Source: Victivallis lenta (GTDB lineage Bacteria > Verrucomicrobiota > Lentisphaeria > Victivallales > Victivallaceae). Taken from it: a DNA stretch of 64,000 bases. The notes beneath the pieces are model-generated. The model was not told the origin of the DNA. It saw nothing but the letters and a program-made list of their open reading frames with translations, and did no database searches. Both the position numbers and the translations under genes were made by a program. Positions 1-64,000 of the stretch are shown here, in pieces. Each line of letters starts with the position of its first letter. Position 1 is the stretch's first letter. The stretch lies in the NCBI RefSeq assembly GCF_009695545.1, contig NZ_VUNS01000010.1:62001-126000 (forward strand), written 5' to 3'.

Positions 1-115
1 TTATTTGAGCCGGAAAAAACTGATATCCGAGGGAGAATGGATCACCACTCATCCCTCTTGCCGTTCCCGAAGAAGCCGTCGGGGGAGGCGGAAAGGAGTG
101 ACCTTCCGGCCCGAT

Positions 116-319
116 TCAGGCATTTTTTTCTTCGCTTTCGGCGGTATTTCCCTTTGCAGCCGTCAACTCCCGGCTCTCTGAATTCAGGGACTCCTTCGCC
201 TTTTTGAATTCATAGGAGGCCCGGCCCATCGCGCGGGCGAGTTCGGGGATGCGTTTTGCGCCGAAGACGATCAGGATAAAGAGTGCGATCAGAATGATTT
301 CCGTAAAACCGAGCGACAT
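116..319 (-). CDS. tatA: Sec-independent protein translocase subunit TatA/TatE
   Basis: A 67-residue protein with one N-terminal membrane helix (about residues 6-20, ending in FGAKRIPELARAMG), followed by an amphipathic helix and a charged, low-complexity tail. This is the standard TatA/E plan, and TatA oligomers form the channel that moves folded, cofactor-loaded proteins. The gene is the last of a long minus-strand operon, 22 bases after the aldo/keto reductase. Three of the upstream genes encode proteins with twin-arginine signals, so this looks like a dedicated or supplementary TatA. No tatC is visible in the window. A good ribosome site (aggag) precedes the ATG. Bases 1-115 downstream show no gene. 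Confidence 0.93.
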   Translation of the reverse strand: MSLGFTEIILIALFILIVFGAKRIPELARAMGRASYEFKKAKESLNSESRELTAAKGNTAESEEKNA

Positions 320-341
320 GGTGAATTTCTCCTTCTTATGA

Positions 342-1628
342 TTACGCTTCGAGATCGTTTCTGACCCGTTTCAGCAGCTCCGGGATGTTGAGCTTCTGCG
401 GACATTTTGCGAGGCAGGCGCCGCAGTTCACGCACGCCGACGCGGGCGCGCCGCGCTGGATCGGCGACATGGAGACCGTGTAGTCGAACAGCGCCTTCTT
501 TTTGTTCTTGTGCAGCAGATAGTTGTTGTAGACGTAAGCGAAAATGTAACCGATCGCCACGTTGTGCGGACACGGAATGCACTGATAGCAGCCGGTGCAG
601 TCGATGTGGCCGGGGGCCTGCCGGAACGCCCTGATCGCCGCTCCGAGCGCCTTGCGTTCATCCGGCGTGAGCATGTTCGGCTTCGCTTTGGAGGCGTAGC
701 GGAGGTTGGCTTCGACATCCGCCATCGAGCCCATGCCGCTGACCGCGACGCTGACCTCCGGGATATCCCACAGGTAGTCGAGCGCCCACTCCACGTCGGG
801 TTTGACAACTCCCGTTGAGCGCAGGGCTTCGCGCATCGCCGGCGGCAGGTTTGCGAGAAATCCGGTGCGGACCGGCTTCATCACGGCCAGTCCCATGCCG
901 TTGGCGGCGGCGTACTTCGGGCCGAGACATCCTGCTTCATATTCATAGTCGAGATAATTGTGCTGGATCAGGCAGAAGTCCCAGGGGGCGGATTCGACCA
1001 CCTCCTTGAACAGTCCGAGCCGGTCGTGGAACGAAAAGCCCGCGAAACGGATTTTTCCCTGCTCCTTGAGCTTCATGATCCTGTCGATCAGTTTGAACGG
1101 GATCACCTTCTCCTTCCAGCCCCGGTGCATGATCATGTGGATGTGGTAGAAGTCGATCACGTCGGTTCCGATCGCCCGGCGGGACTCGTCGAAAAATTTC
1201 TCGAAATCCTCCGGCCGCTCCATGATCCACCACGGCGACTTGGAAGTCACGTAGACCCGGTCGCGCCAGTTCCCCTTGAGAGCTTTTCCTGCAACCGCTT
1301 CGCTCTGTCCGCCGAGGTAGACCCGGCCGGTGTCGATGTAGTTCACGCCGCCTTCGATTGCGCGACGGATCATGGCGACGCTCTGCGCCGCGTCCACGGT
1401 CTTGCCGTCTGCGAGCATCGGCAGCCGCAGGAGGCCGAAGCCGAGCGCGGAGACATTGACGCCGGTGCGCCCCATCGGGCGATACTGCATCTGGGGATTG
1501 AAATTCAAAACCGGACCTTGGGGGGGTACGGCGGCACTCTCCGCCGCTTTCAGAACCGCTCCTTTGCCGAACATCGCTCCGGCGGTGGTCATCAACGCCG
1601 CTGATTTCAGAAATTCACGTCGGTTCAT
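342..1628 (-). CDS. Tat-exported aldo/keto reductase with C-terminal 4Fe-4S motifs
   Basis: A 428-residue protein. A twin-arginine signal occupies residues 1-30 (RR at 3-4, then EFLK and an Ala-rich stretch). The aldo/keto reductase barrel follows, with the expected tetrad visible as Asp99, Tyr104, Lys130 and His164. The C-terminus has two cysteine clusters, CTGCYQCIPC and C399-x2-C402-x2-C405-x3-C409, of 4Fe-4S ferredoxin type. Such reductases normally use NADP. Export of a nicotinamide and Fe-S enzyme fits the Tat route, which carries folded holoproteins. It lies between tatA and a DUF6282-like gene with gaps of about 20 bases, so the genes are probably co-transcribed. The substrate is unknown. 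Confidence 0.93.
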   Translation of the reverse strand: MNRREFLKSAALMTTAGAMFGKGAVLKAAESAAVPPQGPVLNFNPQMQYRPMGRTGVNVSALGFGLLRLPMLADGKTVDAAQSVAMIRRAIEGGVNYIDTGRVYLGGQSEAVAGKALKGNWRDRVYVTSKSPWWIMERPEDFEKFFDESRRAIGTDVIDFYHIHMIMHRGWKEKVIPFKLIDRIMKLKEQGKIRFAGFSFHDRLGLFKEVVESAPWDFCLIQHNYLDYEYEAGCLGPKYAAANGMGLAVMKPVRTGFLANLPPAMREALRSTGVVKPDVEWALDYLWDIPEVSVAVSGMGSMADVEANLRYASKAKPNMLTPDERKALGAAIRAFRQAPGHIDCTGCYQCIPCPHNVAIGYIFAYVYNNYLLHKNKKKALFDYTVSMSPIQRGAPASACVNCGACLAKCPQKLNIPELLKRVRNDLEA

Positions 1629-1647
1629 GGTGTTTCCTTCTTGTTTC

Positions 1648-2625
1648 TTATGCAGCCAAACCGATCAGGTGCGCCGGATTGCTTCGCACCATCTGGTCAA
1701 TCGCTTTTTGCGGAATCCCGTCGTCGAGCAGTTCGCGGACGCACTGCCGCATTCCGTCGATCGGATTCGGATTTCCGCGTTGTCCGAGATCGGTCGAAAT
1801 GAAGCTGCGTTCGGGGATGATTTTGATATAGTTCAGAAATTCTTCACGGCTTTGCCGTTCGAACTGCGGATTGCCGGTGCCGGGACCCCAGAGGCGGGGC
1901 AGATAGCAGTACTCCACAAAGGCTCCGAAGTCGACCGCCTGTTTGATCTGGTCCGGCGTCATCTTCCAGATCAGCGAGTTGACGTGGGTGACGACGAACT
2001 TTTTCACACCGACCTCCCGCGCTTTTTTCGCCAGAATCAGGCTCTCTCGCGGGGAACTGTGTCCCGATGCGAAAATAATATTCGCCTCAGCGCAGATTTC
2101 CATGACCCGGATCACTTCCGGCAGGACTTTGCCCTGCGGGTCAAGCACCGGGATTCCCGGCCCCGGGAGTTTGTCGCATTGATGCTGATAAGCTGCGGAG
2201 AGGGTCGGCATCCAGATGCAGCGGCAGAGGCCGCCGGAGGTCTTGACCGCCTGTACCGCCGCATACGCATTGACTTTGTCTCCGTGAACGCGGTTCATGC
2301 AGAGGCTTCCGAATACTTCAAAATCCGGGAGCGCCTGCCGGATCAGGTAAGCGCGGTCGTGACAACTCCAGTCGTTCGACTTGTACATGACCGCCCGGTA
2401 GCCGGCCTGCTTCGCCTGTTCCGCCAGCGTGAATTCATCGATGCAGCGCGGCCGGGTGTCCGGCGAACAGTGTATGTGAATGTCGCAGATTCCGGACAGC
2501 AGCGGATCGATCCTGCTGTTTTTCCGGGGCGCCGTCGTCTTGGCCGCTGCCGCGCCGGCCGTTCCGGCCAACAGCATTGTGCCGCCCGCGATGCCGAGCG
2601 TCTTGATAAAATCGCGTCTGTCCAT
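1648..2625 (-). CDS. Tat-signal amidohydrolase-like protein (DUF6282-type)
   Basis: A 325-residue protein with a twin-arginine leader (MDRRDFIKT, then a hydrophobic Ala/Gly stretch to about residue 27). After the leader comes a probable metal site of amidohydrolase type, His50-x-His52 in CDIHIHCSPDTR, with later histidines in FASGHSSPRES and VTHVNS and an Asp in STDLGQ. This resembles the DUF6282 group of TIM-barrel metal-dependent hydrolases. It follows the FMN reductase gene after 11 bases and precedes the aldo/keto reductase by 19. It probably hydrolyses a C-N or ester bond in the same pathway, but the substrate cannot be read from the sequence. Confidence 0.82.
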   Translation of the reverse strand: MDRRDFIKTLGIAGGTMLLAGTAGAAAAKTTAPRKNSRIDPLLSGICDIHIHCSPDTRPRCIDEFTLAEQAKQAGYRAVMYKSNDWSCHDRAYLIRQALPDFEVFGSLCMNRVHGDKVNAYAAVQAVKTSGGLCRCIWMPTLSAAYQHQCDKLPGPGIPVLDPQGKVLPEVIRVMEICAEANIIFASGHSSPRESLILAKKAREVGVKKFVVTHVNSLIWKMTPDQIKQAVDFGAFVEYCYLPRLWGPGTGNPQFERQSREEFLNYIKIIPERSFISTDLGQRGNPNPIDGMRQCVRELLDDGIPQKAIDQMVRSNPAHLIGLAA

Positions 2626-2636
2626 GAATTTTTTCC

Positions 2637-3299
2637 TTATACGCTCTTTCCGAGCCGGTACGCCTGTTCCGGGTAGTCCGTGTGATTGATCGCGCCGACC
2701 GGCCAGACGCCCGGGGCGATGATCTGTCCGGCATCGGTCCAGCCGAGATAGTCCAGCAGCACTTCGTAATGGCTGATGATCGCGCTTTCCTTCTTTCTGG
2801 AGTTGTCCGCATACGTCATCATCAGCACCGCCTTCTTCGGAACGTGAATCCGCCCGTTGATCGCATAGAAACGGTCGATCACCGCCTTGATCTGCGCCGA
2901 GATGCCGAAATAGTACATCGGCGTCGCAAAAGCCACCAGGTCCGCATCGACAATATGTTTGCGGATGAATTCAAAATCATCCTTGAATACGCATGGGCCG
3001 TTCATGCCGCAGCGGTTGCAGCCGATGCAGGGATGCACCTCTTTGAACGCCGCATCGAAACGGACGACTTCGTGTCCGGCCTCCTGCGCTCCCTTGATGA
3101 AGTGTTCCGCGAGGGTGTTGGAATTGCCGTTTTTCCGGGGGCTGCCCGTGATGACCAGTATTTTCATTTTGCCGTTTCTTACTCCAGTGTTGGAATTTTG
3201 CGCCGATGCCGCGGTCAGCAGGGAGCCGCCGAGAAACGCGGTTCCGGCGGCCGCCGCCGTTACCGCCAGAGATGTTTTGAGAAATTCGCGTCGGTTCAT
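2637..3299 (-). CDS. Tat-signal flavodoxin-fold NAD(P)H-dependent FMN reductase family protein
   Basis: A 220-residue protein with a twin-arginine leader (MNRREFLKT, hydrophobic to about residue 32) joined to a complete NADPH-dependent FMN reductase fold. The FMN phosphate loop TGSPRKNGNSN begins at residue 51, and the family's cysteine motif (CIGCNRCGMNGPC) follows. The enzyme core starts at Met45, which is itself a possible internal start. Relatives are usually cytoplasmic, so the added Tat signal is notable. It follows the ABM gene by 4 bases and precedes the DUF6282-like gene by 11, in the same operon. It likely reduces flavins or quinones, or shuttles electrons to the exported aldo/keto reductase. 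Confidence 0.9.
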   Translation of the reverse strand: MNRREFLKTSLAVTAAAAGTAFLGGSLLTAASAQNSNTGVRNGKMKILVITGSPRKNGNSNTLAEHFIKGAQEAGHEVVRFDAAFKEVHPCIGCNRCGMNGPCVFKDDFEFIRKHIVDADLVAFATPMYYFGISAQIKAVIDRFYAINGRIHVPKKAVLMMTYADNSRKKESAIISHYEVLLDYLGWTDAGQIIAPGVWPVGAINHTDYPEQAYRLGKSV

Positions 3300-3303
3300 A
3301 TTG

Positions 3304-3747
3304 TCACTTCATTTTCATTTCCGGGATCAGCGGTATCTGGTCCAGCAGTTCCAGTTTCCGGACCATGGCCAGCGTCCCTTGTTTGTATTTCTGAAAGTGC
3401 GGGGTTTTGATGTGACGCTCATAGGCGGCGCGGTCCGCATAGATCTCGAGGATGGTGATCTGTTCCGGATGCGCCTTGTCCTGCATCGAATACATCATCA
3501 GCACGCCCGGTTCGTCCGCCATGGACCGTCTCCCGCATTCAGTCGCAAATACGAGATATTCCGCAAGACGGTCCGGGTCAACGGTGATTCTGGACAGCCG
3601 TACAATGCTTTCCTCCGTCACCTTCGCTGTGTTTTCATGTTTCATGTCTTCCCCTTTTTCAGAGGTACGGGCGGCGGTCCCCGGCATCACGGGCGAAAGC
3701 AGAATCGCCGCCGCCGGCAGGAGCCATTTCGTCGGAAGACGCCTCAT
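3304..3747 (-). CDS. Secreted antibiotic-biosynthesis-monooxygenase (ABM) domain protein
   Basis: A 147-residue protein. Residues 1-27 look like an ordinary Sec signal (KWLLPAAAILLSPVMPGTAA). The rest is an ABM/YgiN-type dimeric ferredoxin-like domain (IVRLSRITVDPDRLAEY, then a conserved EPGVLMMYSMQ strand). Characterised relatives oxidise quinols or aromatic compounds without a metal cofactor. A ribosome site (gggag) lies 8 bases before this ATG. A second ATG about 35 codons in would give a form without a signal. The gene is 15 bases after the CMD-cupin gene and 4 before the FMN reductase, so it belongs to the same operon. Confidence 0.85.
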   Translation of the reverse strand: MRRLPTKWLLPAAAILLSPVMPGTAARTSEKGEDMKHENTAKVTEESIVRLSRITVDPDRLAEYLVFATECGRRSMADEPGVLMMYSMQDKAHPEQITILEIYADRAAYERHIKTPHFQKYKQGTLAMVRKLELLDQIPLIPEMKMK

Positions 3748-3762
3748 CCTGCCGTCTCCCGT

Positions 3763-4809
3763 TCATTTGCCGGAGGTCGCCGCTTTGTAGTCGGCGTCGC
3801 TGACCGGTTCCAGCCAGGTGTTTTTGTTGGTCGCCGGATTGCATTCGATCGCCAGATGCGAGAACCAGCTGTCCGGTGCGGCTCCGTGCCAGTGATCGAC
3901 GTCCGGCGGAATCTCCACCACGTCGCCGGGAACCAGACGCCGCGCCGTCTTGCCGCGTTCCTGATAGTAGCCGATTCCGCCGACCGCGATCAGCATTTGA
4001 CCGCCGGTGTGGCTGTGCCAGTTGTTGCGGCAGCCCGGTTCGAACGTGACATTGGCGACCGGAACGTTCAGGCGGCCGTCTTCCGTCAGGCGGGCGAGAT
4101 AGGATTTGCCGCTGAAGTATTTTGCGTATGCCGTGTTCTCGCCGCCGCGCGGAAAGGCGCTGACGGTGCTGCTTCTGACGGTTTCCAGAATTTCCGCGAC
4201 CTGCGCATCGGTGACGCCGTTGTGTTTGCCGATGGCGATGTGGGAGTTCAACTGGCTCTCCACGCTCGGCATCGCGGTGAGCGCGGCGATGGTGGCGATT
4301 TCGCGGGTTCTCCAGTCGAGGTTGTCGCGCCCGAAGATGTCGCCGAACAGGTGCGCCTTGAGATATTCGTCGATTGCCGGAGCGAATTCAAAGAGTGCAC
4401 CCCTGACCGGCGCGCCGCAGAGTTTCGTCTGGTTGGCGGCGCCGAAATCGATGCTTTTTCCCGCCGGAAGCGGGCCTGGCTGCCTGCCTTGTGCATCCCT
4501 GATACCCGCTGCTTCCCGCTCTTTCAGCAGAACCATGTAGCAGCCGAGCGCATTCAGGCTGCGCGGGAAACCGCAGTAGGCATAGAGCTGAGTCAGAACC
4601 TCCTTGATCTCGTTTACGGTCAGACCGGCGTCAAGCCCTGCCGCCAGCGCGGTTTTCAGTTTCGGCATGTCTCCGCGTGCCGTATATGCGGCGATAGCGA
4701 CGATTTTCTGTTCCTTTGCGTTCAATGCGTTCATGTTATCATTGGCCTCCGTGTGGTTGACGATGCAGAAAAAAGCGAGCAGAACTCCGAATAAAGCGAT
4801 TTTTTTCAT
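3763..4809 (-). CDS. Carboxymuconolactone decarboxylase (CMD)-cupin fusion protein, secreted
   Basis: A 348-residue protein. It has a short Sec-type signal (MKKIALFGVLLAFFCIVNHTEA), two CMD/AhpD-like helical repeats (one with EIKEVLTQLYAYCGFP, a second with DWRTREIATIAALTAM), and a C-terminal cupin barrel with metal-type histidines in NNWHSHTGGQ and PPDVDHWHGAAP. CMD proteins decarboxylate lactones or act as peroxidase-like proteins; cupins of this type bind metals. I chose the ATG at 4809 because an AGGA lies just before it; a GTG at 4821 is possible but less well placed. It starts 8 bases after the flavodoxin stop codon and is probably in the same operon. Confidence 0.88.
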   Translation of the reverse strand: MKKIALFGVLLAFFCIVNHTEANDNMNALNAKEQKIVAIAAYTARGDMPKLKTALAAGLDAGLTVNEIKEVLTQLYAYCGFPRSLNALGCYMVLLKEREAAGIRDAQGRQPGPLPAGKSIDFGAANQTKLCGAPVRGALFEFAPAIDEYLKAHLFGDIFGRDNLDWRTREIATIAALTAMPSVESQLNSHIAIGKHNGVTDAQVAEILETVRSSTVSAFPRGGENTAYAKYFSGKSYLARLTEDGRLNVPVANVTFEPGCRNNWHSHTGGQMLIAVGGIGYYQERGKTARRLVPGDVVEIPPDVDHWHGAAPDSWFSHLAIECNPATNKNTWLEPVSDADYKAATSGK

Positions 4810-4817
4810 GGTATTCC

Positions 4818-5405
4818 TCACTTCCTGACGGTGACGGTTTCATTGGCCCAGTTGGTTATGGCGTCGCCGGAATGCCTGATGCTTCCGCCGGAGAACGCGC
4901 GGCCTTTGCCGAATTTCGCTTTCGGAACCGCCTTGCGCATATCCGTTTCGCACCGCGCCATGCCGCCGCCGCCGTGGGTCACGAACGGGATGACGGTTTT
5001 TCCGCTGAACTCATAGCTGGAGAGAAACGCCAGCACCGGCGGCGCCATCGTGCTCCACCAGTTCGGCGTGCCGACGAAGATCACCTCGTATTTGCCGAAC
5101 TCCTTCACTTTCTCCGCCAATTCCGGTTTCACTCCGGCGGCGATCTCTTTTTTCGCCTGATCGACACAGGCGTTATAGTCGGCCGGATACGGCGTGACCG
5201 GCTTGATTTCGAAAAGTTCGCCGCCGGTCGCCTTCTGAATCTGCTCCGCCGCGAACCGGGTGTTGCCGCTGTAAGAATAATACGCGATCAGAATCCTTCC
5301 CGGTTCCGCCGTCACTTCTGCCGCGGAAGCCCGGTCTTCCGCGGAACATCCGAACATCGAAAACACTGCACCTGCCATCATGCACGCCATTGCTTTTCCG
5401 GTCAT
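4818..5405 (-). CDS. Flavodoxin, probable lipoprotein
   Basis: A 195-residue protein. The start is set by a strong ribosome site (AAAGGAG) just before the ATG; the longer upstream reading frame has no such support. The N-terminus ends in a possible lipobox with Cys20 (FSMFGC), so it may be lipid-anchored. The long-chain flavodoxin fold follows with the FMN loop YYSYSGNTRFAA, and the conserved VGTPNWWSTMAPPV segment is present. Proteins of this family often sit beside CMD, cupin and aldo/keto reductase genes in gut bacteria. It is the second gene of the minus-strand operon and probably supplies electrons on the outer side of the membrane. Confidence 0.9.
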   Translation of the reverse strand: MTGKAMACMMAGAVFSMFGCSAEDRASAAEVTAEPGRILIAYYSYSGNTRFAAEQIQKATGGELFEIKPVTPYPADYNACVDQAKKEIAAGVKPELAEKVKEFGKYEVIFVGTPNWWSTMAPPVLAFLSSYEFSGKTVIPFVTHGGGGMARCETDMRKAVPKAKFGKGRAFSGGSIRHSGDAITNWANETVTVRK

Positions 5406-5406
5406 G

Positions 5407-5658
5407 TTACTTTTCTCCTTTTGCTGTTTTGATTTTTCCTTCCACGGAATACAGCAGGAAATCGAGACAGTCGATCCGCTCCTGATTCTCGTGAACGGCC
5501 CGGAGCAGCGAATTTCTCTGCCGGAGCAGGAGCCGCCGCTGTGCCTGGGTTTTTTTCTCGCGTTCATACGCCAGAAATTGTTCCGTCATTGCCGTATCGC
5601 AGCCTGCGTCTTTCAGATTGCGCAGGAGCAGGACGGTCTTTCCGTCAGGTTCAGTCAC
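5407..5658 (-). CDS. Small coiled-coil protein, first gene of the redox operon
   Basis: An 83-residue protein of unknown function, rich in charged residues and probably helical (EREKKTQAQRRLLLRQRNSLLRAVHENQE). I place the start at the GTG at 5658 because an excellent ribosome site (AAAGGAGGTGA) sits 4-5 bases before it; the longer frame from 5700 has no such site. Its stop lies one base before the flavodoxin ATG, so the two are almost certainly translated together. It has two cysteines. It could be a small partner or redox-sensing accessory, but nothing in the sequence proves this. Confidence 0.75.
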   Translation of the reverse strand: MTEPDGKTVLLLRNLKDAGCDTAMTEQFLAYEREKKTQAQRRLLLRQRNSLLRAVHENQERIDCLDFLLYSVEGKIKTAKGEK

Positions 5659-5698
5659 CCGGTTCACCTCCTTTGGCTGGTTTGGGTTTCCGTTAATC

Positions 5699-5726
5699 AA
5701 TATAATGTGAAAGATAATTATAGCAA
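5699..5726 (-). promoter_or_regulatory. Promoter of the redox operon
   Basis: On the minus strand, TTGCTA (5721-5726), 16 bases, then TATATT (5699-5704), about 45 bases before the GTG at 5658. An 8-base palindrome ATAATTAT (5714-5721) overlaps the -35 region, a plausible position for the divergent LysR regulator. Confidence 0.5.
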
Positions 5727-5753
5727 ATACTTTCTTTCTATGGGAGTTGATGC

Positions 5754-5782
5754 TTGACGGGCATGATTTGGAGGGATATAGT
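5754..5782 (+). promoter_or_regulatory. Promoter of the lysR-type gene
   Basis: TTGACG (5754-5759), 17 bases, TATAGT (5777-5782), about 28 bases before the regulator's ATG. It lies back to back with the redox operon promoter, the usual LysR arrangement. Confidence 0.65.
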
Positions 5783-5810
5783 ATTTCCCGGACCGGAAGG
5801 AGATTGTACC

Positions 5811-6704
5811 ATGGAACTCAGATTGTTACGTTATTTTTTGGCGGTGGCGCGGGAAAACAGCTTCACCAGGGCGGCGAAGTATCTTCATATCACCCAGCCG
5901 ACCCTTTCACGGCAGCTGATGGATCTGGAAGAGGAACTCGGTCAGAAACTTCTGAACCGCGAAACCCACTACATCACTCTGACGCCGGAGGGGATGCTTC
6001 TGCGCAAACGCGCCGAGGAGATTCTGGCGATGGTGCAGAAAACCGAAGCCGAATTCAACTCCATCGGAGAAAATATCGCCGGGGACATCTACATCGGCGG
6101 CGGAGAATCGGAAGCGATGAATCTGGTCGCCGACGCGATCACCGAACTCCATGAGGCGTATCCGGACATTCGATACCACATATACACCGGAGTCGCAGGC
6201 GACGTCATGGAACGTCTCGACAACGGACTGCTCGACTTCGGCGTTCTGCTTCAGCCGGTCGATATTGCCAGATACGACAGCGTCGCTCTGCCGGCCAAAG
6301 ATAAATGGGGCGTGCTGATGCGCCGGGATAACCCGCTGGCCGGAAAGGACTCCGTTACGCCGGAAGACCTGAAGGAACTTCCGCTGATCTGTTCGAGGCG
6401 CGACCTCCGCAACAAATCCGTCCGGAACCCTTATGCCGAGTGGTTCGGAGGATATTTTGACAAATTGAATGTGGTGGCGGTGCACAATCTGGTCCACAAC
6501 GCTTCGCTGCTGGTGGAAAGGGGGCTGGGCAATGCGCTCACTCTCGAACCGAAAAATGTGGTGCGCGACAAACTCTGTTTCCGCCCGTTGAATCCGCCGC
6601 TGGAATCCGGTTCCAGCATCGTCTGGAAAAAGTATCAGGTCTTTTCCAGAGCCGCCGAAGCCTTTCTCGAGCGGATTCGGGAGAAGTTCGGCGGGCAGGG
6701 ATAA
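5811..6704 (+). CDS. LysR-family transcriptional regulator
   Basis: A 297-residue protein with the LysR winged helix-turn-helix in residues 1-60 (MELRLLRYFLAVARENSF, then TRAAKYLHITQPTLSRQL) and a C-terminal two-lobed effector domain. A ribosome site (ggaagga) fixes the ATG at 5811; an earlier in-frame ATG lies inside the promoter. It is transcribed away from the eight-gene redox operon, and LysR proteins commonly activate their divergent neighbour in response to a pathway metabolite. That operon is therefore its likely target. Confidence 0.93.
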   Translation: MELRLLRYFLAVARENSFTRAAKYLHITQPTLSRQLMDLEEELGQKLLNRETHYITLTPEGMLLRKRAEEILAMVQKTEAEFNSIGENIAGDIYIGGGESEAMNLVADAITELHEAYPDIRYHIYTGVAGDVMERLDNGLLDFGVLLQPVDIARYDSVALPAKDKWGVLMRRDNPLAGKDSVTPEDLKELPLICSRRDLRNKSVRNPYAEWFGGYFDKLNVVAVHNLVHNASLLVERGLGNALTLEPKNVVRDKLCFRPLNPPLESGSSIVWKKYQVFSRAAEAFLERIREKFGGQG

Positions 6705-6754
6705 TTTGCCGCTCCCTTTCTCCGGGCGGACGATATGAAATTTTCAACGGGAAG

Positions 6755-6797
6755 TTGCATTTTTCCCTTTTCTGCTGTATAGTTAGAGAAACTCTAA
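6755..6797 (+). promoter_or_regulatory. Promoter and 15-bp dyad before the merR-type gene
   Basis: TTGCAT (6755-6760), 17 bases, TATAGT (6778-6783) is followed at once by TTAGAG-AAA-CTCTAA (6783-6797), a perfect six-base inverted repeat with a three-base centre. The form resembles MerR-family operators. Overlapping the -10 box and the start point would suit autorepression. Confidence 0.65.
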
Positions 6798-6824
6798 GGA
6801 ATCAGAACGCAGGGAGAAGATCTT

Positions 6825-7298
6825 ATGATACCGCCGATTCGCCCGTTCAAACCGTCTTACGACCGTACTCCGAAATATTCCGTCAAGGAGGTGTCGGAGA
6901 TGACGGGGCTTTCCTCCTATACGATCCGCTATTATGACAATGCCGGGCTGATTCCCGGCCTGGACCGGACCGAAGGGAACGCACGGCTGTTCTCCGACTA
7001 CGCGGTAAGCTGGCTGCATCTGGTGCACTGCCTGCGCACGACCGGGCTGCCGGTGGAGCAGGTCCGGCACTATATCCGGTTGTGCCAGAAAGGGGACTCC
7101 ACCATCCGCGAGCGCGGCGAAATGATCTTCCGGCAGAAAAAAGTGCTCCAGCAGCAGATCAGGGAGCTGCAGCGGCAGATGGAGGTCCTGAAGTACAAGG
7201 AGAATTACTACAAGGAGAAGATCAGAAATCCGGAAAACGACTACTGCAATCCGCGCACCCATGTCATCGTGCAGGAGCCTGCCGTTACGCCGGAATAA
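6825..7298 (+). CDS. MerR-family transcriptional regulator
   Basis: A 157-residue protein. The MerR helix-turn-helix lies at about residues 18-90 (YSVKEVSEMTGLSSYTIRYY, then GLIPG and the LFSDYAV wing), followed by a dimerising coiled coil (FRQKKVLQQQIRELQRQMEVL). The C-terminus has one cysteine (NDYCNP) and no clear metal-binding cluster. In many gut bacteria this subfamily sits beside aldo/keto reductase and flavodoxin genes. A matching dyad lies in its own promoter, and a weaker copy lies in the promoter of the flavodoxin-like gene at 8673. Confidence 0.92.
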   Translation: MIPPIRPFKPSYDRTPKYSVKEVSEMTGLSSYTIRYYDNAGLIPGLDRTEGNARLFSDYAVSWLHLVHCLRTTGLPVEQVRHYIRLCQKGDSTIRERGEMIFRQKKVLQQQIRELQRQMEVLKYKENYYKEKIRNPENDYCNPRTHVIVQEPAVTPE

Positions 7299-7328
7299 GT
7301 GATTTGCAGATAAATTGGTGATTGTCAA

Positions 7329-7802
7329 ATGGATCATGCGGTTATCATCAGAGAATATATGCCTGACGACAAAAGAAGGGTGATGAATCTGATCCGGCTG
7401 AATACGCCCGAGTACTTTGCCCCGGAAGAGGAAGCGGATCTGAGTGAATATCTGGATCGCTGGAGAGAGCTTTATTATGTGCTGGAAACAGGTGGGGAAA
7501 TCGTGGGGTGCGGGGGAATCAATTTTGCGGATCATCACACGACGGGAAAGATCAGCTGGGACATCATTCATCCCGCCTGGCAGAGAAAATCCCTGGGCAC
7601 TCGTCTGCTTCAATTCAGGCTCGAAAAACTCAAATCCATCGCCGGCATCCGGAGAATTACAGTCCGGACTTCGCAGGCGGCTTACCGTTTTTATCAGAAG
7701 CGGGGTTTCGTATTGAATGAGATAAAAAAGGATTACTGGGCCGACGGACTTGATCTGTACGGCATGGAATACAAAGGCAATGTTTTGCCGTCTCGGGAGT
7801 GA
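7329..7802 (+). CDS. GNAT-family N-acetyltransferase
   Basis: A 157-residue single-domain GNAT protein. The acetyl-CoA-binding strand-loop-helix is visible as ISWDIIHPAWQRKSLGTRLL (residues about 75-94), and the family's C-terminal AYRFYQKRGFVL motif is present. The substrate is unknown. It follows the merR-type gene by 30 bases on the same strand and has only a weak ribosome site, so it may depend on the merR transcript. Confidence 0.87.
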   Translation: MDHAVIIREYMPDDKRRVMNLIRLNTPEYFAPEEEADLSEYLDRWRELYYVLETGGEIVGCGGINFADHHTTGKISWDIIHPAWQRKSLGTRLLQFRLEKLKSIAGIRRITVRTSQAAYRFYQKRGFVLNEIKKDYWADGLDLYGMEYKGNVLPSRE

Positions 7803-7871
7803 AGCATGAAAAGCGGAACATGGTTGCCGCACAACCATGTCCTGCAATGGGATTGATATTCCCGGCTGTTT

Positions 7872-8114
7872 TCAGTTCCCGCGGCGGACTGCGGAAACGC
7901 CTTCCAGATCCAGCGCGACGTGATCGAATCCGGCATCCTGAAGCACGGGAACGATGACGTCGCGCTTCATCATAACCGGAATGAAACTGTTTTCATCGGT
8001 TCTGATCCGGGCGGTTTTTCCTTCCGCCACGATTTGAATGAACCGGTTCCGCGCAAAGAGTTTCTGTATCACTGTCTTTGCCTCCTTCAGTCTTTCCGGC
8101 TGAATCCTTTCCAT
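7872..8114 (-). CDS. Small protein resembling the C-terminal part of LarE
   Basis: An 80-residue protein. The ATG at 8114 has an AAAGGAG site 9 bases before it, so the longer frame from 8135 (a GTG start) is rejected. The C-terminus (AGFDHVALDLEGVSAVRRGN) resembles the closing GF-x-YVTLDLEG segment of LarE, the ATP-dependent sulfur transferase for the nickel-pincer cofactor, and the upstream part fits LarE's C-terminal domain. The LarE nucleotide-binding N-terminal domain is absent and no larB or larC is nearby. It is therefore a stand-alone domain or a remnant. It lies 25 bases after the flavodoxin-like gene. Confidence 0.7.
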   Translation of the reverse strand: MERIQPERLKEAKTVIQKLFARNRFIQIVAEGKTARIRTDENSFIPVMMKRDVIVPVLQDAGFDHVALDLEGVSAVRRGN

Positions 8115-8139
8115 CGGAAAGCTCTCCTTTCGCACCGTT

Positions 8140-8673
8140 TCAGATCTGGAGTCCGGCGCGGTAAGCCTCTTCCCATACCGGCTGTTCCCGGACTTCGCCT
8201 TTTTCGTAAACGCCGAGTCCGCAGATCATTCCGGCTTCGACGGAGCCTTCGTAGCAGTCGAGGAAACCGCGCAGGGCTTCGATCGTCCCCTTCAGCATCT
8301 CCCGATTGGTGTCGGCCATCGTCATGATGTAGTAGTATTTCTTGTCCGTCAGGCGCGGAAAGATCGCGACAGTGCGGTCGAGCAACGCCTTGAGCTGGGC
8401 GCACATGGTGTAGAAGTAGACCGGCGTGGCCAGCACGATCACGTCCGCCGCAAGCATTTTTTCCAGAATCTCCGGCGCGTCGTCCTGTTGCGGACATTTT
8501 CCATTCCGGCAGGCGTAACAGGCGGTGCAATACCCGATCTTCTTTTCGGCGAGGCGGATTTTCTCCACCTGATGACCGGCTTTGCCGGCGCCTTCGGCGA
8601 ACCGGTCGCAAAGCAGATCGGAGTTGCCGTTCCTGCGGGGACTGGAGGATAGAATCAATACTTTTTTACCCAT
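8140..8673 (-). CDS. Flavodoxin-fold NAD(P)H-dependent oxidoreductase
   Basis: A 177-residue protein of the NADPH-dependent FMN reductase family. The FMN loop SSSPRRNGNSD is near the N-terminus, followed by a cysteine-rich motif (CTACYACRNGKC) and the family segment VLATPVYFYTMCAQLKALLD. It has no signal peptide, so it is probably a cytoplasmic counterpart of the Tat-signal protein at 2637. I chose the ATG at 8673 because of a GGAG about 9 bases before it. Its promoter carries a MerR-type dyad in an 18-base spacer. Confidence 0.9.
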   Translation of the reverse strand: MGKKVLILSSSPRRNGNSDLLCDRFAEGAGKAGHQVEKIRLAEKKIGYCTACYACRNGKCPQQDDAPEILEKMLAADVIVLATPVYFYTMCAQLKALLDRTVAIFPRLTDKKYYYIMTMADTNREMLKGTIEALRGFLDCYEGSVEAGMICGLGVYEKGEVREQPVWEEAYRAGLQI

Positions 8674-8828
8674 AATGCGTTTTCTCCATTTTTTTTTGAC
8701 AGCCCCCGGTCTCCGGCCTGCACTGAGAGCCGGAAGCTGCACTGGTGCTGTTATTTCAGATTTTTTGTTTTCTTCATTACTTTCATCGTCCGTTTCAGAG
8801 GGGATGAAATTCTGTTTCTCTGCCGTTC

Positions 8829-8858
8829 AATGTAATCGTTAGAGCAACTGTAGTTCAA
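8829..8858 (-). promoter_or_regulatory. MerR-type promoter of the flavodoxin-like gene
   Basis: On the minus strand, TTGAAC (8853-8858), an 18-base spacer, TACATT (8829-8834). The spacer contains CTACAGTTGCTCTAA (8839-8853, partly overlapping the -35), matching the dyad at 6783-6797 in 12 of 15 positions. A lengthened spacer with a dyad inside is the hallmark of MerR-activated promoters. The leader to the ATG would be about 150 bases. The rest of the 8674-9060 gap is AT-rich and holds only this site and the MarR gene promoter. Confidence 0.6.
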
Positions 8859-8992
8859 CGGCAGTTTCGCAAAGAAATGAAAAAAATATGGTTCTGCGCT
8901 CAAAAAATGGTGAAAATGATTTCTGCTGAAACGGAAAAATGAAGCCGGAACGGATTTTGCGGAAATTTTTCAGGAAAAATTCGGCATCTCTC

Positions 8993-9036
8993 TTGAAATA
9001 TTTCTATATAGTAATATGTTATATGGGAGAGCATAT
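8993..9036 (+). promoter_or_regulatory. Promoter and dyad before the marR-type gene
   Basis: TTGAAA (8993-8998), 16 bases, TATGTT (9015-9020). The inverted repeat ATATG-GGAGAG-CATAT (9021-9036) covers the expected start point, a fitting place for an autorepressing MarR protein. Confidence 0.5.
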
Positions 9037-9060
9037 CAGTGAATCAAGCCGGGGACGCAT

Positions 9061-9510
9061 ATGGCGGATAGAAAAATAGGCATGCAGATCACCCTGATCA
9101 AACAGCATCTTGGCCGTTTGCTGGACAAAATGCTGTTTGATCAGGGCATTCACGAGTTCAACGGTCCGCAGGGGCGTATTCTGTATGTCTTGTGGAATCA
9201 CGACTTCATCTCCATTCAGGAGCTGGCGACGGGGACCGGTCTGGCCAATACCACGCTGACCAGTATGCTCGACCGCATGGAACAGAAACAGCTGATCCGG
9301 CGGACGCCGGACTCCAATGACCGCCGGAAGCATCTGATTGCCCTGACCCCGAAGGCGCGTTCTCTGGAGAAGGAATATCGGGCGGTGACCGACCGGATGA
9401 CTGAATTGACGTATCAGGGGTTTACCGTCGAAGAGATTACGCGGCTGGAGGAGTTTCTGGAACGGGTGCTGGATAACGTGCGCGGCGCGGAGATGAGCCG
9501 GAAGAAATGA
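9061..9510 (+). CDS. MarR-family transcriptional regulator
   Basis: A 149-residue protein with the MarR winged helix-turn-helix: SIQELATGTGLANTTLTSML for the helices, then a wing with RTPDSNDRRKHLIALT, which holds the conserved D-x-R-R motif. Helices at both ends provide the dimer interface. MarR proteins usually repress a neighbouring detoxification or redox gene and release DNA when a phenolic compound or oxidant is present. The next gene (9585) is 74 bases downstream on the same strand. Confidence 0.93.
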   Translation: MADRKIGMQITLIKQHLGRLLDKMLFDQGIHEFNGPQGRILYVLWNHDFISIQELATGTGLANTTLTSMLDRMEQKQLIRRTPDSNDRRKHLIALTPKARSLEKEYRAVTDRMTELTYQGFTVEEITRLEEFLERVLDNVRGAEMSRKK

Positions 9511-9584
9511 AACGTGGAAATTTCCGGGACGGTGCATTGCCGTGCTCCCGGTTAATATCCCAGACAATTGACAGGAGATGGAAA

Positions 9585-9932
9585 ATGAACAAGACTGAAC
9601 TCACCCGGACCGTAAAAGAGATGATTGCCGCCCCTTCCTGCTGTCAGGAGCTCAAGGCCGCCGGACAGAATTACCTGAATGCGCTCGGCACCGATGCGGA
9701 AAAAGCGGCGGCAGCGGCACTGCTGCAGGAAATCAGGGAGGATGTCTGCACGCTTGACCAGACGATTCCTTTCTTCGAATCGGAGCTCGGTGCGCAGATT
9801 TTCGGAGCGGAGCGCGCCGAAGCCATGGCGGCGCACGCACGCGAAATCAAGGAGCAGGGGGCCAAGTGGTGCGATTGCCCGGCTTGCGCGGCCGGGGTGA
9901 AAATCCTCGAAAACGCTTCTGCGCTGGTCTGA
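9585..9932 (+). CDS. Small conserved protein with C-terminal Cys motif (often labelled 'Hsp90-like')
   Basis: A 115-residue, mostly helical protein. The ATG at 9585 is fixed by an AGGAG a few bases upstream. It has paired cysteines near the N-terminus (APSCCQEL), one in the middle (EDVCTLDQTI) and the motif CDCPAC at the C-terminus. Similar small proteins in Clostridia are often listed in databases as 'molecular chaperone Hsp90', but no Hsp90 ATPase domain is present and I would not use that name. The cysteines suggest metal binding or redox sensing, in line with the MarR gene before it. Confidence 0.75.
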   Translation: MNKTELTRTVKEMIAAPSCCQELKAAGQNYLNALGTDAEKAAAAALLQEIREDVCTLDQTIPFFESELGAQIFGAERAEAMAAHAREIKEQGAKWCDCPACAAGVKILENASALV

Positions 9933-10044
9933 TCTCTTTCCCGGGCAGGGGAGGGGAGCCCGGGGAGCTGCGGCAGATGTGTGCGCTCCCCGGATGCGGA
10001 AAAAGTTCTCCGGGAGCAGCCCGGGCCGAGGCTGGAAAACCGGG

Positions 10045-10068
10045 AGCCCGCCGGCTTGACGGCGGGCT
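10045..10068. terminator. Strong GC hairpin between convergent genes
   Basis: AGCCCGCCG (10045-10053), a six-base loop and CGGCGGGCT (10060-10068) form a nine-base perfect stem between the plus-strand gene ending at 9932 and the minus-strand kinase ending at 10099. There is no clear T-run on either side, so termination is likely but unproven. Confidence 0.45.
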
Positions 10069-10098
10069 TGTGAAGTCGCTCCGGCCGCCCGGCTCCTC

Positions 10099-11943
10099 CT
10101 ACCGGCGGCTGCGGAGCTGCCGAAGCATCTTCAGATCCTTGAACATCAGGACGAAGGTGGCCAGGGAGTGGTTGCAGTGACGGAGAACCCGGTTTTGCGG
10201 CTGCGCCTCCGCTTTGCCGTAGAGCCGCTGCTGCACGAAGTACTGGAAAGCGTCGCCGAATTCCCGGCGCAGGCCGTTCGGCAGGTCGTACCTGCGGCGG
10301 TTGGCTTCGAAGATTCCGCGGCCGAGCTCCCTTGCGATCCGGAGCGGCGGCACGTCCGGAGCGATGCGGAGCACGCCGCCGGAAGGACCGTTCGAAACCC
10401 AGGAGGAGCCTCCCTGTCCGCTCGGGAGCAGGTCGATCCGGTCGATCTCTTTTGTGAGGAGTCCGCGTGTTTCAAGCTGCATCATCAGCCGGTAGCTTTC
10501 CGTGATGACCGCCTCCGCCTCTCTGGTCCACTCGTCGTTCAGGCGGTTGCCGAAGTTTGACAGCAGTTTGACCGTGTGCCGGCTCCGCTGCTGCAGGACA
10601 GGCTCGTTGACCGGCGGGTCGAAGCTCAGGAAGCCGCGCTGCCGCCGGGCCCGGGGGATGCGCGGTTCCGCCGTGGAGACGGCCGTCCGCACGATATCGT
10701 TTTTTTCCGGCGCAGGGGAGGCCTCGGCCGGCGGAGCCGGTTTCGGGGCGGCGACGGCCGCCGGGACGGGCACGGATCCGGTCTGGGATTCCGGAATCGG
10801 AGCGGCCGGTCTGCTCTCCGGCGGTGTCGCCGCCGGAGAAGAGAAACGGACCGCCAGTTCCGGCACCCTCTCTTTCTCCGCTTCTTCCTGCGGCGGCAAC
10901 TCCGTTGCCGCCGGTTCCGGCGGAAGTTCCAGCGGAGTCGGCTCGAACCGCATCATGCGGAGCGCCAGCAGGACCGCGGCCGCAAGGCCGGCCGCCAGAA
11001 GGATTCCGCCGACCCAGAAAAGAAAAACGCGCCGGTGCCGTTTGCGCCGGAACTCCGGCGGCTCAAGTTCCCGCAGGGTGACCGGCGGCCGGTTCTGCAG
11101 CCCCTCCAGCAGCGTGGCGAGAAAGTCGCGCACTTCAAGCCAGCTCCCCGGCCGGTTGGCCGGATTCTTGTCGATCAGTTTTTCGACGAAGGCGACCAGC
11201 GCCGGATCAAGGTCCGGATTGCGCTCCGCCAGCGGCCGGGGGAGGCTGAAAAGGTGTTGTTCAAGAACCTTCTGCGGACTGCCGACGAACGGCGGAGAAC
11301 CGCAGAGCAGCTCGTACAGCATGATGCCGAAGCTGTAAAGGTCGCTCCTGACACCGACGTCGGCGGTTTCGCCCCGGATTACTTCGGGGGCCGCGTAAAG
11401 CGGCGTCGCCATGATGTCGTCGCCGGTGTTGCTGCCGCTGACCCGGGCCAGCCCGAGGTCGGTCAGTTTCAGCTCGCCGGTCTCCTCGGAGATCAGCAGA
11501 TTGCCGGGCTTGATGTCGCCGTGGGTCATCTTGTGGACGGTCCATGCGTAATCAAGCGCCTCGGCCAGTTCGATCGAAAGCCGGAAGATGAGTTCGAAGG
11601 TCAGCAGCTCCGGCGAATTGCGGCGCACATCCTCAAGCGACGGCCCGATCACGAGCTCCATTGCAAAATAGTAATATCCCTCCGGCGTCGCTCCGGCATC
11701 GTAGGCCTGAACGATGTACGGGTGGTCGAGCCGCGCGGCAAGCCGGGCTTCCCGCAGGAAGCTCTCCACATAACCGGGCTCGGCCGCCAGCTCCGGCAGC
11801 AGGATTTTGAAGGCGACCTGGCGGCCGAGCGACTGCTGCTCGGCCAGGTAGACCACGCCGTTGTTGCCCCGGCCGAGCTCGGACTCGACACGGTAACCGG
11901 CCAGGATGGTTCCCGGCGGGATCTGTACGCATTCCAACGGCAT
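10099..11943 (-). CDS. Membrane-anchored Hanks-type serine/threonine protein kinase
   Basis: A 614-residue protein. The kinase domain (about residues 14-275) shows the Gly-rich loop GRGNNG (25-29), the ATP-binding Lys46 (VAFK), the catalytic loop HGDIKPGNLL (141-150, Asp143, Asn148) and the magnesium loop Asp162-Leu-Gly. HRD is changed to HGD and DFG to DLG. A Pro-rich linker and one membrane helix (about 305-328) lead to a Pro/Ala-rich segment and an extracytoplasmic C-terminal domain of about 170 residues that I do not recognise. The HGD change may lower activation-loop control. It is the last gene of a three-gene operon, 16 bases after the zinc-ribbon gene. Confidence 0.93.
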   Translation of the reverse strand: MPLECVQIPPGTILAGYRVESELGRGNNGVVYLAEQQSLGRQVAFKILLPELAAEPGYVESFLREARLAARLDHPYIVQAYDAGATPEGYYYFAMELVIGPSLEDVRRNSPELLTFELIFRLSIELAEALDYAWTVHKMTHGDIKPGNLLISEETGELKLTDLGLARVSGSNTGDDIMATPLYAAPEVIRGETADVGVRSDLYSFGIMLYELLCGSPPFVGSPQKVLEQHLFSLPRPLAERNPDLDPALVAFVEKLIDKNPANRPGSWLEVRDFLATLLEGLQNRPPVTLRELEPPEFRRKRHRRVFLFWVGGILLAAGLAAAVLLALRMMRFEPTPLELPPEPAATELPPQEEAEKERVPELAVRFSSPAATPPESRPAAPIPESQTGSVPVPAAVAAPKPAPPAEASPAPEKNDIVRTAVSTAEPRIPRARRQRGFLSFDPPVNEPVLQQRSRHTVKLLSNFGNRLNDEWTREAEAVITESYRLMMQLETRGLLTKEIDRIDLLPSGQGGSSWVSNGPSGGVLRIAPDVPPLRIARELGRGIFEANRRRYDLPNGLRREFGDAFQYFVQQRLYGKAEAQPQNRVLRHCNHSLATFVLMFKDLKMLRQLRSRR

Positions 11944-11959
11944 GGCTGTTGTGTTTCCG

Positions 11960-12976
11960 TCAGCGCGCGGCGGCGGCTTTCAGGCGCTCAAGCTCCGCTC
12001 CCTGCCGGTCGATGTCGGCAATGAGCTGTTTGAGGTTCTCCTTCATGCTCCGGACCGCGAGCTGGGTGTTGACCCGTTTCGTCGTTCCCTTGCAGTAGAA
12101 GCATTCCCGCTTGCCGGTGCCTTTGCAGGCCGCGCACTGGCCGGAACCGTCGCAGCGCGTGCAGGGCTGATCGACCGATTCGAACTTCTTGCCGACGAGC
12201 TTCGTGGCTTTCATGACTCCGGTACCGTTGCAGGACGGGCATTTGCCGGGATTGCGGACGCAGCTCTGGCACGGGACCGTACCCTGCCTGCCGCACTCTT
12301 CGCACGGCTCTTCGGTGCCGGCCCGGACCTTCTCCTTGTCGGCCGCCAGGGCAAGCGTGGAATCCGCGAGATCCTGCGCCTTCAGGGCGATCGCGGCGGC
12401 ATAGACCGCGGCGATCCGGGTTTCCTCGGAACCGGCGAGCCCGACCGGGAGTCTGAAGTCGGCCACGGCGCCGATGTCGGCAGGCACGAGAGCCGGAGCA
12501 TTCACGATCCGGGCGGCGACGGCTTTGAGCTCATTGAGCTGATCCTGATCCTTCTGCATGCGCCGGAGCGTTTCGGCCCATGCGTCGGCAAGTTTCTTCT
12601 GGTTTTCTTCGGTCGCATACGGCTTCCAGGCGGTGTTCTCCTTCAGCGCGGCGGTGAAGGCTTCGAGCGTGCGGTAGTCGGTCGCGGCGGTCGCTTCGTC
12701 GATGGCGACCTTGATCATCTCGTCGGCGAGCCGTCTGGCGTCGGCGAGGTTCGCGGCCTGCGGATGCTGTTCGATCGCGGCCGCGAGCGCGGTGACGCCG
12801 TCCGCGTTGATCGATGCCGCGGCGACGTCCATCTTCCGTTCGAGCTCCATCGTGTCCGGAATTCTCATGCCGATCATGGCGGCGGCCCCGAGCACGGCGA
12901 GGACGACAAGGACAATGATAATGGCGGAAAGCGGATTTTTCTTCTTCTCCGCTGGCTGATTCGTCTGCTTGTTCAT
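11960..12976 (-). CDS. Membrane protein with DnaJ-type zinc-ribbon repeats
   Basis: A 338-residue protein. One membrane helix near the N-terminus (LSAIIIVLVVLAVLGAAAMI) is followed by a long helical region. Near residues 215-290 there is a cysteine-rich zone with several C-x-x-C-x-G-x-G-like units (CEECGRQG, CPSCNGTG, CTRCDGSG, CAACKGTG, CFYCKGT). This resembles the zinc-finger region of DnaJ, which binds unfolded protein or partners, but no J domain or DnaJ C-terminal domain is seen. It sits between the kinase and a small secreted protein, so it may be a kinase substrate or scaffold. Confidence 0.8.
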   Translation of the reverse strand: MNKQTNQPAEKKKNPLSAIIIVLVVLAVLGAAAMIGMRIPDTMELERKMDVAAASINADGVTALAAAIEQHPQAANLADARRLADEMIKVAIDEATAATDYRTLEAFTAALKENTAWKPYATEENQKKLADAWAETLRRMQKDQDQLNELKAVAARIVNAPALVPADIGAVADFRLPVGLAGSEETRIAAVYAAAIALKAQDLADSTLALAADKEKVRAGTEEPCEECGRQGTVPCQSCVRNPGKCPSCNGTGVMKATKLVGKKFESVDQPCTRCDGSGQCAACKGTGKRECFYCKGTTKRVNTQLAVRSMKENLKQLIADIDRQGAELERLKAAAAR

Positions 12977-12988
12977 GATCCGGATTCC

Positions 12989-13228
12989 TTACTTATTGCT
13001 GCCGGTGTAGTAGCGGATGCAGGCCGAAAGCGCGCGGGTGAACCGGCCCGCTTCGGGGTCGTTCTCCTCCCGGGCCAGCATGCTGCGGCCGTGCGTGGTC
13101 TTTTTCAGCACTTCGGCCGGGACGGTTTCGGCTTTCGGCTGTTCGGCCGGAGCCGCTTCTCCGGCGACGGCCGGAATTGCCGCCAGCGCGGCTGCGCACA
13201 ATAAACTCAGGCAAATCTGTTTTTTCAT
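12989..13228 (-). CDS. Small secreted protein of unknown function
   Basis: A 79-residue protein with a clear Sec signal (MKKQICLSLLCAAALAAIPA, cleavage near residue 22). The mature part is short and Ala/Glu-rich and ends in RFTRALSACIRYYTGSNK. I place the start at 13228 because of a GGAGG about 11 bases before it. It is the first gene of the operon with the zinc-ribbon protein and the kinase, with gaps of 12 and 16 bases. It may be a ligand or partner of the kinase's outer domain, but this is only an inference. Confidence 0.7.
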   Translation of the reverse strand: MKKQICLSLLCAAALAAIPAVAGEAAPAEQPKAETVPAEVLKKTTHGRSMLAREENDPEAGRFTRALSACIRYYTGSNK

Positions 13229-13302
13229 ATCGACAGGTTCCTCCATATGGTATGGAAGTAATCTAGCATGGTGTCGCCGATTTTGCAAATTCCGGGACTG
13301 AT

Positions 13303-13332
13303 AAAAAAAGCCGCCCGCGGCAGACGGGCGGC
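13303..13332 (-). terminator. Rho-independent terminator after the GH2 gene
   Basis: On the minus strand, GCCGCCCG, a seven-base loop, CGGGCGGC, then a run of seven T. It lies about 20 bases after the GH2 stop codon. Confidence 0.85.
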
Positions 13333-13351
13333 CCGGAACTGTGCGGAGCGG

Positions 13352-16300
13352 TTATTCCAGTTCGATGCCGGTGATCTGGAATGTGATCGCCGGGCGCGGA
13401 TACCGGAAGCGGCGGTTGCTGCCGTTGTAAAGGAAGAATTCGCCGCGCAGCTGTCTGCCCTTCATCTTGTCGAGGCCCATCTGCGGGAGCGGAATGCGGA
13501 TTTTCCGCCACTCCGGCCCGTCGCCGCCGACCGTGACCGACTTGCGGAGCGCGCTTTCCCAATCCTTTTCGGCCACGGCGAGGTCGAGCGCGCCCGCCGT
13601 CGGCGTTTTGAGCCAGAAGGTCAGGTAATGATATTCGCGGCCGTCCCACGGGGAGGGATCGAATTTCACGAAGGTGTAGGGAGCCTCCTGCCCGGATGCC
13701 TTCGGGAAGGTGATTTCCCGCACCCGGCCGGTCGAACCGTCGGGAAGCACGGCCGTTTTATCCGACTGTACCGGCAGGGGAGCGCCTTTGACCGTATTGC
13801 CGCCTTTGCTCCAGACGCCCGGCTTCGCCGCCGTGTCGATCGCGAGCGGCGCGGGATTCGCTCTCTCCCCGGTTGCGGCGATGAGAACCGGCACCGGCGT
13901 TTTGCTCGGGTCGAAGTTGATCGTGTTCGCGTCGGGACAGGAGGCGGAGAGGAAGTCCATCGTTTTGATCTCCTTCTCCGGAAACGGGTTTTCCCACGCG
14001 GCGACATAAGTGCCGACCTCCTTCGACAGATTCGGGCGCAGAATGCCCGGCATCGCGTTGGAGAGATAGCCGCAGTTCCACCAGTCTCCGATGTTGACGC
14101 CCGGAATCAGCGGATAGTCGACGGTGCTTCCGTCCGCATAGTGCATGCGGTAGCGGCCCGCTTCGGCGCCGTCCCATGCGGCGGTGTGCAGGAAGAAGAG
14201 GCGGCTGAATCTGCCGTTGACCGGGATGCCGCGCGCCGCGTCCGGGAAATTCGGGCGTTCGGTGCCGCGGAGGACGATGCAGCTTTTGCCGCCGTTCTTC
14301 GCCGGATCGATGATTTCGAACAGCACGCCGGCGGCCTTCTGCCGGCCGAGCGGCATGTTGCGGAAGTCGTTGCTGCCCTGATCGGTCCAGCCGCCCTTGC
14401 CGTCGTTGTCGGCTTCGTCGGTGAAGCTGCGGTTCGCATGTCCGGTCAGGTCGAGCGGAACGAGGTTCTTTTCGACTGCCGGAAAACTGCCGTCCTGATT
14501 GGCCGCGAGCGGCTCGATTTTGTCGAAACGTCCGGTTCCGAGCACGTATTCGAGCACGTTGCGCAGGTAGGTCGATGCCGAGCTCTCCTTGCCCCAGAGC
14601 GCGATCGCGTTGAGCTGCGTCCAGAAGATGGCGCCCTTGCCGACGGCCGCTTCGAGGATCGCGGTCTCGATGCTGCGTCCGCCGAGCATCGGCCCCTTGA
14701 CGGCCAGCGCATTGACCGAGAACGGCGCGATGCCGCCCGAGATCACGAAGCCGTCCTTTGCCCCGCTCCAGGTGTCGAAATTCTTCTGAGAGAGCCCTTT
14801 GAATACCGGATGGGCCGGGTGGACGAGGTCGACGAACGTGTTGCTGCTCGTCAGGACGGCCATATCGTTGACGGCAGGGCCGGTGACGTAGCTTTGTTCC
14901 AGCACGAGCAGCGTTCCGCCCTGCCGCACCCAGTCGAAGAGGGCCTTGCGGTCGATTTTCATCGGTTCGGCGTTTTCTTCCGCCGCCGGGATGATTGCGA
15001 CATCCGCCTTGCCGGGTGACGCGCTGCCGGGGACGATTGCGAAGGGGATTCCCAGCTGTTTCAGGACCGCCCCGGTCCGGCCGGCGTCTTCGCGGCTGCC
15101 CGTGTCGAGGACGACGACCCGTTTGGCGGTCCTGACCGGAACCGTCAGGATCGCCGGGTCCTGCACGAAACAGTCGTAGAAGTTCCGGCTGATCTCTCTG
15201 CCGTTCACTTTCAGCACGAGACGGAGCTGAGCGTCGCCGCGGACGCCGTCCGGCACCCGGAAGCGGACCGGCGCGGTCGCGACCCTGAACGGTTCTGCGG
15301 CCGGCGTCGGGAAGGTTCCGGCCGGAAGCTCCCGCCCGTCGGCGGTGACGCAGGTCAGTTCGGCCGTTCCGGCCGGCACCGGCCGGTCCGTGCTGTCGGC
15401 GATGTAGAGCGTGAAGTCGTTCTCGCGGCCGGAAAAGAGCCCGCGCGGCATGATCGACTGCTCATCGCGCAGGCCGACCAGAACCGGCTGATTCCAGAGG
15501 GTCGCGGCCTTGAGCCGGTAGCCGTGGAACCACGGCGCGAAGCCGTCGATCCGCTCATCCTGGCGCATGAGTTCGAGCAGCCGTTTGCCGTAAACCTCCT
15601 TGGCGTAATCCATTGAACCGGGCTGCAGCGCTTTGGCCAGGCCGATCGTGCCGGAGTAGCCGATTCCGTTCGGCTCGCCCCAGCTGGTCGGTTTGGCGGC
15701 GTATTTCGCATACTGTTTCATGTCGTTCGGCCGGAAGCTCCGGTCGGTCATGCCGCCCCAGGAGAAGCCGACGCACTCCCAGATGATGTACGGCATCGGG
15801 AGCCGGCTGCCGTCGATCTTGTAATCCCGGAGCGAGCCGTTGTACATCGTATCGAAGTTCCGGTTCCAGATGGTCCACGGGCTGCCGCCGTTGCCGATGT
15901 AGCTGTGCAGATCGAGGAAGTCGGTCGTCCTCGGGTCGCGCCCGTAGCTGGTCCAGCTGGCGGAGCCGGAGAACGACCCGGCCGGCCGCTTCTGCTTGTC
16001 GAAGGCGCGGACGAGTTCGACCTGCCGGTCGAGCTGCCGCTGCACGGACGGGTTGTCGCGGTGCACGACCTCGTTGCCGCACGACCACAGGACGACCGAC
16101 GGATGGTTGTAGTCGCGCACGAGCCACTCTTCGAGTTCAACCGGATTGCGTTTCGAGAATTCGGGTTCGTCGATGAAATTCGTGAAGCACCAGCCCCACT
16201 CGTCGTAGATCATGAGGCCGATTTCGTCGGCATACCGGTAAAGTTCCGGCAGCGCCGGCATGTGGGCGTTGCGGATGATGTTGTATCCGAGGCTCTTGAA

Positions 16301-17485
16301 ACCCTGCAGCTTGTCGATGAGGTGCTTCCGGTTCGCTTCTTCGTCGCCGAGGCCGCCGAAATTGACCGAGCGGAGATTTTCACCGAAAAGGTAGATGCGC
16401 CTGCCGTTCAGATGGAATTTGCCGTTCCGGATCGTGAAGTCGCGGAAGCCGAACCGCTCCGAACGGGCCGTGAGCGGTCTGCCGTCCTGCAGCAGATAGA
16501 GGGTCGCATAGTAGAGGAACGGGTTGCCGGGCTCCCATCTGACCGGGTCCTTCAGCCTGACGGAGATGCTGCCGGCGTTCCTGCCGGGCCTGAGCCGGAG
16601 CGTTTCGGGCGCGGCGGCGGCATTGAGCTTGTTCGGCCCGGTTTTCAGCGCGGTGGTGACCGCGGCGCCGATTTCGACGTCGACCGGCCTGTCGGCCGGA
16701 TTTTCGATCCGGTAATCAAGCTCGACCGTGTCGTCGGCGAGATGCGGGGTGACCAGCAGCCGCTCGATGCGGACCGGCGTCGTGAAGACAAGATCGACAT
16801 CCTGCCAGATGCCGCCCTTGATGTTGCTGACGCTCCACTGGGAACCGTAGGTGCGGGCGCCGAGCCGGATTTTGCTCCGGGCCGGCCCGAAGTCGGAGAA
16901 AACCTGCAGGGCGAGAAGGTTTTTTCCGGGCTTCAGGAACCGGGTGATGTCGATCTCCCACGGAACGAAGTCGCCGTGGTGGCTGCCGGCCTTTTCGCCG
17001 TTGACCCAGAGCGTGGCTTCGTAGCCGACGGTTCCGAACCGCAGCAGGACCGCCTTGTTCCTGAGTTCGGCGGCGGTGAGGTCGATGGTTTTGCGGTACC
17101 AGCCTTTTACATAGGGCTCGTCCTCTTTATAGATCTTCGGGTATTTCCGGTACCAGTTGAGCGGAACGGCGATTTTGTCCCACTTCGAATCGTCGAAACC
17201 GGGCTTCTCGCAGCCTTTGCCGGCATCGGTTCCGGCCGGAAACGGCGTGGCGGAGCGTTCAAGCCCCGAGCAGAGCCATTCTCCGTTCAGCGAACGGACG
17301 GCGGCGAAGCGGCCGCTGTCGATCTCCGGGCCGCCGGGCGGGGTGAAGCGGACCTTGTCCGGCCCGATCGTCGTGCCGGCCGGGGCGATCGGCTCCGGCG
17401 GCGGATTGAACGGCGGAATATCCGCTGCGGCTGCCGCGGCCAGCGTGAACACGGCCGCTCCGGCTGCGAGAAAAGTCCTGATCAT
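13352..17485 (-). CDS. Large secreted glycoside hydrolase family 2 enzyme
   Basis: A 1377-residue protein with a signal peptide (residues 1-21). The GH2 order is visible: an N-terminal sugar-binding domain, an immunoglobulin-like domain, and a TIM barrel with the acid/base Glu472 in WSCGNEVVH and a likely nucleophile Glu570 in IIWECVGFSW. After residue 640 there are about 700 more residues. One part (about 780-900) looks like a ThuA/GATase-like Rossmann domain (KADVAIIPAAEENAE, then WVRQGGTLLVLEQ), and the C-terminus looks like a beta-sandwich carbohydrate-binding module. Beta-galactosidase, beta-glucuronidase or beta-mannosidase activities are all possible. The LacI gene upstream is the likely regulator. 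Confidence 0.9.
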   Translation of the reverse strand: MIRTFLAAGAAVFTLAAAAAADIPPFNPPPEPIAPAGTTIGPDKVRFTPPGGPEIDSGRFAAVRSLNGEWLCSGLERSATPFPAGTDAGKGCEKPGFDDSKWDKIAVPLNWYRKYPKIYKEDEPYVKGWYRKTIDLTAAELRNKAVLLRFGTVGYEATLWVNGEKAGSHHGDFVPWEIDITRFLKPGKNLLALQVFSDFGPARSKIRLGARTYGSQWSVSNIKGGIWQDVDLVFTTPVRIERLLVTPHLADDTVELDYRIENPADRPVDVEIGAAVTTALKTGPNKLNAAAAPETLRLRPGRNAGSISVRLKDPVRWEPGNPFLYYATLYLLQDGRPLTARSERFGFRDFTIRNGKFHLNGRRIYLFGENLRSVNFGGLGDEEANRKHLIDKLQGFKSLGYNIIRNAHMPALPELYRYADEIGLMIYDEWGWCFTNFIDEPEFSKRNPVELEEWLVRDYNHPSVVLWSCGNEVVHRDNPSVQRQLDRQVELVRAFDKQKRPAGSFSGSASWTSYGRDPRTTDFLDLHSYIGNGGSPWTIWNRNFDTMYNGSLRDYKIDGSRLPMPYIIWECVGFSWGGMTDRSFRPNDMKQYAKYAAKPTSWGEPNGIGYSGTIGLAKALQPGSMDYAKEVYGKRLLELMRQDERIDGFAPWFHGYRLKAATLWNQPVLVGLRDEQSIMPRGLFSGRENDFTLYIADSTDRPVPAGTAELTCVTADGRELPAGTFPTPAAEPFRVATAPVRFRVPDGVRGDAQLRLVLKVNGREISRNFYDCFVQDPAILTVPVRTAKRVVVLDTGSREDAGRTGAVLKQLGIPFAIVPGSASPGKADVAIIPAAEENAEPMKIDRKALFDWVRQGGTLLVLEQSYVTGPAVNDMAVLTSSNTFVDLVHPAHPVFKGLSQKNFDTWSGAKDGFVISGGIAPFSVNALAVKGPMLGGRSIETAILEAAVGKGAIFWTQLNAIALWGKESSASTYLRNVLEYVLGTGRFDKIEPLAANQDGSFPAVEKNLVPLDLTGHANRSFTDEADNDGKGGWTDQGSNDFRNMPLGRQKAAGVLFEIIDPAKNGGKSCIVLRGTERPNFPDAARGIPVNGRFSRLFFLHTAAWDGAEAGRYRMHYADGSTVDYPLIPGVNIGDWWNCGYLSNAMPGILRPNLSKEVGTYVAAWENPFPEKEIKTMDFLSASCPDANTINFDPSKTPVPVLIAATGERANPAPLAIDTAAKPGVWSKGGNTVKGAPLPVQSDKTAVLPDGSTGRVREITFPKASGQEAPYTFVKFDPSPWDGREYHYLTFWLKTPTAGALDLAVAEKDWESALRKSVTVGGDGPEWRKIRIPLPQMGLDKMKGRQLRGEFFLYNGSNRRFRYPRPAITFQITGIELE

Positions 17486-17531
17486 ACGCTTCTTCTGCTC
17501 CTTGAACTGCTGGGTTATTTCGTTTCGGCTT

Positions 17532-17565
17532 CTATAATTATAGTGTCCTTCATCACGGAAAGCAA
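17532..17565 (-). promoter_or_regulatory. Promoter of the GH2 gene with a 12-bp palindrome
   Basis: On the minus strand, TTGCTT (17560-17565), 17 bases, TATAAT (17537-17542). The -10 lies in the palindrome CTATAATTATAG (17532-17543), about 45 bases before the ATG. The gene therefore has its own promoter in addition to possible read-through from the LacI gene. Confidence 0.6.
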
Positions 17566-17615
17566 TGGGATTTCCGGTGCATTCATGGTACTTTCGGGGC
17601 TGCCGGAAGAATTGA

Positions 17616-18626
17616 TCAGCAAATGGAGATAGGCACGGTCTTCCTGACTCTGGCGCAGCGTCCTTCGATCAGGTCGATGAGGCCGCTGATCGCTTCGCTG
17701 CCGATTCTCTGGTCGTTCATCAGCGCGCGGCGGTGCGGATAAGGCAGGACCTCCGTGCGTGAGGCGGAGTCGAGCAGAACCCAGCGTTTCGACTCCGGAG
17801 CCATCCCCAGCTCTCTGAGCGCATGGGACGCGCCGATCGCCATCAGCGCGCTGGCGGAGATGATCGAATCGAATTCACGCGAGGCGGCCTGCCGCAGCAC
17901 CTGCCTGTAGGTGTCATTCTGCGAAAAGAGTCCGTGGGTCGTGAAGAGCGTTGCGGCCGTGCCGCGGATTCCCGCCTCGATGCCGGCGGTCATGAGCTCG
18001 ACGACCGAATTCTCCTCGGGGCCGGCGAGATAGAGGATGCTCCGGGCGCCGTCGGCGATCAGGTCGCGCGTCATTTGTTCCGAATTCTCCCGGTAGTCGG
18101 CGGCGACGAAGCTGATCGCCTCGTCGCTGTCCCGGTGCGGAAAGCTCGTGATGAAGAGGTGCGGCGCGCCGTAGGCGATCAGCTCCTCGTAGCAGCGGTC
18201 GGAGCGGTGCGCGCCCCAGATCAGCAGCCCGTCGAGGCTGCCCGCCCGGAACAGATTCAGATAACGGCTCTCCTTTTTAAGTTCGGGGTCGTTGAATTGG
18301 AGCAGGAGGTTGTAGCCGCTTTCGAGCAGCGGCCGCTCAAGTCCGGCCAGCATATTCACGAAGTGATTGTCGGCGAAGGCGTTGTCTCCGTCGGTCTGCG
18401 ACGGGATCAGGAGCCCGATGATGCCGGACTTCTTCTGGAACAGCCGCTGCGCGTTGACGTTGGGCACGTAATTGAGCGTACGCGCCGCCTCGAGGACCCG
18501 CTGCCGGGTCTCCTCCTGAATTTTGAAGTCGCTGCGGTTGTTCAGCACCTTCGATACCGTGCAGGTCGAGAGCCCCACGTAACGCGCCAGGTCCCGGATG
18601 CTGCAGCTTGCCTTTCTGCCGTTCAT
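17616..18626 (-). CDS. LacI-family transcriptional regulator
   Basis: A 336-residue protein. The LacI headpiece is at residues 8-60 (SIRDLARYVGLSTCTVSKVL, then the hinge region YVPNVNAQRL), followed by a periplasmic-binding-protein-like sugar domain. It lies directly upstream of the GH2 gene on the same strand. LacI proteins here typically repress glycoside utilisation and respond to a mono- or oligosaccharide released by the enzyme. Its own promoter is a full consensus with a 12-bp palindrome at the start point, so autorepression is likely. Confidence 0.93.
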   Translation of the reverse strand: MNGRKASCSIRDLARYVGLSTCTVSKVLNNRSDFKIQEETRQRVLEAARTLNYVPNVNAQRLFQKKSGIIGLLIPSQTDGDNAFADNHFVNMLAGLERPLLESGYNLLLQFNDPELKKESRYLNLFRAGSLDGLLIWGAHRSDRCYEELIAYGAPHLFITSFPHRDSDEAISFVAADYRENSEQMTRDLIADGARSILYLAGPEENSVVELMTAGIEAGIRGTAATLFTTHGLFSQNDTYRQVLRQAASREFDSIISASALMAIGASHALRELGMAPESKRWVLLDSASRTEVLPYPHRRALMNDQRIGSEAISGLIDLIEGRCARVRKTVPISIC

Positions 18627-18663
18627 GGTGACCGTAGATTCCTTTCCGGATGGTTGAATCCGA

Positions 18664-18709
18664 TTAACATGTTAAGAGGAATTATACCGTAAATACCTTC
18701 CATTGTCAA
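18664..18709 (-). promoter_or_regulatory. Consensus promoter and palindromic operator of the LacI gene
   Basis: On the minus strand, TTGACA (18704-18709), 17 bases, TATAAT (18681-18686): a perfect sigma-70 match. TTAACATGTTAA (18664-18675), a perfect 12-bp palindrome, covers the expected transcription start. Confidence 0.75.
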
Positions 18710-18771
18710 TACTGCAAAGGGGAAAAATGCGGAATTTTTCGCGGTTTTCCGGATTCCCCGGCGGGTTCCGG

Positions 18772-18800
18772 TTGACAAAGCCGGTCCGGCGCGGTATATT
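18772..18800 (+). promoter_or_regulatory. Promoter of the CorA-type gene
   Basis: TTGACA (18772-18777), 17 bases, TATATT (18795-18800), followed by an ATATTTAAATAT palindrome (18796-18807). It would give a leader of about 320 bases. In the 18627-19128 gap I see this promoter, the LacI gene promoter and the leader ORF at 18868, but no riboswitch class I can name. Confidence 0.7.
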
Positions 18801-18867
18801 TAAATATCGGTTATGCGGAGCCCCGCGGTCGCGCGGAGGCCTTTTCACACAACAGCAGTCAGGAAAT

Positions 18868-18966
18868 ATGAAAGAAAAACGGAAAAAGAGTAAGATCAGC
18901 GAGGATCCTGGACCCCGATGGCGTGAAGCCGTGCCGGGCGCTCTTTCTTTCGTGTTTTCCCGCTGA
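18868..18966 (+). CDS. Possible 32-codon leader ORF before the CorA-type gene
   Basis: An ATG preceded by a CAGGAA site opens a 32-codon frame. The peptide begins with basic residues (MKEKRKKSK), contains the acidic-proline stretch SEDPGP, and ends in VFSR. It lies in the long leader of a CorA-family gene. Proline- and acid-rich leader peptides (mgtL, corL) control magnesium transporter genes in enterobacteria, but no sequence homology to those is claimed. The frame could also be chance. Confidence 0.35.
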   Translation: MKEKRKKSKISEDPGPRWREAVPGALSFVFSR

Positions 18967-19128
18967 CGCTTTCCGGCAAAGAACGCCCCACCGATTCCGT
19001 TCCGCTTCCGGCGGGGACGGAGGCGGTCCATGCGCGGTTTCACGCCTGCAAATTCGGGTTCGACGGATCAGGTTTCCGGAAGTCGCTTCCGGCAATGTTG
19101 AAACCTTCAAAGACAGGATGGATTGCCC

Positions 19129-20079
19129 ATGTTCAGATGTTACGATCTGGTGGACGGCCGCGTGCAGAGCTGCCCGGAGGGACAACTCGGCATCATTCAG
19201 GTTTACAGCGCTCCGACCGAGGAGGAGAAGCGCTATCTCGTCGATCAGTGCGGAATCGACGAGCACACGCTCATCTCTTCGCTCGACGAGGATGAGATTT
19301 CGCGTGTGGAGTACGAGCACAATCACATTGCGGTCATTCTGAAACGGCCGCGCAATTTTCAGGTCGACCGGACGATGGCCTTCAAGGTGTCGTCGATCGG
19401 GGCGTTTCTGTTCAAGGACCGCATCATCGTGCTGCAGGCCGAGCCGATGCCGCTTTTCGAGCACGGCCGCATGCCGCTGCGCGGAAACACGATCCAGGGG
19501 GTGCTGCTGCGGCTGCTGCATCATTCGACCCATCACTTTCTGCAGCATCTGCGGATCATCCGCAACATCTCGGATGAAATCGAGAACAAGATCGAGTTCG
19601 CAGTGACGAACAAGTCGCTCGTGAACATGTTTTCGCTGTTGAAGAGCCTGACCTATTACGAGAGCGCCACGAGCGCGAACCAGTTGCTGCTCATCAAGCT
19701 GCGGAACGATGCGAACAAGATCGGCTTCAACGAGGAGGAGATCGATTTTCTCGACGACATCACCGTCGAAAACAAGCAGTGCGACAACCTCGCCGGCATT
19801 TATGCGGGGATTCTGACCGGCATGTCCGACGCGCGCGTGTCGGTGGTCAGCAACAACCTCGCCGGGATCATGAAATATCTGGCGATCATCAACGTGGTGT
19901 TCATGCCGCTGACGGTCATCACCGGGCTCGGCGGCATGTCGGAGTTCACGATGATGACCGAAGGCATCTGGTGGCCGCATGCGTACAGCGCGCTCGTGCT
20001 GGTCATGGTCGTGATCGGCTATGTGACCTATCTCCTGGTCAAACAGATCGGCATGCGCGACAACGGAAGGAGGCGGTGA
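19129..20079 (+). CDS. corA: CorA-family divalent metal ion transporter
   Basis: A 316-residue protein with the CorA plan: a large N-terminal cytoplasmic domain with long helices, then two C-terminal membrane helices (MKYLAIINVVFMPLTVITGL, then a second helix ending in VTYLLVKQIG). The family's GMN selectivity motif after the first helix reads GMS here, within LGGMSEFT. GMN variants are known in zinc- or manganese-transporting relatives, so the metal may not be magnesium. I chose ATG 19129 over an upstream TTG because of AGGA 10 bases before it. It overlaps the next gene by one base. Confidence 0.9.
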   Translation: MFRCYDLVDGRVQSCPEGQLGIIQVYSAPTEEEKRYLVDQCGIDEHTLISSLDEDEISRVEYEHNHIAVILKRPRNFQVDRTMAFKVSSIGAFLFKDRIIVLQAEPMPLFEHGRMPLRGNTIQGVLLRLLHHSTHHFLQHLRIIRNISDEIENKIEFAVTNKSLVNMFSLLKSLTYYESATSANQLLLIKLRNDANKIGFNEEEIDFLDDITVENKQCDNLAGIYAGILTGMSDARVSVVSNNLAGIMKYLAIINVVFMPLTVITGLGGMSEFTMMTEGIWWPHAYSALVLVMVVIGYVTYLLVKQIGMRDNGRRR

Positions 20080-20684
20080 TGAGCACGGCAGTTAAAAAGA
20101 CGAAGTACCGCGCTTCGGCGAGCAGCCGCGGGCGCGAGCGGCTCCAGCGGGTGAACCGCCGCTTCGACCTCTGCGCCGGAATTCTGGCGCTGCTGATCGT
20201 GATCGCGATGATCGCGAGCTTCCGGCAGACCTACGAGCTCGGCGCGAACCGGCCGGAGGGGTTTGCTACCTGGTTCCTTCTGTTTCTGGCCTATCTGCCG
20301 CTTGAGATCGTCGGCCTGGTCTCCTGGCTGTTCGGCCTGCAGGATTCGGCGCTGGTCCATATGCTCGTCGAACGGCACCAGGCGCTGGCGCTCGGCGTAT
20401 TCGACCTGGCGATGCTGGCAGCGGTCTGGAGCGCGATCCGCTTCTATTTCGGCCGCCGCTACGGCGTGAACTGGGTGCGGACGGCGACGACTTTCCTGAC
20501 CATTCTCGCAGTCTGGGGGGGATTTCAGCTCTGCTGCATGGCTGCGGTCGTCATCTGGTCGAAGGGCGGCTTTTCGCCGCTGCACAGACACCTGCGCCGC
20601 GAGACGGAGCCCGAACGGGTGATCATCGTGAAGCCGGATGCGGAAAAAGTGCCGGAAGAGGCGCCGATGCCGAAAAATCCATAG
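20079..20684 (+). CDS. Membrane protein of unknown function, coupled to corA
   Basis: A 201-residue protein whose ATG shares its A with the stop of the CorA-type gene (TGATG), so translation is probably coupled. It has at least three hydrophobic segments: ILALLIVIAMIASF near 33-46, WFLLFLAYLPLEIVGLVSWL near 66-85, and one near 130-165. The N-terminus is basic and the C-terminus charged. I do not recognise the family. The coupling suggests an accessory subunit or a co-regulated ion-homeostasis protein. Confidence 0.75.
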   Translation: MSTAVKKTKYRASASSRGRERLQRVNRRFDLCAGILALLIVIAMIASFRQTYELGANRPEGFATWFLLFLAYLPLEIVGLVSWLFGLQDSALVHMLVERHQALALGVFDLAMLAAVWSAIRFYFGRRYGVNWVRTATTFLTILAVWGGFQLCCMAAVVIWSKGGFSPLHRHLRRETEPERVIIVKPDAEKVPEEAPMPKNP

Positions 20685-20702
20685 AAAATCTTTCCTTGTC
20701 CA

Positions 20703-20731
20703 TTGGCTATCCCGCGATTTGCGTCTATATT
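20703..20731 (+). promoter_or_regulatory. Promoter of the DUF4091 gene
   Basis: TTGGCT (20703-20708), 17 bases, TATATT (20726-20731), 28 bases before the ATG. Confidence 0.55.
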
Positions 20732-20758
20732 GAGACAACCAATTCGGGAGGACAGACG

Positions 20759-22390
20759 ATGCAGTGCAAGGTAACGACCTCGCTTGAGAAGATTTTTGAC
20801 GATGCCGGTTCTCCGGTGTTTCCGGTCATCGAACGGGATGTCGCGGCGAAGGGGGAAGTGTACTCCTTCCAGATCGTCCTGACCGGGGAGCCGGGCTGGT
20901 ACCGGGTTGTGCTCGACGGAGCGCTCAACGCCCGGATACGGACGGTCGATTCGGTTCCGGTCCGCCTTGCCGCGGACAATGAGGAACCGTATTTTCTGCG
21001 GACGGCGCCGGGGCTCTACCCGGATCTCCTGAACCGTCTCGAGGACGGCGACAGCTTCCGGATTCTTCCGCGCCAGCCGCGCGTACTCTGGGTGACGGTC
21101 CCGGTGCCGGAGGATTGCGTGCCGGGCGAATATGAACTCGGCTTTTCGTTTTTCTCCAGGCAGGGGGAAGAGCTGTGCGCCCGGTGCGTGTTCACGCTTC
21201 AGACGGTCGATGTCACGCTGCCGCCGCAGGAACTGATCCGCTACGAGTGGTTCCATTCCGACTGCCTCGCCGCGTATTACGGCGTGGAAAGCTGGAGCGA
21301 AAAACACTGGGAGATCCTCGAAGCTTTCGCCCGGAATGCGGTTCGTCACGGAATCAACGCGCTTTACACGCCGCTCTGGACGCCGCCGCTCGACACCGAA
21401 GTCGGCGCCGAACGGCCGACCTGCCAGCTGCTGGAGATCGGCTACGATCCGGCAACCGGCGGTTACACCTTCAATTTCGATCGGCTCGGGCGCTTTCTCG
21501 AGATGGGAAAACGGCTTGGTTTCCGCCGCTTCGGCATGAGCCATCTGTTCACGCAGTGGGGGGCGCGTTTCACGCCGAAGATCGTCTGCACGCTGCCGGA
21601 CGGCAGTGAAGTGAAGCGTTTCGGCTGGCATGTCAGCTCGGAGGACCCGTCCTATGCGGAGTTCCTGAAGGCACTGATGCCGGGGCTGCTCGCGTTCCTG
21701 TGCGGGAACGGGGCAGGGGAGATGTGCTTCTTCTCCGTCTCCGACGAGCCGTCAATGGAGCATTTCGACAGCTACAGGCGGGCCGTGGAGCTTGTGACGC
21801 CGCTGCTGGAGGGACTCCCGACCATCGAGGCGCTTTCCAACTACGATTTTTACGAACGCGGCCTTGTGAAGCACCCGGTCCCGGCGAACAACCACATCGA
21901 GCCCTTCGTCGGCAACGTCGCCGGGTTGTGGAGCTACTACTGCTGCGGACAGCAGCACCTGGTTCCGAACCGGATGATTGCGATGCCGTCGGCGCGGAAC
22001 CGGATCATGGGGACGCTCTGTTACGTTTACGATCTGGCCGGTTTCCTGCAGTGGGGGTTCAACTTCTACTATTCGCAGTATTCGCGGCGGTTCATCGACC
22101 CGTTCGCCTGCACCGATGCCGGCGGGGCGTTTCCGGCCGGAGACCCGTTCATCGTGTATCCGGGGGAGAACGGCGAACCGCTCGACTCGATCCGCCACGA
22201 GGTGTTCGCGGACGGGCTGCAGGATCTCCGCGCATTGCGGCTGCTTGAGAAGAAGATCGGCCGGGAGCGGACGCTGGCTTTCCTTCGGGAAGGGCGCGGC
22301 GAGGCGTTCAGCATGACCGATTATCCGCGCGACGCGGAGTTCCTGAACCGCCTGCGGCCGCGGATTTACGCCGCGTTGACCGGAGCTTGA
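20759..22390 (+). CDS. DUF4091 / GH123-like glycoside hydrolase
   Basis: A 543-residue protein without a signal peptide. The N-terminal beta-sandwich region contains the typical QPRVLWVTVPVPEDCVPGEY motif. The TIM barrel shows YEWFHSDCLA and the conserved FFSVSDEPS, whose Asp-Glu pair fits the substrate-assisted mechanism of GH123. GH123 enzymes act on beta-N-acetylgalactosamine in glycolipids; DUF4091 relatives are largely untested. The start at 20759 follows a GGGAGG site; an earlier in-frame ATG lies upstream of the promoter's -35 box. It is followed by a tRNA gene. Confidence 0.85.
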   Translation: MQCKVTTSLEKIFDDAGSPVFPVIERDVAAKGEVYSFQIVLTGEPGWYRVVLDGALNARIRTVDSVPVRLAADNEEPYFLRTAPGLYPDLLNRLEDGDSFRILPRQPRVLWVTVPVPEDCVPGEYELGFSFFSRQGEELCARCVFTLQTVDVTLPPQELIRYEWFHSDCLAAYYGVESWSEKHWEILEAFARNAVRHGINALYTPLWTPPLDTEVGAERPTCQLLEIGYDPATGGYTFNFDRLGRFLEMGKRLGFRRFGMSHLFTQWGARFTPKIVCTLPDGSEVKRFGWHVSSEDPSYAEFLKALMPGLLAFLCGNGAGEMCFFSVSDEPSMEHFDSYRRAVELVTPLLEGLPTIEALSNYDFYERGLVKHPVPANNHIEPFVGNVAGLWSYYCCGQQHLVPNRMIAMPSARNRIMGTLCYVYDLAGFLQWGFNFYYSQYSRRFIDPFACTDAGGAFPAGDPFIVYPGENGEPLDSIRHEVFADGLQDLRALRLLEKKIGRERTLAFLREGRGEAFSMTDYPRDAEFLNRLRPRIYAALTGA

Positions 22391-22423
22391 GGAATAAAAC
22401 GGGATTTTTTTTCAATTTTCTGC

Positions 22424-22453
22424 TTGAAAAAAATAAATTCCGGAGCATATTAT
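22424..22453 (+). promoter_or_regulatory. tRNA-Lys promoter
   Basis: TTGAAA (22424-22429), 18 bases, TATTAT (22448-22453), ending 10 bases before the tRNA. Confidence 0.6.
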
Positions 22454-22463
22454 ATAACATGAT

Positions 22464-22539
22464 GCGCTCATAGCTCAGTTGGTAGAGCAAGTGACTCTTA
22501 ATCACTGGGTCCTGGGTTCGAGTCCCCGTGAGCGCACCA
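22464..22539 (+). tRNA. tRNA-Lys (anticodon CTT)
   Basis: A 76-base cloverleaf. Acceptor GCGCTCA pairs with TGAGCGC, the D stem is GCTC/GAGC, and the anticodon stem AGTGA/TCACT holds the loop CTCTTAA, giving anticodon CTT. The T loop TTCGAGT is standard. The CCA end is encoded. The T stem CTGGG/CCCCG has one T-C mismatch. A T-run and terminator follow, then a mobile-element relic. Confidence 0.96.
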
Positions 22540-22552
22540 TTTTTTTGTCCTG

Positions 22553-22599
22553 AAAATGCCTCCGCAGGTGCTGCAAAGTACCGCCGGGGCATTTTTTTT
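22553..22599 (+). terminator. Terminator after tRNA-Lys
   Basis: AAAATGCC and GGGCATTTT form a stem around a partly paired loop, ending in a run of eight T (22592-22599). Confidence 0.75.
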
Positions 22600-22699
22600 A
22601 TTCCCGGAAGATTTCTCTTCGGCTGTGAACGATACCGAAATGAATCTGGCGCGGGAGAGGGCCCGCGGCGCCTTCTGCCGGAACAACCTCAAATAGTCG

Positions 22700-22909
22700 A
22701 TGCAGGGACAGATCATCTATGCTGATGCGTACGACGGCTGCTGCGTCGTCCAGCTGCCGACCGGCGGTCGCGGCACCTGCTGGCGGACGCTCTGCTACGG
22801 CGACTTAGGCCTCTCCCGCAATGCGGGAGTCTTCCCGGAGAAGATGCTGCAGTGCCCGTCGTCGAATTGCTTCGACAGGGACTCCAGTGGTTCAAGTGGT
22901 ATCCCATGA
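22700..22909 (+). other. Unassigned 69-codon reading frame in the tRNA-proximal relic
   Basis: An open frame of 69 codons (MQGQIIYADAYDGCCVVQLP, then a Gly-rich stretch) without a clear ribosome site. It resembles nothing I can name. Given the decayed sequences around it, it is more likely a fragment than a functional gene. Confidence 0.25.
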
Positions 22910-22996
22910 AGGAACAATTCGAACTGCTTTTATTACGTTTTTCCATTAAAAATAATACTCGGAAAGCTTCTTTTAAAAATAAAAGGAGCTCAGGAA

Positions 22997-23291
22997 ATGG
23001 CAGAAATTAAACTTGATCCCCTAAATGTGCGGAAATACGAAAAGCGTAATCAACAGGTGATGTCCGATTCGTTGAAGGAGCTTGGGGCCGGGCAGTCGAT
23101 CCTGATCGATGCTGCCGACACCATCGTTGCCGGGAATGGAGTATTGGAGCAGGCTGAATAGCTCGGCATTCCGAGGTTCCGCCGAGGAGTTGCTCGAAAA
23201 GCACAATTACGTCGTGCTCTACTTCGACAATAATGCGGACCGGCTCCTGGCGTTTCTCTTGTTCGATATTCACACCGTTCGCGATTCCTGA
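22997..23291 (+). pseudogene. ParB-like phage-type gene with internal stop
   Basis: After a good AGGAG site, an ATG opens 54 codons that match the N-terminal part of ParB-like proteins common in phages and mobile elements. It has DPLNVRKYEKRNQ, then SLKELGAGQSILIDAADTIVAGNGVLEQAE, like the usual IL-x-D-x-x-x-x-I-x-AG-x-G motif. A TAG at 23159 then stands where the family continues with a Lys or Ala before LGIP, and LGIPR follows in the same frame. After that the frame decays; another frame reads ELLEKHNYVVLYFDNNADRL. I read this as a disabled gene of an integrated element. Confidence 0.7.
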
Positions 23292-23370
23292 GCGGCCCGG
23301 TTAGGCACATCGGGGCATTGGCCGGGTCATTCGTGGGGCAGGCGCGATCAGCCGCATCACCGGAGGCGCG

Positions 23371-23732
23371 ATGAAGATTTTCTGGAAGGGAGACAATGTG
23401 CAGCTGGCTCTGGCGCTCCCCGGCAGGCGGGGTATTGGGAGATCGGCCTGATCCGGGGAAATACGGGACGCGGCGAGGTTTTCCTGTGGAGTATGCCGGA
23501 TGGGACTGAAGCGCGGGAGACCGCCGCCCGCATCGGGCTTGAGACTGCTCGCGACGAAGCGCGCATTTCATTGGCGGCCGTCGGGCTTTCGGAAGAGGCG
23601 GGCCGGGCCGGATTCCGCTTCAACCTGCTGGTCAACGACAATGACGGCGGCGGGCGCGAGAGCTGCCTTGCCATATCACCCGGGCTCGGCGACGGGAAGG
23701 ATCCCGGACTCTACCCGGTTGTAAAATTCTGA
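23371..23732 (+). pseudogene. Frameshifted C-terminal fragment of a carbohydrate-binding-type domain
   Basis: Frame one reads MKIFWKGDNVQLALALPG from 23371. Near 23424 the reading must shift by one base, continuing QAGYWEIGLIRGNTGRGEVF and later GFRFNLLVNDNDGGGRESCL up to the stop at 23732. The joined sequence resembles the last strands of the CBM9-like domain at the end of some secreted glycosidases. It probably represents the tail of a lost enzyme gene, cut off by the rearrangement that also left the ParB-like relic. Confidence 0.6.
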
Positions 23733-23745
23733 TATTGCTGAATAA

Positions 23746-23790
23746 AAAGCCTGATGCTTTTCGGAGCTGCTCCGGGAAGCATCAGGCTTT
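23746..23790 (-). terminator. Long hairpin terminator on the minus strand
   Basis: AAAGCCTGATGCTT (23746-23759) and AAGCATCAGGCTTT (23777-23790) form a perfect 14-bp stem. A small hairpin CGGAG-CTG-CTCCG is nested inside. On the minus strand the stem ends in a T-run. Confidence 0.75.
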
Positions 23791-23813
23791 GCAAATGATT
23801 GCAGGAATCGTAA

Positions 23814-23855
23814 AGCCGGCTCGGGATCGCTGCCGAACTCCCGAGCGGCTTTTTT
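23814..23855. terminator. Hairpin terminator between convergent units
   Basis: CTCGGGA (23820-23826) pairs with TCCCGAG (23839-23845), flanked by AGCCG/CGGCT. Six T follow on the plus strand. It lies 9 bases after the end of the minus-strand gene at 23864 and may act in both directions. Confidence 0.75.
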
Positions 23856-23863
23856 CGGCCGCG

Positions 23864-24835
23864 TCAGAGGTTCTGGCCGAGATCGACCAGCCCGGTGTCC
23901 TTTGCCGGCTGCGGCGCGGCGACCGGATTGCCGGTCGCCTGTGCATCGTCGGCGGATTCGAGGTCCGCTACCCGGACCAGCCCCGCGTTCGGATCGGCGA
24001 AATCCACTCCGGCCCGGGCGGTCTCCCCGCCGAGAAGCGTGACGATGCCGGTATCCGGATCGCGCATCAGCATCGGGATGGTTCCGGAGGTCTTGCGGTA
24101 TTCGTCCGCGAATTTCTTCCCGTCCGGCGAGAACGCGAGGTAATGGAACACCTTCGGCGAAATCGGCATCAGCAGGTGGAGCCGGCTCAGCATATCGGTT
24201 TCAGCCGTGAATTTCTCATAGCCGACCGCCTTGCCGACCCGGATGACCGAATAGATCATCTTATCGTCGTCAATGACGAGGTAATACGCTTTGGTGGAAC
24301 CTTCGATGATGGAACGGAGGCTGTAGGTGCGCGCTTTGGCGACCTCGGAGACCGGCTGCTCCGGCTGGAGATTCGGCAGGCCGACGGAACGCTTCCAGAC
24401 CGTGACGCCGGGCTCCACATTGAATTTCAGGTCTTTCGTCTTATATTCATACGGAAGCTGCGAATGAGAAACGTAGGCGTGAACGCGGTAGACGCCGATC
24501 CGGTCGAGCTGGTAGTAGCGGTTGATCGGCACGATCATGCGTTTGATCTGCCCCGGCGAGAGTATGAGACCGGTCACGGAAAGCTCGGCCCCCGGACGTT
24601 TCGGCACGACGTTTCCCCGCTGGTCGGTCACTTCGAAAAGAAGAAAACCCTGCAGCTTCGGATTCTTGCCGAACACCAGCGGGCGCCCCGTGTCGTTCCG
24701 GAGCGTCACGCAGGCATAGATCGGTTCATACTGCATGTACATGGAGCGGTTGAGGGTCAGATCCATCCCCATCTGCGCCGACGCCGTGGCGGCGGTACAG
24801 ACGATCAATATGGCGAGAGCGAGCGACTTGAACAT
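23864..24835 (-). CDS. Secreted protein of unknown function
   Basis: A 323-residue protein with a signal peptide (MFKSLALAILIVCTAATASA). Residues about 25-145 look like an immunoglobulin-type beta-sandwich (SMYMQYEPIYACVTLRNDTG and INRYYQLDRIGVYRVHAYV), a form seen in Lentisphaerae and Planctomycetes exported proteins. The C-terminal half has no recognisable domain. It starts 6 bases after the glycosyltransferase stop and is the last gene of that operon, followed by two hairpin terminators. Confidence 0.75.
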   Translation of the reverse strand: MFKSLALAILIVCTAATASAQMGMDLTLNRSMYMQYEPIYACVTLRNDTGRPLVFGKNPKLQGFLLFEVTDQRGNVVPKRPGAELSVTGLILSPGQIKRMIVPINRYYQLDRIGVYRVHAYVSHSQLPYEYKTKDLKFNVEPGVTVWKRSVGLPNLQPEQPVSEVAKARTYSLRSIIEGSTKAYYLVIDDDKMIYSVIRVGKAVGYEKFTAETDMLSRLHLLMPISPKVFHYLAFSPDGKKFADEYRKTSGTIPMLMRDPDTGIVTLLGGETARAGVDFADPNAGLVRVADLESADDAQATGNPVAAPQPAKDTGLVDLGQNL

Positions 24836-24841
24836 GATTCG

Positions 24842-25885
24842 TTAATCTCCTGTGGTCAGAATTTGGATGCAGTCGTTGGCGATTTGGACGGTGTCGAGCC
24901 GGTGACAGGAGAGTTCACCCTTCGGACAGCTGCGCTTCAGGCAGTTCAGACAGCCCGGGCGACGCTGGTAGATGCGGTGTATTTTCCCGTACGGACCGGT
25001 CTTGGCCGGATCGGTGGGGCCGAAGAAGCCGAACACCGGTTTGTTGAGCGCCGCCGCCGCGTGCATCGGCCCTGAATCGTTGCTGAGAACGAGCCGGGCG
25101 CTGCGGAGCGCTTCCATCATGACGCCGAGCGAAGTCCTGCCCGCCAGCTCGAGGAGCGGAAAACCGGGACCGACTTCCTGACGTATCATCTCCTGTTCTT
25201 TCCGGTCGGACGATGCTCCGAGGACGGCGAACACGCATTCCGGTTTTTCCGCATGGACCCGGCGGATCACATCGGCAAACAGGGCGGGGGGGAACTTCTT
25301 GGTCTTCCACCGGCTGCCGGGCAGCAGGACGACCAGTTCCGCCGGCACGGCTCCGGCCAGCCGGCGGAACGCGGCGGCATTGGCCGGATTTTCCGGAAGG
25401 ACCAGCATCGGAACCGGGGCGTTCCCGCCGGTGAGCGCATTGACGAGAGCTGCGTTACGCTCGACCGCATGCCCGGCCGGCACGTCGAAGCTCCGGCGGT
25501 AGCCGAGCCGGGCCGCCGGTTCGCGCGGACGGGCGAAGCCGATCACCGGGCCGCCTTTGGCCGCGGCCGCAAAGATCGCGCTGCGGGTCAGCCCCTGGAA
25601 GTCGATGACCAGGTCGTAGCGATTCCGGCGGATCTCCCGCACAAGGTGCAGGAACTCCGGGATCAGGGTCGGCAGCTTGCCGAGCCGTTTCCGGTTGAAG
25701 AGAATCCGGCGCGAAACCGGGAACGGGCTGTAATCGAGGATTTCCGCAAACGCCGGATGCACGAGGTAATCGAGCTCCGCTCCCGGGAAATTACGGTGCA
25801 GCAGCTCCAGCGCGGGGAAAACATGCAGGATGTCTCCCAGGCTGCTCGGCTTGACCACCAGAATGCGTTTTACCGTTTTTTTCAC
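24842..25885 (-). CDS. Glycosyltransferase family 9 (heptosyltransferase-like)
   Basis: A 347-residue protein with the GT9 signature: an N-terminal Rossmann start (VKRILVVKPSSLGDILHVFP), and in the second half LVLSNDSGPMHAAAALNKPVFGFFGPTDP, which binds the ADP-sugar. Such enzymes add heptose to the lipopolysaccharide inner core in the cytoplasm. It has a C-terminal cysteine-rich stretch (RRPGCLNCLKRSCPKGELSC), also seen in some GT9 proteins. The upstream part of the frame lacks an ATG; I chose the GTG at 25885. It follows the phosphoesterase gene by 31 bases. Confidence 0.88.
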   Translation of the reverse strand: MKKTVKRILVVKPSSLGDILHVFPALELLHRNFPGAELDYLVHPAFAEILDYSPFPVSRRILFNRKRLGKLPTLIPEFLHLVREIRRNRYDLVIDFQGLTRSAIFAAAAKGGPVIGFARPREPAARLGYRRSFDVPAGHAVERNAALVNALTGGNAPVPMLVLPENPANAAAFRRLAGAVPAELVVLLPGSRWKTKKFPPALFADVIRRVHAEKPECVFAVLGASSDRKEQEMIRQEVGPGFPLLELAGRTSLGVMMEALRSARLVLSNDSGPMHAAAALNKPVFGFFGPTDPAKTGPYGKIHRIYQRRPGCLNCLKRSCPKGELSCHRLDTVQIANDCIQILTTGD

Positions 25886-25916
25886 TTGAATCGGGGATTC
25901 ATCCGGGCATCCGGTT

Positions 25917-26720
25917 CTAGCTGCCGTTGGCGAGGCGCAGCGCAAGGCGTTCGGGCAGCCCGGCGTCGAGGATCTTCTGCTGCTGGCTCGCAATGTCGTA
26001 CGGCAGCCGGTAGCGCGTGACGTAACGCGACACCGTGTCGAGTACGGCGAAGCTGGCGCGCGGGTCGCGGTTGCGCGGCTGCCCGATGCTGCCGACGTTG
26101 AACAGATATTTATAACCGACTTTCACTTCGACCGGAAGTTCGTCGGCCAGCGTGTAATCGAAATTGTCGTCTTCGATCTCGGGGTTGTAGTTCCACTCTT
26201 CGAGCTCCTCGAGATTGGTTGCGATCGGCTTTTTGCAGAAGGCGACCGGCACGTGCGAGTGGCCGCAGAAGCACAGCGAGGTGAACTGGTAGTTGAAGTT
26301 GTCGGCGGCATGGTGGGCGTCGAAAATATATCCCCAGTTTTCGGGAGAGTCGAGCGTTGCGTGGACGAGCGTCGTATTGCATTCCTGCATCGTGGAGCGG
26401 AACGGGGCGCTGCCGATCCAGGCGCGTTCGTCCTCGTCGAGATGCGCGCGCGTCCACTCGATCGCCTTCTTCGCGTGCGGATTGAAGCCGGACATCTCGA
26501 TGTTGCCGTTGGAGGTGTACTCGTCATGGTTGCCGCGGACCCGGGCCACGCAGTTCAGTTCATACACCTCGCGCACGCAACGCTGCGGATCCGCATTGTA
26601 GCCGACGATGTCGCCGAGCGAAACATAATGGTCGATTTCCAGCTCACGGCATTTCTCCAGAACGACCTTCAATGCATCGTAGTTGGAGTGGATGTCACTG
26701 AGGATTGCGTACTTTGCCAT
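25917..26720 (-). CDS. Calcineurin-like metallophosphoesterase
   Basis: A 267-residue protein with the binuclear metal motifs in order: Asp8-x-His10 (LSDIHSN), GDIVGYN, GNHDE, VHATLD and GHSH. The order and spacing match the YfcE/MJ0936-like phosphodiesterase group. The substrate is unknown; relatives act on cyclic nucleotides or nucleotide-sugar-type diphosphates. It is the first gene of a three-gene minus-strand operon, with the RNase P RNA gene just upstream on the same strand. Confidence 0.92.
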   Translation of the reverse strand: MAKYAILSDIHSNYDALKVVLEKCRELEIDHYVSLGDIVGYNADPQRCVREVYELNCVARVRGNHDEYTSNGNIEMSGFNPHAKKAIEWTRAHLDEDERAWIGSAPFRSTMQECNTTLVHATLDSPENWGYIFDAHHAADNFNYQFTSLCFCGHSHVPVAFCKKPIATNLEELEEWNYNPEIEDDNFDYTLADELPVEVKVGYKYLFNVGSIGQPRNRDPRASFAVLDTVSRYVTRYRLPYDIASQQQKILDAGLPERLALRLANGS

Positions 26721-26848
26721 CTTTTTTCAACATCTCCAGTTCTTTATCGGAAGCATCGCGGCGATTTCGCGCCCCGCTTCCGTTCCGCCGCCCGGGACCG
26801 GCGCGGAAAGGTTTATCTGCCATATCCCAAATAAAAAACAAATCAAAG

Positions 26849-27225
26849 AGGTACGCAGATTGCTGTAAGCCGGATTCTGTCCTCCGCCCTGCGGCGAATG
26901 GGCAATCATCTGTCTGTGCGACCAGAACCCGGGGTTCCTGACGCCGCGAGCAGCGACTCACCCTCTATTTGGTCTTGCTGCGGGAGGGGTTTACCATGCG
27001 GCGCCGCTCTCGCTGACGCGCCCGGTGGGCTCTTACCCCACCCTTTCACCCTTACCCGGATTGCTCCGGGCGGTATCCTTTCTGTTGCACTGGCCTTCCT
27101 GCGGCGTATCGTCCGCAGTATCCTTCTTTTCAAAAGGACTCCCCGCTCTATGCAGTCCGGACTTTCCTCAACCGGAACGGAGATGAATCCGCTCCGGCCG
27201 CGATTGCCCGCAACCGGCGTACCGT
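26849..27225 (-). ncRNA. rnpB: RNase P RNA, bacterial class A
   Basis: About 377 bases with the conserved segments of bacterial RNase P RNA on the minus strand: GAGGAAAGTCCGG near the 5' side, then GGGTAAGGGTGAAA, GGTGGGGTAAGAGCCCACCG, CGCATGGTAAAC and, near the 3' end, ACAGAATCCGGCTTAC. The ends pair as helix P1: GGTACGC (27217-27223) with GCGTACC (26850-26856). It removes the 5' leader from tRNA precursors. The ends are accurate to a few bases. Confidence 0.96.
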
Positions 27226-27229
27226 TCTT

Positions 27230-27257
27230 AATATAGCCATCTCCGGCGAATATACAA
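27230..27257 (-). promoter_or_regulatory. rnpB promoter
   Basis: On the minus strand, TTGTAT (27252-27257), 16 bases, TATATT (27230-27235), just upstream of the RNase P RNA 5' end. Confidence 0.6.
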
Positions 27258-27349
27258 GAGCCTTCCGCGATTTTTTTTCCAGGAGCCTTCCGTTCGGTTC
27301 CGGGCGCCGTTTTTTGCGGCGGATTGCGCTTCCGGGCTCCTCGGGAGGG

Positions 27350-27378
27350 TTGCAATTCCGGGCAAGCCGGATTATATT
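27350..27378 (+). promoter_or_regulatory. Promoter abutting the start codon at 27388
   Basis: TTGCAA (27350-27355), 17 bases, TATATT (27373-27378). The expected transcription start falls about 2-3 bases before or at the ATG at 27388, leaving no room for a ribosome-binding site. Confidence 0.55.
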
Positions 27379-27387
27379 TTCTGAACT

Positions 27388-29145
27388 ATGTCACAACAAA
27401 CGGACAATACCCCACCCCGCCGGCTTGCCGCCGGGCGGGAGTGGCGGACGCTCGGCGTCGTCGCCGCGGCGGCGTTGGCGGTGCGGGCTGTGCTGTTCAT
27501 CGGCTGGCTCTCCTCGCCGCTGCGCAATTTCCATCTGGTTCCGGGGCTGGACATGCAGTCGCTGCTGCGGTACGGCGCGTGGGATACCGGAGCGGTCAGG
27601 CCGCTTTTTTCCCTTCACCGGGTTCTGATTGCCTCGATCCGCCTCTGCTGCGGCGCGGAGCATCTGGTGGAGACGCTGGCGGTGATTCAGCTGCTGTGCG
27701 GAACGGCGACGGCCGTGTTGACCGCCTATGCCGCGTTCCGGCTCTGGGGACGAAGGCGCGCCGCTCTGGCGGCCGGCCTGATCGCCGCGTTTTATGCGCC
27801 CGCGGCCATGTATGAACTTTCGATGCTGCAGGAGACGCTGCAGCTTTTTGCATTTACCGCGAGCCTGGCCGGGATTCTCCGGGCGCGGAAGCACGGCTTT
27901 TCGCTTTCGTACGCGCTGACGGCCGGCGCGCTTCTCGGCCTGGCTTCTTGCGGAAGGCCGACCGCGCTGCTTTGGGTGTTCGCCGCGCTGGCCTGGTGCG
28001 GTTATGCCGCCTGGAGGCGGGGGAGGCTGCGCCGGGTCGGGGCCGTCGCCGGAGGTGTGCTGGCGGTATGGGTGCTCGTCAGCGCGTTCAACTGGCATTT
28101 TTCGGAATATTACGGGCCGTTTTTCAATGTATTCGGCTATTCCGCCACCGTCAATGCCGCCGCTCCGGCGGCGGATCAGGCAGTCGCCGCGGCTCCGGCT
28201 CCGGCGGTGAACTCCTCGCCGGTTGCGGTTCTCTTCCGGATCGGGGTGAACGCTCTTTCGCGGCTGCCGAACGTTTTTCTGGCGCATGAAATTCCGGACA
28301 ATCTGAATTACTACTTCATCCGCGACTATTTCCCGGAGCTGAAGCTGTTGATCGGTCCCGGGCTGCTGGTGCCGTTCGCCCTGGCCGGCATGGTGCTGGC
28401 GGTCGTCTCGGGGCGCTTCCTGAAGCGGGACGGAGTGATTCTTCTGGCGCTGTTTTCCCTGGCGCTGCCGATCTGCGCGAATCATCCGATGGGGCGTTAC
28501 CGGCTGATCCTCCTGGCGCCGTTCGCGCTGCTGGCGGTGGAGGCTGTGCGGATCGGGTTCTCCCGGCCGCGCCGGCGGTGGGGAGTGATCGCTGTGGCGG
28601 TGCTGGCCGGTGCATTTCTGATCAATCCGATCCCGAAAGGACGGTTCTGGCGCTCCTCCGATTTCGTCGCCTGGGCCCTGGCGCTGGAGCAGCCGGGCGG
28701 CCGGGTGAATGCGGAGTCGCTGGCGACGCTTGTGGAGGGATACCGTTTGAGCGGCAGCGAATCCACCGCGATGAATCTCCTGATCCGGCTGATCGAGCTG
28801 CGTGAATACGATGCGGCGGAACGTCTGATCGCCGATGCCCTGCCGGGCGGCCGGGTTAATCCGTCGCTGCTCCGTTATTACGGCGCGATGCTGGAGCTCG
28901 AGCGCGGCGATCCGGCCGGTGCGGAGGTGCTGCTGCGGCAGGTCGAACCGGCCCGGCTTGACGACCTGTCGGTCAAATACTATTTTCTGTGCGCGGAAAC
29001 CGCCCTGCGGCAGGGGAAGCGGGATGAGGCCCGGCAACTCTATCGCCGGGCGCTGGCGGAGCCGGACTTCTTCGGCTTCCGCCCGATGATCGAAGCGGCG
29101 CTGCGGAAGCTGGACGGCTCACCGGCCGAGCCCGTCGAGGAATGA
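27388..29145 (+). CDS. Multi-spanning membrane glycosyltransferase-like protein with TPR-like tail
   Basis: A 585-residue protein. Residues about 20-390 hold roughly ten membrane helices with an acidic loop after the first (HLVPGLDMQSLLRYG), like the GT39/GT-C lipid-linked sugar transferases; this is similarity of plan, not proof. The C-terminal 180 residues are soluble and helical (SESTAMNLLIRLIELREYDA, then repeated ALAEPDF-like units), like TPR repeats. It probably transfers a sugar outside the membrane. No ribosome site precedes the ATG and the promoter is close enough that the mRNA may be leaderless. It overlaps the esterase gene by 27 bases, tail to tail. Confidence 0.82.
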   Translation: MSQQTDNTPPRRLAAGREWRTLGVVAAAALAVRAVLFIGWLSSPLRNFHLVPGLDMQSLLRYGAWDTGAVRPLFSLHRVLIASIRLCCGAEHLVETLAVIQLLCGTATAVLTAYAAFRLWGRRRAALAAGLIAAFYAPAAMYELSMLQETLQLFAFTASLAGILRARKHGFSLSYALTAGALLGLASCGRPTALLWVFAALAWCGYAAWRRGRLRRVGAVAGGVLAVWVLVSAFNWHFSEYYGPFFNVFGYSATVNAAAPAADQAVAAAPAPAVNSSPVAVLFRIGVNALSRLPNVFLAHEIPDNLNYYFIRDYFPELKLLIGPGLLVPFALAGMVLAVVSGRFLKRDGVILLALFSLALPICANHPMGRYRLILLAPFALLAVEAVRIGFSRPRRRWGVIAVAVLAGAFLINPIPKGRFWRSSDFVAWALALEQPGGRVNAESLATLVEGYRLSGSESTAMNLLIRLIELREYDAAERLIADALPGGRVNPSLLRYYGAMLELERGDPAGAEVLLRQVEPARLDDLSVKYYFLCAETALRQGKRDEARQLYRRALAEPDFFGFRPMIEAALRKLDGSPAEPVEE

Positions 29146-30216
29146 CGCAGCGTCTTCCACTCCCTGCCGGAAGAAGATCTCCAGTCCCGGGAAGGTGATG
29201 AAACCGTGAACTGCTCCGCGGTAACGGCGCACCCGGACCGGCACTCCGGCTTTGCGGAGCCCTGCCGCGAAATCCGTCGCCTGATCGCGCAGGATATCGT
29301 ATTCGGCAGTCACGAGCAGAACCGGCGGAAAGCTCTCCGGCGCGGCGTTCAGCGGGGAGACGAGCGGTTCCTTCCGCTGGGCCGGGTCCGGCACATAGGC
29401 GGCGTTGAATTCTTCCATCAGGTCCGCATCGAGGTTGAAGCCTTTGCCGCAGCGCTTCCACGACTCGCGGCTGTCCGGCTCGAGCGTCACGACCGGGTAG
29501 AACAGAATCAGGCCGGCCGGTTTTTCCTCGGTGGTTTCGAACTCCTTCAGGGCGGCGGTGGCGGCCAGTTGGCCGCCGGCGCTGTCTCCGGCCAGTACGA
29601 GCCGGTCCGGATCGATATTGTAATCATCCGCATTCGTGGTCAGGTAGTTGTAGGCGGCAAGCACGTCGTCGAGGGCGGCGGGCCAGGGGGCTTCCGGGGC
29701 GAGCCGGTAGTCCGGCGCCGCGACCGCCGCGCCGGTTTTCAGCGCCAGCTCCGCGCAGAACGACGAACAGCGCTGTATGCTGCCGAGCACCCAGCCGCCG
29801 CCGTGCAGATAGAGGACGGCGGCGCGGGGAGTTTCGGCGGCGGATTCGGGCAGGAAGAGTCGCAAAGCCCGCGGGCCTGCTTCGGATTCATATTCGAGAT
29901 TCAGGATTTTCACTCCCTCCGGCAGGAGCGGTTCTTCGGTCAGGCGCCAGGGGGCCAGCGCGGCGGGATTTCCGTTGCGCGCTTCGCGGATCGCTTCCAT
30001 CTGCCGCGCGGCGAGTTCGGCCGGCTGCCGCCGGAGGAATTCCGCAGCCTGCGGGTGGAGTCCGGTTTCCGGCTGAACCGGTACGCATGTTTCCGGCGCC
30101 GGGCTGCTTTCGGGGGCGGGCGGCGGAGCCGGTTCTGCCTTGTCCGACACGCAGCCGGACAGGGCGAGGCACGGAATAACGGACAGGGCGGCAAAACGCT
30201 TCAGAGCAGGGGACAT
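29119..30216 (-). CDS. Lipoprotein alpha/beta-hydrolase (HSL-family esterase)
   Basis: A 365-residue protein. The N-terminus is a lipoprotein signal (MSPALKRFAALSVIPCLALSGC). The hormone-sensitive-lipase fold shows the oxyanion-hole motif HGGGW, the nucleophile in GDSAGG, the acid in AEYDILRD and the base in AVHGF. It likely hydrolyses short acyl or acetyl esters on the outer face, for example in acetylated glycans. I chose ATG 30216 because it leaves a 42-base leader after the likely promoter and has a GGGAAAG site; ATG 30246 has none. Confidence 0.9.
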   Translation of the reverse strand: MSPALKRFAALSVIPCLALSGCVSDKAEPAPPPAPESSPAPETCVPVQPETGLHPQAAEFLRRQPAELAARQMEAIREARNGNPAALAPWRLTEEPLLPEGVKILNLEYESEAGPRALRLFLPESAAETPRAAVLYLHGGGWVLGSIQRCSSFCAELALKTGAAVAAPDYRLAPEAPWPAALDDVLAAYNYLTTNADDYNIDPDRLVLAGDSAGGQLAATAALKEFETTEEKPAGLILFYPVVTLEPDSRESWKRCGKGFNLDADLMEEFNAAYVPDPAQRKEPLVSPLNAAPESFPPVLLVTAEYDILRDQATDFAAGLRKAGVPVRVRRYRGAVHGFITFPGLEIFFRQGVEDAASFLDGLGR

Positions 30217-30264
30217 CGGTTTTTTCTTTCCCGGGGTTGAATTCATGTGGATCATGCGTGCAGG

Positions 30265-30293
30265 AATATACTCCGAAAACGCGATTTTGCCAG
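30265..30293 (-). promoter_or_regulatory. Possible promoter of the esterase gene
   Basis: On the minus strand, CTGGCA (30288-30293), 17 bases, TATATT (30265-30270). The -35 is weak. The opposing sigma-factor gene starts nearby; no obvious extracytoplasmic-function promoter pair was seen in 30217-30428. Confidence 0.4.
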
Positions 30294-30428
30294 ATCGGAT
30301 CGTCATTAAGTTCTTTTTTTTTGAAAAATGTGATATCGTAAATAAGAAAGTCAGGCCGGGCTGCGTCTTACTGGTAGTGAAAATCGGAAACAATGCCGAA
30401 GGCCGCATCCGGCCGATATGGATGGAGA

Positions 30429-30920
30429 ATGGATCGGGAAAGCTGCTTTAACGAATGCATAGACCGGAATCTGCCGATGCTGCGCTCGGTTGCGTACCGC
30501 ATTGTCGGAAACTGCGCCGATGCGGATGAGGCGATTCAGCAGGCGATGCTGGCCGCCTGGCGGAAGTTCGATACGTTCCGCGGCTGCTCGCGCATGTCGA
30601 GCTGGATCTACCGGATCACGGTCAACGAGTCGTACAATATTCTGCGCAACCGCCGCCGCGAGGCTGAAAAGATTGCGCAATATGCCGAGAATGCCGATGC
30701 CGCGGAGGAGCCGGATGAGGACCGGTTCCGGAGGCTTGAGCTGGAGATCGGCAAACTGCCGGAGTTGTACCGGGAAGCGATCCAGGTCGGCGTCCTTTCC
30801 GGGCTCGACGGAGCCGATGCCGCCGACAGACTCGGGTGTTCGGCCAACACGCTGTATCAGAGAATATTCAAGGCCAAGACGCTGCTGCGCAAGGCGATGA
30901 AAGAGGTTTGCAATGAGTAG
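30429..30920 (+). CDS. ECF-type RNA polymerase sigma factor
   Basis: A 163-residue protein with sigma region 2 (DRNLPMLRSVAYRIVGNCAD, then ADEAIQQAMLAAWRKFDTF) and region 4 (LPELYREAIQVGVLSGLDGA, then ADRLGCSANTLYQRIFKAK), with no regions 1 or 3. This is the extracytoplasmic-function class. Met at 30393 is a possible earlier start; the ATG at 30429 was chosen because the protein then begins right at region 2, though its GGAG is very close. It overlaps the next gene by 8 bases, which is probably its anti-sigma factor. Confidence 0.9.
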   Translation: MDRESCFNECIDRNLPMLRSVAYRIVGNCADADEAIQQAMLAAWRKFDTFRGCSRMSSWIYRITVNESYNILRNRRREAEKIAQYAENADAAEEPDEDRFRRLELEIGKLPELYREAIQVGVLSGLDGADAADRLGCSANTLYQRIFKAKTLLRKAMKEVCNE

Positions 30921-31593
30921 GGACTGTCTGGAAAAGGGATTGGAGCGTCTGAAGGAGAAGCGCACCGATGCATTCGGTCCGCCCGAGGCGTTCAAGCGGG
31001 AGTTTTTTGAGCGCGCCCGGCACGAGGCGCCGGCCGGAAAGAACGGCTGGACCGGCACGCGCTTCTTCCGCGTTGCGGCGGCGGCCGCGGTCCTGCTGGC
31101 TTTCGGCAGTCTGGTGGTCGTCGAAATGGTTTCGGAGAATGGGCAGCCCGCCGCCGGACTGGATTCCCGGTGCAGCCGGTTTGTGAAGGAAGCGCCGGAC
31201 AGGTTGCGTGAAACGGTTTCTCTTTTCGAGGAACAGGTCGGCGTCGGTTATATCGGCGATGAGATTTTCACGTTTTCGCGGCAGTCCGGGGAGCGGCCGG
31301 ACCGCATACTCAGGCTTTCGGTCTTCGACAGGAATATGACGCCCCGCGGCGAGTTCGAACTCGCATTCAGCGGAAACGATTTTGCAGCGATCGACACGCA
31401 GGCGCTCAGGGGGGAGATCGTGACGACGAAGGCCAGTGACGGCTCCGACGTGCTCGACGCGAATCTGCTGCTGCGGCTACCGGACGGAAAGGAGCTGCAG
31501 CTTTCCGAGCTGGTGGTGGGGGCCGGGCCGGATTCGGCCCGCGTGACGAAGCTGAACGGGCTTCGCATCCGGCGCGAGCTCGTGAGGATATGA
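30913..31593 (+). CDS. Single-pass membrane protein, candidate anti-sigma factor
   Basis: A 226-residue protein overlapping the sigma gene by 8 bases. The cytoplasmic N-terminus of about 50 residues is charged, one membrane helix follows (AAAAAVLLAFGSLVVVEM, about 54-72), and the outer domain is about 150 residues of beta-rich sequence I do not recognise. The layout matches membrane anti-sigma factors, which hold the sigma factor until an outer signal releases it. No zinc-binding HxxxCxxC motif (ZAS) is present, so the assignment rests on layout and position. Confidence 0.75.
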   Translation: MSRDCLEKGLERLKEKRTDAFGPPEAFKREFFERARHEAPAGKNGWTGTRFFRVAAAAAVLLAFGSLVVVEMVSENGQPAAGLDSRCSRFVKEAPDRLRETVSLFEEQVGVGYIGDEIFTFSRQSGERPDRILRLSVFDRNMTPRGEFELAFSGNDFAAIDTQALRGEIVTTKASDGSDVLDANLLLRLPDGKELQLSELVVGAGPDSARVTKLNGLRIRRELVRI

Positions 31594-31678
31594 TGGGATG
31601 CGGAACGGCATCCCGGGATTTTGCAGACAGCCCTCTCCCCGGCATTCGGCCGGGCGGAGAACCGGATAGGAGGAGACG

Positions 31679-32374
31679 ATGAAGCGCTTGAGTTTTTTGC
31701 TGCTGTTCCTGTTCGTCTTCGGGGCGGCCGCACCCGACGCCGGACCCGGGGAAAATGCCGCGCACCTTTATGCGGGACGCCCCCAGCTTTTGCCCTTCGA
31801 GGTGAAGGGCGAGTTCGTCATCCGCACCCGGCATGGGCGGATTCTGGGCTCCGGAGTCGGAGCCGGGCAGCTCACCGTCCAGGTGCCGGAGCTGGAGAAA
31901 GGCGGTCGGGTCGAGGCGGTGATCGAGTGGGACGGCCGGAGTCGCGATCTTGTCTTTCACCATCCGCTGCTTCTGCCGGGGCTGCGGGCGCGGACGGCCC
32001 TGGCCGGGCCGCGCCGCGCTGCGCTTTCCGAGGCGGGGATCGTGAAGGCGGCGGCGGCGCAAGTCGTATTTACTGATTCGTTCGGAGCGGCCGGAGAATC
32101 CGTTGTCTTTTTCTTCCCGCCCCGGAACGGGCTGCCGTGGAAAATTCCGGACGACTGGCGGACGGTGGCGCTGCACCGCACGAAAAATGCCGGAACGCTT
32201 TCCGTTCAGAAAGTGAAAGAGGATTTCCGGGTCGATACGGGCGGGCGGGCGACTTATATCGAAGTCGCCACCGCGCGGAATCAGAGAATATTCATCTTCG
32301 ATCCCGGATTCGATTTATCCAGTGCGGAGAATATGCTGATCATTCAACAGATTGTCAAGGAGGCGAAAAAATGA
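31679..32374 (+). CDS. Secreted protein of the sigma operon, unknown function
   Basis: A 231-residue protein with a signal peptide (MKRLSFLLLFLFVFGAAAPD). The mature part has no domain I recognise; it is beta-rich with FEVKGEFVIRTRHGRILGSG and a C-terminal helical end. A strong ribosome site (AGGAGGAG) precedes the ATG. The stop overlaps the start of the CsgG-like gene by four bases (ATGA), so the two are translated together. It may be an outer-surface partner of the CsgG-like protein. Confidence 0.75.
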   Translation: MKRLSFLLLFLFVFGAAAPDAGPGENAAHLYAGRPQLLPFEVKGEFVIRTRHGRILGSGVGAGQLTVQVPELEKGGRVEAVIEWDGRSRDLVFHHPLLLPGLRARTALAGPRRAALSEAGIVKAAAAQVVFTDSFGAAGESVVFFFPPRNGLPWKIPDDWRTVALHRTKNAGTLSVQKVKEDFRVDTGGRATYIEVATARNQRIFIFDPGFDLSSAENMLIIQQIVKEAKK

Positions 32375-33312
32375 AAAAATTCTGGAGTGCGCTTGTATTG
32401 GCGATAACAGCCGTGCTGATGCTGCCGGCTGCGGAGGAACCGCCTCCGGCGCCGGAGGCGGGGGCATCGATCCCGGTTCCGACGATCGCGGTCCTGCCGT
32501 TTTCCTCGCGCGGCACGCGGGTTCAGAACGAGGAACTCGGCAAGTCGATCGCGGAGCTTATCTCCGTCGAGCTGATGTCCAGGGGGGAGTTCGATCTGGT
32601 CGAGCGCGCGGAACTTGAGAAGATCCTGACGGAGCTTCAGCTCTCGGCCTCCGGCCTGATCGATCCGCAGTCCCGGCTCAACCTCGGGCGGCTGACCGGT
32701 GCGCGGGTGCTGGTCGCCGGTTCCGTCTTCACTTCCGGAGACAAGAATTTCATCGTGGCGAAGGTGATCGGCACCGAAACCGGCCGTGTGCTGGCCGCCG
32801 CGAGCAATGGAATCGTCGATGCGACCGACCTGGTGCCGGAGCTGTGCGAAAAAATCGCGGATTTGCTGCGGACGAAAGGGGCTGTCATTCTGCCGCCGCC
32901 GCGGACCGTGCTTTCCGTCGCCGGTGCGCTGTCCGCCGTCGTCAAGGGGAACAACCGCAAGGTGTATGTGAAAATCACCGAGACGATCGGGATGCCGGCC
33001 GCCGATCCGGCTGCGGAGACCGAAATCAAGAAGCTGCTGGTCACGCTCGGGTTTGCCGTGGTCGGCAGCCGGGCCGAAGCGGATTATGCGCTGATCGGGG
33101 AGGGCGTGGCGGCCGATTCCGGGAACTATCAGAGATTTACCAGTGCGACGGCCCGGGTCGAACTGACGCTTTATAAGGGAAAAGAGCAGGTGTTGGCTGT
33201 CGACCGCCAGAAGGAGACCGTCGCAGGGCCGAGTTATGTGATCGCAGCCAAGGATTCTCTCGCGTCGGCCGCGCTCCAACTTGCCTCGCGGATGCTGCCG
33301 GCGCTGAAATAA
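32371..33312 (+). CDS. CsgG/FlgO-like periplasmic protein
   Basis: A 313-residue protein with a signal peptide (MKKFWSALVLAITAVLMLPA). The CsgG-like core is clear: PTIAVLPFSSRGTRVQNEEL, then SVELMSRGEFDLVERAELEK, and RLTGARVLVAGSVF. CsgG forms an outer-membrane curli pore and FlgO is a flagellar factor, but this protein has no lipobox and may be a soluble relative. The second half repeats a similar alpha/beta fold. The start lies at a strong AAGGAGG site and overlaps the previous gene by four bases. Confidence 0.85.
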   Translation: MKKFWSALVLAITAVLMLPAAEEPPPAPEAGASIPVPTIAVLPFSSRGTRVQNEELGKSIAELISVELMSRGEFDLVERAELEKILTELQLSASGLIDPQSRLNLGRLTGARVLVAGSVFTSGDKNFIVAKVIGTETGRVLAAASNGIVDATDLVPELCEKIADLLRTKGAVILPPPRTVLSVAGALSAVVKGNNRKVYVKITETIGMPAADPAAETEIKKLLVTLGFAVVGSRAEADYALIGEGVAADSGNYQRFTSATARVELTLYKGKEQVLAVDRQKETVAGPSYVIAAKDSLASAALQLASRMLPALK

Positions 33313-33334
33313 TCCGGGGCGTGCGGACAGGAAA

Positions 33335-33364
33335 AGAGCCGTCCGGAATATTCCGGGCGGCTCT
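33335..33364. terminator. Hairpin terminator between convergent units
   Basis: AGAGCCGTCCGGAA and TTCCGGGCGGCTCT form a stem with one bulge. Four T follow on the minus strand; the plus strand has none. It serves the YqaE-like gene and possibly also the CsgG-like gene. Confidence 0.7.
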
Positions 33365-33387
33365 CCCTGTGCGCTCGAAAGGACGGA

Positions 33388-33570
33388 TCAGCGGCGCAGG
33401 CAGATGACCATCGCAAAGATCGTGCCGGGAATCCAGCCGAACAAAGTCAGCAGCAGCGTCAGGAGAATGACGCCGCACCCCTTGTCGATCACCGCCAGCG
33501 GCGGAAAGAGCAGGCAGACGATCAGGCGCAGCGCGAGTTCGAATGCGGAGGGAACCGATTGATCCGCCAT
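33388..33570 (-). CDS. YqaE/Pmp3-family small membrane protein
   Basis: A 60-residue protein with two membrane helices and the Pmp3/YqaE (UPF0057) signature: FELALRLIVCLLFPPLAV, then a C-terminal helix with GWIPGTIFAMVICLRR. Relatives affect membrane potential and salt stress in yeast and plants. The bacterial role is little known. It starts four bases after the TPR gene and is followed by a terminator, so the two form an operon. Confidence 0.92.
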   Translation of the reverse strand: MADQSVPSAFELALRLIVCLLFPPLAVIDKGCGVILLTLLLTLFGWIPGTIFAMVICLRR

Positions 33571-33574
33571 GCGA

Positions 33575-35008
33575 TTATTCCTTTGCAGTTTCTTCGCCGG
33601 CCGCTTCCGCCGCCGGAGCCTTGCTCTCTTCGAGCGCCTTGATCCGGGCGCTCACGTCGCGGAAACGCGGTTCGAGCTCATGAAGCTCCTTGTACAAGGC
33701 GAGCGCGCGCTCTTTGTTGCCGGTTGTCTCCATGATCTGCGCGAGGGAGTAGGTCGTGGGCAGCCGCTCCTTGTCGAGGCGCGGCAGCACCGAAAGCACG
33801 GTTTCGAGCTCGGAGACGGCTTCGTCGTATCTGCCCTGTTTTTCATAGCATTCCGCCAGCGCCATGCGCGAGATGATTTCACAGCGCGCCGACTGGCGCG
33901 ACTCCATGAACTGCTCGATGGCGAGATCGTATTCGCCGCGCTCCAGCCGGAGCTTGCCGAGGTCGAACACAAGGCCGATATCGTTCGGATAGTGTTCGAT
34001 GCGGCTCAGCGCGTGGTCGAGCCTCAGCTGGTCGCGTTCCGCCTGAAGTTCGGCGATACGGGCGGCCGGGTCCTCAAGATCCTTCGGCGGGCGGCGCTTG
34101 ATCTGCGCGATTTCCTTGTCGATCTTGCCGATTTCGGCCTCTTCCAGCCGCTTGTCGAGCGTCGGGTCGTAGGCGCTGGTGGAGGCGATGACCTTGTTGA
34201 GCTCCTGAATCGCCTTGTCGAATTCGCCCATGATGATATAGGCCGAAGCGAGCTTGCGGCGGACGTCCATCGACTCGCCGCCATCGAGGATCTTCTGCAG
34301 CTCGATCGCCACGAGCTTGGCCTGCGCCGCATCGTGAATGGTGTTTTCGAGCAGCTGGAGGATCGCAGCGGAGCGGCTGCCGATCGCGTTGGAGCCGCCG
34401 CCCTTTTCAATGACCGCCATGCCGACGCTCTTGGCCTGCTCGCGCTGCTTGGCGTCCGCATTGATCGCGGCACGGTAGGCGTCCTGAATCTCCTTGTTGT
34501 CCGGATAATGGGTCGCCACGGCGTGAAGACGCTTCATCGCCTCTTCGGCGCGCCCTGCTTTCTGCAGGTAGGTCGCCATTTTAATCATATACTGGTACTC
34601 GTCCGGACGCAGCTCCGCGGCGCGCTCCATCGCTTCCGCGGCGATGAAGGGGGCATTCGCCTTGTCGGCGGCTTCGGCCAGGAGGTTGAGGATCGGCAGG
34701 TTGTCGAGCGTTTTGGCCAGCGTCTCCTCGCAGAGCGCCATGGCCTTCACCGGATTGTTTTTGGTCAGCGATTTCACTTTGCCGGACGGACTGCCGAGAC
34801 GGGCGAAGAAGCGGCTGAGCCCGGAGACGCTCATGATCTTCTTGCGTTCTAGGTCGCGGAGCTTGCTGCGGGCCTCGACGAACCCGGGTTCCGCTATGAC
34901 CAGGTCCTTCAGGGCGAGGAGCCGCTCATTCTCATTCGGGAGATGAACGGCTTTCTTGTAGGCGGCGCGGATATCGGGCGTGACGGTTGTTAAAGTTTTT
35001 CTGTCCAT
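33575..35008 (-). CDS. TPR-repeat protein
   Basis: A 477-residue soluble protein with no signal peptide. It has several helical-hairpin repeats of TPR type (ALCEETLAKTLDNLPILNLL, AMERAAELRPDEYQYMIKMA, DKAIQELNKVIASTSAYDPT, GKLRLERGEYDLAIEQFMES, ALAECYEKQGRYDEAVSELE). The N-terminal part mentions no enzyme motif. TPR arrays bind partner proteins. It is the first gene of an operon with the YqaE-like protein. The same residue pattern repeated over the whole length suggests a scaffold role. Confidence 0.88.
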   Translation of the reverse strand: MDRKTLTTVTPDIRAAYKKAVHLPNENERLLALKDLVIAEPGFVEARSKLRDLERKKIMSVSGLSRFFARLGSPSGKVKSLTKNNPVKAMALCEETLAKTLDNLPILNLLAEAADKANAPFIAAEAMERAAELRPDEYQYMIKMATYLQKAGRAEEAMKRLHAVATHYPDNKEIQDAYRAAINADAKQREQAKSVGMAVIEKGGGSNAIGSRSAAILQLLENTIHDAAQAKLVAIELQKILDGGESMDVRRKLASAYIIMGEFDKAIQELNKVIASTSAYDPTLDKRLEEAEIGKIDKEIAQIKRRPPKDLEDPAARIAELQAERDQLRLDHALSRIEHYPNDIGLVFDLGKLRLERGEYDLAIEQFMESRQSARCEIISRMALAECYEKQGRYDEAVSELETVLSVLPRLDKERLPTTYSLAQIMETTGNKERALALYKELHELEPRFRDVSARIKALEESKAPAAEAAGEETAKE

Positions 35009-35136
35009 GGCTGCTGTTTGTTTCCGGGTTTAGTTCCTGAATCATATGGGATTGAACTTACATCACAATTCCCGTTTTGTCAAGCCGATTCCGGGACGAT
35101 TTCACCTTTTCTCCCGGAAAGCCGTTTTCCCGGCTG

Positions 35137-35189
35137 GAAAAACCGTTTTTCGGCATTATAGTATACCGCAGGGATGTGAAACGGTTTCA
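35137..35189 (+). promoter_or_regulatory. Clustered palindromes and -10 box before the GH130 gene
   Basis: GAAAAAC-C-GTTTTTC (35137-35151) and TGAAAC-G-GTTTCA (35177-35189) share one layout, an odd-length palindrome with a central G or C. A -10 box TATAGT (35157-35162) lies between them, with CTGGAA (35134-35139) as a weak -35. A third, imperfect copy lies near 35117-35131. The form resembles LacI-family operators. Confidence 0.6.
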
Positions 35190-35233
35190 TATCCAGGGAA
35201 TTCATACTTACCATGTAGAGAAGGAGCCGAAAG

Positions 35234-36235
35234 ATGGCACTGGTTCGCTGCGCTTCCAACCCGGTATTGTCGGCGTCGGATATTCCGTTCGATGCCTCGC
35301 TGATCTTCAATGCGGGAGTCTGCAAATTCAACGGCAGGTACGTCATGGTGTTCCGCAACGACGTCGGCTTTGCCGCGGGCGGTTACGACCGCAGCAAGGT
35401 GTACACGAATCTCGGGATCGCTTACAGCAATGACGGCGTGAAGTGGGACGTGCAGCCGGAACCGTGGAAAGTTGCGGCGCAGATCGTCGACTCCAGCCCC
35501 GAAATCATCCGTTTTTACGATCCGCGGCTGACGGTCATCGACGGTCGCTGCTATCTCTGCTTTGCGGTCGACACCCGGCACGGCGTGCGCGGCGGAATCG
35601 CCGTGACCGACGATTTCGACAAGTTCGAAATCCTTTCGATGTCCGCGCCGGACAACCGCAACATGGTGCTGTTCCCGGAAAAGATCGGCGGCCTTTTCAT
35701 GCGGCTCGAGCGGCCGTTCCCGGAATACAGCCGCGGCTATCAGGAGAAATTCGACATCTGGTCGTCGAAATCGCCGGACTGCCGCTACTGGGGCGATACG
35801 GAGCTCGTGCTCGGCATGGAGGACGTTCCGTACGCGAACGCGAAGATCGGTCCGGCCGCGCCGCCGGTCAAGACGCCGAAGGGATGGCTCTGCACCTTCC
35901 ATGCAACTTACAAGGACAGGAACCGGAATCTGTTCGGCTGGGAGGCCGCGAATAATCCGGACGCAACCTGGAACAAGGAGTACCTCGCCGGGCTTATGCT
36001 GCTCGATCTCGAGAATCCGCAGAAGGTCATCGGCCTTGCGCCGGAGCCGCTCATCCGGGCGACCGAGAAGTATGAGCTCGAGGGGTTCCGCGGCAGCGTG
36101 ATCTTCCCGGGAGGCATGATCCTCGAAGAGAGCGGCGAAGTCAAGATCTACTACGGCGGCGCCGACACGGTCGAGTGTCTGGCCACCGCTTCGGTGGACG
36201 ACCTGCTCGGCATGATCAGGCCGTTCAGCCGGTAA
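35234..36235 (+). CDS. Glycoside hydrolase family 130 phosphorylase
   Basis: A 333-residue five-bladed beta-propeller protein. GH130 marks are visible: NPVL at residues 9-12, FNAGVCKFNGRYVMVFRN, the YDPRLT loop, DNRNMVLFPEKIGG, and C-terminal IFPGGMI and IYYGGADT. These enzymes cleave beta-mannosides with phosphate, giving mannose 1-phosphate, or act as beta-1,2-mannosidases. The subfamily cannot be told from eye inspection. There is no signal peptide, so it acts in the cytoplasm. A strong GAAGGAG site precedes the ATG, and LacI-type palindromes lie upstream. Confidence 0.9.
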   Translation: MALVRCASNPVLSASDIPFDASLIFNAGVCKFNGRYVMVFRNDVGFAAGGYDRSKVYTNLGIAYSNDGVKWDVQPEPWKVAAQIVDSSPEIIRFYDPRLTVIDGRCYLCFAVDTRHGVRGGIAVTDDFDKFEILSMSAPDNRNMVLFPEKIGGLFMRLERPFPEYSRGYQEKFDIWSSKSPDCRYWGDTELVLGMEDVPYANAKIGPAAPPVKTPKGWLCTFHATYKDRNRNLFGWEAANNPDATWNKEYLAGLMLLDLENPQKVIGLAPEPLIRATEKYELEGFRGSVIFPGGMILEESGEVKIYYGGADTVECLATASVDDLLGMIRPFSR

Positions 36236-36254
36236 CGGCTCCGGGACATGGGCC

Positions 36255-36292
36255 GGCGCGTCGCGGGAGTCGGACTCCCGGGCGCGTTTTTT
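36255..36292 (+). terminator. Terminator after the GH130 gene
   Basis: GCGCG, GCGGGAGT, a short loop, ACTCCCGG and GCGCG form a long stem, followed by six T. Confidence 0.85.
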
Positions 36293-36323
36293 GTTTCCGG
36301 CACCGGAATCTGCGTCGGGGTGC

Positions 36324-36352
36324 TTGTAAAAAGACGCGCCGGGATGTATTTT
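36324..36352 (+). promoter_or_regulatory. Promoter of the membrane-PLD operon
   Basis: TTGTAA (36324-36329), 17 bases, TATTTT (36347-36352), 33 bases before the ATG at 36386. Confidence 0.5.
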
Positions 36353-36385
36353 TACCCGGTGCCTTTTCAGTCAGGATGATCGGCC

Positions 36386-37501
36386 ATGCACGACAAGCTC
36401 GAAAATATTCCCGGCGGTCCGGCCCCGGCCGGTGTTCCCGCCGCGCGGGACGGCGAAGTCCGCCTGCCGGAGACACGGCGGGCGGAGCCCGGCTCCGCCC
36501 CGTTTCTGGAGGCGGTTTCGGCCTGTCTGCCCGCCGACGTCGCCGGGACCGTGGCTGCCCGGCAGCGAAATTCCCGGCGCGGCTACCGGCGGGTCGAGGT
36601 GATCGTGATCGCCCTGGCGCTGGCCGGAGCGGCCTGGTTCGTCCATGCGTATTTCCCGAAGCCGCTGCCGGCGCTGCCGTTCAAATTCGAATGGCGCTAC
36701 GAGGGGCCGCGCCTGATGCCGGATTCACCGTATTATGCGCTTTACCGCAAGGCGCGGGCCGACTTCGACGCAGGCCGCGGCGAAGCGGTGATCCGGACCT
36801 TGAATGATCCGCTCGGTGTGATGCTGTGGGAGCGTTCCTTCGCCGGCCAGGATGAACTGTTCTACATTTACTTCGTCTCGTGCGGGCGGACCGTTTCGCG
36901 GTTTACGGACTGGACGCGGGCGCGGTCGTTCGCGGAGGAGCTGGTGAAAGCCGATCCGGACAATCTGCAGTGGCGCTATTTCAAGCTTCTGCTCGAACGG
37001 CGGCACCTGGGCGGCTGCCGGGAGTTTTACGACACGCTCCGCAGACAGCGCTGCGAGGACTGGCGGCTGCGGCTCGGCGAAGTCGGCCTGGCGATCGGCG
37101 ACCTGCGCGATCTGCGCGGCAAGGTGCGGGAATTGAGAACGCCGCCCGGCGACGAGGCGGAGATCATGAAGCAGCTCGATCTGTGGGAGGCCGAATTCCT
37201 GGTTTTCGCCTGGATGCTGGAAGGCGGACGGGGCGGGGCCGCTTTCCCCGACGATGCCGGCAAACCCGGCGTCGAAGCGCGGGAGGAGGCGTGGCTTCTG
37301 ACCCGGAAGCATGAGGACGACCGCTCCGCGCTCGCTTTTCTGAAGCTCCAGCTTTTCATTCTCGACGTGCTGCTGGAGCAGGACAGTCTGCTCAATACAA
37401 TTTACTGGAGCGGGAAACCGCATTCCGCGCGGATGCCTCTGGAGGCGAAGCGGGAGGCGATTCTGCGGCGGCTGCCCGCCGGGGAAGGGGGATTGCCATG
37501 A
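36386..37501 (+). CDS. Membrane-anchored protein with helical outer domain
   Basis: A 371-residue protein. An N-terminal cytoplasmic part of about 70 residues (Pro/Ala-rich) is followed by one membrane helix (VEVIVIALALAGAAWFVHAY) and a long helical domain of TPR-like character (WTRARSFAEELVKADPDNLQ, then WRYFKLLLERRHLGGCREFY). The family is not one I recognise. The next gene overlaps it by four bases (ATGA), so the products are made together. Confidence 0.75.
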   Translation: MHDKLENIPGGPAPAGVPAARDGEVRLPETRRAEPGSAPFLEAVSACLPADVAGTVAARQRNSRRGYRRVEVIVIALALAGAAWFVHAYFPKPLPALPFKFEWRYEGPRLMPDSPYYALYRKARADFDAGRGEAVIRTLNDPLGVMLWERSFAGQDELFYIYFVSCGRTVSRFTDWTRARSFAEELVKADPDNLQWRYFKLLLERRHLGGCREFYDTLRRQRCEDWRLRLGEVGLAIGDLRDLRGKVRELRTPPGDEAEIMKQLDLWEAEFLVFAWMLEGGRGGAAFPDDAGKPGVEAREEAWLLTRKHEDDRSALAFLKLQLFILDVLLEQDSLLNTIYWSGKPHSARMPLEAKREAILRRLPAGEGGLP

Positions 37502-38661
37502 AACGTCTTGCGGCGGCTTCGGCCGGGCGTGCGCGGGAGTGGCTGTGCGCACCGGCCGGAAACGATTTCGGCATTGCGGGTTTCCGCTGCTGGAAATTCT
37601 GGGCGGTGCTTGCGTTCTATCTCGGCGGATTCCTGCTGCTGGTCCGCGACCCGTTCTTCCTGCGCGGCGGCGCTTTCTCGTACCAGCAGGGAATGGTGAC
37701 GCTGCTGCTCGCCTTTGTGATTGTGGCGGCGCTCTGCTGGGAGATGATGCTGTTCGGGCCGCCGCGCGGCGCGAACCTGCTGCTGCAGTTCATGATGTGC
37801 CTGCCCGCTTTTCTGTTTGTCGCCCGGATCACGGCGGCGCCCTCCATGCCTCCGGCCGATGTCGGAGTGATCTCGCTGACGGTGGACGGAATCGGGAAAT
37901 TCCGGCAGTGGCTCGGCATCGGCCGGCTGCTCGAGTACATTCCGTTCTGGATTCGCGACCTCTTTGCGAACTGGCAGGTCACGCTGTTCTTCATGGTTGT
38001 CATGGGAGCGCTGAGCTTCCGCCGGACCGGGGTGCGGCTGTCGCTGCTGGTTCTGCTGCTGGCGATCGAGTTTTTCGCGGTGTTCGCCGGAAGAGGTTCG
38101 GCGCCGGACTGGCTGCTCGGAGGGACGATCTGCCTGCTGGCAGGCATGGGGCTGCAGTTCTGCCGCTGCGACCGCATCGTCTATTACGAGAATGTCGTCG
38201 ACCGGCTTTCGGCCGCTCCGTGCGACGAATCGGCGCTGCGGGCGATTCTGCGGATCGCGGCGCAGGGACGCGAGGACGGCCGGGTTTCGGAGGAGGGAGT
38301 CCGGCGCATCGTCAAAAGTGAATACGGCTCCCTCGGGAATTTTTCCGCCGCGGAGTTCGGCTGCATCGCGTCGGAGCTGACCGGCCGGATTCTCTACGAG
38401 TACCGGATCATGCACCTGTCGGGAGGCGCCGACGGCGTGTTCCTGATTCCGGCGCCGAACCTCTGCCGCTGCGAGACGCTGCTCGGCGGGCTCTCGGTCT
38501 GGCCGCGCGTCATTTTCACGCTGCTGGCGGCGGTCGTCTGGGTGCTGCTGCCGGTCGACCTGATTCCGGATTCGATTCCGTTTGTCGGTGCGCTTGACGA
38601 TGTGACGGTCACGATCCTCTCCGGCATCGTGCTCCGGAACGCCATGGAGAACAGCCGGTGA
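37498..38661 (+). CDS. Multi-spanning membrane protein with DUF1232-type C-terminal segment
   Basis: A 387-residue protein with about seven hydrophobic helices in residues 30-230, a soluble middle part, and a C-terminal segment VVWVLLPVDLIPDSIPFVGA, then LDDVTVTILSG. That is the DUF1232 (YkvA) hairpin signature. The role of DUF1232 proteins is unknown. Its start overlaps the previous gene by four bases and its stop overlaps the PLD-like gene by four, so the three genes form a tightly coupled unit. Confidence 0.82.
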   Translation: MKRLAAASAGRAREWLCAPAGNDFGIAGFRCWKFWAVLAFYLGGFLLLVRDPFFLRGGAFSYQQGMVTLLLAFVIVAALCWEMMLFGPPRGANLLLQFMMCLPAFLFVARITAAPSMPPADVGVISLTVDGIGKFRQWLGIGRLLEYIPFWIRDLFANWQVTLFFMVVMGALSFRRTGVRLSLLVLLLAIEFFAVFAGRGSAPDWLLGGTICLLAGMGLQFCRCDRIVYYENVVDRLSAAPCDESALRAILRIAAQGREDGRVSEEGVRRIVKSEYGSLGNFSAAEFGCIASELTGRILYEYRIMHLSGGADGVFLIPAPNLCRCETLLGGLSVWPRVIFTLLAAVVWVLLPVDLIPDSIPFVGALDDVTVTILSGIVLRNAMENSR

Positions 38662-39188
38662 CAGAGTTTGTTGCGGACAGGCAGATTTATGAGAAGGTCA
38701 TCCGCGTGCCGGTGCCGCTGGCGCAGGAGCGGCTCTGGATCGCCACGGCCGATATCAAGGACATGTATGTCGAAAAGCAGGGCAGGGGCGCCGCGTCGAT
38801 GGTGCCGTTTCTGCAGATTCTGTCGGAGCTGCTGCGGAGAAATGTCGAGATCCGGCTGATTCACGCGAAGGAGCCCGGCCCGGCATTCCGGAAGGATTTC
38901 GATAAATACCCGCGTTTGTGGGAGGGGCTTGAGCGGGTGCTTTGCCCGCGCGTCCATTTCAAATGCATCATCATCGACGGAAGACTCGCCTATTTCGGCA
39001 GCGCGAACCTGACCGGCGCCGGGATGGGGGCCAAAGGCCGGACGCGCCGGAATTTCGAGAACGGCATCCTGACCGACGATCCGGCGTTGCTGGTTCCGCT
39101 TGAAACGCAGTTCGACGACGTCTGGCGCGGCGCCCATTGCGATCAATGCGGCCGCCGCGAATTCTGCACCGACTGCCCATTGATCTGA
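38658..39188 (+). CDS. Phospholipase D-like domain protein with zinc-type C-terminus
   Basis: A 176-residue protein with a single HKD-type motif: His-x-Lys (HFKCIIIDG), followed by LAYFGSANLTGAGMG as in PLD-superfamily nucleases and phosphodiesterases. Single-motif members act as dimers. The C-terminus holds CDQCGRREFCTDC, a possible zinc site. It starts at a GTG that overlaps the previous gene by four bases (GTGA). Substrates could be DNA or phospholipid. The coupling with two membrane proteins hints at a membrane-linked activity. Confidence 0.85.
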   Translation: MTEFVADRQIYEKVIRVPVPLAQERLWIATADIKDMYVEKQGRGAASMVPFLQILSELLRRNVEIRLIHAKEPGPAFRKDFDKYPRLWEGLERVLCPRVHFKCIIIDGRLAYFGSANLTGAGMGAKGRTRRNFENGILTDDPALLVPLETQFDDVWRGAHCDQCGRREFCTDCPLI

Positions 39189-39262
39189 AATTTCCCGCGT
39201 GCGCCTTTATCCCGCCGGGGGGAGGTTCCGCGCTTCCCGGAATCCCGCCCCGGCCGGGAGCT

Positions 39263-40477
39263 TCATTTCGGGGCGGCGAACAGCAGTTCTTTCTGCCAGC
39301 GGCGCGGTTTTACCGTCAGCCATGCGATGTTGGCGTGGCTGTCGATCAGGAGCAGTTCCGGTTCTCCCGACGTCGTCAGCACGAAGAGCCGGAAGTTCCG
39401 GCCGCGCGAAAACGGGCGCAGCTCTCCCGGCGAAACCGTGATCGACGGAACGACCTCGGTCGGAAGATGGTAAACGCCGATCGCCTCCTTCGGATCCTGC
39501 GCGAGGAACAGCAGCCGGTCCGCCGTCCGGACGCAGCCGGTCCCGGCGAATTTGTCGGTCAGCGGCCGGGAAATTTCGCCGGAGAACAGCAGCGCTTGCC
39601 CGGAGTTTTCCGCTAAGATCAGCAGATCCGCGCTGTTGCCCGGCAGCAGCGCCCACTCCGGATTGAAGTCCGGCGGCAGTTCCCGGCTCGAGAGCAGCTC
39701 CGGCGGTTCCGTCCCCGTGCTGTAAATTTCGCACCGGCCCTTTCCGTAGACGATCAGGAGCGAACCGTCCGGAGAGGCGGCGACGCGCGGCTCCGGAACC
39801 AGGGTTTTCATCTGCTTCGGAGTCTCCGTGAACGCTTCGTGCGGAATCGCCAGGACGGAGTCCCCGCCCTCAAGCGTGACGTAGGTGCTCCCCGCCGTGA
39901 CGGCGAATGAACGGACCGGCCGTTCGAAGGGCTGCGACTCTTCCCGGAGCCTCCCGCTGCGGAGATCGACGGAGACCAGACGGTCCGGCTGTTCGAACGC
40001 CTCCTGCGCCGCCTGCGGGGCGACGAAGAGCGTGCTGCCCGGCACCGGCGCGGCTCCGGCGAGCTTCCGCTCCGGAATCGTGAAGCCGCGGACGATCTTG
40101 CCGTTGCGCAGGTTGCAGCAGATCACCCGCGTCGCATTCGGCCCCTCTTTTCCGCCCACCTTTTCGAGCACGACCAGCAGCGTTTCATCGGTGGAGAGGA
40201 AGGCGTCGATCAGGTCCGCGCCCCCCGTGATGCGGCTCCGGTCCGGCGACGGCGCCCAGTCGTAGACCACGCCGGGCCTGGCGACCAGCGAGGCGAGGGC
40301 GCCGGGCGGCGTGTTCCCTCGGTTGTCCGCCGCCGGATCCTTCAGTTCGAGCAGCCGGCCGGTTTCGGCGACGGCCGGACGCTCCGTCTCCTCTTCGAAC
40401 GGAATCGGCGGCACATCGGCCGCTCCGAACAGCAGCACGGCCGACGCCAGCAGCGAAAAAGTCGGAAAGGCACGCAT
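39263..40477 (-). CDS. Secreted beta-propeller-like protein, unknown function
   Basis: A 404-residue protein with a signal peptide (MRAFPTFSLLASAVLLFGAA). Repeated beta segments (RLVSVDLRSGRLREES, VRSFAVTAGSTYVTLEGGDS, RVAASPDGSLLIVYGKGRCE) look like blades of a beta-propeller. No catalytic motif was seen. The start at 40477 is fixed by GAGGGAG just before it; the longer frame from 40678 lies in the promoter region. It is divergent from the histidine kinase gene. Confidence 0.8.
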   Translation of the reverse strand: MRAFPTFSLLASAVLLFGAADVPPIPFEEETERPAVAETGRLLELKDPAADNRGNTPPGALASLVARPGVVYDWAPSPDRSRITGGADLIDAFLSTDETLLVVLEKVGGKEGPNATRVICCNLRNGKIVRGFTIPERKLAGAAPVPGSTLFVAPQAAQEAFEQPDRLVSVDLRSGRLREESQPFERPVRSFAVTAGSTYVTLEGGDSVLAIPHEAFTETPKQMKTLVPEPRVAASPDGSLLIVYGKGRCEIYSTGTEPPELLSSRELPPDFNPEWALLPGNSADLLILAENSGQALLFSGEISRPLTDKFAGTGCVRTADRLLFLAQDPKEAIGVYHLPTEVVPSITVSPGELRPFSRGRNFRLFVLTTSGEPELLLIDSHANIAWLTVKPRRWQKELLFAAPK

Positions 40478-40514
40478 AATCTCCCTCAACTGTTTGAGAT
40501 TCCACCATAATATG

Positions 40515-40526
40515 CTATTATAATAG
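40515..40526. promoter_or_regulatory. Palindrome between divergent genes
   Basis: CTATTATAATAG, a perfect 12-bp palindrome, contains a TATAAT (40519-40524) for the plus strand and its mirror for the minus strand. It lies between the secreted protein gene and the histidine kinase gene and can serve either promoter. The -35 elements are weak on both sides. Confidence 0.5.
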
Positions 40527-40553
40527 TATGGCACCAAACAGGGATGATTGCAA

Positions 40554-41741
40554 ATGGCGGTAACGAAAAATTTTCTGGATCGCTTCAGCGCCCGGCTCGA
40601 CGATATCGACGCCGGCAGCCGGCAGGCGTATATTCTGCGGCTCATGAAGGAACGCGGATTTCTCGAGACGGTTTTCAACGCGATCGAGGAGGGAATCCTC
40701 GTGATCGACCGCCATTTGCTGATCCGCTATCACAACCGGGCGGCGCGGGAGATTCTGGCGCTGCCGGACGACCTGTCCGAAGTCCGGGTGTCGCAGCTGC
40801 TGCAGGGGGTCGACTGGCTGCGGATTCTCGGCTCCGATGAAAAGGAGTGGGTGAAGGTCGCGCGCCAGGAGCTCGAGATCATGTATCCTGTGCGCCGGTT
40901 TATTCAATTCTATCTGGTTCCGTATCCGGAAGATGCGGCGCTTGCCACGGTGATCGTCCGCGACGTGACCGAGAGCCGCGCCCGCACCATGAGCGATCTT
41001 GAGAACGAAAAGGGGCAGGCGGTATCGATGCTGGCGGCCGGCGTCGCCCATGAGATCGGCAATCCGCTCAACAGCCTCTATCTGAATTTGCAGATGCTCG
41101 ACCGCGCCTTTGCGGGCGGCGAGGAGTTGTCGAAGGGCGAGGCGGCGGATATGATCAACGCCTGCAAATCCGAAGTGGAGCGGCTCGACAGCATCATTCA
41201 GGGCTTTCTGACCGCGCTGCGTCCGGGCAGGCCGCAGTTTGCGCCGGTGGATATTGCCGGACTTGTTCTGGAGGTGTTGAACTTCATGCGTCCGGAGATC
41301 GAGGCGCGGCTGGTCACCGTCACCTGCGAATGGGGGAAGGGCAAGCAGACGGTCCAGGGAGATGCCGGGCAGCTCAAGCAGGTGTTCTACAACGTGATCC
41401 GCAACGCGGTACAGGCGATGCAGAACGGCGGAACGCTGCTGATCCGGAGCTATGCCGATCCGGAGTATCTGACGGTTGAGTTCGTCGATTCCGGCTGCGG
41501 CATCACACCGGAGGAGCTCAGCACCATGTTTCTCGCTTTCAAATCGAACCGTTCCGGCGGGAACGGCATCGGCACGATGGTCGTCGAGCGGATCTGCCGC
41601 GAACACGGCGCGGAATTCGGGCTGCGGTCGATTCCCGGCAAAGGCACCGTGTTTCAGATCCGCTTCCCGTTCGGGGGGCGGAGGGTGCGGCTGCTTCCGT
41701 CGCCGGATATGCCGGCGGAAGAAGGGAAGAGGGAATTATGA
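40554..41741 (+). CDS. Cytoplasmic sensor histidine kinase with PAS domain
   Basis: A 395-residue protein with no membrane helix. A PAS domain (residues about 40-140) is followed by a HisKA dimer domain with His166 in VAHEIGNPLNS, and an ATPase domain with N box (QVFYNVIRNAVQAM), G1 (DSGCGITPE) and G2 (GGNGIGTMVVERI) motifs. No response regulator gene is adjacent, so its partner is elsewhere. The start was set at 40554 because of AGGGAT upstream. It overlaps the next gene by four bases (ATGA), so a phosphorelay output and the MBL-fold enzyme may be made together. Confidence 0.92.
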   Translation: MAVTKNFLDRFSARLDDIDAGSRQAYILRLMKERGFLETVFNAIEEGILVIDRHLLIRYHNRAAREILALPDDLSEVRVSQLLQGVDWLRILGSDEKEWVKVARQELEIMYPVRRFIQFYLVPYPEDAALATVIVRDVTESRARTMSDLENEKGQAVSMLAAGVAHEIGNPLNSLYLNLQMLDRAFAGGEELSKGEAADMINACKSEVERLDSIIQGFLTALRPGRPQFAPVDIAGLVLEVLNFMRPEIEARLVTVTCEWGKGKQTVQGDAGQLKQVFYNVIRNAVQAMQNGGTLLIRSYADPEYLTVEFVDSGCGITPEELSTMFLAFKSNRSGGNGIGTMVVERICREHGAEFGLRSIPGKGTVFQIRFPFGGRRVRLLPSPDMPAEEGKREL

Positions 41742-42496
41742 TGAAATTTGTCACCCTCGGCACGAGCCACGGCGATCCGACGCGCGAACGCTTCAACACG
41801 TCGACGCTGCTCGACGCCGAGGAGTGCGGAATTCTGTTCGATGCGGGCGCTCCGGTCAATGCGCTGCTGATCCGGCGCGGGGTGCCGTTCGGAAGGCTCC
41901 GGCATTTGTTCGTGACCCATATGCATGAAGATCATATCGGCGGGATTCCGGGGCTGCTGAAGTCGTTCGTCAAGTATCCGGTCCCTGGGCAGAGGCTGAC
42001 GGTGCATCTGCCGGAGGAGGCCGGTATCGAAGCGATTCTCGGTTTCCTTCGCGCGACGCACCGGATGCCGCCGGAGGAGCTGGTCGGGTTCGACGTGCTC
42101 TCTCCCGGCGCCGTGTACCGGGAAAACGGCGTGACGGTCCGGGCCGTTCCGACCCGGCATATGGAGAACGAGGGGCTTTCCGGCGTGCCGAGCTTCGGCT
42201 TCTGTATCGAGTCGGAGGGGAGCCGCGTGATTTATACCGGGGATCTCCGGTTCGATTTCGCCGATTTTCCGCGAGGCGAGTTCAAACAGCCCGCCGGCTG
42301 CATCTGCGAATGCACGCATTTTCCGTTGGAACGGGCGGTGGAGGTGCTGGGTGCCCTGCCGGTCCGCAAACTGGTCTGCACGCATGTCGCCGACCGCTGG
42401 CACGGCGGGGAGGGAGAGGCGGAGTTCCGCCGTCTGGCCTCGGCGCTGCCGTTTCCGGTTGCGCTGGCGCACGACGGGGACGAGTTTCTATTTTAA
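41738..42496 (+). CDS. MBL-fold metallohydrolase (RNase Z / PhnP-like)
   Basis: A 252-residue metallo-beta-lactamase-fold enzyme. The metal motif THMHEDHIGG supplies His61, His63, Asp65 and His66; later ligands appear in PTRHMENEG, YTGDLRF and CTHVADRWHGG. It starts four bases inside the histidine kinase gene and is followed 37 bases later by the phosphoesterase-TIM fusion. Relatives cleave phosphodiesters, including tRNA ends (RNase Z) and cyclic phosphates (PhnP), but the RNase Z long form is not indicated. The substrate is not known. Confidence 0.9.
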   Translation: MMKFVTLGTSHGDPTRERFNTSTLLDAEECGILFDAGAPVNALLIRRGVPFGRLRHLFVTHMHEDHIGGIPGLLKSFVKYPVPGQRLTVHLPEEAGIEAILGFLRATHRMPPEELVGFDVLSPGAVYRENGVTVRAVPTRHMENEGLSGVPSFGFCIESEGSRVIYTGDLRFDFADFPRGEFKQPAGCICECTHFPLERAVEVLGALPVRKLVCTHVADRWHGGEGEAEFRRLASALPFPVALAHDGDEFLF

Positions 42497-42533
42497 TTGC
42501 GGCCCTCCGGGACCGTCCGAAAGGAGGAGGGAG

Positions 42534-44009
42534 ATGAAAATCGCACTGCTGGCCGACCTGCATCTGCCGGATTCGGAGCGTACCGTCAAAGAGGAGGTGC
42601 TCGACTGGGCTCTTTCGGCCGCGGTCCGGCTGGGCGCCGACCGCATCGTCGGCGCCGGAGACCTGACCGCCACAGGAACGGTTCGCGCCGCCGGACGGCT
42701 GCGCCGCCGCCTTGAAAGCACCGGCATCCCGTTCCTGCTGACGCCCGGCAACGCCGAACTTCGGACTCCGGTCGAACGGGCGAGGGTCCGGGACATTCTG
42801 CGGACTCCGGTCGAGGATGACGGGCTCCTGCTGCTCGACACCTCCCGGGGGCGGCTGTCGGAGGAGGCGCGCGTACTGCTGGGGCGTCCGGTTCCGGCGG
42901 GCGTACTCGCCGTGACCCACTGTCCTCCCGATGCGTGGCCGGAGGAGGACCGGCGGCTGCTGGAACGGGCGTTTTCGTCCGGCCGGGTCGCCCGGCTTGC
43001 CGCCGGACATCGGCACATCGACGGCAGCTTCGAGCGGATCGAACTCGTTCGCGGGCTTGACCCCGACAAAGCGCGGGGCGGCGCGCCGGCGCTTGTGATG
43101 TTCGACGGCGCGGCGCGCGAGGACGTCGTATTCGATGCCGCCGATCCGCGCGTCTGGCCGGAGGCGGAGCGCAGCGCATTTTTCGCAAGGCTCGGCTGTT
43201 CCGGCATGAAGGACCCTGTCGGCGTTCTCGGTCGCGGAACGGCTGCCGGAATGCCGGTGTTCGAGCTGCGTTACGCCGGCGCGGAATCGCTGTCGGACCC
43301 GGCGCTGAGCGCCGCGCTCGGCCGATGGCGCGCCGGCGGCGGCGGTTGCCTTTCGCTCCATCTTCCGGACCTCGCGCTCCGGGACGGAGAGATTCGCGGA
43401 GTGCCGGAACTGCGGCGGGCCGCGAAGCAGGCCGTCGATCTCGGCTGTTCGCGGGTCACCTGGCATGTGCCGCGCATTGCCGCCGCGGAATTCCCCGGGG
43501 CGGCGGAGGCTCTGCAGAGGGCGGCGGAGCCGGTCGCGCGCATGCTGCTCGACGCCGGGATCGAAATCGGCATTGAAAATCTGCACCTGACTCCGGGCGA
43601 AGCGCCGGAGACGCGCAATTTCGGTTATGTGCCGGAGGAGTGCCGCGAGTGGATCGAGCTTCTGCGCTGGAAGCTCGACTGCTGTTCGCGGATCGGTTTT
43701 CACTTCGATCTCGGCCATGCCCGCAACAACGGGGAGCTGGCGGGCCGCCACACGATCAGCGACTGGTATGCGGAGCTCGGCGATGAGATCAACGGCTTCC
43801 ATCTGCATCAGGTCGTGCAGGACGGGGACGGGACTCTGCATAACCATATGCCGTTGACGGAGCCGTTCGGCACGCTGATTTCGCTCGCTTCTCTGTTTCT
43901 GGCCTGGCGGCGCGGCCGGGTCAACCCGTCGCCGATGTTTCTGGAAATCCGCGAGGGTGACCCCGTCGACTCGCTGCGGAGCCTGCGGCGGAGCCTCGGC
44001 GCTCAGTAA
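42534..44009 (+). CDS. Metallophosphoesterase-TIM barrel fusion protein
   Basis: A 491-residue protein. Residues 1-195 are a calcineurin-like phosphoesterase domain: Asp8-x-His10, GD at 42-43, GNAE at 72-75 (GNHD/E is usual), His129 and GHRH with His159 and His161. From about residue 225 a xylose-isomerase/AP-endonuclease-type TIM barrel follows, with metal-ligand candidates in GIENLHLTPG, HFDLGHARNN, GFHLHQ and LEIREGD. A fused phosphatase and sugar-isomerase-like barrel is unusual and suggests a two-step reaction on one substrate. It lies in an operon with the MBL-fold gene. The start at 42534 has a strong AAGGAGGAGGG site. Confidence 0.9.
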   Translation: MKIALLADLHLPDSERTVKEEVLDWALSAAVRLGADRIVGAGDLTATGTVRAAGRLRRRLESTGIPFLLTPGNAELRTPVERARVRDILRTPVEDDGLLLLDTSRGRLSEEARVLLGRPVPAGVLAVTHCPPDAWPEEDRRLLERAFSSGRVARLAAGHRHIDGSFERIELVRGLDPDKARGGAPALVMFDGAAREDVVFDAADPRVWPEAERSAFFARLGCSGMKDPVGVLGRGTAAGMPVFELRYAGAESLSDPALSAALGRWRAGGGGCLSLHLPDLALRDGEIRGVPELRRAAKQAVDLGCSRVTWHVPRIAAAEFPGAAEALQRAAEPVARMLLDAGIEIGIENLHLTPGEAPETRNFGYVPEECREWIELLRWKLDCCSRIGFHFDLGHARNNGELAGRHTISDWYAELGDEINGFHLHQVVQDGDGTLHNHMPLTEPFGTLISLASLFLAWRRGRVNPSPMFLEIREGDPVDSLRSLRRSLGAQ

Positions 44010-44509
44010 CGGCGGCTGTCGTAGGCCCATTGCAGGAGCGCCTGCCGCTGGCGCGCGCGGCAGGCGGCGTCTCCGGCGCGGCAGTTTTTCACGAGCTGCG
44101 CGACATGGCGGCTCATGGCGGCCCAGCGCCGGATCTGGCGGTCGTCGTCGCCGCTTCTCCGCCCGAGGTAGTAACGGCAGTACCACTGGAACCAGCCGCG
44201 CGGGTCGTCGGGATGAATCCACCCCTTTGCGCGCCAGACGGAGAGCGGCTGCGATGCGAGGACGCCGAAGCAGTTCAGAGCCGGGTCGTGCCGCTCCGGG
44301 CAGAGCCGCGCCTCCCGGAACCAGTCGGCCGGGAACTCGCTGCGGCAGTCGGTCATGTATTTTCCGCCGAAGACGCCGAGCGCGAGCATCTCTTTCGGAG
44401 TCAGTTCCGGGGAGAAACGTTCGTCGAAGTGTTCCCCTTCCGGCTCGGAGAGGAGATAGCGGTAATTCGGCTGCATCCGGTCATGGACGGTGACTGTCGC
44501 GTGAATCAT
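44003..44509 (-). CDS. Conserved protein of unknown function
   Basis: A 168-residue protein with many aromatic and charged residues. It contains SPELTPKEMLALGVFGGKYM, then a short spacer and SEFPADWFREARLCPER, and later WFQWYCRYYLGRR. The spacing and sequence look like a widespread family, but I cannot name a function. The start at 44509 overlaps the lipocalin gene by four bases (ATGA), so the two are translated together. It overlaps the fusion gene by 7 bases, tail to tail. Confidence 0.75.
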   Translation of the reverse strand: MIHATVTVHDRMQPNYRYLLSEPEGEHFDERFSPELTPKEMLALGVFGGKYMTDCRSEFPADWFREARLCPERHDPALNCFGVLASQPLSVWRAKGWIHPDDPRGWFQWYCRYYLGRRSGDDDRQIRRWAAMSRHVAQLVKNCRAGDAACRARQRQALLQWAYDSRRY

Positions 44510-44985
44510 GGCGTTTCGAGGCAGAACCGCTGCGGCGGATATTCGAGTTCGTCGATGTCGAAACCGTTGGTCAGGGCGAATTCGCGCAGCTCTTCGAGTT
44601 CGTCGAGCTTCAAATACGGTTCGCGGGCGAGGAACCACAGGTATTTCCGGCCGGCTCCGGCAACGACCGCCCGCGTGTACGCCGGGTCGAGACGGATGAT
44701 GCGGTATTCGCCTTCGAACGGACCGAAGAAGTTGACCATCAGCTCTCCGACCGTCTCGTCGCCTTTCGGCCTGGCTTTGCCGGAGATGCTGTGAAATTTT
44801 CCGTTGCGCACGCCGCTGTTTTCGATTGCAACCAGACCGTCCGCCGCTTCGGCGTAATCGGCCCGGACGCAGGACATGCCCCGCTCGAACCGGTGGGGCA
44901 GCCGTGCGATTTCGTACCAGCGCCCGAGATAACGTTTCAGGGAAAAATTCCGGACCGCCGGAATCGACTCCTCCTGCCAGATCAT
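44506..44985 (-). CDS. Bacterial lipocalin (Blc-like)
   Basis: A 159-residue protein. The lipocalin motif GRWYEIAR is present near residues 21-28 (KRYLGRWYEIARLPHRFE), along with KPKGDE-like and LWFLAREPYL strands. Bacterial lipocalins bind lipids such as lysophospholipids or fatty acids. It has no lipobox or signal peptide here, unlike E. coli Blc, so it may act in the cytoplasm. The start at 44985 follows GAGGAGG. Just upstream of the gene the sequence (44986-45172) holds no further gene. Confidence 0.9.
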   Translation of the reverse strand: MIWQEESIPAVRNFSLKRYLGRWYEIARLPHRFERGMSCVRADYAEAADGLVAIENSGVRNGKFHSISGKARPKGDETVGELMVNFFGPFEGEYRIIRLDPAYTRAVVAGAGRKYLWFLAREPYLKLDELEELREFALTNGFDIDELEYPPQRFCLETP

Positions 44986-45172
44986 AATCCGCCTCCTCTC
45001 CGATCCGTCCGGGCTGAATATTGCACGGATTTTTTTGCGGAACAGGCTGTTTCCCGCATTATGCACGGTATTGTAATCATTTGCCGAACAGTATCGTGCG
45101 CTGGAACGCCTGAAATGAAACATAACATTCCGGAGGAAAACTTTCAAGGCCCGGGCCGCAGAAAAACGGAAT

Positions 45173-46474
45173 TCATTCCGTGCCGCGGTTCCGGTAGCCC
45201 GCTTTTTCTCCGGGCGGCGCGTCGAATGCGGTGCCGATTCCGTCCCGGCCGGCGGATGCCTGCGGCAGGGCTTCGGCGGTCTCCTCGGGCGTCAGGAGCC
45301 GGCAGGTGTCGAGTCCGGCCACTTTCGCCTCCGTTTCGGCGGTGAATGCCGCGGCCGCCGTCGTGGTCGGAGCGATGAGACATGCGGCAAGCCGGGCTTC
45401 GCCCTTCTGGTCGGCATCCACGGCGATCGCGTTGCCGATGAATGTGCAGCCGACGGCCGCCGCCCTGCCGCCGCCGCAGACGTGAAGTCCGGCTTCGGTT
45501 CCGCTTCCGCCGCGCTTTTCCGCATAGCCGCCGAGGCAGTTGCGGAGTTCCGCATCGCCCCAGATGCGGAAATTGCGCTTGTTGCGCAGGGCGATGCAGT
45601 TTATCAGTACGGCGTTGCGGGTTTTGATGTCCCAGCCGCCGTCGGTGCAGTCGAAGGCGCGGCAGTTGACCCAGGTGATGCTGCGGGTGTTCGCCTCGGC
45701 GCAGAAGCCGTCCGCATTCCAGTATTTGTCTCCGGCATCGTCATAGGCGTTGCGGGCGACGCAGTCTTCAAACCGGATATCCGAGTCGATCGTCCCTTTG
45801 ACGCCGCCCGTGCCGAAACACATCTGGAATTTTTCCGTGGCGAACTCTCTGCCGCCGGCGTCGGAGATGACGCTGCGGACAACGGCCTGCGTGATTCCGC
45901 CCTGCAGCCGCACGCCGCGCTTGGAGAAGCCCGTCATGGTGCAGTTTTCGATCCGGATTCCGGTTCCTCCGTTCAGGTAAATGCCGTCCCGGATGCGGGT
46001 GAAGTCGCAGTTGCGGATCACGAGACTGCTGTTGTCGCCGAACCCCATGACGCCTTCCCGGTAATCCGTGACCAGGAATCCGTCGATTTCGATGTGGGAG
46101 GCTCCTTTGCGAAGCTGAATGAAGTCGCGTCCTTTGGACGGCTCCTGCTTTTCCCAGTTTGCCGTGAAGCGCGGATAGCCGTCTGCGCCTTTCCGGCCGA
46201 TCAGTTTTTTGACCTTTCCCTCGCGTCCGCCGTTGCCGGCGGTGATGACCAAACTCTGATCGGCATAGACGCCGGGGGCTACGAAAACCGTTCCGCCCGG
46301 CGCGGCCAGCTCCCATGCCGCGGCGATGGAGGCGCAGGCGTTTTCGGGATCGGCGCCGGTCCGGGAGCCGGAGCCTCCCGGGCTGACATAAACGATTTCC
46401 GGCAGTTCGGCGGCAGCGGCCGGCAGAACGCCGGACAGTACGGCGGAGAACAGAAGACAGAACAGCATTTTCAT
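45173..46474 (-). CDS. Secreted right-handed beta-helix protein
   Basis: A 433-residue protein with a signal peptide ([20 protein letters not shown]). The N-terminal LPEIVYVSPGGSGSRTGADP and AAAWELAAPGGTVFVAPGVY are typical of beta-helix polysaccharide lyases and related proteins. Repeated coils (SHIEIDGFLVTDYREG, NSSLVIRNCDFTRIRDGIYL, TGIRIENCTMTGFSKRG) build the helix, and YWNADGFCAEANTRS fits the calcium-site region of PL9-like enzymes. It may cleave or bind acidic polysaccharides. Its ATG shares one base with the pseudopilin stop codon, so the two are co-translated. Confidence 0.85.
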   Translation of the reverse strand: MKMLFCLLFSAVLSGVLPAAAAELPEIVYVSPGGSGSRTGADPENACASIAAAWELAAPGGTVFVAPGVYADQSLVITAGNGGREGKVKKLIGRKGADGYPRFTANWEKQEPSKGRDFIQLRKGASHIEIDGFLVTDYREGVMGFGDNSSLVIRNCDFTRIRDGIYLNGGTGIRIENCTMTGFSKRGVRLQGGITQAVVRSVISDAGGREFATEKFQMCFGTGGVKGTIDSDIRFEDCVARNAYDDAGDKYWNADGFCAEANTRSITWVNCRAFDCTDGGWDIKTRNAVLINCIALRNKRNFRIWGDAELRNCLGGYAEKRGGSGTEAGLHVCGGGRAAAVGCTFIGNAIAVDADQKGEARLAACLIAPTTTAAAAFTAETEAKVAGLDTCRLLTPEETAEALPQASAGRDGIGTAFDAPPGEKAGYRNRGTE

Positions 46475-47178
46475 CAGAAAGCGTATCCTTTCGCTGCGGC
46501 ATTGGCTCCCCAGAACGAGGTTTCGCGGTTGGACGGCATGGCATAATAATCAATGTTTCCGACATGGCCGTCGAGGAAAGCCGCGTTCCGGCTGCCGCGC
46601 GGATGCCGCAGAAGCGGCACCGGCATCCCGGATTCCCAGGCCATATTTTCGTGAACATAGGTTTTTTTGCGGTAGGACGAATTCGACATGGCGTCGTCGC
46701 GGTCCATGATCAGCATGCGCATCGAAGCGAATTTCACCTTGAGGATGTGTCCGGAACATTTTCCGCTGCCGTTCTCGGCCTGTCCCAGATAGTAGTTGAG
46801 GCCGTAGTGGTACATGAGATCGTCCGCCTGTGCCGGGCAGGCGAACTGCGGCAGCGGCTGCGAATGGTCTTCGTTCAGGGAAATCTGCTGCCGCACCGGG
46901 CCGCCGTAACCCATGTACGGATAAATGAAGTCCTGCCATTTCACATAACGCCAGGCGATGTCCGCCACGCCGCCGCCGTCAAAAGGCGGCAGAATTTCCC
47001 GGTTGTCCGCGGCATAGGAGCGCAGCGCCGTTGCCTGCTGCTTCAGGTTGCCGATGCAGTTTGCGCTGCGCCCGCGTTCCCGCGCCTGCGAGAGGGCCGG
47101 GAGCAGCATGGCAGCGAGAATCGCGATGATCGCAATAACTACCAGCAGTTCGATCAGGGTGAATTTTTCCGCTTTCAT
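46474..47178 (-). CDS. Type II secretion-type pseudopilin (prepilin N-terminal motif, H-x-G C-terminus)
   Basis: A 234-residue protein with a prepilin leader and hydrophobic helix ([20 protein letters not shown]), the cleavage point before Phe with Glu5. The C-terminal part ([20 protein letters not shown]) is the H-x-G...DGH motif of DUF1559-like Planctomycetes/Lentisphaerae pseudopilins. Such proteins are present in very many copies in these genomes, often beside a glycosidase or lyase gene. An AAAGGGA site lies before the ATG. It is coupled to the beta-helix gene (one-base overlap) and follows the regulator gene by 112 bases. It may help display or export the lyase. Confidence 0.92.
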
Positions 47179-47290
47179 TATCGTCCCTTTCGTCTTGTCA
47201 TGGTTGGTTGTTCAGGTCGACAGCATCTGTTTCGGTACGGTACATCCTCCTGTTTCGATTGTCATGATAACCGGTTCGGCTCCGGCATGC

Positions 47291-48670
47291 TTATGAAAAA
47301 AACAGTTCGCTGCGGACCGGACCCTGCTGCGGGATGCGGCCGGCCGGCGGCCGCAGTTTGAGGAAGGTGCGGGTCATGGCGGCCAGTTCAGAGGTCCCGC
47401 CGGCGATATCGTTTTCTCCGGCCAGAATCCGGTTGATGCCGGTCACCGCCAGGTGGTACAGGGTGCTGTCGTAGAGATTGTAGGTCGTGGTCATCTTCGG
47501 AATTTCCGTCAGGAAAAGCCGGTCGGCCGGCTCGAGCGGATTGAGCGACCGCCGCATGGCGGAAATCCGGATCGGGATGCCGTAACGGATTCCGGCCAGG
47601 TAGTTCTGGAAGCTTTTGCCGAGCAGCAGCCGCACCAGCCCGGCGGCCGTGTGCATGTCGGCGCATTCGCGGCGGACGCAGAAGATGTCAGTCGCCTGGA
47701 CCGTGGTGTCGATTCCGCCGGGAAATGCCGGCAGCGGCGCGGTTTTCCAGTCCCGGCAGCCGGCGCGGTCGAGCAGGGGCAGAAATTCGCGCGGCTGCAT
47801 GAGGAACGGCAGTTCGCCGCCGATGAAACGCTCCCAGTAATTCGGCAGCTGCGGTACGAACGGGATATCGTTTTCCCGCAGGAGCGTACGAATGGCGGAA
47901 AGTCCGCGTCGCGTCTCCTCCGTATCGATCCGCACCGGGTCGGCGGCGGAGGGATCGATCAGCGTTCCGCCCGCCCGCCGGATGTAGTTCATCCAGAGAA
48001 ACGGTTCCGCTTTCCAATAGTAGCGTTTTTCCGGCGGCAGCAGCGGCCGGAAGGCTGCCAGCGAGGTGCGGAACTGTTCCCAGCTCCAGCCGGGAACCGG
48101 TTCGGGCACGTTTGCGGCAGCGAGCAGCTTCGGATTGTAGAACATGACGCGGGGAGAGAAAATCAGCGGCAGTCCGATCTGCCTGCCGTTCATCCGGCAT
48201 GCTTCGAACGGCGTGCCGGTGAAATCCGCATCGTCGGGAAACACCGCCCGGAAGATTTCGGTAAGGTCCGCGTATTCCGCATGATGCGACTGCAGGTATC
48301 CGGTCGTGCGCAGTTCGAAGATTCCGCGCCGGAAGCCGGTAACCACCCGGAGATTCGGAAATTCACTCCTCATCCGGCCGATCAGCTCTTCGCGGTAGGG
48401 CAGTTCGTAGAGCGGGTCGAAGAAGAAGACGTTCCGCTGCAGGACGCGGTCCCGCCAATCCGGATGGACGTATACGCCGTGGCGCGGAACTTTGTAGAGC
48501 ACTCCTTCGTTCGACAGCGACTCCACTGCGCTCTGCACGATGAGCAGGGAGATTCCGGTCGCCGCCGCCAGGTCGCGGGTCACCGGCAGTTTTTCGCACG
48601 CGGGAACCTCGCCGGATTCCAGCAGATCGAGGATCTTGTTCCGCACGATGGTCAGTTTGTCCGGCTTCAT
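47291..48670 (-). CDS. GntR-type regulator fused to an ABC solute-binding-like domain
   Basis: A 459-residue protein. Residues 1-75 are a GntR-type winged helix-turn-helix (CEKLPVTRDLAAATGISLLI, then ESLSNEGVLYKVPRHGVYV). The remaining 380 residues resemble an extracellular solute-binding protein of the SBP_bac_1 fold: FSPRVMFYNPKLLAAANVPEPVPGW-type stretch with WEQFRTSLAAF, then ATDIFCVRRECADMHTAAGLV. There is no signal peptide, so a sugar-binding fold used as a cytoplasmic effector sensor is most likely. It precedes the pseudopilin and beta-helix genes on the same strand and probably controls them. Its promoter carries tandem repeats that may bind it. Confidence 0.9.
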   Translation of the reverse strand: MKPDKLTIVRNKILDLLESGEVPACEKLPVTRDLAAATGISLLIVQSAVESLSNEGVLYKVPRHGVYVHPDWRDRVLQRNVFFFDPLYELPYREELIGRMRSEFPNLRVVTGFRRGIFELRTTGYLQSHHAEYADLTEIFRAVFPDDADFTGTPFEACRMNGRQIGLPLIFSPRVMFYNPKLLAAANVPEPVPGWSWEQFRTSLAAFRPLLPPEKRYYWKAEPFLWMNYIRRAGGTLIDPSAADPVRIDTEETRRGLSAIRTLLRENDIPFVPQLPNYWERFIGGELPFLMQPREFLPLLDRAGCRDWKTAPLPAFPGGIDTTVQATDIFCVRRECADMHTAAGLVRLLLGKSFQNYLAGIRYGIPIRISAMRRSLNPLEPADRLFLTEIPKMTTTYNLYDSTLYHLAVTGINRILAGENDIAGGTSELAAMTRTFLKLRPPAGRIPQQGPVRSELFFS

Positions 48671-48685
48671 ATTGATCTCGCTGTG

Positions 48686-48741
48686 TATTAGTCACTGTAT
48701 TATTCACTGTTAATTATACCTGAATCGACCCGCAATGTCAA
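48686..48741 (-). promoter_or_regulatory. Consensus promoter with tandem 12-bp operator repeats
   Basis: On the minus strand, TTGACA (48736-48741), 17 bases, TATAAT (48713-48718), a perfect match. Two direct repeats, TATTAGTCACTG (48686-48697) and TATTATTCACTG (48698-48709), read on the plus strand, differ at one position and lie right after the start point. Confidence 0.75.
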
Positions 48742-48841
48742 GGGAATTCGGCAAAAAAAACAGGAAATTTGTCGACATACCGCCCGAAGCCGGAACCGGA
48801 CAGGGAAATGCCGGTTCTGCAAAAAGCATTTTCGGGAGAGG

Positions 48842-49930
48842 TCAGGCGTGGCGGAGCTGTTCGAGGCGCTGTTCGCAGACGATCATGAGAATCTGGTCGA
48901 GAATCAGGTTCAGCTCGCCCTCCATCAGCTTCGGCAGGTCGAAGGTACTGACGTTGTAGCGGTGATCGGTGACGCGGTTCTGCGGGAAGTTGTAGGTGCG
49001 GATTCGCTCGCTGCGGTCGCCGGTGCCGACCTGGGAGCGTTTGTCGGCGGCCTGCTTGCTGGCCTCTTCCTGCTGTTTGTGCTCAAGCATCCGGGCGTAC
49101 AGAATGCGCAGTGCGATCTCCTTGTTGCGGTGCTGGGACTTCTCCTGCTGGCTCGCCACGGAGAGTCCGGTCGGGATGTGGGTTACCCGCACGGCCGAGT
49201 CGGTCGTGTTCACGCACTGGCCGCCGGGGCCGCTCGAACGGAACACGTCGAAACGCAGGTCTTCCGGCCGGATGTCGAGTTCGACCTCCTCGGCCTCCGG
49301 CATGACCGCGACCGTGACCGTCGAGGTGTGGATGCGCCCGCCCGCCTCGGTCGCCGGAACCCGTTGAACCCGGTGGACGCCGGATTCGTATTTCATCAGC
49401 GAAAAGACGTCGCATCCGGAGAGCGAGAACGACACGTCCTTGATGCCGCCGAGATCCGTGTCGGACTGGTCGAGAATCTCAACCTTCCAACCCTGTTTTT
49501 CGGCAAAGTGCAGATAAGCGCGGAAAAGCTCCCCCGCGAAGAGGGCGGCTTCGTCGCCGCCCGCGGCCGGTTTGATCTCGACGATGATGTTTTTGGCGTC
49601 ATTCGGATCGGGCGGCAGCAGGGAGACCTGAATCTCTTCCTCGAGCTTCGTCGACTTTTCTTCGAGCGACGCGATGTCGGCGGTGAGAAGGTCGCGCATT
49701 TCGCCGTCCTCCTCGACGGTCAGCATTTCGCGGTTGTCGGCGAGTTCGGAGAGGGCCTTCTTCCAGCTTTCGAATTTTTCAAAGAGCGCGCCGAGTTTGC
49801 GGTGCTCCTGGGAAACACTGCGGAATTCCGCTCCCCTGGCGTAGATGGCCGGGTCGGCCATGCGTTCCTCAAGCTCGGCGAAACGGCCGCGCAGGTTATC
49901 GATATATCCGGCGATGTCTTCTGGTTCCAT
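48842..49930 (-). CDS. prfA: Peptide chain release factor 1
   Basis: A 362-residue protein of full length for RF1. It has the catalytic motif GGQ in [20 protein letters not shown], and the stop-codon recognition segment reads VPATEAGGR, with the PxT of RF1 (reads UAA and UAG), not the SPF of RF2. It releases finished proteins from the ribosome. The zone between it and rpmE (49931-50054) holds the rpmE terminator. The GTG and ATG choices upstream were not needed, since the ATG is well placed. Confidence 0.97.
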
Positions 49931-49991
49931 AATGCTCCAATTCCGAACTCACGGCCGCCGGAGCGCGGTGAATGCTCCGGGGCCGTCACTC

Positions 49992-50030
49992 AAAAAAGGG
50001 CTTGCAGAACGCGGACGTTCCGGCAAGCCC
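49992..50030 (-). terminator. rpmE terminator
   Basis: On the minus strand, GGGCTTGC, a loop, GCAAGCCC, then six T. Confidence 0.85.
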
Positions 50031-50054
50031 GGGAAATCGGTTTCAAAACGGCGA

Positions 50055-50255
50055 TTACGCCTTCTTGTAACGGCGGTTGAATTTGTCGATACGGCCCGCC
50101 GTGTCGACGAATTTCTGCTTGCCGGTGAAAAACGGGTGGCACTTCGCGCAGATACCGACCTTGTACTCGGGGCGGGTGGATTTGATATGCCAGACTTCAC
50201 CGCACGCGCAGGTCACGACGGCATCTTCGTACTTCGGATGGATGTCCTTTTTCAT
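50055..50255 (-). CDS. rpmE: 50S ribosomal protein L31
   Basis: A 66-residue protein with the L31 pattern [20 protein letters not shown] and a second Cys pair in [17 protein letters not shown], and the zinc-type C-x-C plus C-x-x-C arrangement of the primary, non-starvation form. The ATG at 50255 follows a GGAG. It lies directly before prfA, a common order. Confidence 0.97.
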
Positions 50256-50377
50256 TTTGCACAACTCCGTTTTGCAGGTTATATTATCAAAGTTCTTTTG
50301 CTTATGCATGAAATCAACAATCTTTATAAAATAACAGAAGTTACCGTAATTTCAAGCGGAAATCAGGAGAAAACACA

Positions 50378-51604
50378 ATGAATTTGACGGAATTTTTAAA
50401 GGACGGCGGTTTTTCTCCGGAGGTCGGCGAACTGCTCGCGCCGTGGTGGAGGGAGGACCCGGCGCTCGAAACGATGCCGGAATTCCTCGACGGCGGTTTT
50501 TTCCGGGAATACGAGCCGCTGCTCGGGCTCCGGGAATCACCTGCTTCCCGTGTCGACGCGCTTGTCGCGGAGGTGAAAAAACATCCGGCGCTGCGCATCT
50601 ATGCGAATCTGCTCGACCGCTGGCTGCTCGGCGGCGAACTGGGTCCCGACGGAGCGCGGCTGCCGCTGCCGGTCGGGCGTCTCGGGGAAGAGGGGGCCGG
50701 ACTCTTCTCGCTGCTGCTGGCGCTGGCGGCACTGCCCCGCATCCGGAAGTCGCAGGCGGAGCTCGGGCTGCCGGAGTCCTGCTGGCGCGGCGTGGCGGGC
50801 TGGATCGCCGGGACCGTCACGATCTACAAGGCCGCGCACGACGGTTTTGCCGGGACGAATCTGCAGCAGATCCACTGGCTCCGTTTTTCGATCGAGCGCC
50901 GGCTTTTCCGGGTCGGCCGCTTCGAATATCTGGTGCATACCGTGCCGGATTGGGTTCCGGCCGTCTACCGCAGCCGGGCCGACGGCGGCGTGCTTGCGCT
51001 CTGCCGCGACGACTGGAGGATCGACGGCGGCGGATTCCGGGTGGAGGAAGGGGGGGAACGGACCTTTCTGGAATGGGACGGCTCCATGCTGACCGGCACA
51101 CCGATCGACCCGGCCTCGGGGCGTGCTCTGCCGGGCGTACGCCGCACGATCGATCTGGAGGTGTACGAACCGGTACTCACTCCGCATGAATGGGTGCCGA
51201 GCGTCCATATCCCGGGCGGCGGCGGCATGACGGCGGAGCTGGCCGGGGCATCGCTCCGGGAGGCGGCGGCGTTTTTCCGCAAATACTTCAAAAAGGAGAT
51301 CCGCGCATTCGTCTGCGATTCGTGGATTCTGAACCCCGCCTGGATGGAGCTGCTGCCGGAGTCGAATCTCGCGGCTTTCATGCGGGAGCTTTACCTGTTT
51401 CCGCGCACGCCGTATCCGCAGGCCGGGCTGTTTTTCGTTTTCGGGCGAAGCGACGGGGATTTTGCGTCGTATCCGGCCGATACTTCGCTGCGGCGCGCGT
51501 TTCACCGGCTGTACAACGCCGGAGAGCCGTTCCGCACCGGCGGCATGTTCGTCCTGACGGCCGACCTCGACCGCTGGGGAAGCGGGATCTACCGCTCCCG
51601 GTAG
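50378..51604 (+). CDS. Acyltransferase-domain protein (DUF5596-like), function unknown
   Basis: A 408-residue protein. The first half is a helical domain with KKHPALRIYANLLDRWLLGG. The second half shows VHIPGGGGMTAELAGASLRE and FVCDSWILNPAWMELLPES, which resemble the GNAT-like C-terminal domain of a family listed as acyltransferase-domain proteins in gut Firmicutes. The catalytic residues are not evident. A strong AGGAG site precedes the ATG. There is no signal peptide. It shares no operon with its neighbours. Confidence 0.75.
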   Translation: MNLTEFLKDGGFSPEVGELLAPWWREDPALETMPEFLDGGFFREYEPLLGLRESPASRVDALVAEVKKHPALRIYANLLDRWLLGGELGPDGARLPLPVGRLGEEGAGLFSLLLALAALPRIRKSQAELGLPESCWRGVAGWIAGTVTIYKAAHDGFAGTNLQQIHWLRFSIERRLFRVGRFEYLVHTVPDWVPAVYRSRADGGVLALCRDDWRIDGGGFRVEEGGERTFLEWDGSMLTGTPIDPASGRALPGVRRTIDLEVYEPVLTPHEWVPSVHIPGGGGMTAELAGASLREAAAFFRKYFKKEIRAFVCDSWILNPAWMELLPESNLAAFMRELYLFPRTPYPQAGLFFVFGRSDGDFASYPADTSLRRAFHRLYNAGEPFRTGGMFVLTADLDRWGSGIYRSR

Positions 51605-51616
51605 ATCCCGGCGACA

Positions 51617-53230
51617 TCATCGGAGAAAGGAGGCGGGGCTTCCGGGCGCTTCTTCCGGAAAAAGCTTTCGGCGCGCGAAGATCAGCAGCCCCGAGGGATG
51701 ATTGATGACCCGGTATTCGGGATCTTCCGCAAGCTGGCTCAAAAGCCGGTTGACTGCGGTCAGGTCGCCGTTGTTGTGATAGTTGCCGCGGTCCAGAATG
51801 AAATAGTCAACCCGATCAGGCCGGGTCAGACCGATGCCGAGTTCCGGGAAGTCGTAGACCGTGCCGCGGCGCAGGAAAGCAGGCCCGACCTCATTCTGGC
51901 AGATCATCGTCGTTCCGGGCGGATACGGCAGCAGGTCGGTGACTGCCCGAACCTCGTCGGCGTGAAGCAGCAGGCGGATCATCTCCTGCCAGTAGGCCGG
52001 ACGCAGCGGCAGCGACAGTACTCCGCCGGAGTAGGTGAACTCCGGTTCGACGGTGTAATTCGTATACCGGGTCAGCGGCAGGTCGCAGAAGAGCAGGTGG
52101 ACGGCCAGCATCAGGATCGCGGCGGAAGCGATTCCGGCACGCTGCTGCCGGAGGGAAGGTTTTCGGCGCCGCAGGAGCACCCGCAGCGTTCGCGCTCCCC
52201 AGAGGGCGACGACCGGCGTAACCGCGATCAGCGCCGAACTGTAATGGCTGAAGAGAAGCTGCTGGTGAATGCTCGTGGAAACCAGCTGGATTCCAAGCGT
52301 GGGCAGCCAGAAGAGAAGACACATTTTCCAGTTTGCAGCCGGCAGGAACGCGAACGGCACGAGGACACTCACCACCACGCCGGGCACAAATGGATTCCAC
52401 AGCCCCGCGATCATTCCGAAGATATTCATCAGCGTCTGCGTGAAGGTCGGCGCAAGAAGCGCATAACGGCCGTAGTGCCAGTAATTTTCGCCGAGCAGGA
52501 GCGGGTAGTAGATTTTCAGGACGAACAGCGTCCAGAAGGCGGCAGCCGCGATTGCGGCGGCTCCCCAGAGCCGTTTCCGCTTCTGCGTCATCAGCCAGAG
52601 CCCCGCCGCGGCGACCGGAATCACGAAGTCCTCCTTGATCAGCGGCGAGAGTGCGAGGAACAGAAAGAAATACGGCATGCGTTTCCGGCTGTAACAGTAA
52701 AATGCCGCGAAGAGGAAGAGCGGGAACAGGCATTCGGCGTGGAAGTCGTACAGCGCCAGCCGCGAATAATAGGGGTTGAAGAGGTACATTGCCGTGAGCA
52801 GCAGCGGAACCGGACCCGTCCGGAAATAACGTTTCGCGGTCCGGTACAGCAGCGGGGCGGCAAATGCGAGCGCCGCCGACTGGATCAGCGGCAGCCAGAT
52901 CGGGGAGTCCCGAAGCAGATAGAGCGGGGCGAACAGCATCATTATCGGCGAAAAGTGGTCGAATCTGCCGCGGTAATCCAGCATCAGGCCGTTGCCGGAG
53001 GCGGCATTGCGGAGCATGGAGTCGTAGATGCCGAAGTCCCAGTTGCCCACCTGCATCGCTTCGATCTTGTAAAGGCCGAGGATGAAATAACTCAGAAAAA
53101 ACAGCAGAACCATCCAGCGCAGAAGCAGCGTTTCGCTCTTTGCCGTCAGGGAGAGGCGGGAGCGCGATGCGCCCCGGCCCGCCGCGGCGGCCGCTATTGT
53201 GATGAGGAGGATATAACCCAGATAAAGCAT
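51617..53230 (-). CDS. DUF2079-type multi-spanning membrane protein
   Basis: A 537-residue protein with 10-12 membrane helices. DUF2079 marks are visible: QVGNWDFGIYDSMLRNAASG, then GRFDHFSPIMMLFAPLYLLR, with LYDFHAECLFPLFLFAAFYC. The family is unstudied but resembles GT-C glycosyltransferases. I chose ATG 53230 because of a GGAGAG site and because the earlier part of the frame reads as Arg/Pro-rich shadow sequence. It follows the macrodomain gene by 5 bases and is the last gene of the sialidase operon. Confidence 0.88.
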   Translation of the reverse strand: MLYLGYILLITIAAAAAGRGASRSRLSLTAKSETLLLRWMVLLFFLSYFILGLYKIEAMQVGNWDFGIYDSMLRNAASGNGLMLDYRGRFDHFSPIMMLFAPLYLLRDSPIWLPLIQSAALAFAAPLLYRTAKRYFRTGPVPLLLTAMYLFNPYYSRLALYDFHAECLFPLFLFAAFYCYSRKRMPYFFLFLALSPLIKEDFVIPVAAAGLWLMTQKRKRLWGAAAIAAAAFWTLFVLKIYYPLLLGENYWHYGRYALLAPTFTQTLMNIFGMIAGLWNPFVPGVVVSVLVPFAFLPAANWKMCLLFWLPTLGIQLVSTSIHQQLLFSHYSSALIAVTPVVALWGARTLRVLLRRRKPSLRQQRAGIASAAILMLAVHLLFCDLPLTRYTNYTVEPEFTYSGGVLSLPLRPAYWQEMIRLLLHADEVRAVTDLLPYPPGTTMICQNEVGPAFLRRGTVYDFPELGIGLTRPDRVDYFILDRGNYHNNGDLTAVNRLLSQLAEDPEYRVINHPSGLLIFARRKLFPEEAPGSPASFLR

Positions 53231-53235
53231 GGACT

Positions 53236-53733
53236 TCACTCTCCTGCGGCCTGGCGGTAAATGGCAAGGTCTTCGGCGGAGAAGCAGCAGAAGACGACCC
53301 GCTCCGGCAGCGTTTCGTTCCATGCCCTGACGGTTTCGACGGCGATTTGCGCCGCCTCGCGTTTCGGATAGCGGTAGACGCCGGTCGAAATGGCCGGGAA
53401 CGCGATGGACGCACAGCCGTTTTTCGCGGCGAGCCGCAGGCTGTTGCGGTAACAGGCCCCGAGCAGCTCCGCTTCGCCGCGGTTCCCGCCGTGCCATACC
53501 GGTCCCGGCGTGTGGATCACGAAGCGGCACGGCAGCCGGAACCCGGGCGTGATGACCGCTTCCCCGGTCCGGCAGCCGCCGAACGGGCGGCACGCCTCGA
53601 GCAGTTCCGGCCCGGCGGCGCGATGAATCGCGCCGTCCACTCCGCCGCCGCCGAGCAGCGAACAGTTTGCGGCGTTCACGATCGCGTCGACGGCGAGCGT
53701 GGTGATGTCGCCCCGGAGGAATTCAAGCTTCAT
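53236..53733 (-). CDS. Macrodomain protein (ADP-ribose-binding)
   Basis: A 165-residue single macrodomain of the MacroD/YmdB type: [20 protein letters not shown] with the AIHRAAG that follows, and the conserved [12 protein letters not shown]. These bind ADP-ribose and many hydrolyse O-acetyl-ADP-ribose or mono-ADP-ribosyl groups. It lies between the sialidase and the DUF2079 gene, 7 and 5 bases from each. Its tie to a sialic acid enzyme is unusual. Confidence 0.94.
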
Positions 53734-53740
53734 GGCGTCC

Positions 53741-55450
53741 TCACGATTCGCAGGTCATCAGGGGCCGCGCATAGATGCGGAGCGAGGCGACCCCGGCCCC
53801 GGTCGCCGCACGGGCGGGATTCGGGCGCGGAACCTGCTGCGGATCGAATCGCCGCCAGCCGAACTGCTGGAAGTCGCCGCCGTCGAGGAAACGGCCGTTC
53901 CAGACGAAGCTGACGATTCCGGCGCCGCCGTCCACATTGACGGTCAGTCTTCCGGCGTTGCGGTCCGGCAGCGGTTCGCTGACCGCGGTCGAACCGCCGC
54001 AGCCGTCGGACAGATAAAAAGCGATTCGCCCGTCCGGCAGAAGCTCGACCCGCTCGCCGCGGCCGTCCGGCCCGGTGTGGTCGAAGAGCGTTCCGGCGGC
54101 GAACGCCTCAAGCTCGAAGCGGAGCGCATAGCCGTTCCGGGTGCGGACGGACGGGCGGTTGACCGCTTCGCAGTTCCGGTCGAGGAACGGCGGGAAGCGG
54201 AACTCCTCCGCGCGCCAGTCGAGCTCCTCCGCCTCCGGCTCGACGGTTTCCCCGGCGGAGCGGCGCCACATCTTTGCGAGGAATTCCGCCGGGATTTCGT
54301 GCAGCCGCGCCTTGTTCTTCTCGGTCTCAGTCACAAAATAGCGGCCGTTCTCTTCGACGAGGTCGGGATAGCTGATGCGGATCATCGGGTCGTCGCTGTA
54401 AAGCAGCAGCTCGGGTTCGCCCCAGCGGATCACCTTGCCCTCCGGCGAATCGGCCTCGATTCCGGCCAGCAGCCAGACCGGATTGCGGTCCTCGTAGGTC
54501 ACATACGGGTCGAGGGCGATGAAGCGGCCGCCGTGATTGTGGAACCAGTAGAGGTAGTTCCCGTTTTCGCACTTCCAGACGAAATTCGCCGCGCGCGGGT
54601 GTTTGACCGGGCGGCCGTCCGCATAGCGCATGAATTGCGGCGGCTGCCAGCTTTTCCCGCCGTCGCGGCTGTATGCCTCGGCCGGGTGGCCCGCGATGGT
54701 GCGGAACGTATCGTAGAAGCTGCCGTCCGAAAGCGGCACGACGCAGTGCTCTTCGCCGACCGGTCCGGCGCCTTCCGGCGGACGGATGCCGGTCTCGCCC
54801 TCCGGCAGCGTCTCCCAGGCCGCATCGGCCGGATTGCCGGCCGTGAGCAGGTTCGGGCTCGCCAGAAGGCATCCCTCCGAACGCTGGAAAAATCCGCGCC
54901 CCATTTCGCCGACTTTGTTCAGCGTCACGTAAGCCGTTCCATTGTGGATGAACGGGCGCCCCACGTTCCAGAAAAAGCAGAGTTTGCCGCCGTAGACGTT
55001 CGCGCGGTCGCACTCGAAGAGGCGGAACGGGATGTCGTAACGCTCCCGGCTCCAGCTCCCTCCGTTGTCATCACTGTATTTGAACACAAAGTGTCCGAGG
55101 CTGTCGACCCGGGTGATCACTTCCTGTCTGTCGTGGCTCAGGATCTCACGGACGTTGTCGGAGTTGCGGTTGTAGAAGACGAAAACGCGTCCCGACGGAG
55201 CTTTCAGCAGGACCGCGTAGGAGTTTTCCACGTCGCCCGGCGTCTCGACCGGAACCGGTTTCTCCCAGCTTTTCCCGCCGTCTGTCGAGCGGCAGGTCGA
55301 GACGTGCTGCCCGGGCGCGCCTTCCTCCCCGGAGCCGGTCGTCACGCAGCAGAGCCATGCGCCGTCATTGCAGCGGATGATATAGGGCTGATCGGCGTAA
55401 GTCACCGCCGGAATTTCGAGCCCGTTTTCGAGCAATCGCCAGTCATACAT
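53741..55450 (-). CDS. Sialidase/BNR-type six-bladed propeller with C-terminal sandwich domain
   Basis: A 569-residue protein without a signal peptide. Asp-box motifs are visible ([27 protein letters not shown]). The exo-sialidase Arg-Ile-Pro motif is not obvious, so family membership in GH33 is uncertain; it may be a sialidase-like enzyme or a BNR-repeat glycosidase. The last 150 residues are a beta-sandwich like a laminin-G or carbohydrate-binding module ([20 protein letters not shown], then [19 protein letters not shown]). The start at 55450 follows AGGAGG by 8 bases. It is the first gene of the operon. Confidence 0.85.
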
Positions 55451-55505
55451 TTCGGAACCTCCTGATTCTGGACTCAAAATAGCACCGTTCCGTGCCGAAT
55501 GCAAC

Positions 55506-55534
55506 TTGAAAGCACCGGAAAGAGACGCTATATT
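55506..55534 (+). promoter_or_regulatory. Promoter of the phosphoribosyltransferase gene
   Basis: TTGAAA (55506-55511), 17 bases, TATATT (55529-55534), 28 bases before the ATG. Confidence 0.65.
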
Positions 55535-55562
55535 TTCCGCAACTGACAAAGGACCTGTTGCT

Positions 55563-56069
55563 ATGGAAATACTGTACCGCTCCGATGAAATCGCCGGGCG
55601 CATCGCCGCGATGGGGGCTGAAATCACCGAATATTACCGGGGGAAGGAGCTGACGCTCGTCACTTTGATGACCGGGGGACTCTGTTTCGCCGCCGATCTG
55701 GCGCGCGCGATCGACCTGCCGCTCTGGATCGATTCGCTCGCGGTGGCCAGCTACCGGGGGTGCCGGAGCACGGGAGAGCTTGAGTTCCGTTCGATGCTGA
55801 AGCTCGATCCGGCCGGGCGCGAAATCCTGATCCTCGACGAAGTGCTCGACTCCGGAACCACTCTGAAATGCGTCTGCGACTATTTCGGGAAACGCGGCGC
55901 CGCCGGGGTCCGTACCGCCGTCATGGTCGAAAAGAGGCTGCCGCGGCCGAACGGTCTCGCCCATGCCGATTGGACCGGATTCGTGACCGGCACGCGCTAT
56001 CTGGTCGGCTACGGGCTCGACGCCGACGAGCTGTACCGGAATCTGCCGCACATCGCCGCTCTCGACTGA
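55563..56069 (+). CDS. Hypoxanthine phosphoribosyltransferase-like protein
   Basis: A 168-residue type I phosphoribosyltransferase. The PRPP motif is EILILDEVLDSGTTLKC, and the phosphate-binding loop near GGLCFAADLARAI is present. It resembles the HPRT group of purine-salvage enzymes, which join hypoxanthine or guanine to PRPP. The ATG at 55563 follows AAAGGA. It is a single-gene unit divergent from the sialidase operon. Confidence 0.88.
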   Translation: MEILYRSDEIAGRIAAMGAEITEYYRGKELTLVTLMTGGLCFAADLARAIDLPLWIDSLAVASYRGCRSTGELEFRSMLKLDPAGREILILDEVLDSGTTLKCVCDYFGKRGAAGVRTAVMVEKRLPRPNGLAHADWTGFVTGTRYLVGYGLDADELYRNLPHIAALD

Positions 56070-56085
56070 CTCCGCAGAGACGGGG

Positions 56086-57051
56086 TCAGCCGCCGTACGG
56101 GACCTGCAGCCGCCACGCACAATGGTCGCAGACCGGCAGCGCTTTATCCTGTATGGCTTTGCGCCACAGTCCGGCGCGTTCCCCCTCAATCAGTTCCGGC
56201 AGCGGGTGCCGCTGCGCGTTTCCGATCGAAAAACCGAAGTAGTCGGTGCAGAAACCGACTTCTCCGTCGTGCCGGATGTGAAGGCGGCAGCCGGGAGCCT
56301 GGCAGGGCGGAGTGTCGGCGGGAAGGGACGGATAGCGGTGCCCGGTCACCGTGACCTTTACCGGATGACGCCGCTGCCGGACAAGCGCGGTCTGTTCCTT
56401 CAGGCGCGCCAGGTACGCCGCATCGTCGTCGCGGCGCCACGCTTCGAGCTCCGGATAGTCGCACCCGAAATGCGTACGGCTGTAGTTCCGGTAGGCGGCG
56501 ATCTCTGCTCCTGTGAGGTACATGAGCTGCTGCAGGATGATTTCATCCGGTCCGAGCGGAGCCAGCAGTTCCGGCAGTTCGGCCATGCGTTCCACGTTCG
56601 CGTCGGAGACGGTGGTCAGGAAAACCAGCCGGCCGCGCCGCTCCCGCAGTTTTTCAAGACTGGCGCGGACGCGGTCGAATACTCCTTTGCCGCGCACCGC
56701 GTCATGCAGCTCGCGCGGGCCGTCCACCGAGATGAAGATCCGGCGGAAGCGGCGGCAGAGCGTCTCGGCATGGCGGCCGGCGAGAGTGCCGTTCGTCACG
56801 ATCTCAAGCGGATGCCGGCTCGCGGAGAGGCGCTCGGCCAGCTCCTCGAAGCCCGGATACAGCAGCGGTTCTCCGCCCCAGAAGGTGACCGGCGCGTCCG
56901 GTTCCGTCTCTTCCGCGCAGCGCAGCCAGAAACCGACCGGCAGCTCTTCGCGGCCGGTACCGAGCATTCCCTTGTTCTGCCCGCAGAAGCTGCAGGCGAG
57001 ATTGCAGCGGCCGGTCAGCTGGAAATGAACGGCCTTGACCGGATGACGCAA
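56086..57051 (-). CDS. Radical SAM/SPASM-type protein
   Basis: A 321-residue protein. The radical SAM cluster is C16-x3-C20-x2-C23 (GRCNLACSFCGQ), followed by the GGEPLLYP motif and FISVDGPREL. The C-terminus has additional cysteines (CQAPGCRLHIRHDGEVGFC, then LPVCDHC), as in SPASM or twitch domains. Such enzymes modify peptides, sulfatases or cofactors. It follows the glycosidase gene by 4 bases, so it may modify that protein or a nearby one. Confidence 0.93.
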   Translation of the reverse strand: MRHPVKAVHFQLTGRCNLACSFCGQNKGMLGTGREELPVGFWLRCAEETEPDAPVTFWGGEPLLYPGFEELAERLSASRHPLEIVTNGTLAGRHAETLCRRFRRIFISVDGPRELHDAVRGKGVFDRVRASLEKLRERRGRLVFLTTVSDANVERMAELPELLAPLGPDEIILQQLMYLTGAEIAAYRNYSRTHFGCDYPELEAWRRDDDAAYLARLKEQTALVRQRRHPVKVTVTGHRYPSLPADTPPCQAPGCRLHIRHDGEVGFCTDYFGFSIGNAQRHPLPELIEGERAGLWRKAIQDKALPVCDHCAWRLQVPYGG

Positions 57052-57055
57052 CGGC

Positions 57056-58993
57056 TCACCTCGCTCTGCGGAATTTCAGGATCGCGCCCGCGTTTCCCTG
57101 CACCGTGAAGCCGTGTTCGACCGGGGGCTCGCCCCAGACCATCGAATCGAAAACCCACTCCGGCGCGGAGGTGATTTCATCGGTCAGAGGCGACGGCGTG
57201 TTGTTGACCGCGATCACGAGCAGCGTATCCGCATCGAGCTCATGCTCGGTCAGCGTCAGGAGCGGATTCGTGCGGAACACGCGGCGGGTTACGCCGGCGG
57301 CTTCGGCCGCCGTCGCGTAGAGCCGGTAGAGCTCCGGCGCCTCCGGGAAAAATGCGCGCGGCGTCTCGGTGGCGGCCCGTTCGATCGGAGCCGCCAGGAA
57401 CAGCGCCTTGCCGCGGCCGTAACCGCAGAGCGTGAAGATCGGATCGTCGTCGATATCGACGGCCAGCACCTCCGCGCGGCGGTTCACGAGATTGAGCTGG
57501 TATTCGGCGCGGCAGCGCACGTCGAACTCCCGTTCCTCGGAGCGGATCGTCGTCTCCGCAACCGCCTTGCAGCGGGTCGCGATGTCGATGCCGAACACCG
57601 TGCCGAACGGTTCGAGCGAACCGCCGTCGGAACTGACGAACAGCGTCGCGCCGTTTTCGACCTCCCGCAGCAGCGCGTGGTAGCAGCGGGCCGGAATCAC
57701 ATGGGTTCCGCTGACCGACGGCATGATGTAGAATTTCGACGGCTTGAGCGGCTGGCCCGCGTACTGGAATTCGACGTCGAAACCGGCCTGCTTCGCGAGC
57801 AGGAAGCTCGCGTAGGCGACACCCCACTGATCCTGGCTCTGGGTCAGAATCACGACGGCGTCGCGCCGGAAGGCCGGCAGCCGGCGGAGCCCGGTCCGGT
57901 CCAGGATTTCCCCGAACGCCTTCATTGCCCGGATCGTCGGTTTCGGGGTGCGGTCGACCCGCAGCAGGCCGAGTTCGCGCTCCACGGCGGCCCAGTCGTA
58001 CGGCGCATGTTCGAGCCGGGTCTGATCGTTCGCGCACCACCACAGGAGCCCGCGGCAGTCATGCGCGAAGCAGTTCCAGAGCATGTTCCGCAGGTAGTTG
58101 CCGGCCACTTCATCGCTCGATTGCGACGGCCCGAGGTTGCCGGCCTCTTCGACGAAGGCCGGAACGCCGCCGATGTCGCCGTAAAGCCGGGTTTCGGCCG
58201 CGGCATGGAAGGCGTTCCGCATCGTATTGACCGGATCGGTCCCGCAGTGCGGCGTGAAAAGCGGGTACGGGTGCGTGCAGAGCACGTCGGTCACTTCGCC
58301 CTGATCCTGAATCGTCCATGCTCCGCGTTCGCACTGCAGCGAATGCATGCCGGAGACGACCGGACGATCGGGGTCTTCGACCCGGACCGCCGACGTGATC
58401 GCATTGCTCCAGCACCAGGCTTCCGACGGAGAGTCGCTCCAGGCCATGCAGTTGCATTCGTTGCCGAGGTCCCACGCCGCGATCGCCGGGCAGCCGCGCA
58501 GTTCGCGAACCAGATAACGCACCATGCGGACCTGCCACCTGATCGCCGTCGGGTCGGTGATGACGTTCACGCGCTCGAAAGCCGGCGGCACATGCATGCG
58601 GCCCGACATCCAGCCGGTCACCAGCCCGACGATGAGCTTGATGCGGTTCGCCTCGGCTACGCGGCACAGCTCGCGGAACCGTTCGACCATGACCTCGTCG
58701 ACGCCGGCGCGCCCGGCCGGCGTATCCGGCAGCGGCCGCTCGCCGAACCGCATCTCGACGAAGGACTGGCCGCCGCCCGTCAGTGCCTGAATCGGCTGGA
58801 AATCCGGCCAGAGCGGGAACACCCGCGCGACCTCAACGCCGTTTTCGGCCAGCAGCCGGAAGTCGGCTTCGACGACCTCCGGGCGCCAGTCGCGCCACAT
58901 TGCGGTCCCGGCATGGCTGGCCCAGTAGTTGCAGCCGACGAAAAATTCACTCCCGGGGGCGAAGATTCCCTGCGGCTTTTCTGCGTCTGTCAT
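57056..58993 (-). CDS. Clan GH-A glycoside hydrolase (GH5/GH42-like)
   Basis: A 645-residue cytoplasmic protein (no signal peptide). The TIM barrel shows the clan A acid/base Glu179 in AAWDLGNECN and a nucleophile candidate Glu282 in VPAFVEEAGNLG. After about residue 370 an alpha/beta domain similar to the GH42 trimerisation domain follows (YIMPSVSGTHVIPARC, then LFVSSDGGSLEPFG), then a beta-sandwich end. Beta-mannosidase, beta-galactosidase or beta-glucosidase activities are possible. The ATG follows a GGAG. It is the first gene of the operon with the radical SAM gene. Confidence 0.86.
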   Translation of the reverse strand: MTDAEKPQGIFAPGSEFFVGCNYWASHAGTAMWRDWRPEVVEADFRLLAENGVEVARVFPLWPDFQPIQALTGGGQSFVEMRFGERPLPDTPAGRAGVDEVMVERFRELCRVAEANRIKLIVGLVTGWMSGRMHVPPAFERVNVITDPTAIRWQVRMVRYLVRELRGCPAIAAWDLGNECNCMAWSDSPSEAWCWSNAITSAVRVEDPDRPVVSGMHSLQCERGAWTIQDQGEVTDVLCTHPYPLFTPHCGTDPVNTMRNAFHAAAETRLYGDIGGVPAFVEEAGNLGPSQSSDEVAGNYLRNMLWNCFAHDCRGLLWWCANDQTRLEHAPYDWAAVERELGLLRVDRTPKPTIRAMKAFGEILDRTGLRRLPAFRRDAVVILTQSQDQWGVAYASFLLAKQAGFDVEFQYAGQPLKPSKFYIMPSVSGTHVIPARCYHALLREVENGATLFVSSDGGSLEPFGTVFGIDIATRCKAVAETTIRSEEREFDVRCRAEYQLNLVNRRAEVLAVDIDDDPIFTLCGYGRGKALFLAAPIERAATETPRAFFPEAPELYRLYATAAEAAGVTRRVFRTNPLLTLTEHELDADTLLVIAVNNTPSPLTDEITSAPEWVFDSMVWGEPPVEHGFTVQGNAGAILKFRRAR

Positions 58994-59043
58994 AGATCAA
59001 CTCCATATATGATTAAGGATGTTTTTTTGTCCGGTCTGCATAA

Positions 59044-59110
59044 TATATACCCTTCTCCGCGAAGGTTTCAATCGAAATTGATTGCTTTTTCGGCGATTCC
59101 GCGGTATTTT
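59044..59110. promoter_or_regulatory. Divergent promoters of the clan-A glycosidase and metH
   Basis: Minus: TTGAAA (59066-59071), 16 bases, TATATA (59044-59049). Plus: TTGCTT (59082-59087), 17 bases, TATTTT (59105-59110). The minus spacer holds a CCTTC-TCCGC-GAAGG inverted repeat (59051-59065). No SAM or cobalamin riboswitch is visible in the 154-base gap. Confidence 0.55.
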
Positions 59111-59147
59111 AATAAATGGAAACAGGATTTTTACCGTAAGGATACGC

Positions 59148-61559
59148 ATGACACGCAGTGAATTCAAAACCCTCGCCATCCAACGCATTCTGCGCCTCGA
59201 CGGCGCGACCGGGACCGAGCTGGCCAAACGCGGCATGCCGCCCGGCGTCTGTCCCGAAGCGTGGATTCTCGACAATCCCGATGCGATCATCGACGTGCAG
59301 CGCTGTTACGCCGCCGCCGGAAGCGATATCGTCTATGCTCCGACGTTCGGCGGCAACCCGCTTAAACTCGCGGAGTTCGGCCTTGCGGACCGGACGGAGG
59401 AGATCAACCGCGAACTCGCCAGGCTCTCGCGCCGGGCGGTTCCGGACAAGTTCGTTTTCGCCGATATCGCGCCGACCGGGCAACTGATTGAGCCTTATGG
59501 GGAGCTGGCGTTCGACGAAGCAGTGGAGATTTACAAGCGCCAGATCCGCGCGCTGCTCGAAAGCGGCGGCATCGACGGGTTTGCGATCGAAACCATGATG
59601 GATTTGCAGGAGGCGCGCGCGGCGCTCATCGCGGTCCGCGAGCTCTCCGAGCTGCCCGCCCTCGTGACGCTGACCTTCGAGCCGGGCGGACGCACACTGA
59701 CCGGAGTCCACCCCGTCTCCGCGCTGGTGACGCTGCAGGGGCTCGGTGCGGATGCGTTCGGCTGCAACTGCTCGACCGGGCCGGAGGCGATGGCCGGGAT
59801 TATCCGCTCCGTCAAGCCTTACGCGAAGATTCCGCTTGCAGCCAAGCCGAATGCCGGCATGCCGCACCTGGTGGACGGCGAGACCCGGTTCGACCTCGGT
59901 CCGGAGGCGTTTGCAGCCTCGGCCGCCGCGCTGGTCGGTGCGGGAGCGAGCCTGATCGGCGGCTGCTGCGGCACGACGCCGGAGCATATCCGGCTCCTCT
60001 CCGAAGCGATCGGCAGCAGCCGCCCGCGGCCGGTTTCGGCCGAGAAGCGCGGGATCGTCGCATCTCCGGGGCGTTTCCGCCGCATCGCGGCCGACGAGCC
60101 GTTCGCGCTGATCGGGGAGCGGATCAATCCGACCGGCAAGAAGGCGCTCCAGGCCGAGCTGCGGGCCGGCTGCCTCGATCTGGTCAGGCAGTTTGCCCGC
60201 GAGCAGTCCGCGCAGGGGGCCGCGCTTCTCGACGTGAATTTCGGCCTCTCCGGCATCGACGAGGCGGCGACCATGCGCCGTGCGGTCGGCGAGCTCGTGC
60301 TGACGACGGATACGCCGCTGTGCATCGATTCGACAAATCCCGAAGCGGTCGAGGCCGGGCTGCGGATTTATCCGGGGCGTGCTCTTTTCAACTCGATTTC
60401 GCTTGAGGAGGAGCGGATCGACACGATCCTGCCGATCGCGGCGAAATACGGCGCGATGCTCGTTCTGCTGCCGCTGACCGAGGAGGGGATTCCCGCCACG
60501 GCAGCCGACCGGCTTTCCGTGCTCGGCCGGATCGTCGAGCATGCGCGAAAGTACGGCTATACTTCGGCGGATTTCGTCGCCGATGCGCTGATCATGACCA
60601 TTTCCGCGAATCCCGAGGCGGCCGGAGTGTCGCTTGATTTCATCGAGAAGTGCCGCCGGGAGGCCGGAATCAATACGATCTGCGGACTTTCGAATGTGAG
60701 TTTCGGGCTGCCGAACCGCGCCGTCGTGAACCAGACCTTTCTCGGCATGGCGCTCGGGCGCGGACTCACTTCGGCCATTGCGAATCCGGCTGCGCCGGGC
60801 ATTATGGATACGATTGCGGCCGGGGACGCGCTCGGCTGCCGCGACCGGCGGCTCGAACGGTTTCTCGAACGCTTCGGCAATCAGCCGGCCGCACCGGCGG
60901 GGGGAGGCGGCCCGGCGGAGCAGGACGTCCGTCCTCCCGAAGAGCGCATGTTCGACGCCGTGCTGCGCGGCCGCCAGGAGACGGCGCTGAAGCTGCTTGA
61001 TGAACTTATCGCCGCGAATGCCGACCCCGGCGCGATCGTCAACCGGATTCTGATTCCCGCCATCACCGAAGTCGGCGAACGTTTCGAGCGGAAGGAGTAT
61101 TTCCTGCCGCAGCTCATGCAGAGTGCGGCGGCCATGCAGAAGGCGATGGAAAAGCTCGAGCCGCTGCTCCGGAAGGAGGGCGGCGGCTCGGACGGCCCGG
61201 TTTTCGTGCTGGCCACAGTCAAGGGGGACATCCACGACATCGGCAAGAATATCGTATCGCTGCTGTTCAGGAATCACAATTTCCGGGTCATCGACCTCGG
61301 CAAGGACGTTCCGGCCGAGACGATCATCGATACGGCCGTCCGCGAGAAGGCCGCATTGATCGGGCTTTCGGCCCTGATGACGACGACGATGCCTCAGATG
61401 AAGGTGGTCATCGACCTCGCCCGGGAGCGCGGGCTCGATATTCCGATTCTGGTCGGCGGTGCCGCGGTGGACGAGGCGTTTGCGGAATCGATCGGCGCGG
61501 TATACGGCGCCGACGCCATGGCGGCGGTGCGCAACGCGTCGAAGCTGCTCGGGCTTTAG
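59148..61559 (+). CDS. metH: Cobalamin-dependent methionine synthase, short form
   Basis: An 803-residue protein. The homocysteine-binding domain (1-310) has the zinc cysteines in GCNCSTGP and GGCCGTTPEH. A pterin-binding (methyltetrahydrofolate) TIM barrel follows (ALIGERINPTGKKALQAELR, then LLDVNFGLSGID). A helical cap and B12-binding domain close it, with the cobalt-ligand His696 in KGDIHDIGKN. The C-terminal S-adenosylmethionine reactivation domain of E. coli MetH (1227 residues) is absent, so reactivation must come from a separate protein. The ATG at 59148 follows an AAGGA site. It is a single-gene unit. Confidence 0.95.
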   Translation: MTRSEFKTLAIQRILRLDGATGTELAKRGMPPGVCPEAWILDNPDAIIDVQRCYAAAGSDIVYAPTFGGNPLKLAEFGLADRTEEINRELARLSRRAVPDKFVFADIAPTGQLIEPYGELAFDEAVEIYKRQIRALLESGGIDGFAIETMMDLQEARAALIAVRELSELPALVTLTFEPGGRTLTGVHPVSALVTLQGLGADAFGCNCSTGPEAMAGIIRSVKPYAKIPLAAKPNAGMPHLVDGETRFDLGPEAFAASAAALVGAGASLIGGCCGTTPEHIRLLSEAIGSSRPRPVSAEKRGIVASPGRFRRIAADEPFALIGERINPTGKKALQAELRAGCLDLVRQFAREQSAQGAALLDVNFGLSGIDEAATMRRAVGELVLTTDTPLCIDSTNPEAVEAGLRIYPGRALFNSISLEEERIDTILPIAAKYGAMLVLLPLTEEGIPATAADRLSVLGRIVEHARKYGYTSADFVADALIMTISANPEAAGVSLDFIEKCRREAGINTICGLSNVSFGLPNRAVVNQTFLGMALGRGLTSAIANPAAPGIMDTIAAGDALGCRDRRLERFLERFGNQPAAPAGGGGPAEQDVRPPEERMFDAVLRGRQETALKLLDELIAANADPGAIVNRILIPAITEVGERFERKEYFLPQLMQSAAAMQKAMEKLEPLLRKEGGGSDGPVFVLATVKGDIHDIGKNIVSLLFRNHNFRVIDLGKDVPAETIIDTAVREKAALIGLSALMTTTMPQMKVVIDLARERGLDIPILVGGAAVDEAFAESIGAVYGADAMAAVRNASKLLGL

Positions 61560-61593
61560 CCCCGCAATTCCGTTTGCCTGACCGCGGGCGGGA

Positions 61594-61615
61594 TTCGGAG
61601 GGGATTCCCTCCGAA
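61594..61615. terminator. Hairpin between metH and hisF
   Basis: TTCGGAGG (61594-61601), a six-base loop, CCTCCGAA (61608-61615). It has no T-run, so it may be a weak or Rho-assisted end for either convergent gene. Confidence 0.5.
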
Positions 61616-61640
61616 CTCCGCGGCGTTGCGGGAAAGAGGA

Positions 61641-62402
61641 TCAGCGGACTTGGACGCCGTGCTCTTTCAGATAGGCTTTGAGAGCCGGAATTTCGATCAT
61701 CCGGAAGTGGAAGACCGAGGCGGCCAGCAGGATTTCAGCGCCGGCTTCGACCGCTTCGAGGAAGTGTTCAAGCTTGCCTGCGCCGCCGGAAGCGACGATC
61801 TTTGCGCGGCAGGAATCGGCCATGGCGCGGATGACCGGCAGGTCATAACCGGTTTTCGCGCCGTCCCCGGCCTTGCTGGTCGGCAGAATCACCGGAACGC
61901 CGCAGCCGTCGACGCGCTTCGCCCATTCGAGCGCGTCGGTGCCGGTCGCGGTGCGTCCGCCGTCGATATATACTTCGTAACCGGAGGGCAGGGCCGGATT
62001 CACATCGACGTCGATCGCCACCGTGAGCGCGTCGGGACCGAATTCCCGGATGATTTCCGTGATGAGCTCCGGCCGGCGGTAGGCGGCGCTGCTGACGGAG
62101 ACCTTGTCGGCTCCGGCTTCGAGCACATTCGCCGCCGCCCTGATGTCGTTGATGCCGCCGCCCACGGTGAACGGCACCGTGCAGACCGCCGCGACTTCGC
62201 GGACGACTTTCGCCAGCGTCGGGCGGTTTTCGACCGTCGCCGTGATATCAAGCATGGCAAGCTCGTCGGCTCCGGCGGCGCAGTAGGCGCGGGCGCACTC
62301 GACCGGGTCGCCCGCATCGGCGATGTCGACGAAGTGGACGCCTTTGACCACGCGCCCGTTCTGCATGTCGAGACACGGCATGATGGAAATAGTCTGGGAC
62401 AT
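61641..62402 (-). CDS. hisF: Imidazole glycerol phosphate synthase, cyclase subunit
   Basis: A 253-residue TIM barrel with HisF marks: the phosphate loops (VVKGVHFVDIADAGDPVE and SGGAGKLEHF), the catalytic Asp12 in MPCLDMQNGR, and a second Asp in VAIDVDVN. It closes the imidazole ring in histidine synthesis after HisH supplies ammonia. No other his genes are in the window, so the pathway is scattered. It follows the next gene by 12 bases. Confidence 0.95.
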   Translation of the reverse strand: MSQTISIMPCLDMQNGRVVKGVHFVDIADAGDPVECARAYCAAGADELAMLDITATVENRPTLAKVVREVAAVCTVPFTVGGGINDIRAAANVLEAGADKVSVSSAAYRRPELITEIIREFGPDALTVAIDVDVNPALPSGYEVYIDGGRTATGTDALEWAKRVDGCGVPVILPTSKAGDGAKTGYDLPVIRAMADSCRAKIVASGGAGKLEHFLEAVEAGAEILLAASVFHFRMIEIPALKAYLKEHGVQVR

Positions 62403-62414
62403 TCTCTGGTTTCC

Positions 62415-62933
62415 TTAAAAAAGTTGTTTCCGGCGTTCCCGCACTTCGGCGGTCGCCATTTCGAGCATGCGTTCAAGAAGCCGTTTCCTGCCTTCGGCAT
62501 CGAGCTGGAGAAAGCGGCCCATCAGCTGGTTTTCGACGGGAGAGAGCGCCGTATAGGCGGTCGGCCTGCTTTCGGCCGCTTCCCGGAGCAGTTCGTCAAC
62601 GAGATTTTTTTTGCCGTTATCCGGCAGCACGTCGAATGCGTCGAGCAGAATTTTCTGGTCGCTGAACATTTCGACCAGGTCGGGGTGACGGCGGTAGGCG
62701 CGGCCGATGCGGATCGGGGGCTTCTCCGGCGGCGGTTCGGCGCTGGCCAGATAAGGGCGGAGCACCGGGTAGATCCTGTCCCAGGTCTCTCCGCGCACAT
62801 GGCGCGTCTTTCTGGTGATGAACCTCCGGAGCAGTTCGATCCGTACGCCGGTGACTCTCGAAAGCTCGTTGATCGACAGCGCTTCCGCGCATTTGTCGAG
62901 GGCATGGGCAATGTCGTCGCTGATTTTTTTCAT
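62415..62933 (-). CDS. Helix-turn-helix-like protein, unknown function
   Basis: A 172-residue protein with a possible DNA-binding N-terminus (ALDKCAEALSINELSRVTGV, then ELLRRFITRKTRHVRGETWD, as in Xre-type folds). The rest is helical and charged. It lies between the gene at 62953 (19 bases) and hisF (12 bases), all on one strand. The role is not known. Confidence 0.72.
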   Translation of the reverse strand: MKKISDDIAHALDKCAEALSINELSRVTGVRIELLRRFITRKTRHVRGETWDRIYPVLRPYLASAEPPPEKPPIRIGRAYRRHPDLVEMFSDQKILLDAFDVLPDNGKKNLVDELLREAAESRPTAYTALSPVENQLMGRFLQLDAEGRKRLLERMLEMATAEVRERRKQLF

Positions 62934-62952
62934 CGTTTAATCAACCTGTCAA

Positions 62953-63999
62953 TCATTCCAGCTCGAACATCTTGTCGAGTTTGTCCGCCTGCCGGATCAG
63001 ATTCTGGAATTCTTTTTCATTGTATTGGTACATCGTCTGCAGCTTGCTGACGATGCGTTTGCAGTTGTCGGTTTCGAGTTCGAGCTTTTCGATCGTGCCG
63101 TCCACGAGCAGGACGTTGACCGCCCCCCTGTGGTTGAAGGGCCAGTCGGCGACGAGCGGAAGCTTCGGATTCGATTTCGTCGTGAAACCGCCGAAATAGA
63201 TGAAGGAGCAGTTGCCGATATCGAACAGCTCCGGGCTTTCGGCCGGCTCGTCCTCACCGAAAGCGCCCGGGCAGACCGTCGCTTCGAGCGGCAGGAATTT
63301 TCCGGCGAGAAGCGCGCGGATTCCTTCGATATTCTCCTTCTCCGGGTAGGCGCCGCCGTGCCGTTCCGCGTATTGCGCCAGCGCATCCTTGAACAATTCG
63401 AGCTTGATCTGGCACTCTCCGGTCGTATCCGGCGCTTCGGCGCTCTCTTCCGCTCCCGGAAGGAGGCCGCCGTTCCGCTTCAGGTACTCTTTGGCGGCCA
63501 TGCTGCCGACGGCGACCGGCAGGACGAGCTGGTTGACGAGTTTGCTCTGGTTGCTGTCCAGACTGCTGTTCCCTGTGGCGAGGAAGTTGTTGCCGTCACG
63601 GGTCAGGACGGTGAGCTGCGACGGAGTCCAGCTGTCCGGATTCACCCGGAAGGAGAGTTCGAACTCCTCCATCAGCAGGTTGAAGACTTTCGCATAGCTT
63701 TCATTGTTGTAGAGATAGCCGATGCCGGATTCCGGCAGCCCGGCGGAAAGGCGCTGGAACGCTTCCGTCGCCGCTAGCTTTTTCTCCGGGGCGGTAAACG
63801 CTTTTTCGGCGGCGAGGCTGCTGTACAGGGTGATGCGGCCCTCTTTCAGCATGGCGACGGGCCGGGCTTTCGGAGCGTGTTCCCCGAGCACCGTGCCGAA
63901 TTCGATGCGCTCATTCTCCACTTTGGTTCCGGGCAGGAAGAGCACGACTTTGCGCAGGAGCCCGGCGAGCTTGCCTTCGCCGTCCGGCAGCGACAGCAT
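62953..63999 (-). CDS. Protein with pseudopilin-like C-terminus, cut by the window end
   Basis: At least 348 residues are visible; the true start may lie beyond the window. The first half has no known domain (KLAGLLRKVVLFLPGTKVEN). The C-terminus (ELFKDALAQYAERHGGAYPE, then WPFNHRGAVNVLLVDGTIEK) resembles the H-x-G...DG end of Lentisphaerae pseudopilins, but without the prepilin leader in view. It is the first visible gene of a unit that continues with the helix-turn-helix-like gene and hisF. Confidence 0.7.
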   Translation of the reverse strand: MLSLPDGEGKLAGLLRKVVLFLPGTKVENERIEFGTVLGEHAPKARPVAMLKEGRITLYSSLAAEKAFTAPEKKLAATEAFQRLSAGLPESGIGYLYNNESYAKVFNLLMEEFELSFRVNPDSWTPSQLTVLTRDGNNFLATGNSSLDSNQSKLVNQLVLPVAVGSMAAKEYLKRNGGLLPGAEESAEAPDTTGECQIKLELFKDALAQYAERHGGAYPEKENIEGIRALLAGKFLPLEATVCPGAFGEDEPAESPELFDIGNCSFIYFGGFTTKSNPKLPLVADWPFNHRGAVNVLLVDGTIEKLELETDNCKRIVSKLQTMYQYNEKEFQNLIRQADKLDKMFELE

Positions 64000-64000
64000 C

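Follow-up and report, generated by a model that had tools for sequence, protein, structure and literature searches.

PknB/PrkC PASTA kinases combine a cytosolic kinase domain, one transmembrane helix and an outer sensor domain, and the kinase described here has the same arrangement. To our knowledge, most bacterial receptor kinases have no known ligand. Plant non-RD receptor kinases, for example EFR, share with this kinase both the receptor architecture and the absence of an arginine before the catalytic aspartate (PMC8463890). Kinases without the HRD arginine (non-RD) have been described as a class of their own: their activity in vitro is low, and they differ in how far they require phosphorylation of the activation loop (PMC8463890). 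Two groups of proteins outside the kinases are also relevant. The fold of the gluzincin metallopeptidases (M1, M4, M36 and PPEP-1) resembles that of the kinase outer domain, as judged from a predicted model and structural alignment. The central zinc domain of DnaJ (PF00684) shares motifs of the CxxCxGxG type with a protein encoded next to the kinase, here called the zinc protein, and gives a weak profile match to it. A third gene encodes a small exported protein. The three genes, referred to as the trio, are carried by a Victivallis genome of 5.5 Mb; among its named relatives, uncultured Victivallis species come closest to it. Their positions in the window, which is the whole stretch of 64,000 nucleotides that was analyzed, are as follows.

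10099..11943, minus strand: transmembrane Hanks-type kinase, 614 aa
10102..10623, minus strand: kinase outer domain, residues 441-614 (alignments, model, fold comparison, HExxH scan)
11104..11895, minus strand: kinase catalytic domain (alignment)
11960..12976, minus strand: zinc protein, membrane-anchored, 338 aa
12989..13228, minus strand: small exported protein, 79 aa (translation, orthologue alignment, selection test)
13258..13289, minus strand: conserved promoter-like block (both elements invariant in three species)
13308..13334, minus strand: intrinsic terminator-like hairpin and T run
13352-17485, minus strand: GH2 gene, upstream of the trio

The trio reads, 5' to 3', small exported protein, zinc protein and kinase, the genes lying 12 and 16 bases apart on the minus strand, and the arrangement of kinase, zinc protein and secreted peptide in one operon was as the earlier note had described. 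The same genes in the same order were found in two uncultured Victivallis species (L017 and L018), and the intergenic gaps measure 12-21 bases across the three species. Judged from the sequence, the trio looks like a tight one-direction operon and apparently forms one transcription unit in all three. The earlier note had itself set as a test that the genes be kept together elsewhere. This held within the genus, in three species with differing flanks and as a looser pair in a fourth, and failed beyond it: homologue searches of 137 genomes of the order recovered the complete trio in three, all Victivallis, and in none outside this genus. Full-length small and zinc proteins were confined to genomes that also have the long kinase. 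Identities of the L017 and L018 proteins to those of the window were 58-59% for the kinase, 56-58% for the zinc protein and 54-60% for the small protein. The trio genes are under purifying selection (kinase domain, for instance, dN 0.12 and dS 1.1). The flanks of the trio differ in each species, the gene upstream being GH2 in the window, phosphatase-like in L017 and a divergent LacI-type regulator in L018. Synonymous sites of the orthologues are near saturation, with dS mostly 1.1-1.7; the trio arrangement is therefore old and has persisted despite these differing flanks. The product of the phosphatase-like gene (L017:4008-4514), directly upstream of the trio, is small, has the phosphatase loop CAAGISR and weakly matches dual-specificity phosphatases; neither in the window nor in L018 does this gene adjoin the trio.

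In each of the three trio carriers the small gene is immediately preceded by a promoter-like block. It consists of two invariant elements, TTTGCAAAAT and CATGCTAGATTAC, separated by nine less conserved bases. In promoter terms these would give a -35-like TTGCAA and an extended -10-like TGCTAGATT, with a spacer of 17 bases between the two. A relaxed form of this promoter pattern had a single exact match within the 64-kb window, at the trio site. The terminator-like hairpin with its T run sits between the GH2 gene and the trio. Elsewhere in the window, positions 46474-47178 encode a pseudopilin-like protein with a prepilin-type N-terminus, as read from its sequence. The occurrence of the complete trio in just three species of one genus would suit three functionally unrelated, lineage-specific genes that are co-transcribed by chance. 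We consider this decidedly improbable: at the dS values given above the arrangement has been long-lived despite the different flanks, the promoter block is shared by the three species, and a related zinc/kinase pairing occurs in another Victivallis genome (G007). Searches of a limited body of literature returned no description of the trio, as the earlier note had supposed, and none of Victivallis kinases.

The kinase comprises a kinase domain (residues 17-280), a transmembrane helix (308-326), a Pro/Ala-rich linker and the outer domain (441-614). The Pfam Pkinase match (E = 2e-44, 152.3 bits against a cut-off of 31.7) and the catalytic residues place it among the Hanks-type protein kinases. 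The catalytic loop reads THGDIKPGN and the magnesium loop TDLGLAR, so that HGD without the arginine of HRD, and DLG, had been read correctly. Residues K46, E65, HGD 141-143, N148, DLG 162-164, APE, D201 and R264 were invariant in four kinase homologues. Since all catalytic residues are present, the kinase is probably active and of the non-RD type. The emphasis previously placed on HGD and DLG was misplaced. Of the 30 Victivallales kinases that match best, 21 have both motifs (19 by strict pattern, plus L042 and L049), five have HRD and four have DFG; HGD and DLG are the normal signature of this kinase clade. With that frequency and with intact catalytic residues, the two motifs were ruled out as the mark of an unusual or inactive kinase. 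What appears to be undescribed is the outer domain and the trio; the motifs are already ordinary for the kinase family, which is found widely in the order (in 96 of the 137 genomes searched, at E <= 1e-60). Identity to the window protein was about 80% in the kinase domain, 47% in the outer domain and 28% in the linker, and constraint was strongest in the kinase domain and weaker in the outer domain and linker. In G007 (L063:7273-8567), G001 (L065:2812-4064) and G005 (L066:3225-4492) a related kinase adjoins NAD-kinase-like and RNA-methyltransferase-like genes, a neighbourhood which is perhaps an older location of the related kinase.

The outer domain is common to seven Victivallis kinases. It matched no family in Pfam, and a sequence search of the PDB brought up only two proteins, one designed and the other from a viral capsid, which were put down to chance. 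Across the wider phylum just one more match appeared, a weak one in G285 (E = 5e-4). L082:826-1962 and L083:1-1008, from a different genus of the family, encode separate proteins with the same putative pseudo-gluzincin domain and no kinase; the L082 protein has an export signal. A model of the outer domain built from three orthologues (pLDDT 87.7, pTM 0.86) consists of two helices, three strands and two long helices. Foldseek returned weak matches only, the top one being an M61 peptidase at E 0.05, and none below that value. In a second structural comparison all 50 of the 50 listed chains were gluzincin metallopeptidases (M1, M4, M36 and PPEP-1). The best was ERAP1, with a Z of 8.7 over 151 residues at 3.8 A, and rank 50 still had a Z of 6.8. 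Models that match nothing clearly often still reach a best Z of 7-8, so the weight of the assignment lies on the uniformity of the list and on the coverage of nearly the whole domain. A gluzincin fold is thus predicted for the outer domain by structural alignment, the Foldseek result by itself being weak.

The peptidase motif HExxH was absent from the outer domain in all seven aligned homologues, and no HExxH was found behind the kinase domain in any related kinase scanned. At the equivalent positions the window has RELGR, and the homologues have RALGE, GALGA, RELGV, RELGR, RAIGK and DQMIA; in the trio kinases this helix is RELGR, RALGE or GALGA. From the motif and the order of elements, we infer that the RELGR helix corresponds to the gluzincin zinc-binding helix. 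Peptidase_MA_2 gave no match in relatives, but none in the control either, so this result carries no weight. Since the predicted gluzincin fold comes without HExxH, the outer domain is read as a dead peptidase: it looks like a pseudo-peptidase, which would have lost its zinc ligands and be used for binding or sensing.

The zinc protein has a basic N-terminal tail, one transmembrane helix (19-37), a helical region, six CxxC pairs (225-295) and a C-terminal helix. All six pairs are kept in the three orthologues, and three of the six are CxxCxGxG. Its description as a DnaJ-type zinc protein needs correction. There is a weak match to the Pfam DnaJ zinc domain (PF00684; 27.6 bits, below the cut-off of 32.7), but Pfam found no J domain, the NCBIfam DnaJ models touched the zinc region only, the sequence has no HPD, and the CxxC pairs number six and not four. 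It has neither the J domain with HPD nor the central zinc domain of four CxxCxGxG motifs that define DnaJ/Hsp40 proteins. In a model of the whole protein the zinc domain came out with low confidence (pLDDT 27-41 by block), and fold comparison brought nothing useful. Among the 137 genomes of the order, the zinc protein was found in the three trio species and as a diverged, lipoprotein-like relative of 599 residues in G001. At L068:5031-8089 the gene for this relative follows that for a membrane protein bearing a zinc ribbon at its N-terminus, and no kinase is nearby. Other exported proteins in the phylum have multi-CxxC domains like that of the zinc protein, and the domain is therefore not unique to the operon. 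One such exported protein, from another family of the phylum (L089, a minus-strand frame of 511 codons), carries two copies of a multi-CxxC zinc domain in one chain.

From hydropathy and from the basic residues before its transmembrane helix, the zinc protein is predicted to have its zinc domain outside the membrane. The same two features of the kinase put the kinase outer domain on that side as well. The predicted cytosolic part of the zinc protein would be the first 18 or so residues only. These contain T5 and S17 in the window, no Ser or Thr in L017 and S15 in L018, none of them conserved. The earlier note had seen in the zinc protein a substrate or scaffold of the kinase. In favour of a substrate, the two genes share an operon, and the kinase gene of G007 is directly preceded by that for another membrane-anchored protein, which has a long coiled repeat and two CxxCxGxG motifs; this makes a looser zinc-protein/kinase pair in a fourth species. 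Against a role as substrate stand the zinc domain predicted outside and a short cytosolic tail without a conserved Ser or Thr, and we regard it as very improbable. A role as scaffold is possible outside the membrane only.

The small protein has a Sec-type signal peptide (about residues 1-23), a variable linker and a conserved C-terminal block, KKTTHGRSMLARxxxDPExGRFxRALSACIxxYTGS, which is under purifying selection (dN 0.22, dS 1.3). It was credibly found only in the three trio species among the 137 genomes of the order; four further matches at E 0.002-0.008 were taken as chance. The kinase outer domain and the small protein are a plausible sensing pair, as had been proposed, since both are predicted on the same side of the membrane and the modelled outer domain resembles a peptide-binding fold without catalysis. 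Taken as a whole, the earlier interpretation is partly supported.

The reading that we tentatively prefer, its chance of being right a little short of even, is that the three genes make up an envelope-sensing receptor kinase system, with a pseudo-peptidase outer domain under the control of the exported protein and the zinc protein. Sequence or model supports the individual parts, and their layout suits a receptor kinase with its accessories outside; ligand, partner binding and target are inferences. The reading is favoured by the kept order and close spacing of the trio amid differing flanks, the restriction of the full-length partners to genomes with the long kinase, the promoter-like block, the invariant catalytic residues and strong constraint on the kinase domain, and an outer-domain model with gluzincin matches but no HExxH, predicted on the same side as the zinc domain. 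The outer domain would bind a peptide or protein through the former substrate groove. The co-encoded small protein would be its most likely ligand or regulator, and the zinc protein might act as an outer co-receptor or a holding chaperone; the operon structure, the shared compartment and the conserved C-terminal block are the reasons for casting the small protein as ligand and the zinc protein as helper. Binding of the ligand would alter dimerisation of the kinase, which would then phosphorylate cytosolic targets. This envelope-sensing model is weakened by three other Victivallis genomes (G004, G005 and G006), whose kinases keep the outer domain with neither partner gene nearby: the outer domain does not need the partners everywhere. 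The weak Foldseek result, the modest best Z and the absence of a Pfam family for the outer domain also count against the model. The domain further occurs by itself in the two proteins of the other genus mentioned above (G011 and G028), one of them with a visible export signal. The kinases without partners and these separate proteins favour the main rival, that the outer domain senses something else (a cell-wall fragment, a sugar or another protein), as in other Hanks-type receptor kinases, and that the partners are accessory members of an envelope unit. Adjacency of the three genes has outlasted the change of both flanks in three species, and conservation is higher in the C-terminal block of the small protein than in the outer domain of the kinase, which argues against this rival; we hold it to be possible, on the unlikely side.

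Within the preferred envelope-sensing reading a more specific proposal can be made, which is bolder and which we rate as unlikely. The receptor kinase would reuse a dead gluzincin peptidase as an outer peptide receptor, controlled by the co-encoded exported protein and with the zinc protein as co-receptor, so that the operon would be a self-contained peptide-to-kinase unit. If this is true, a recognisable inactivated peptidase fold is encoded beside its candidate ligand, and ligand recognition in this kinase class becomes directly testable. It would also illustrate how an enzyme fold can be put to new use as a receptor.

Among the known systems, the PASTA kinases have the same layout as the trio kinase. 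Its best NCBIfam match was PknB_PASTA_kin, at 210.8 bits against a cut-off of 450 and over the kinase domain only (17-284). It differs from these kinases in having no PASTA match in Pfam, a predicted pseudo-gluzincin outer domain, and HGD instead of HRD. Neither PASTA repeats nor a score above the NCBIfam cut-off place it in that family. The zinc protein shares its motif type with DnaJ, but is membrane-anchored with its zinc domain predicted outside, and has six CxxC pairs where DnaJ has four, and no J domain. Relative to the active gluzincins, the outer domain is without HExxH, and no zinc site is expected in it. The outer domain is likewise unrelated to that of the plant non-RD receptor kinases; the non-RD state is a lineage trait in the kinases described here.
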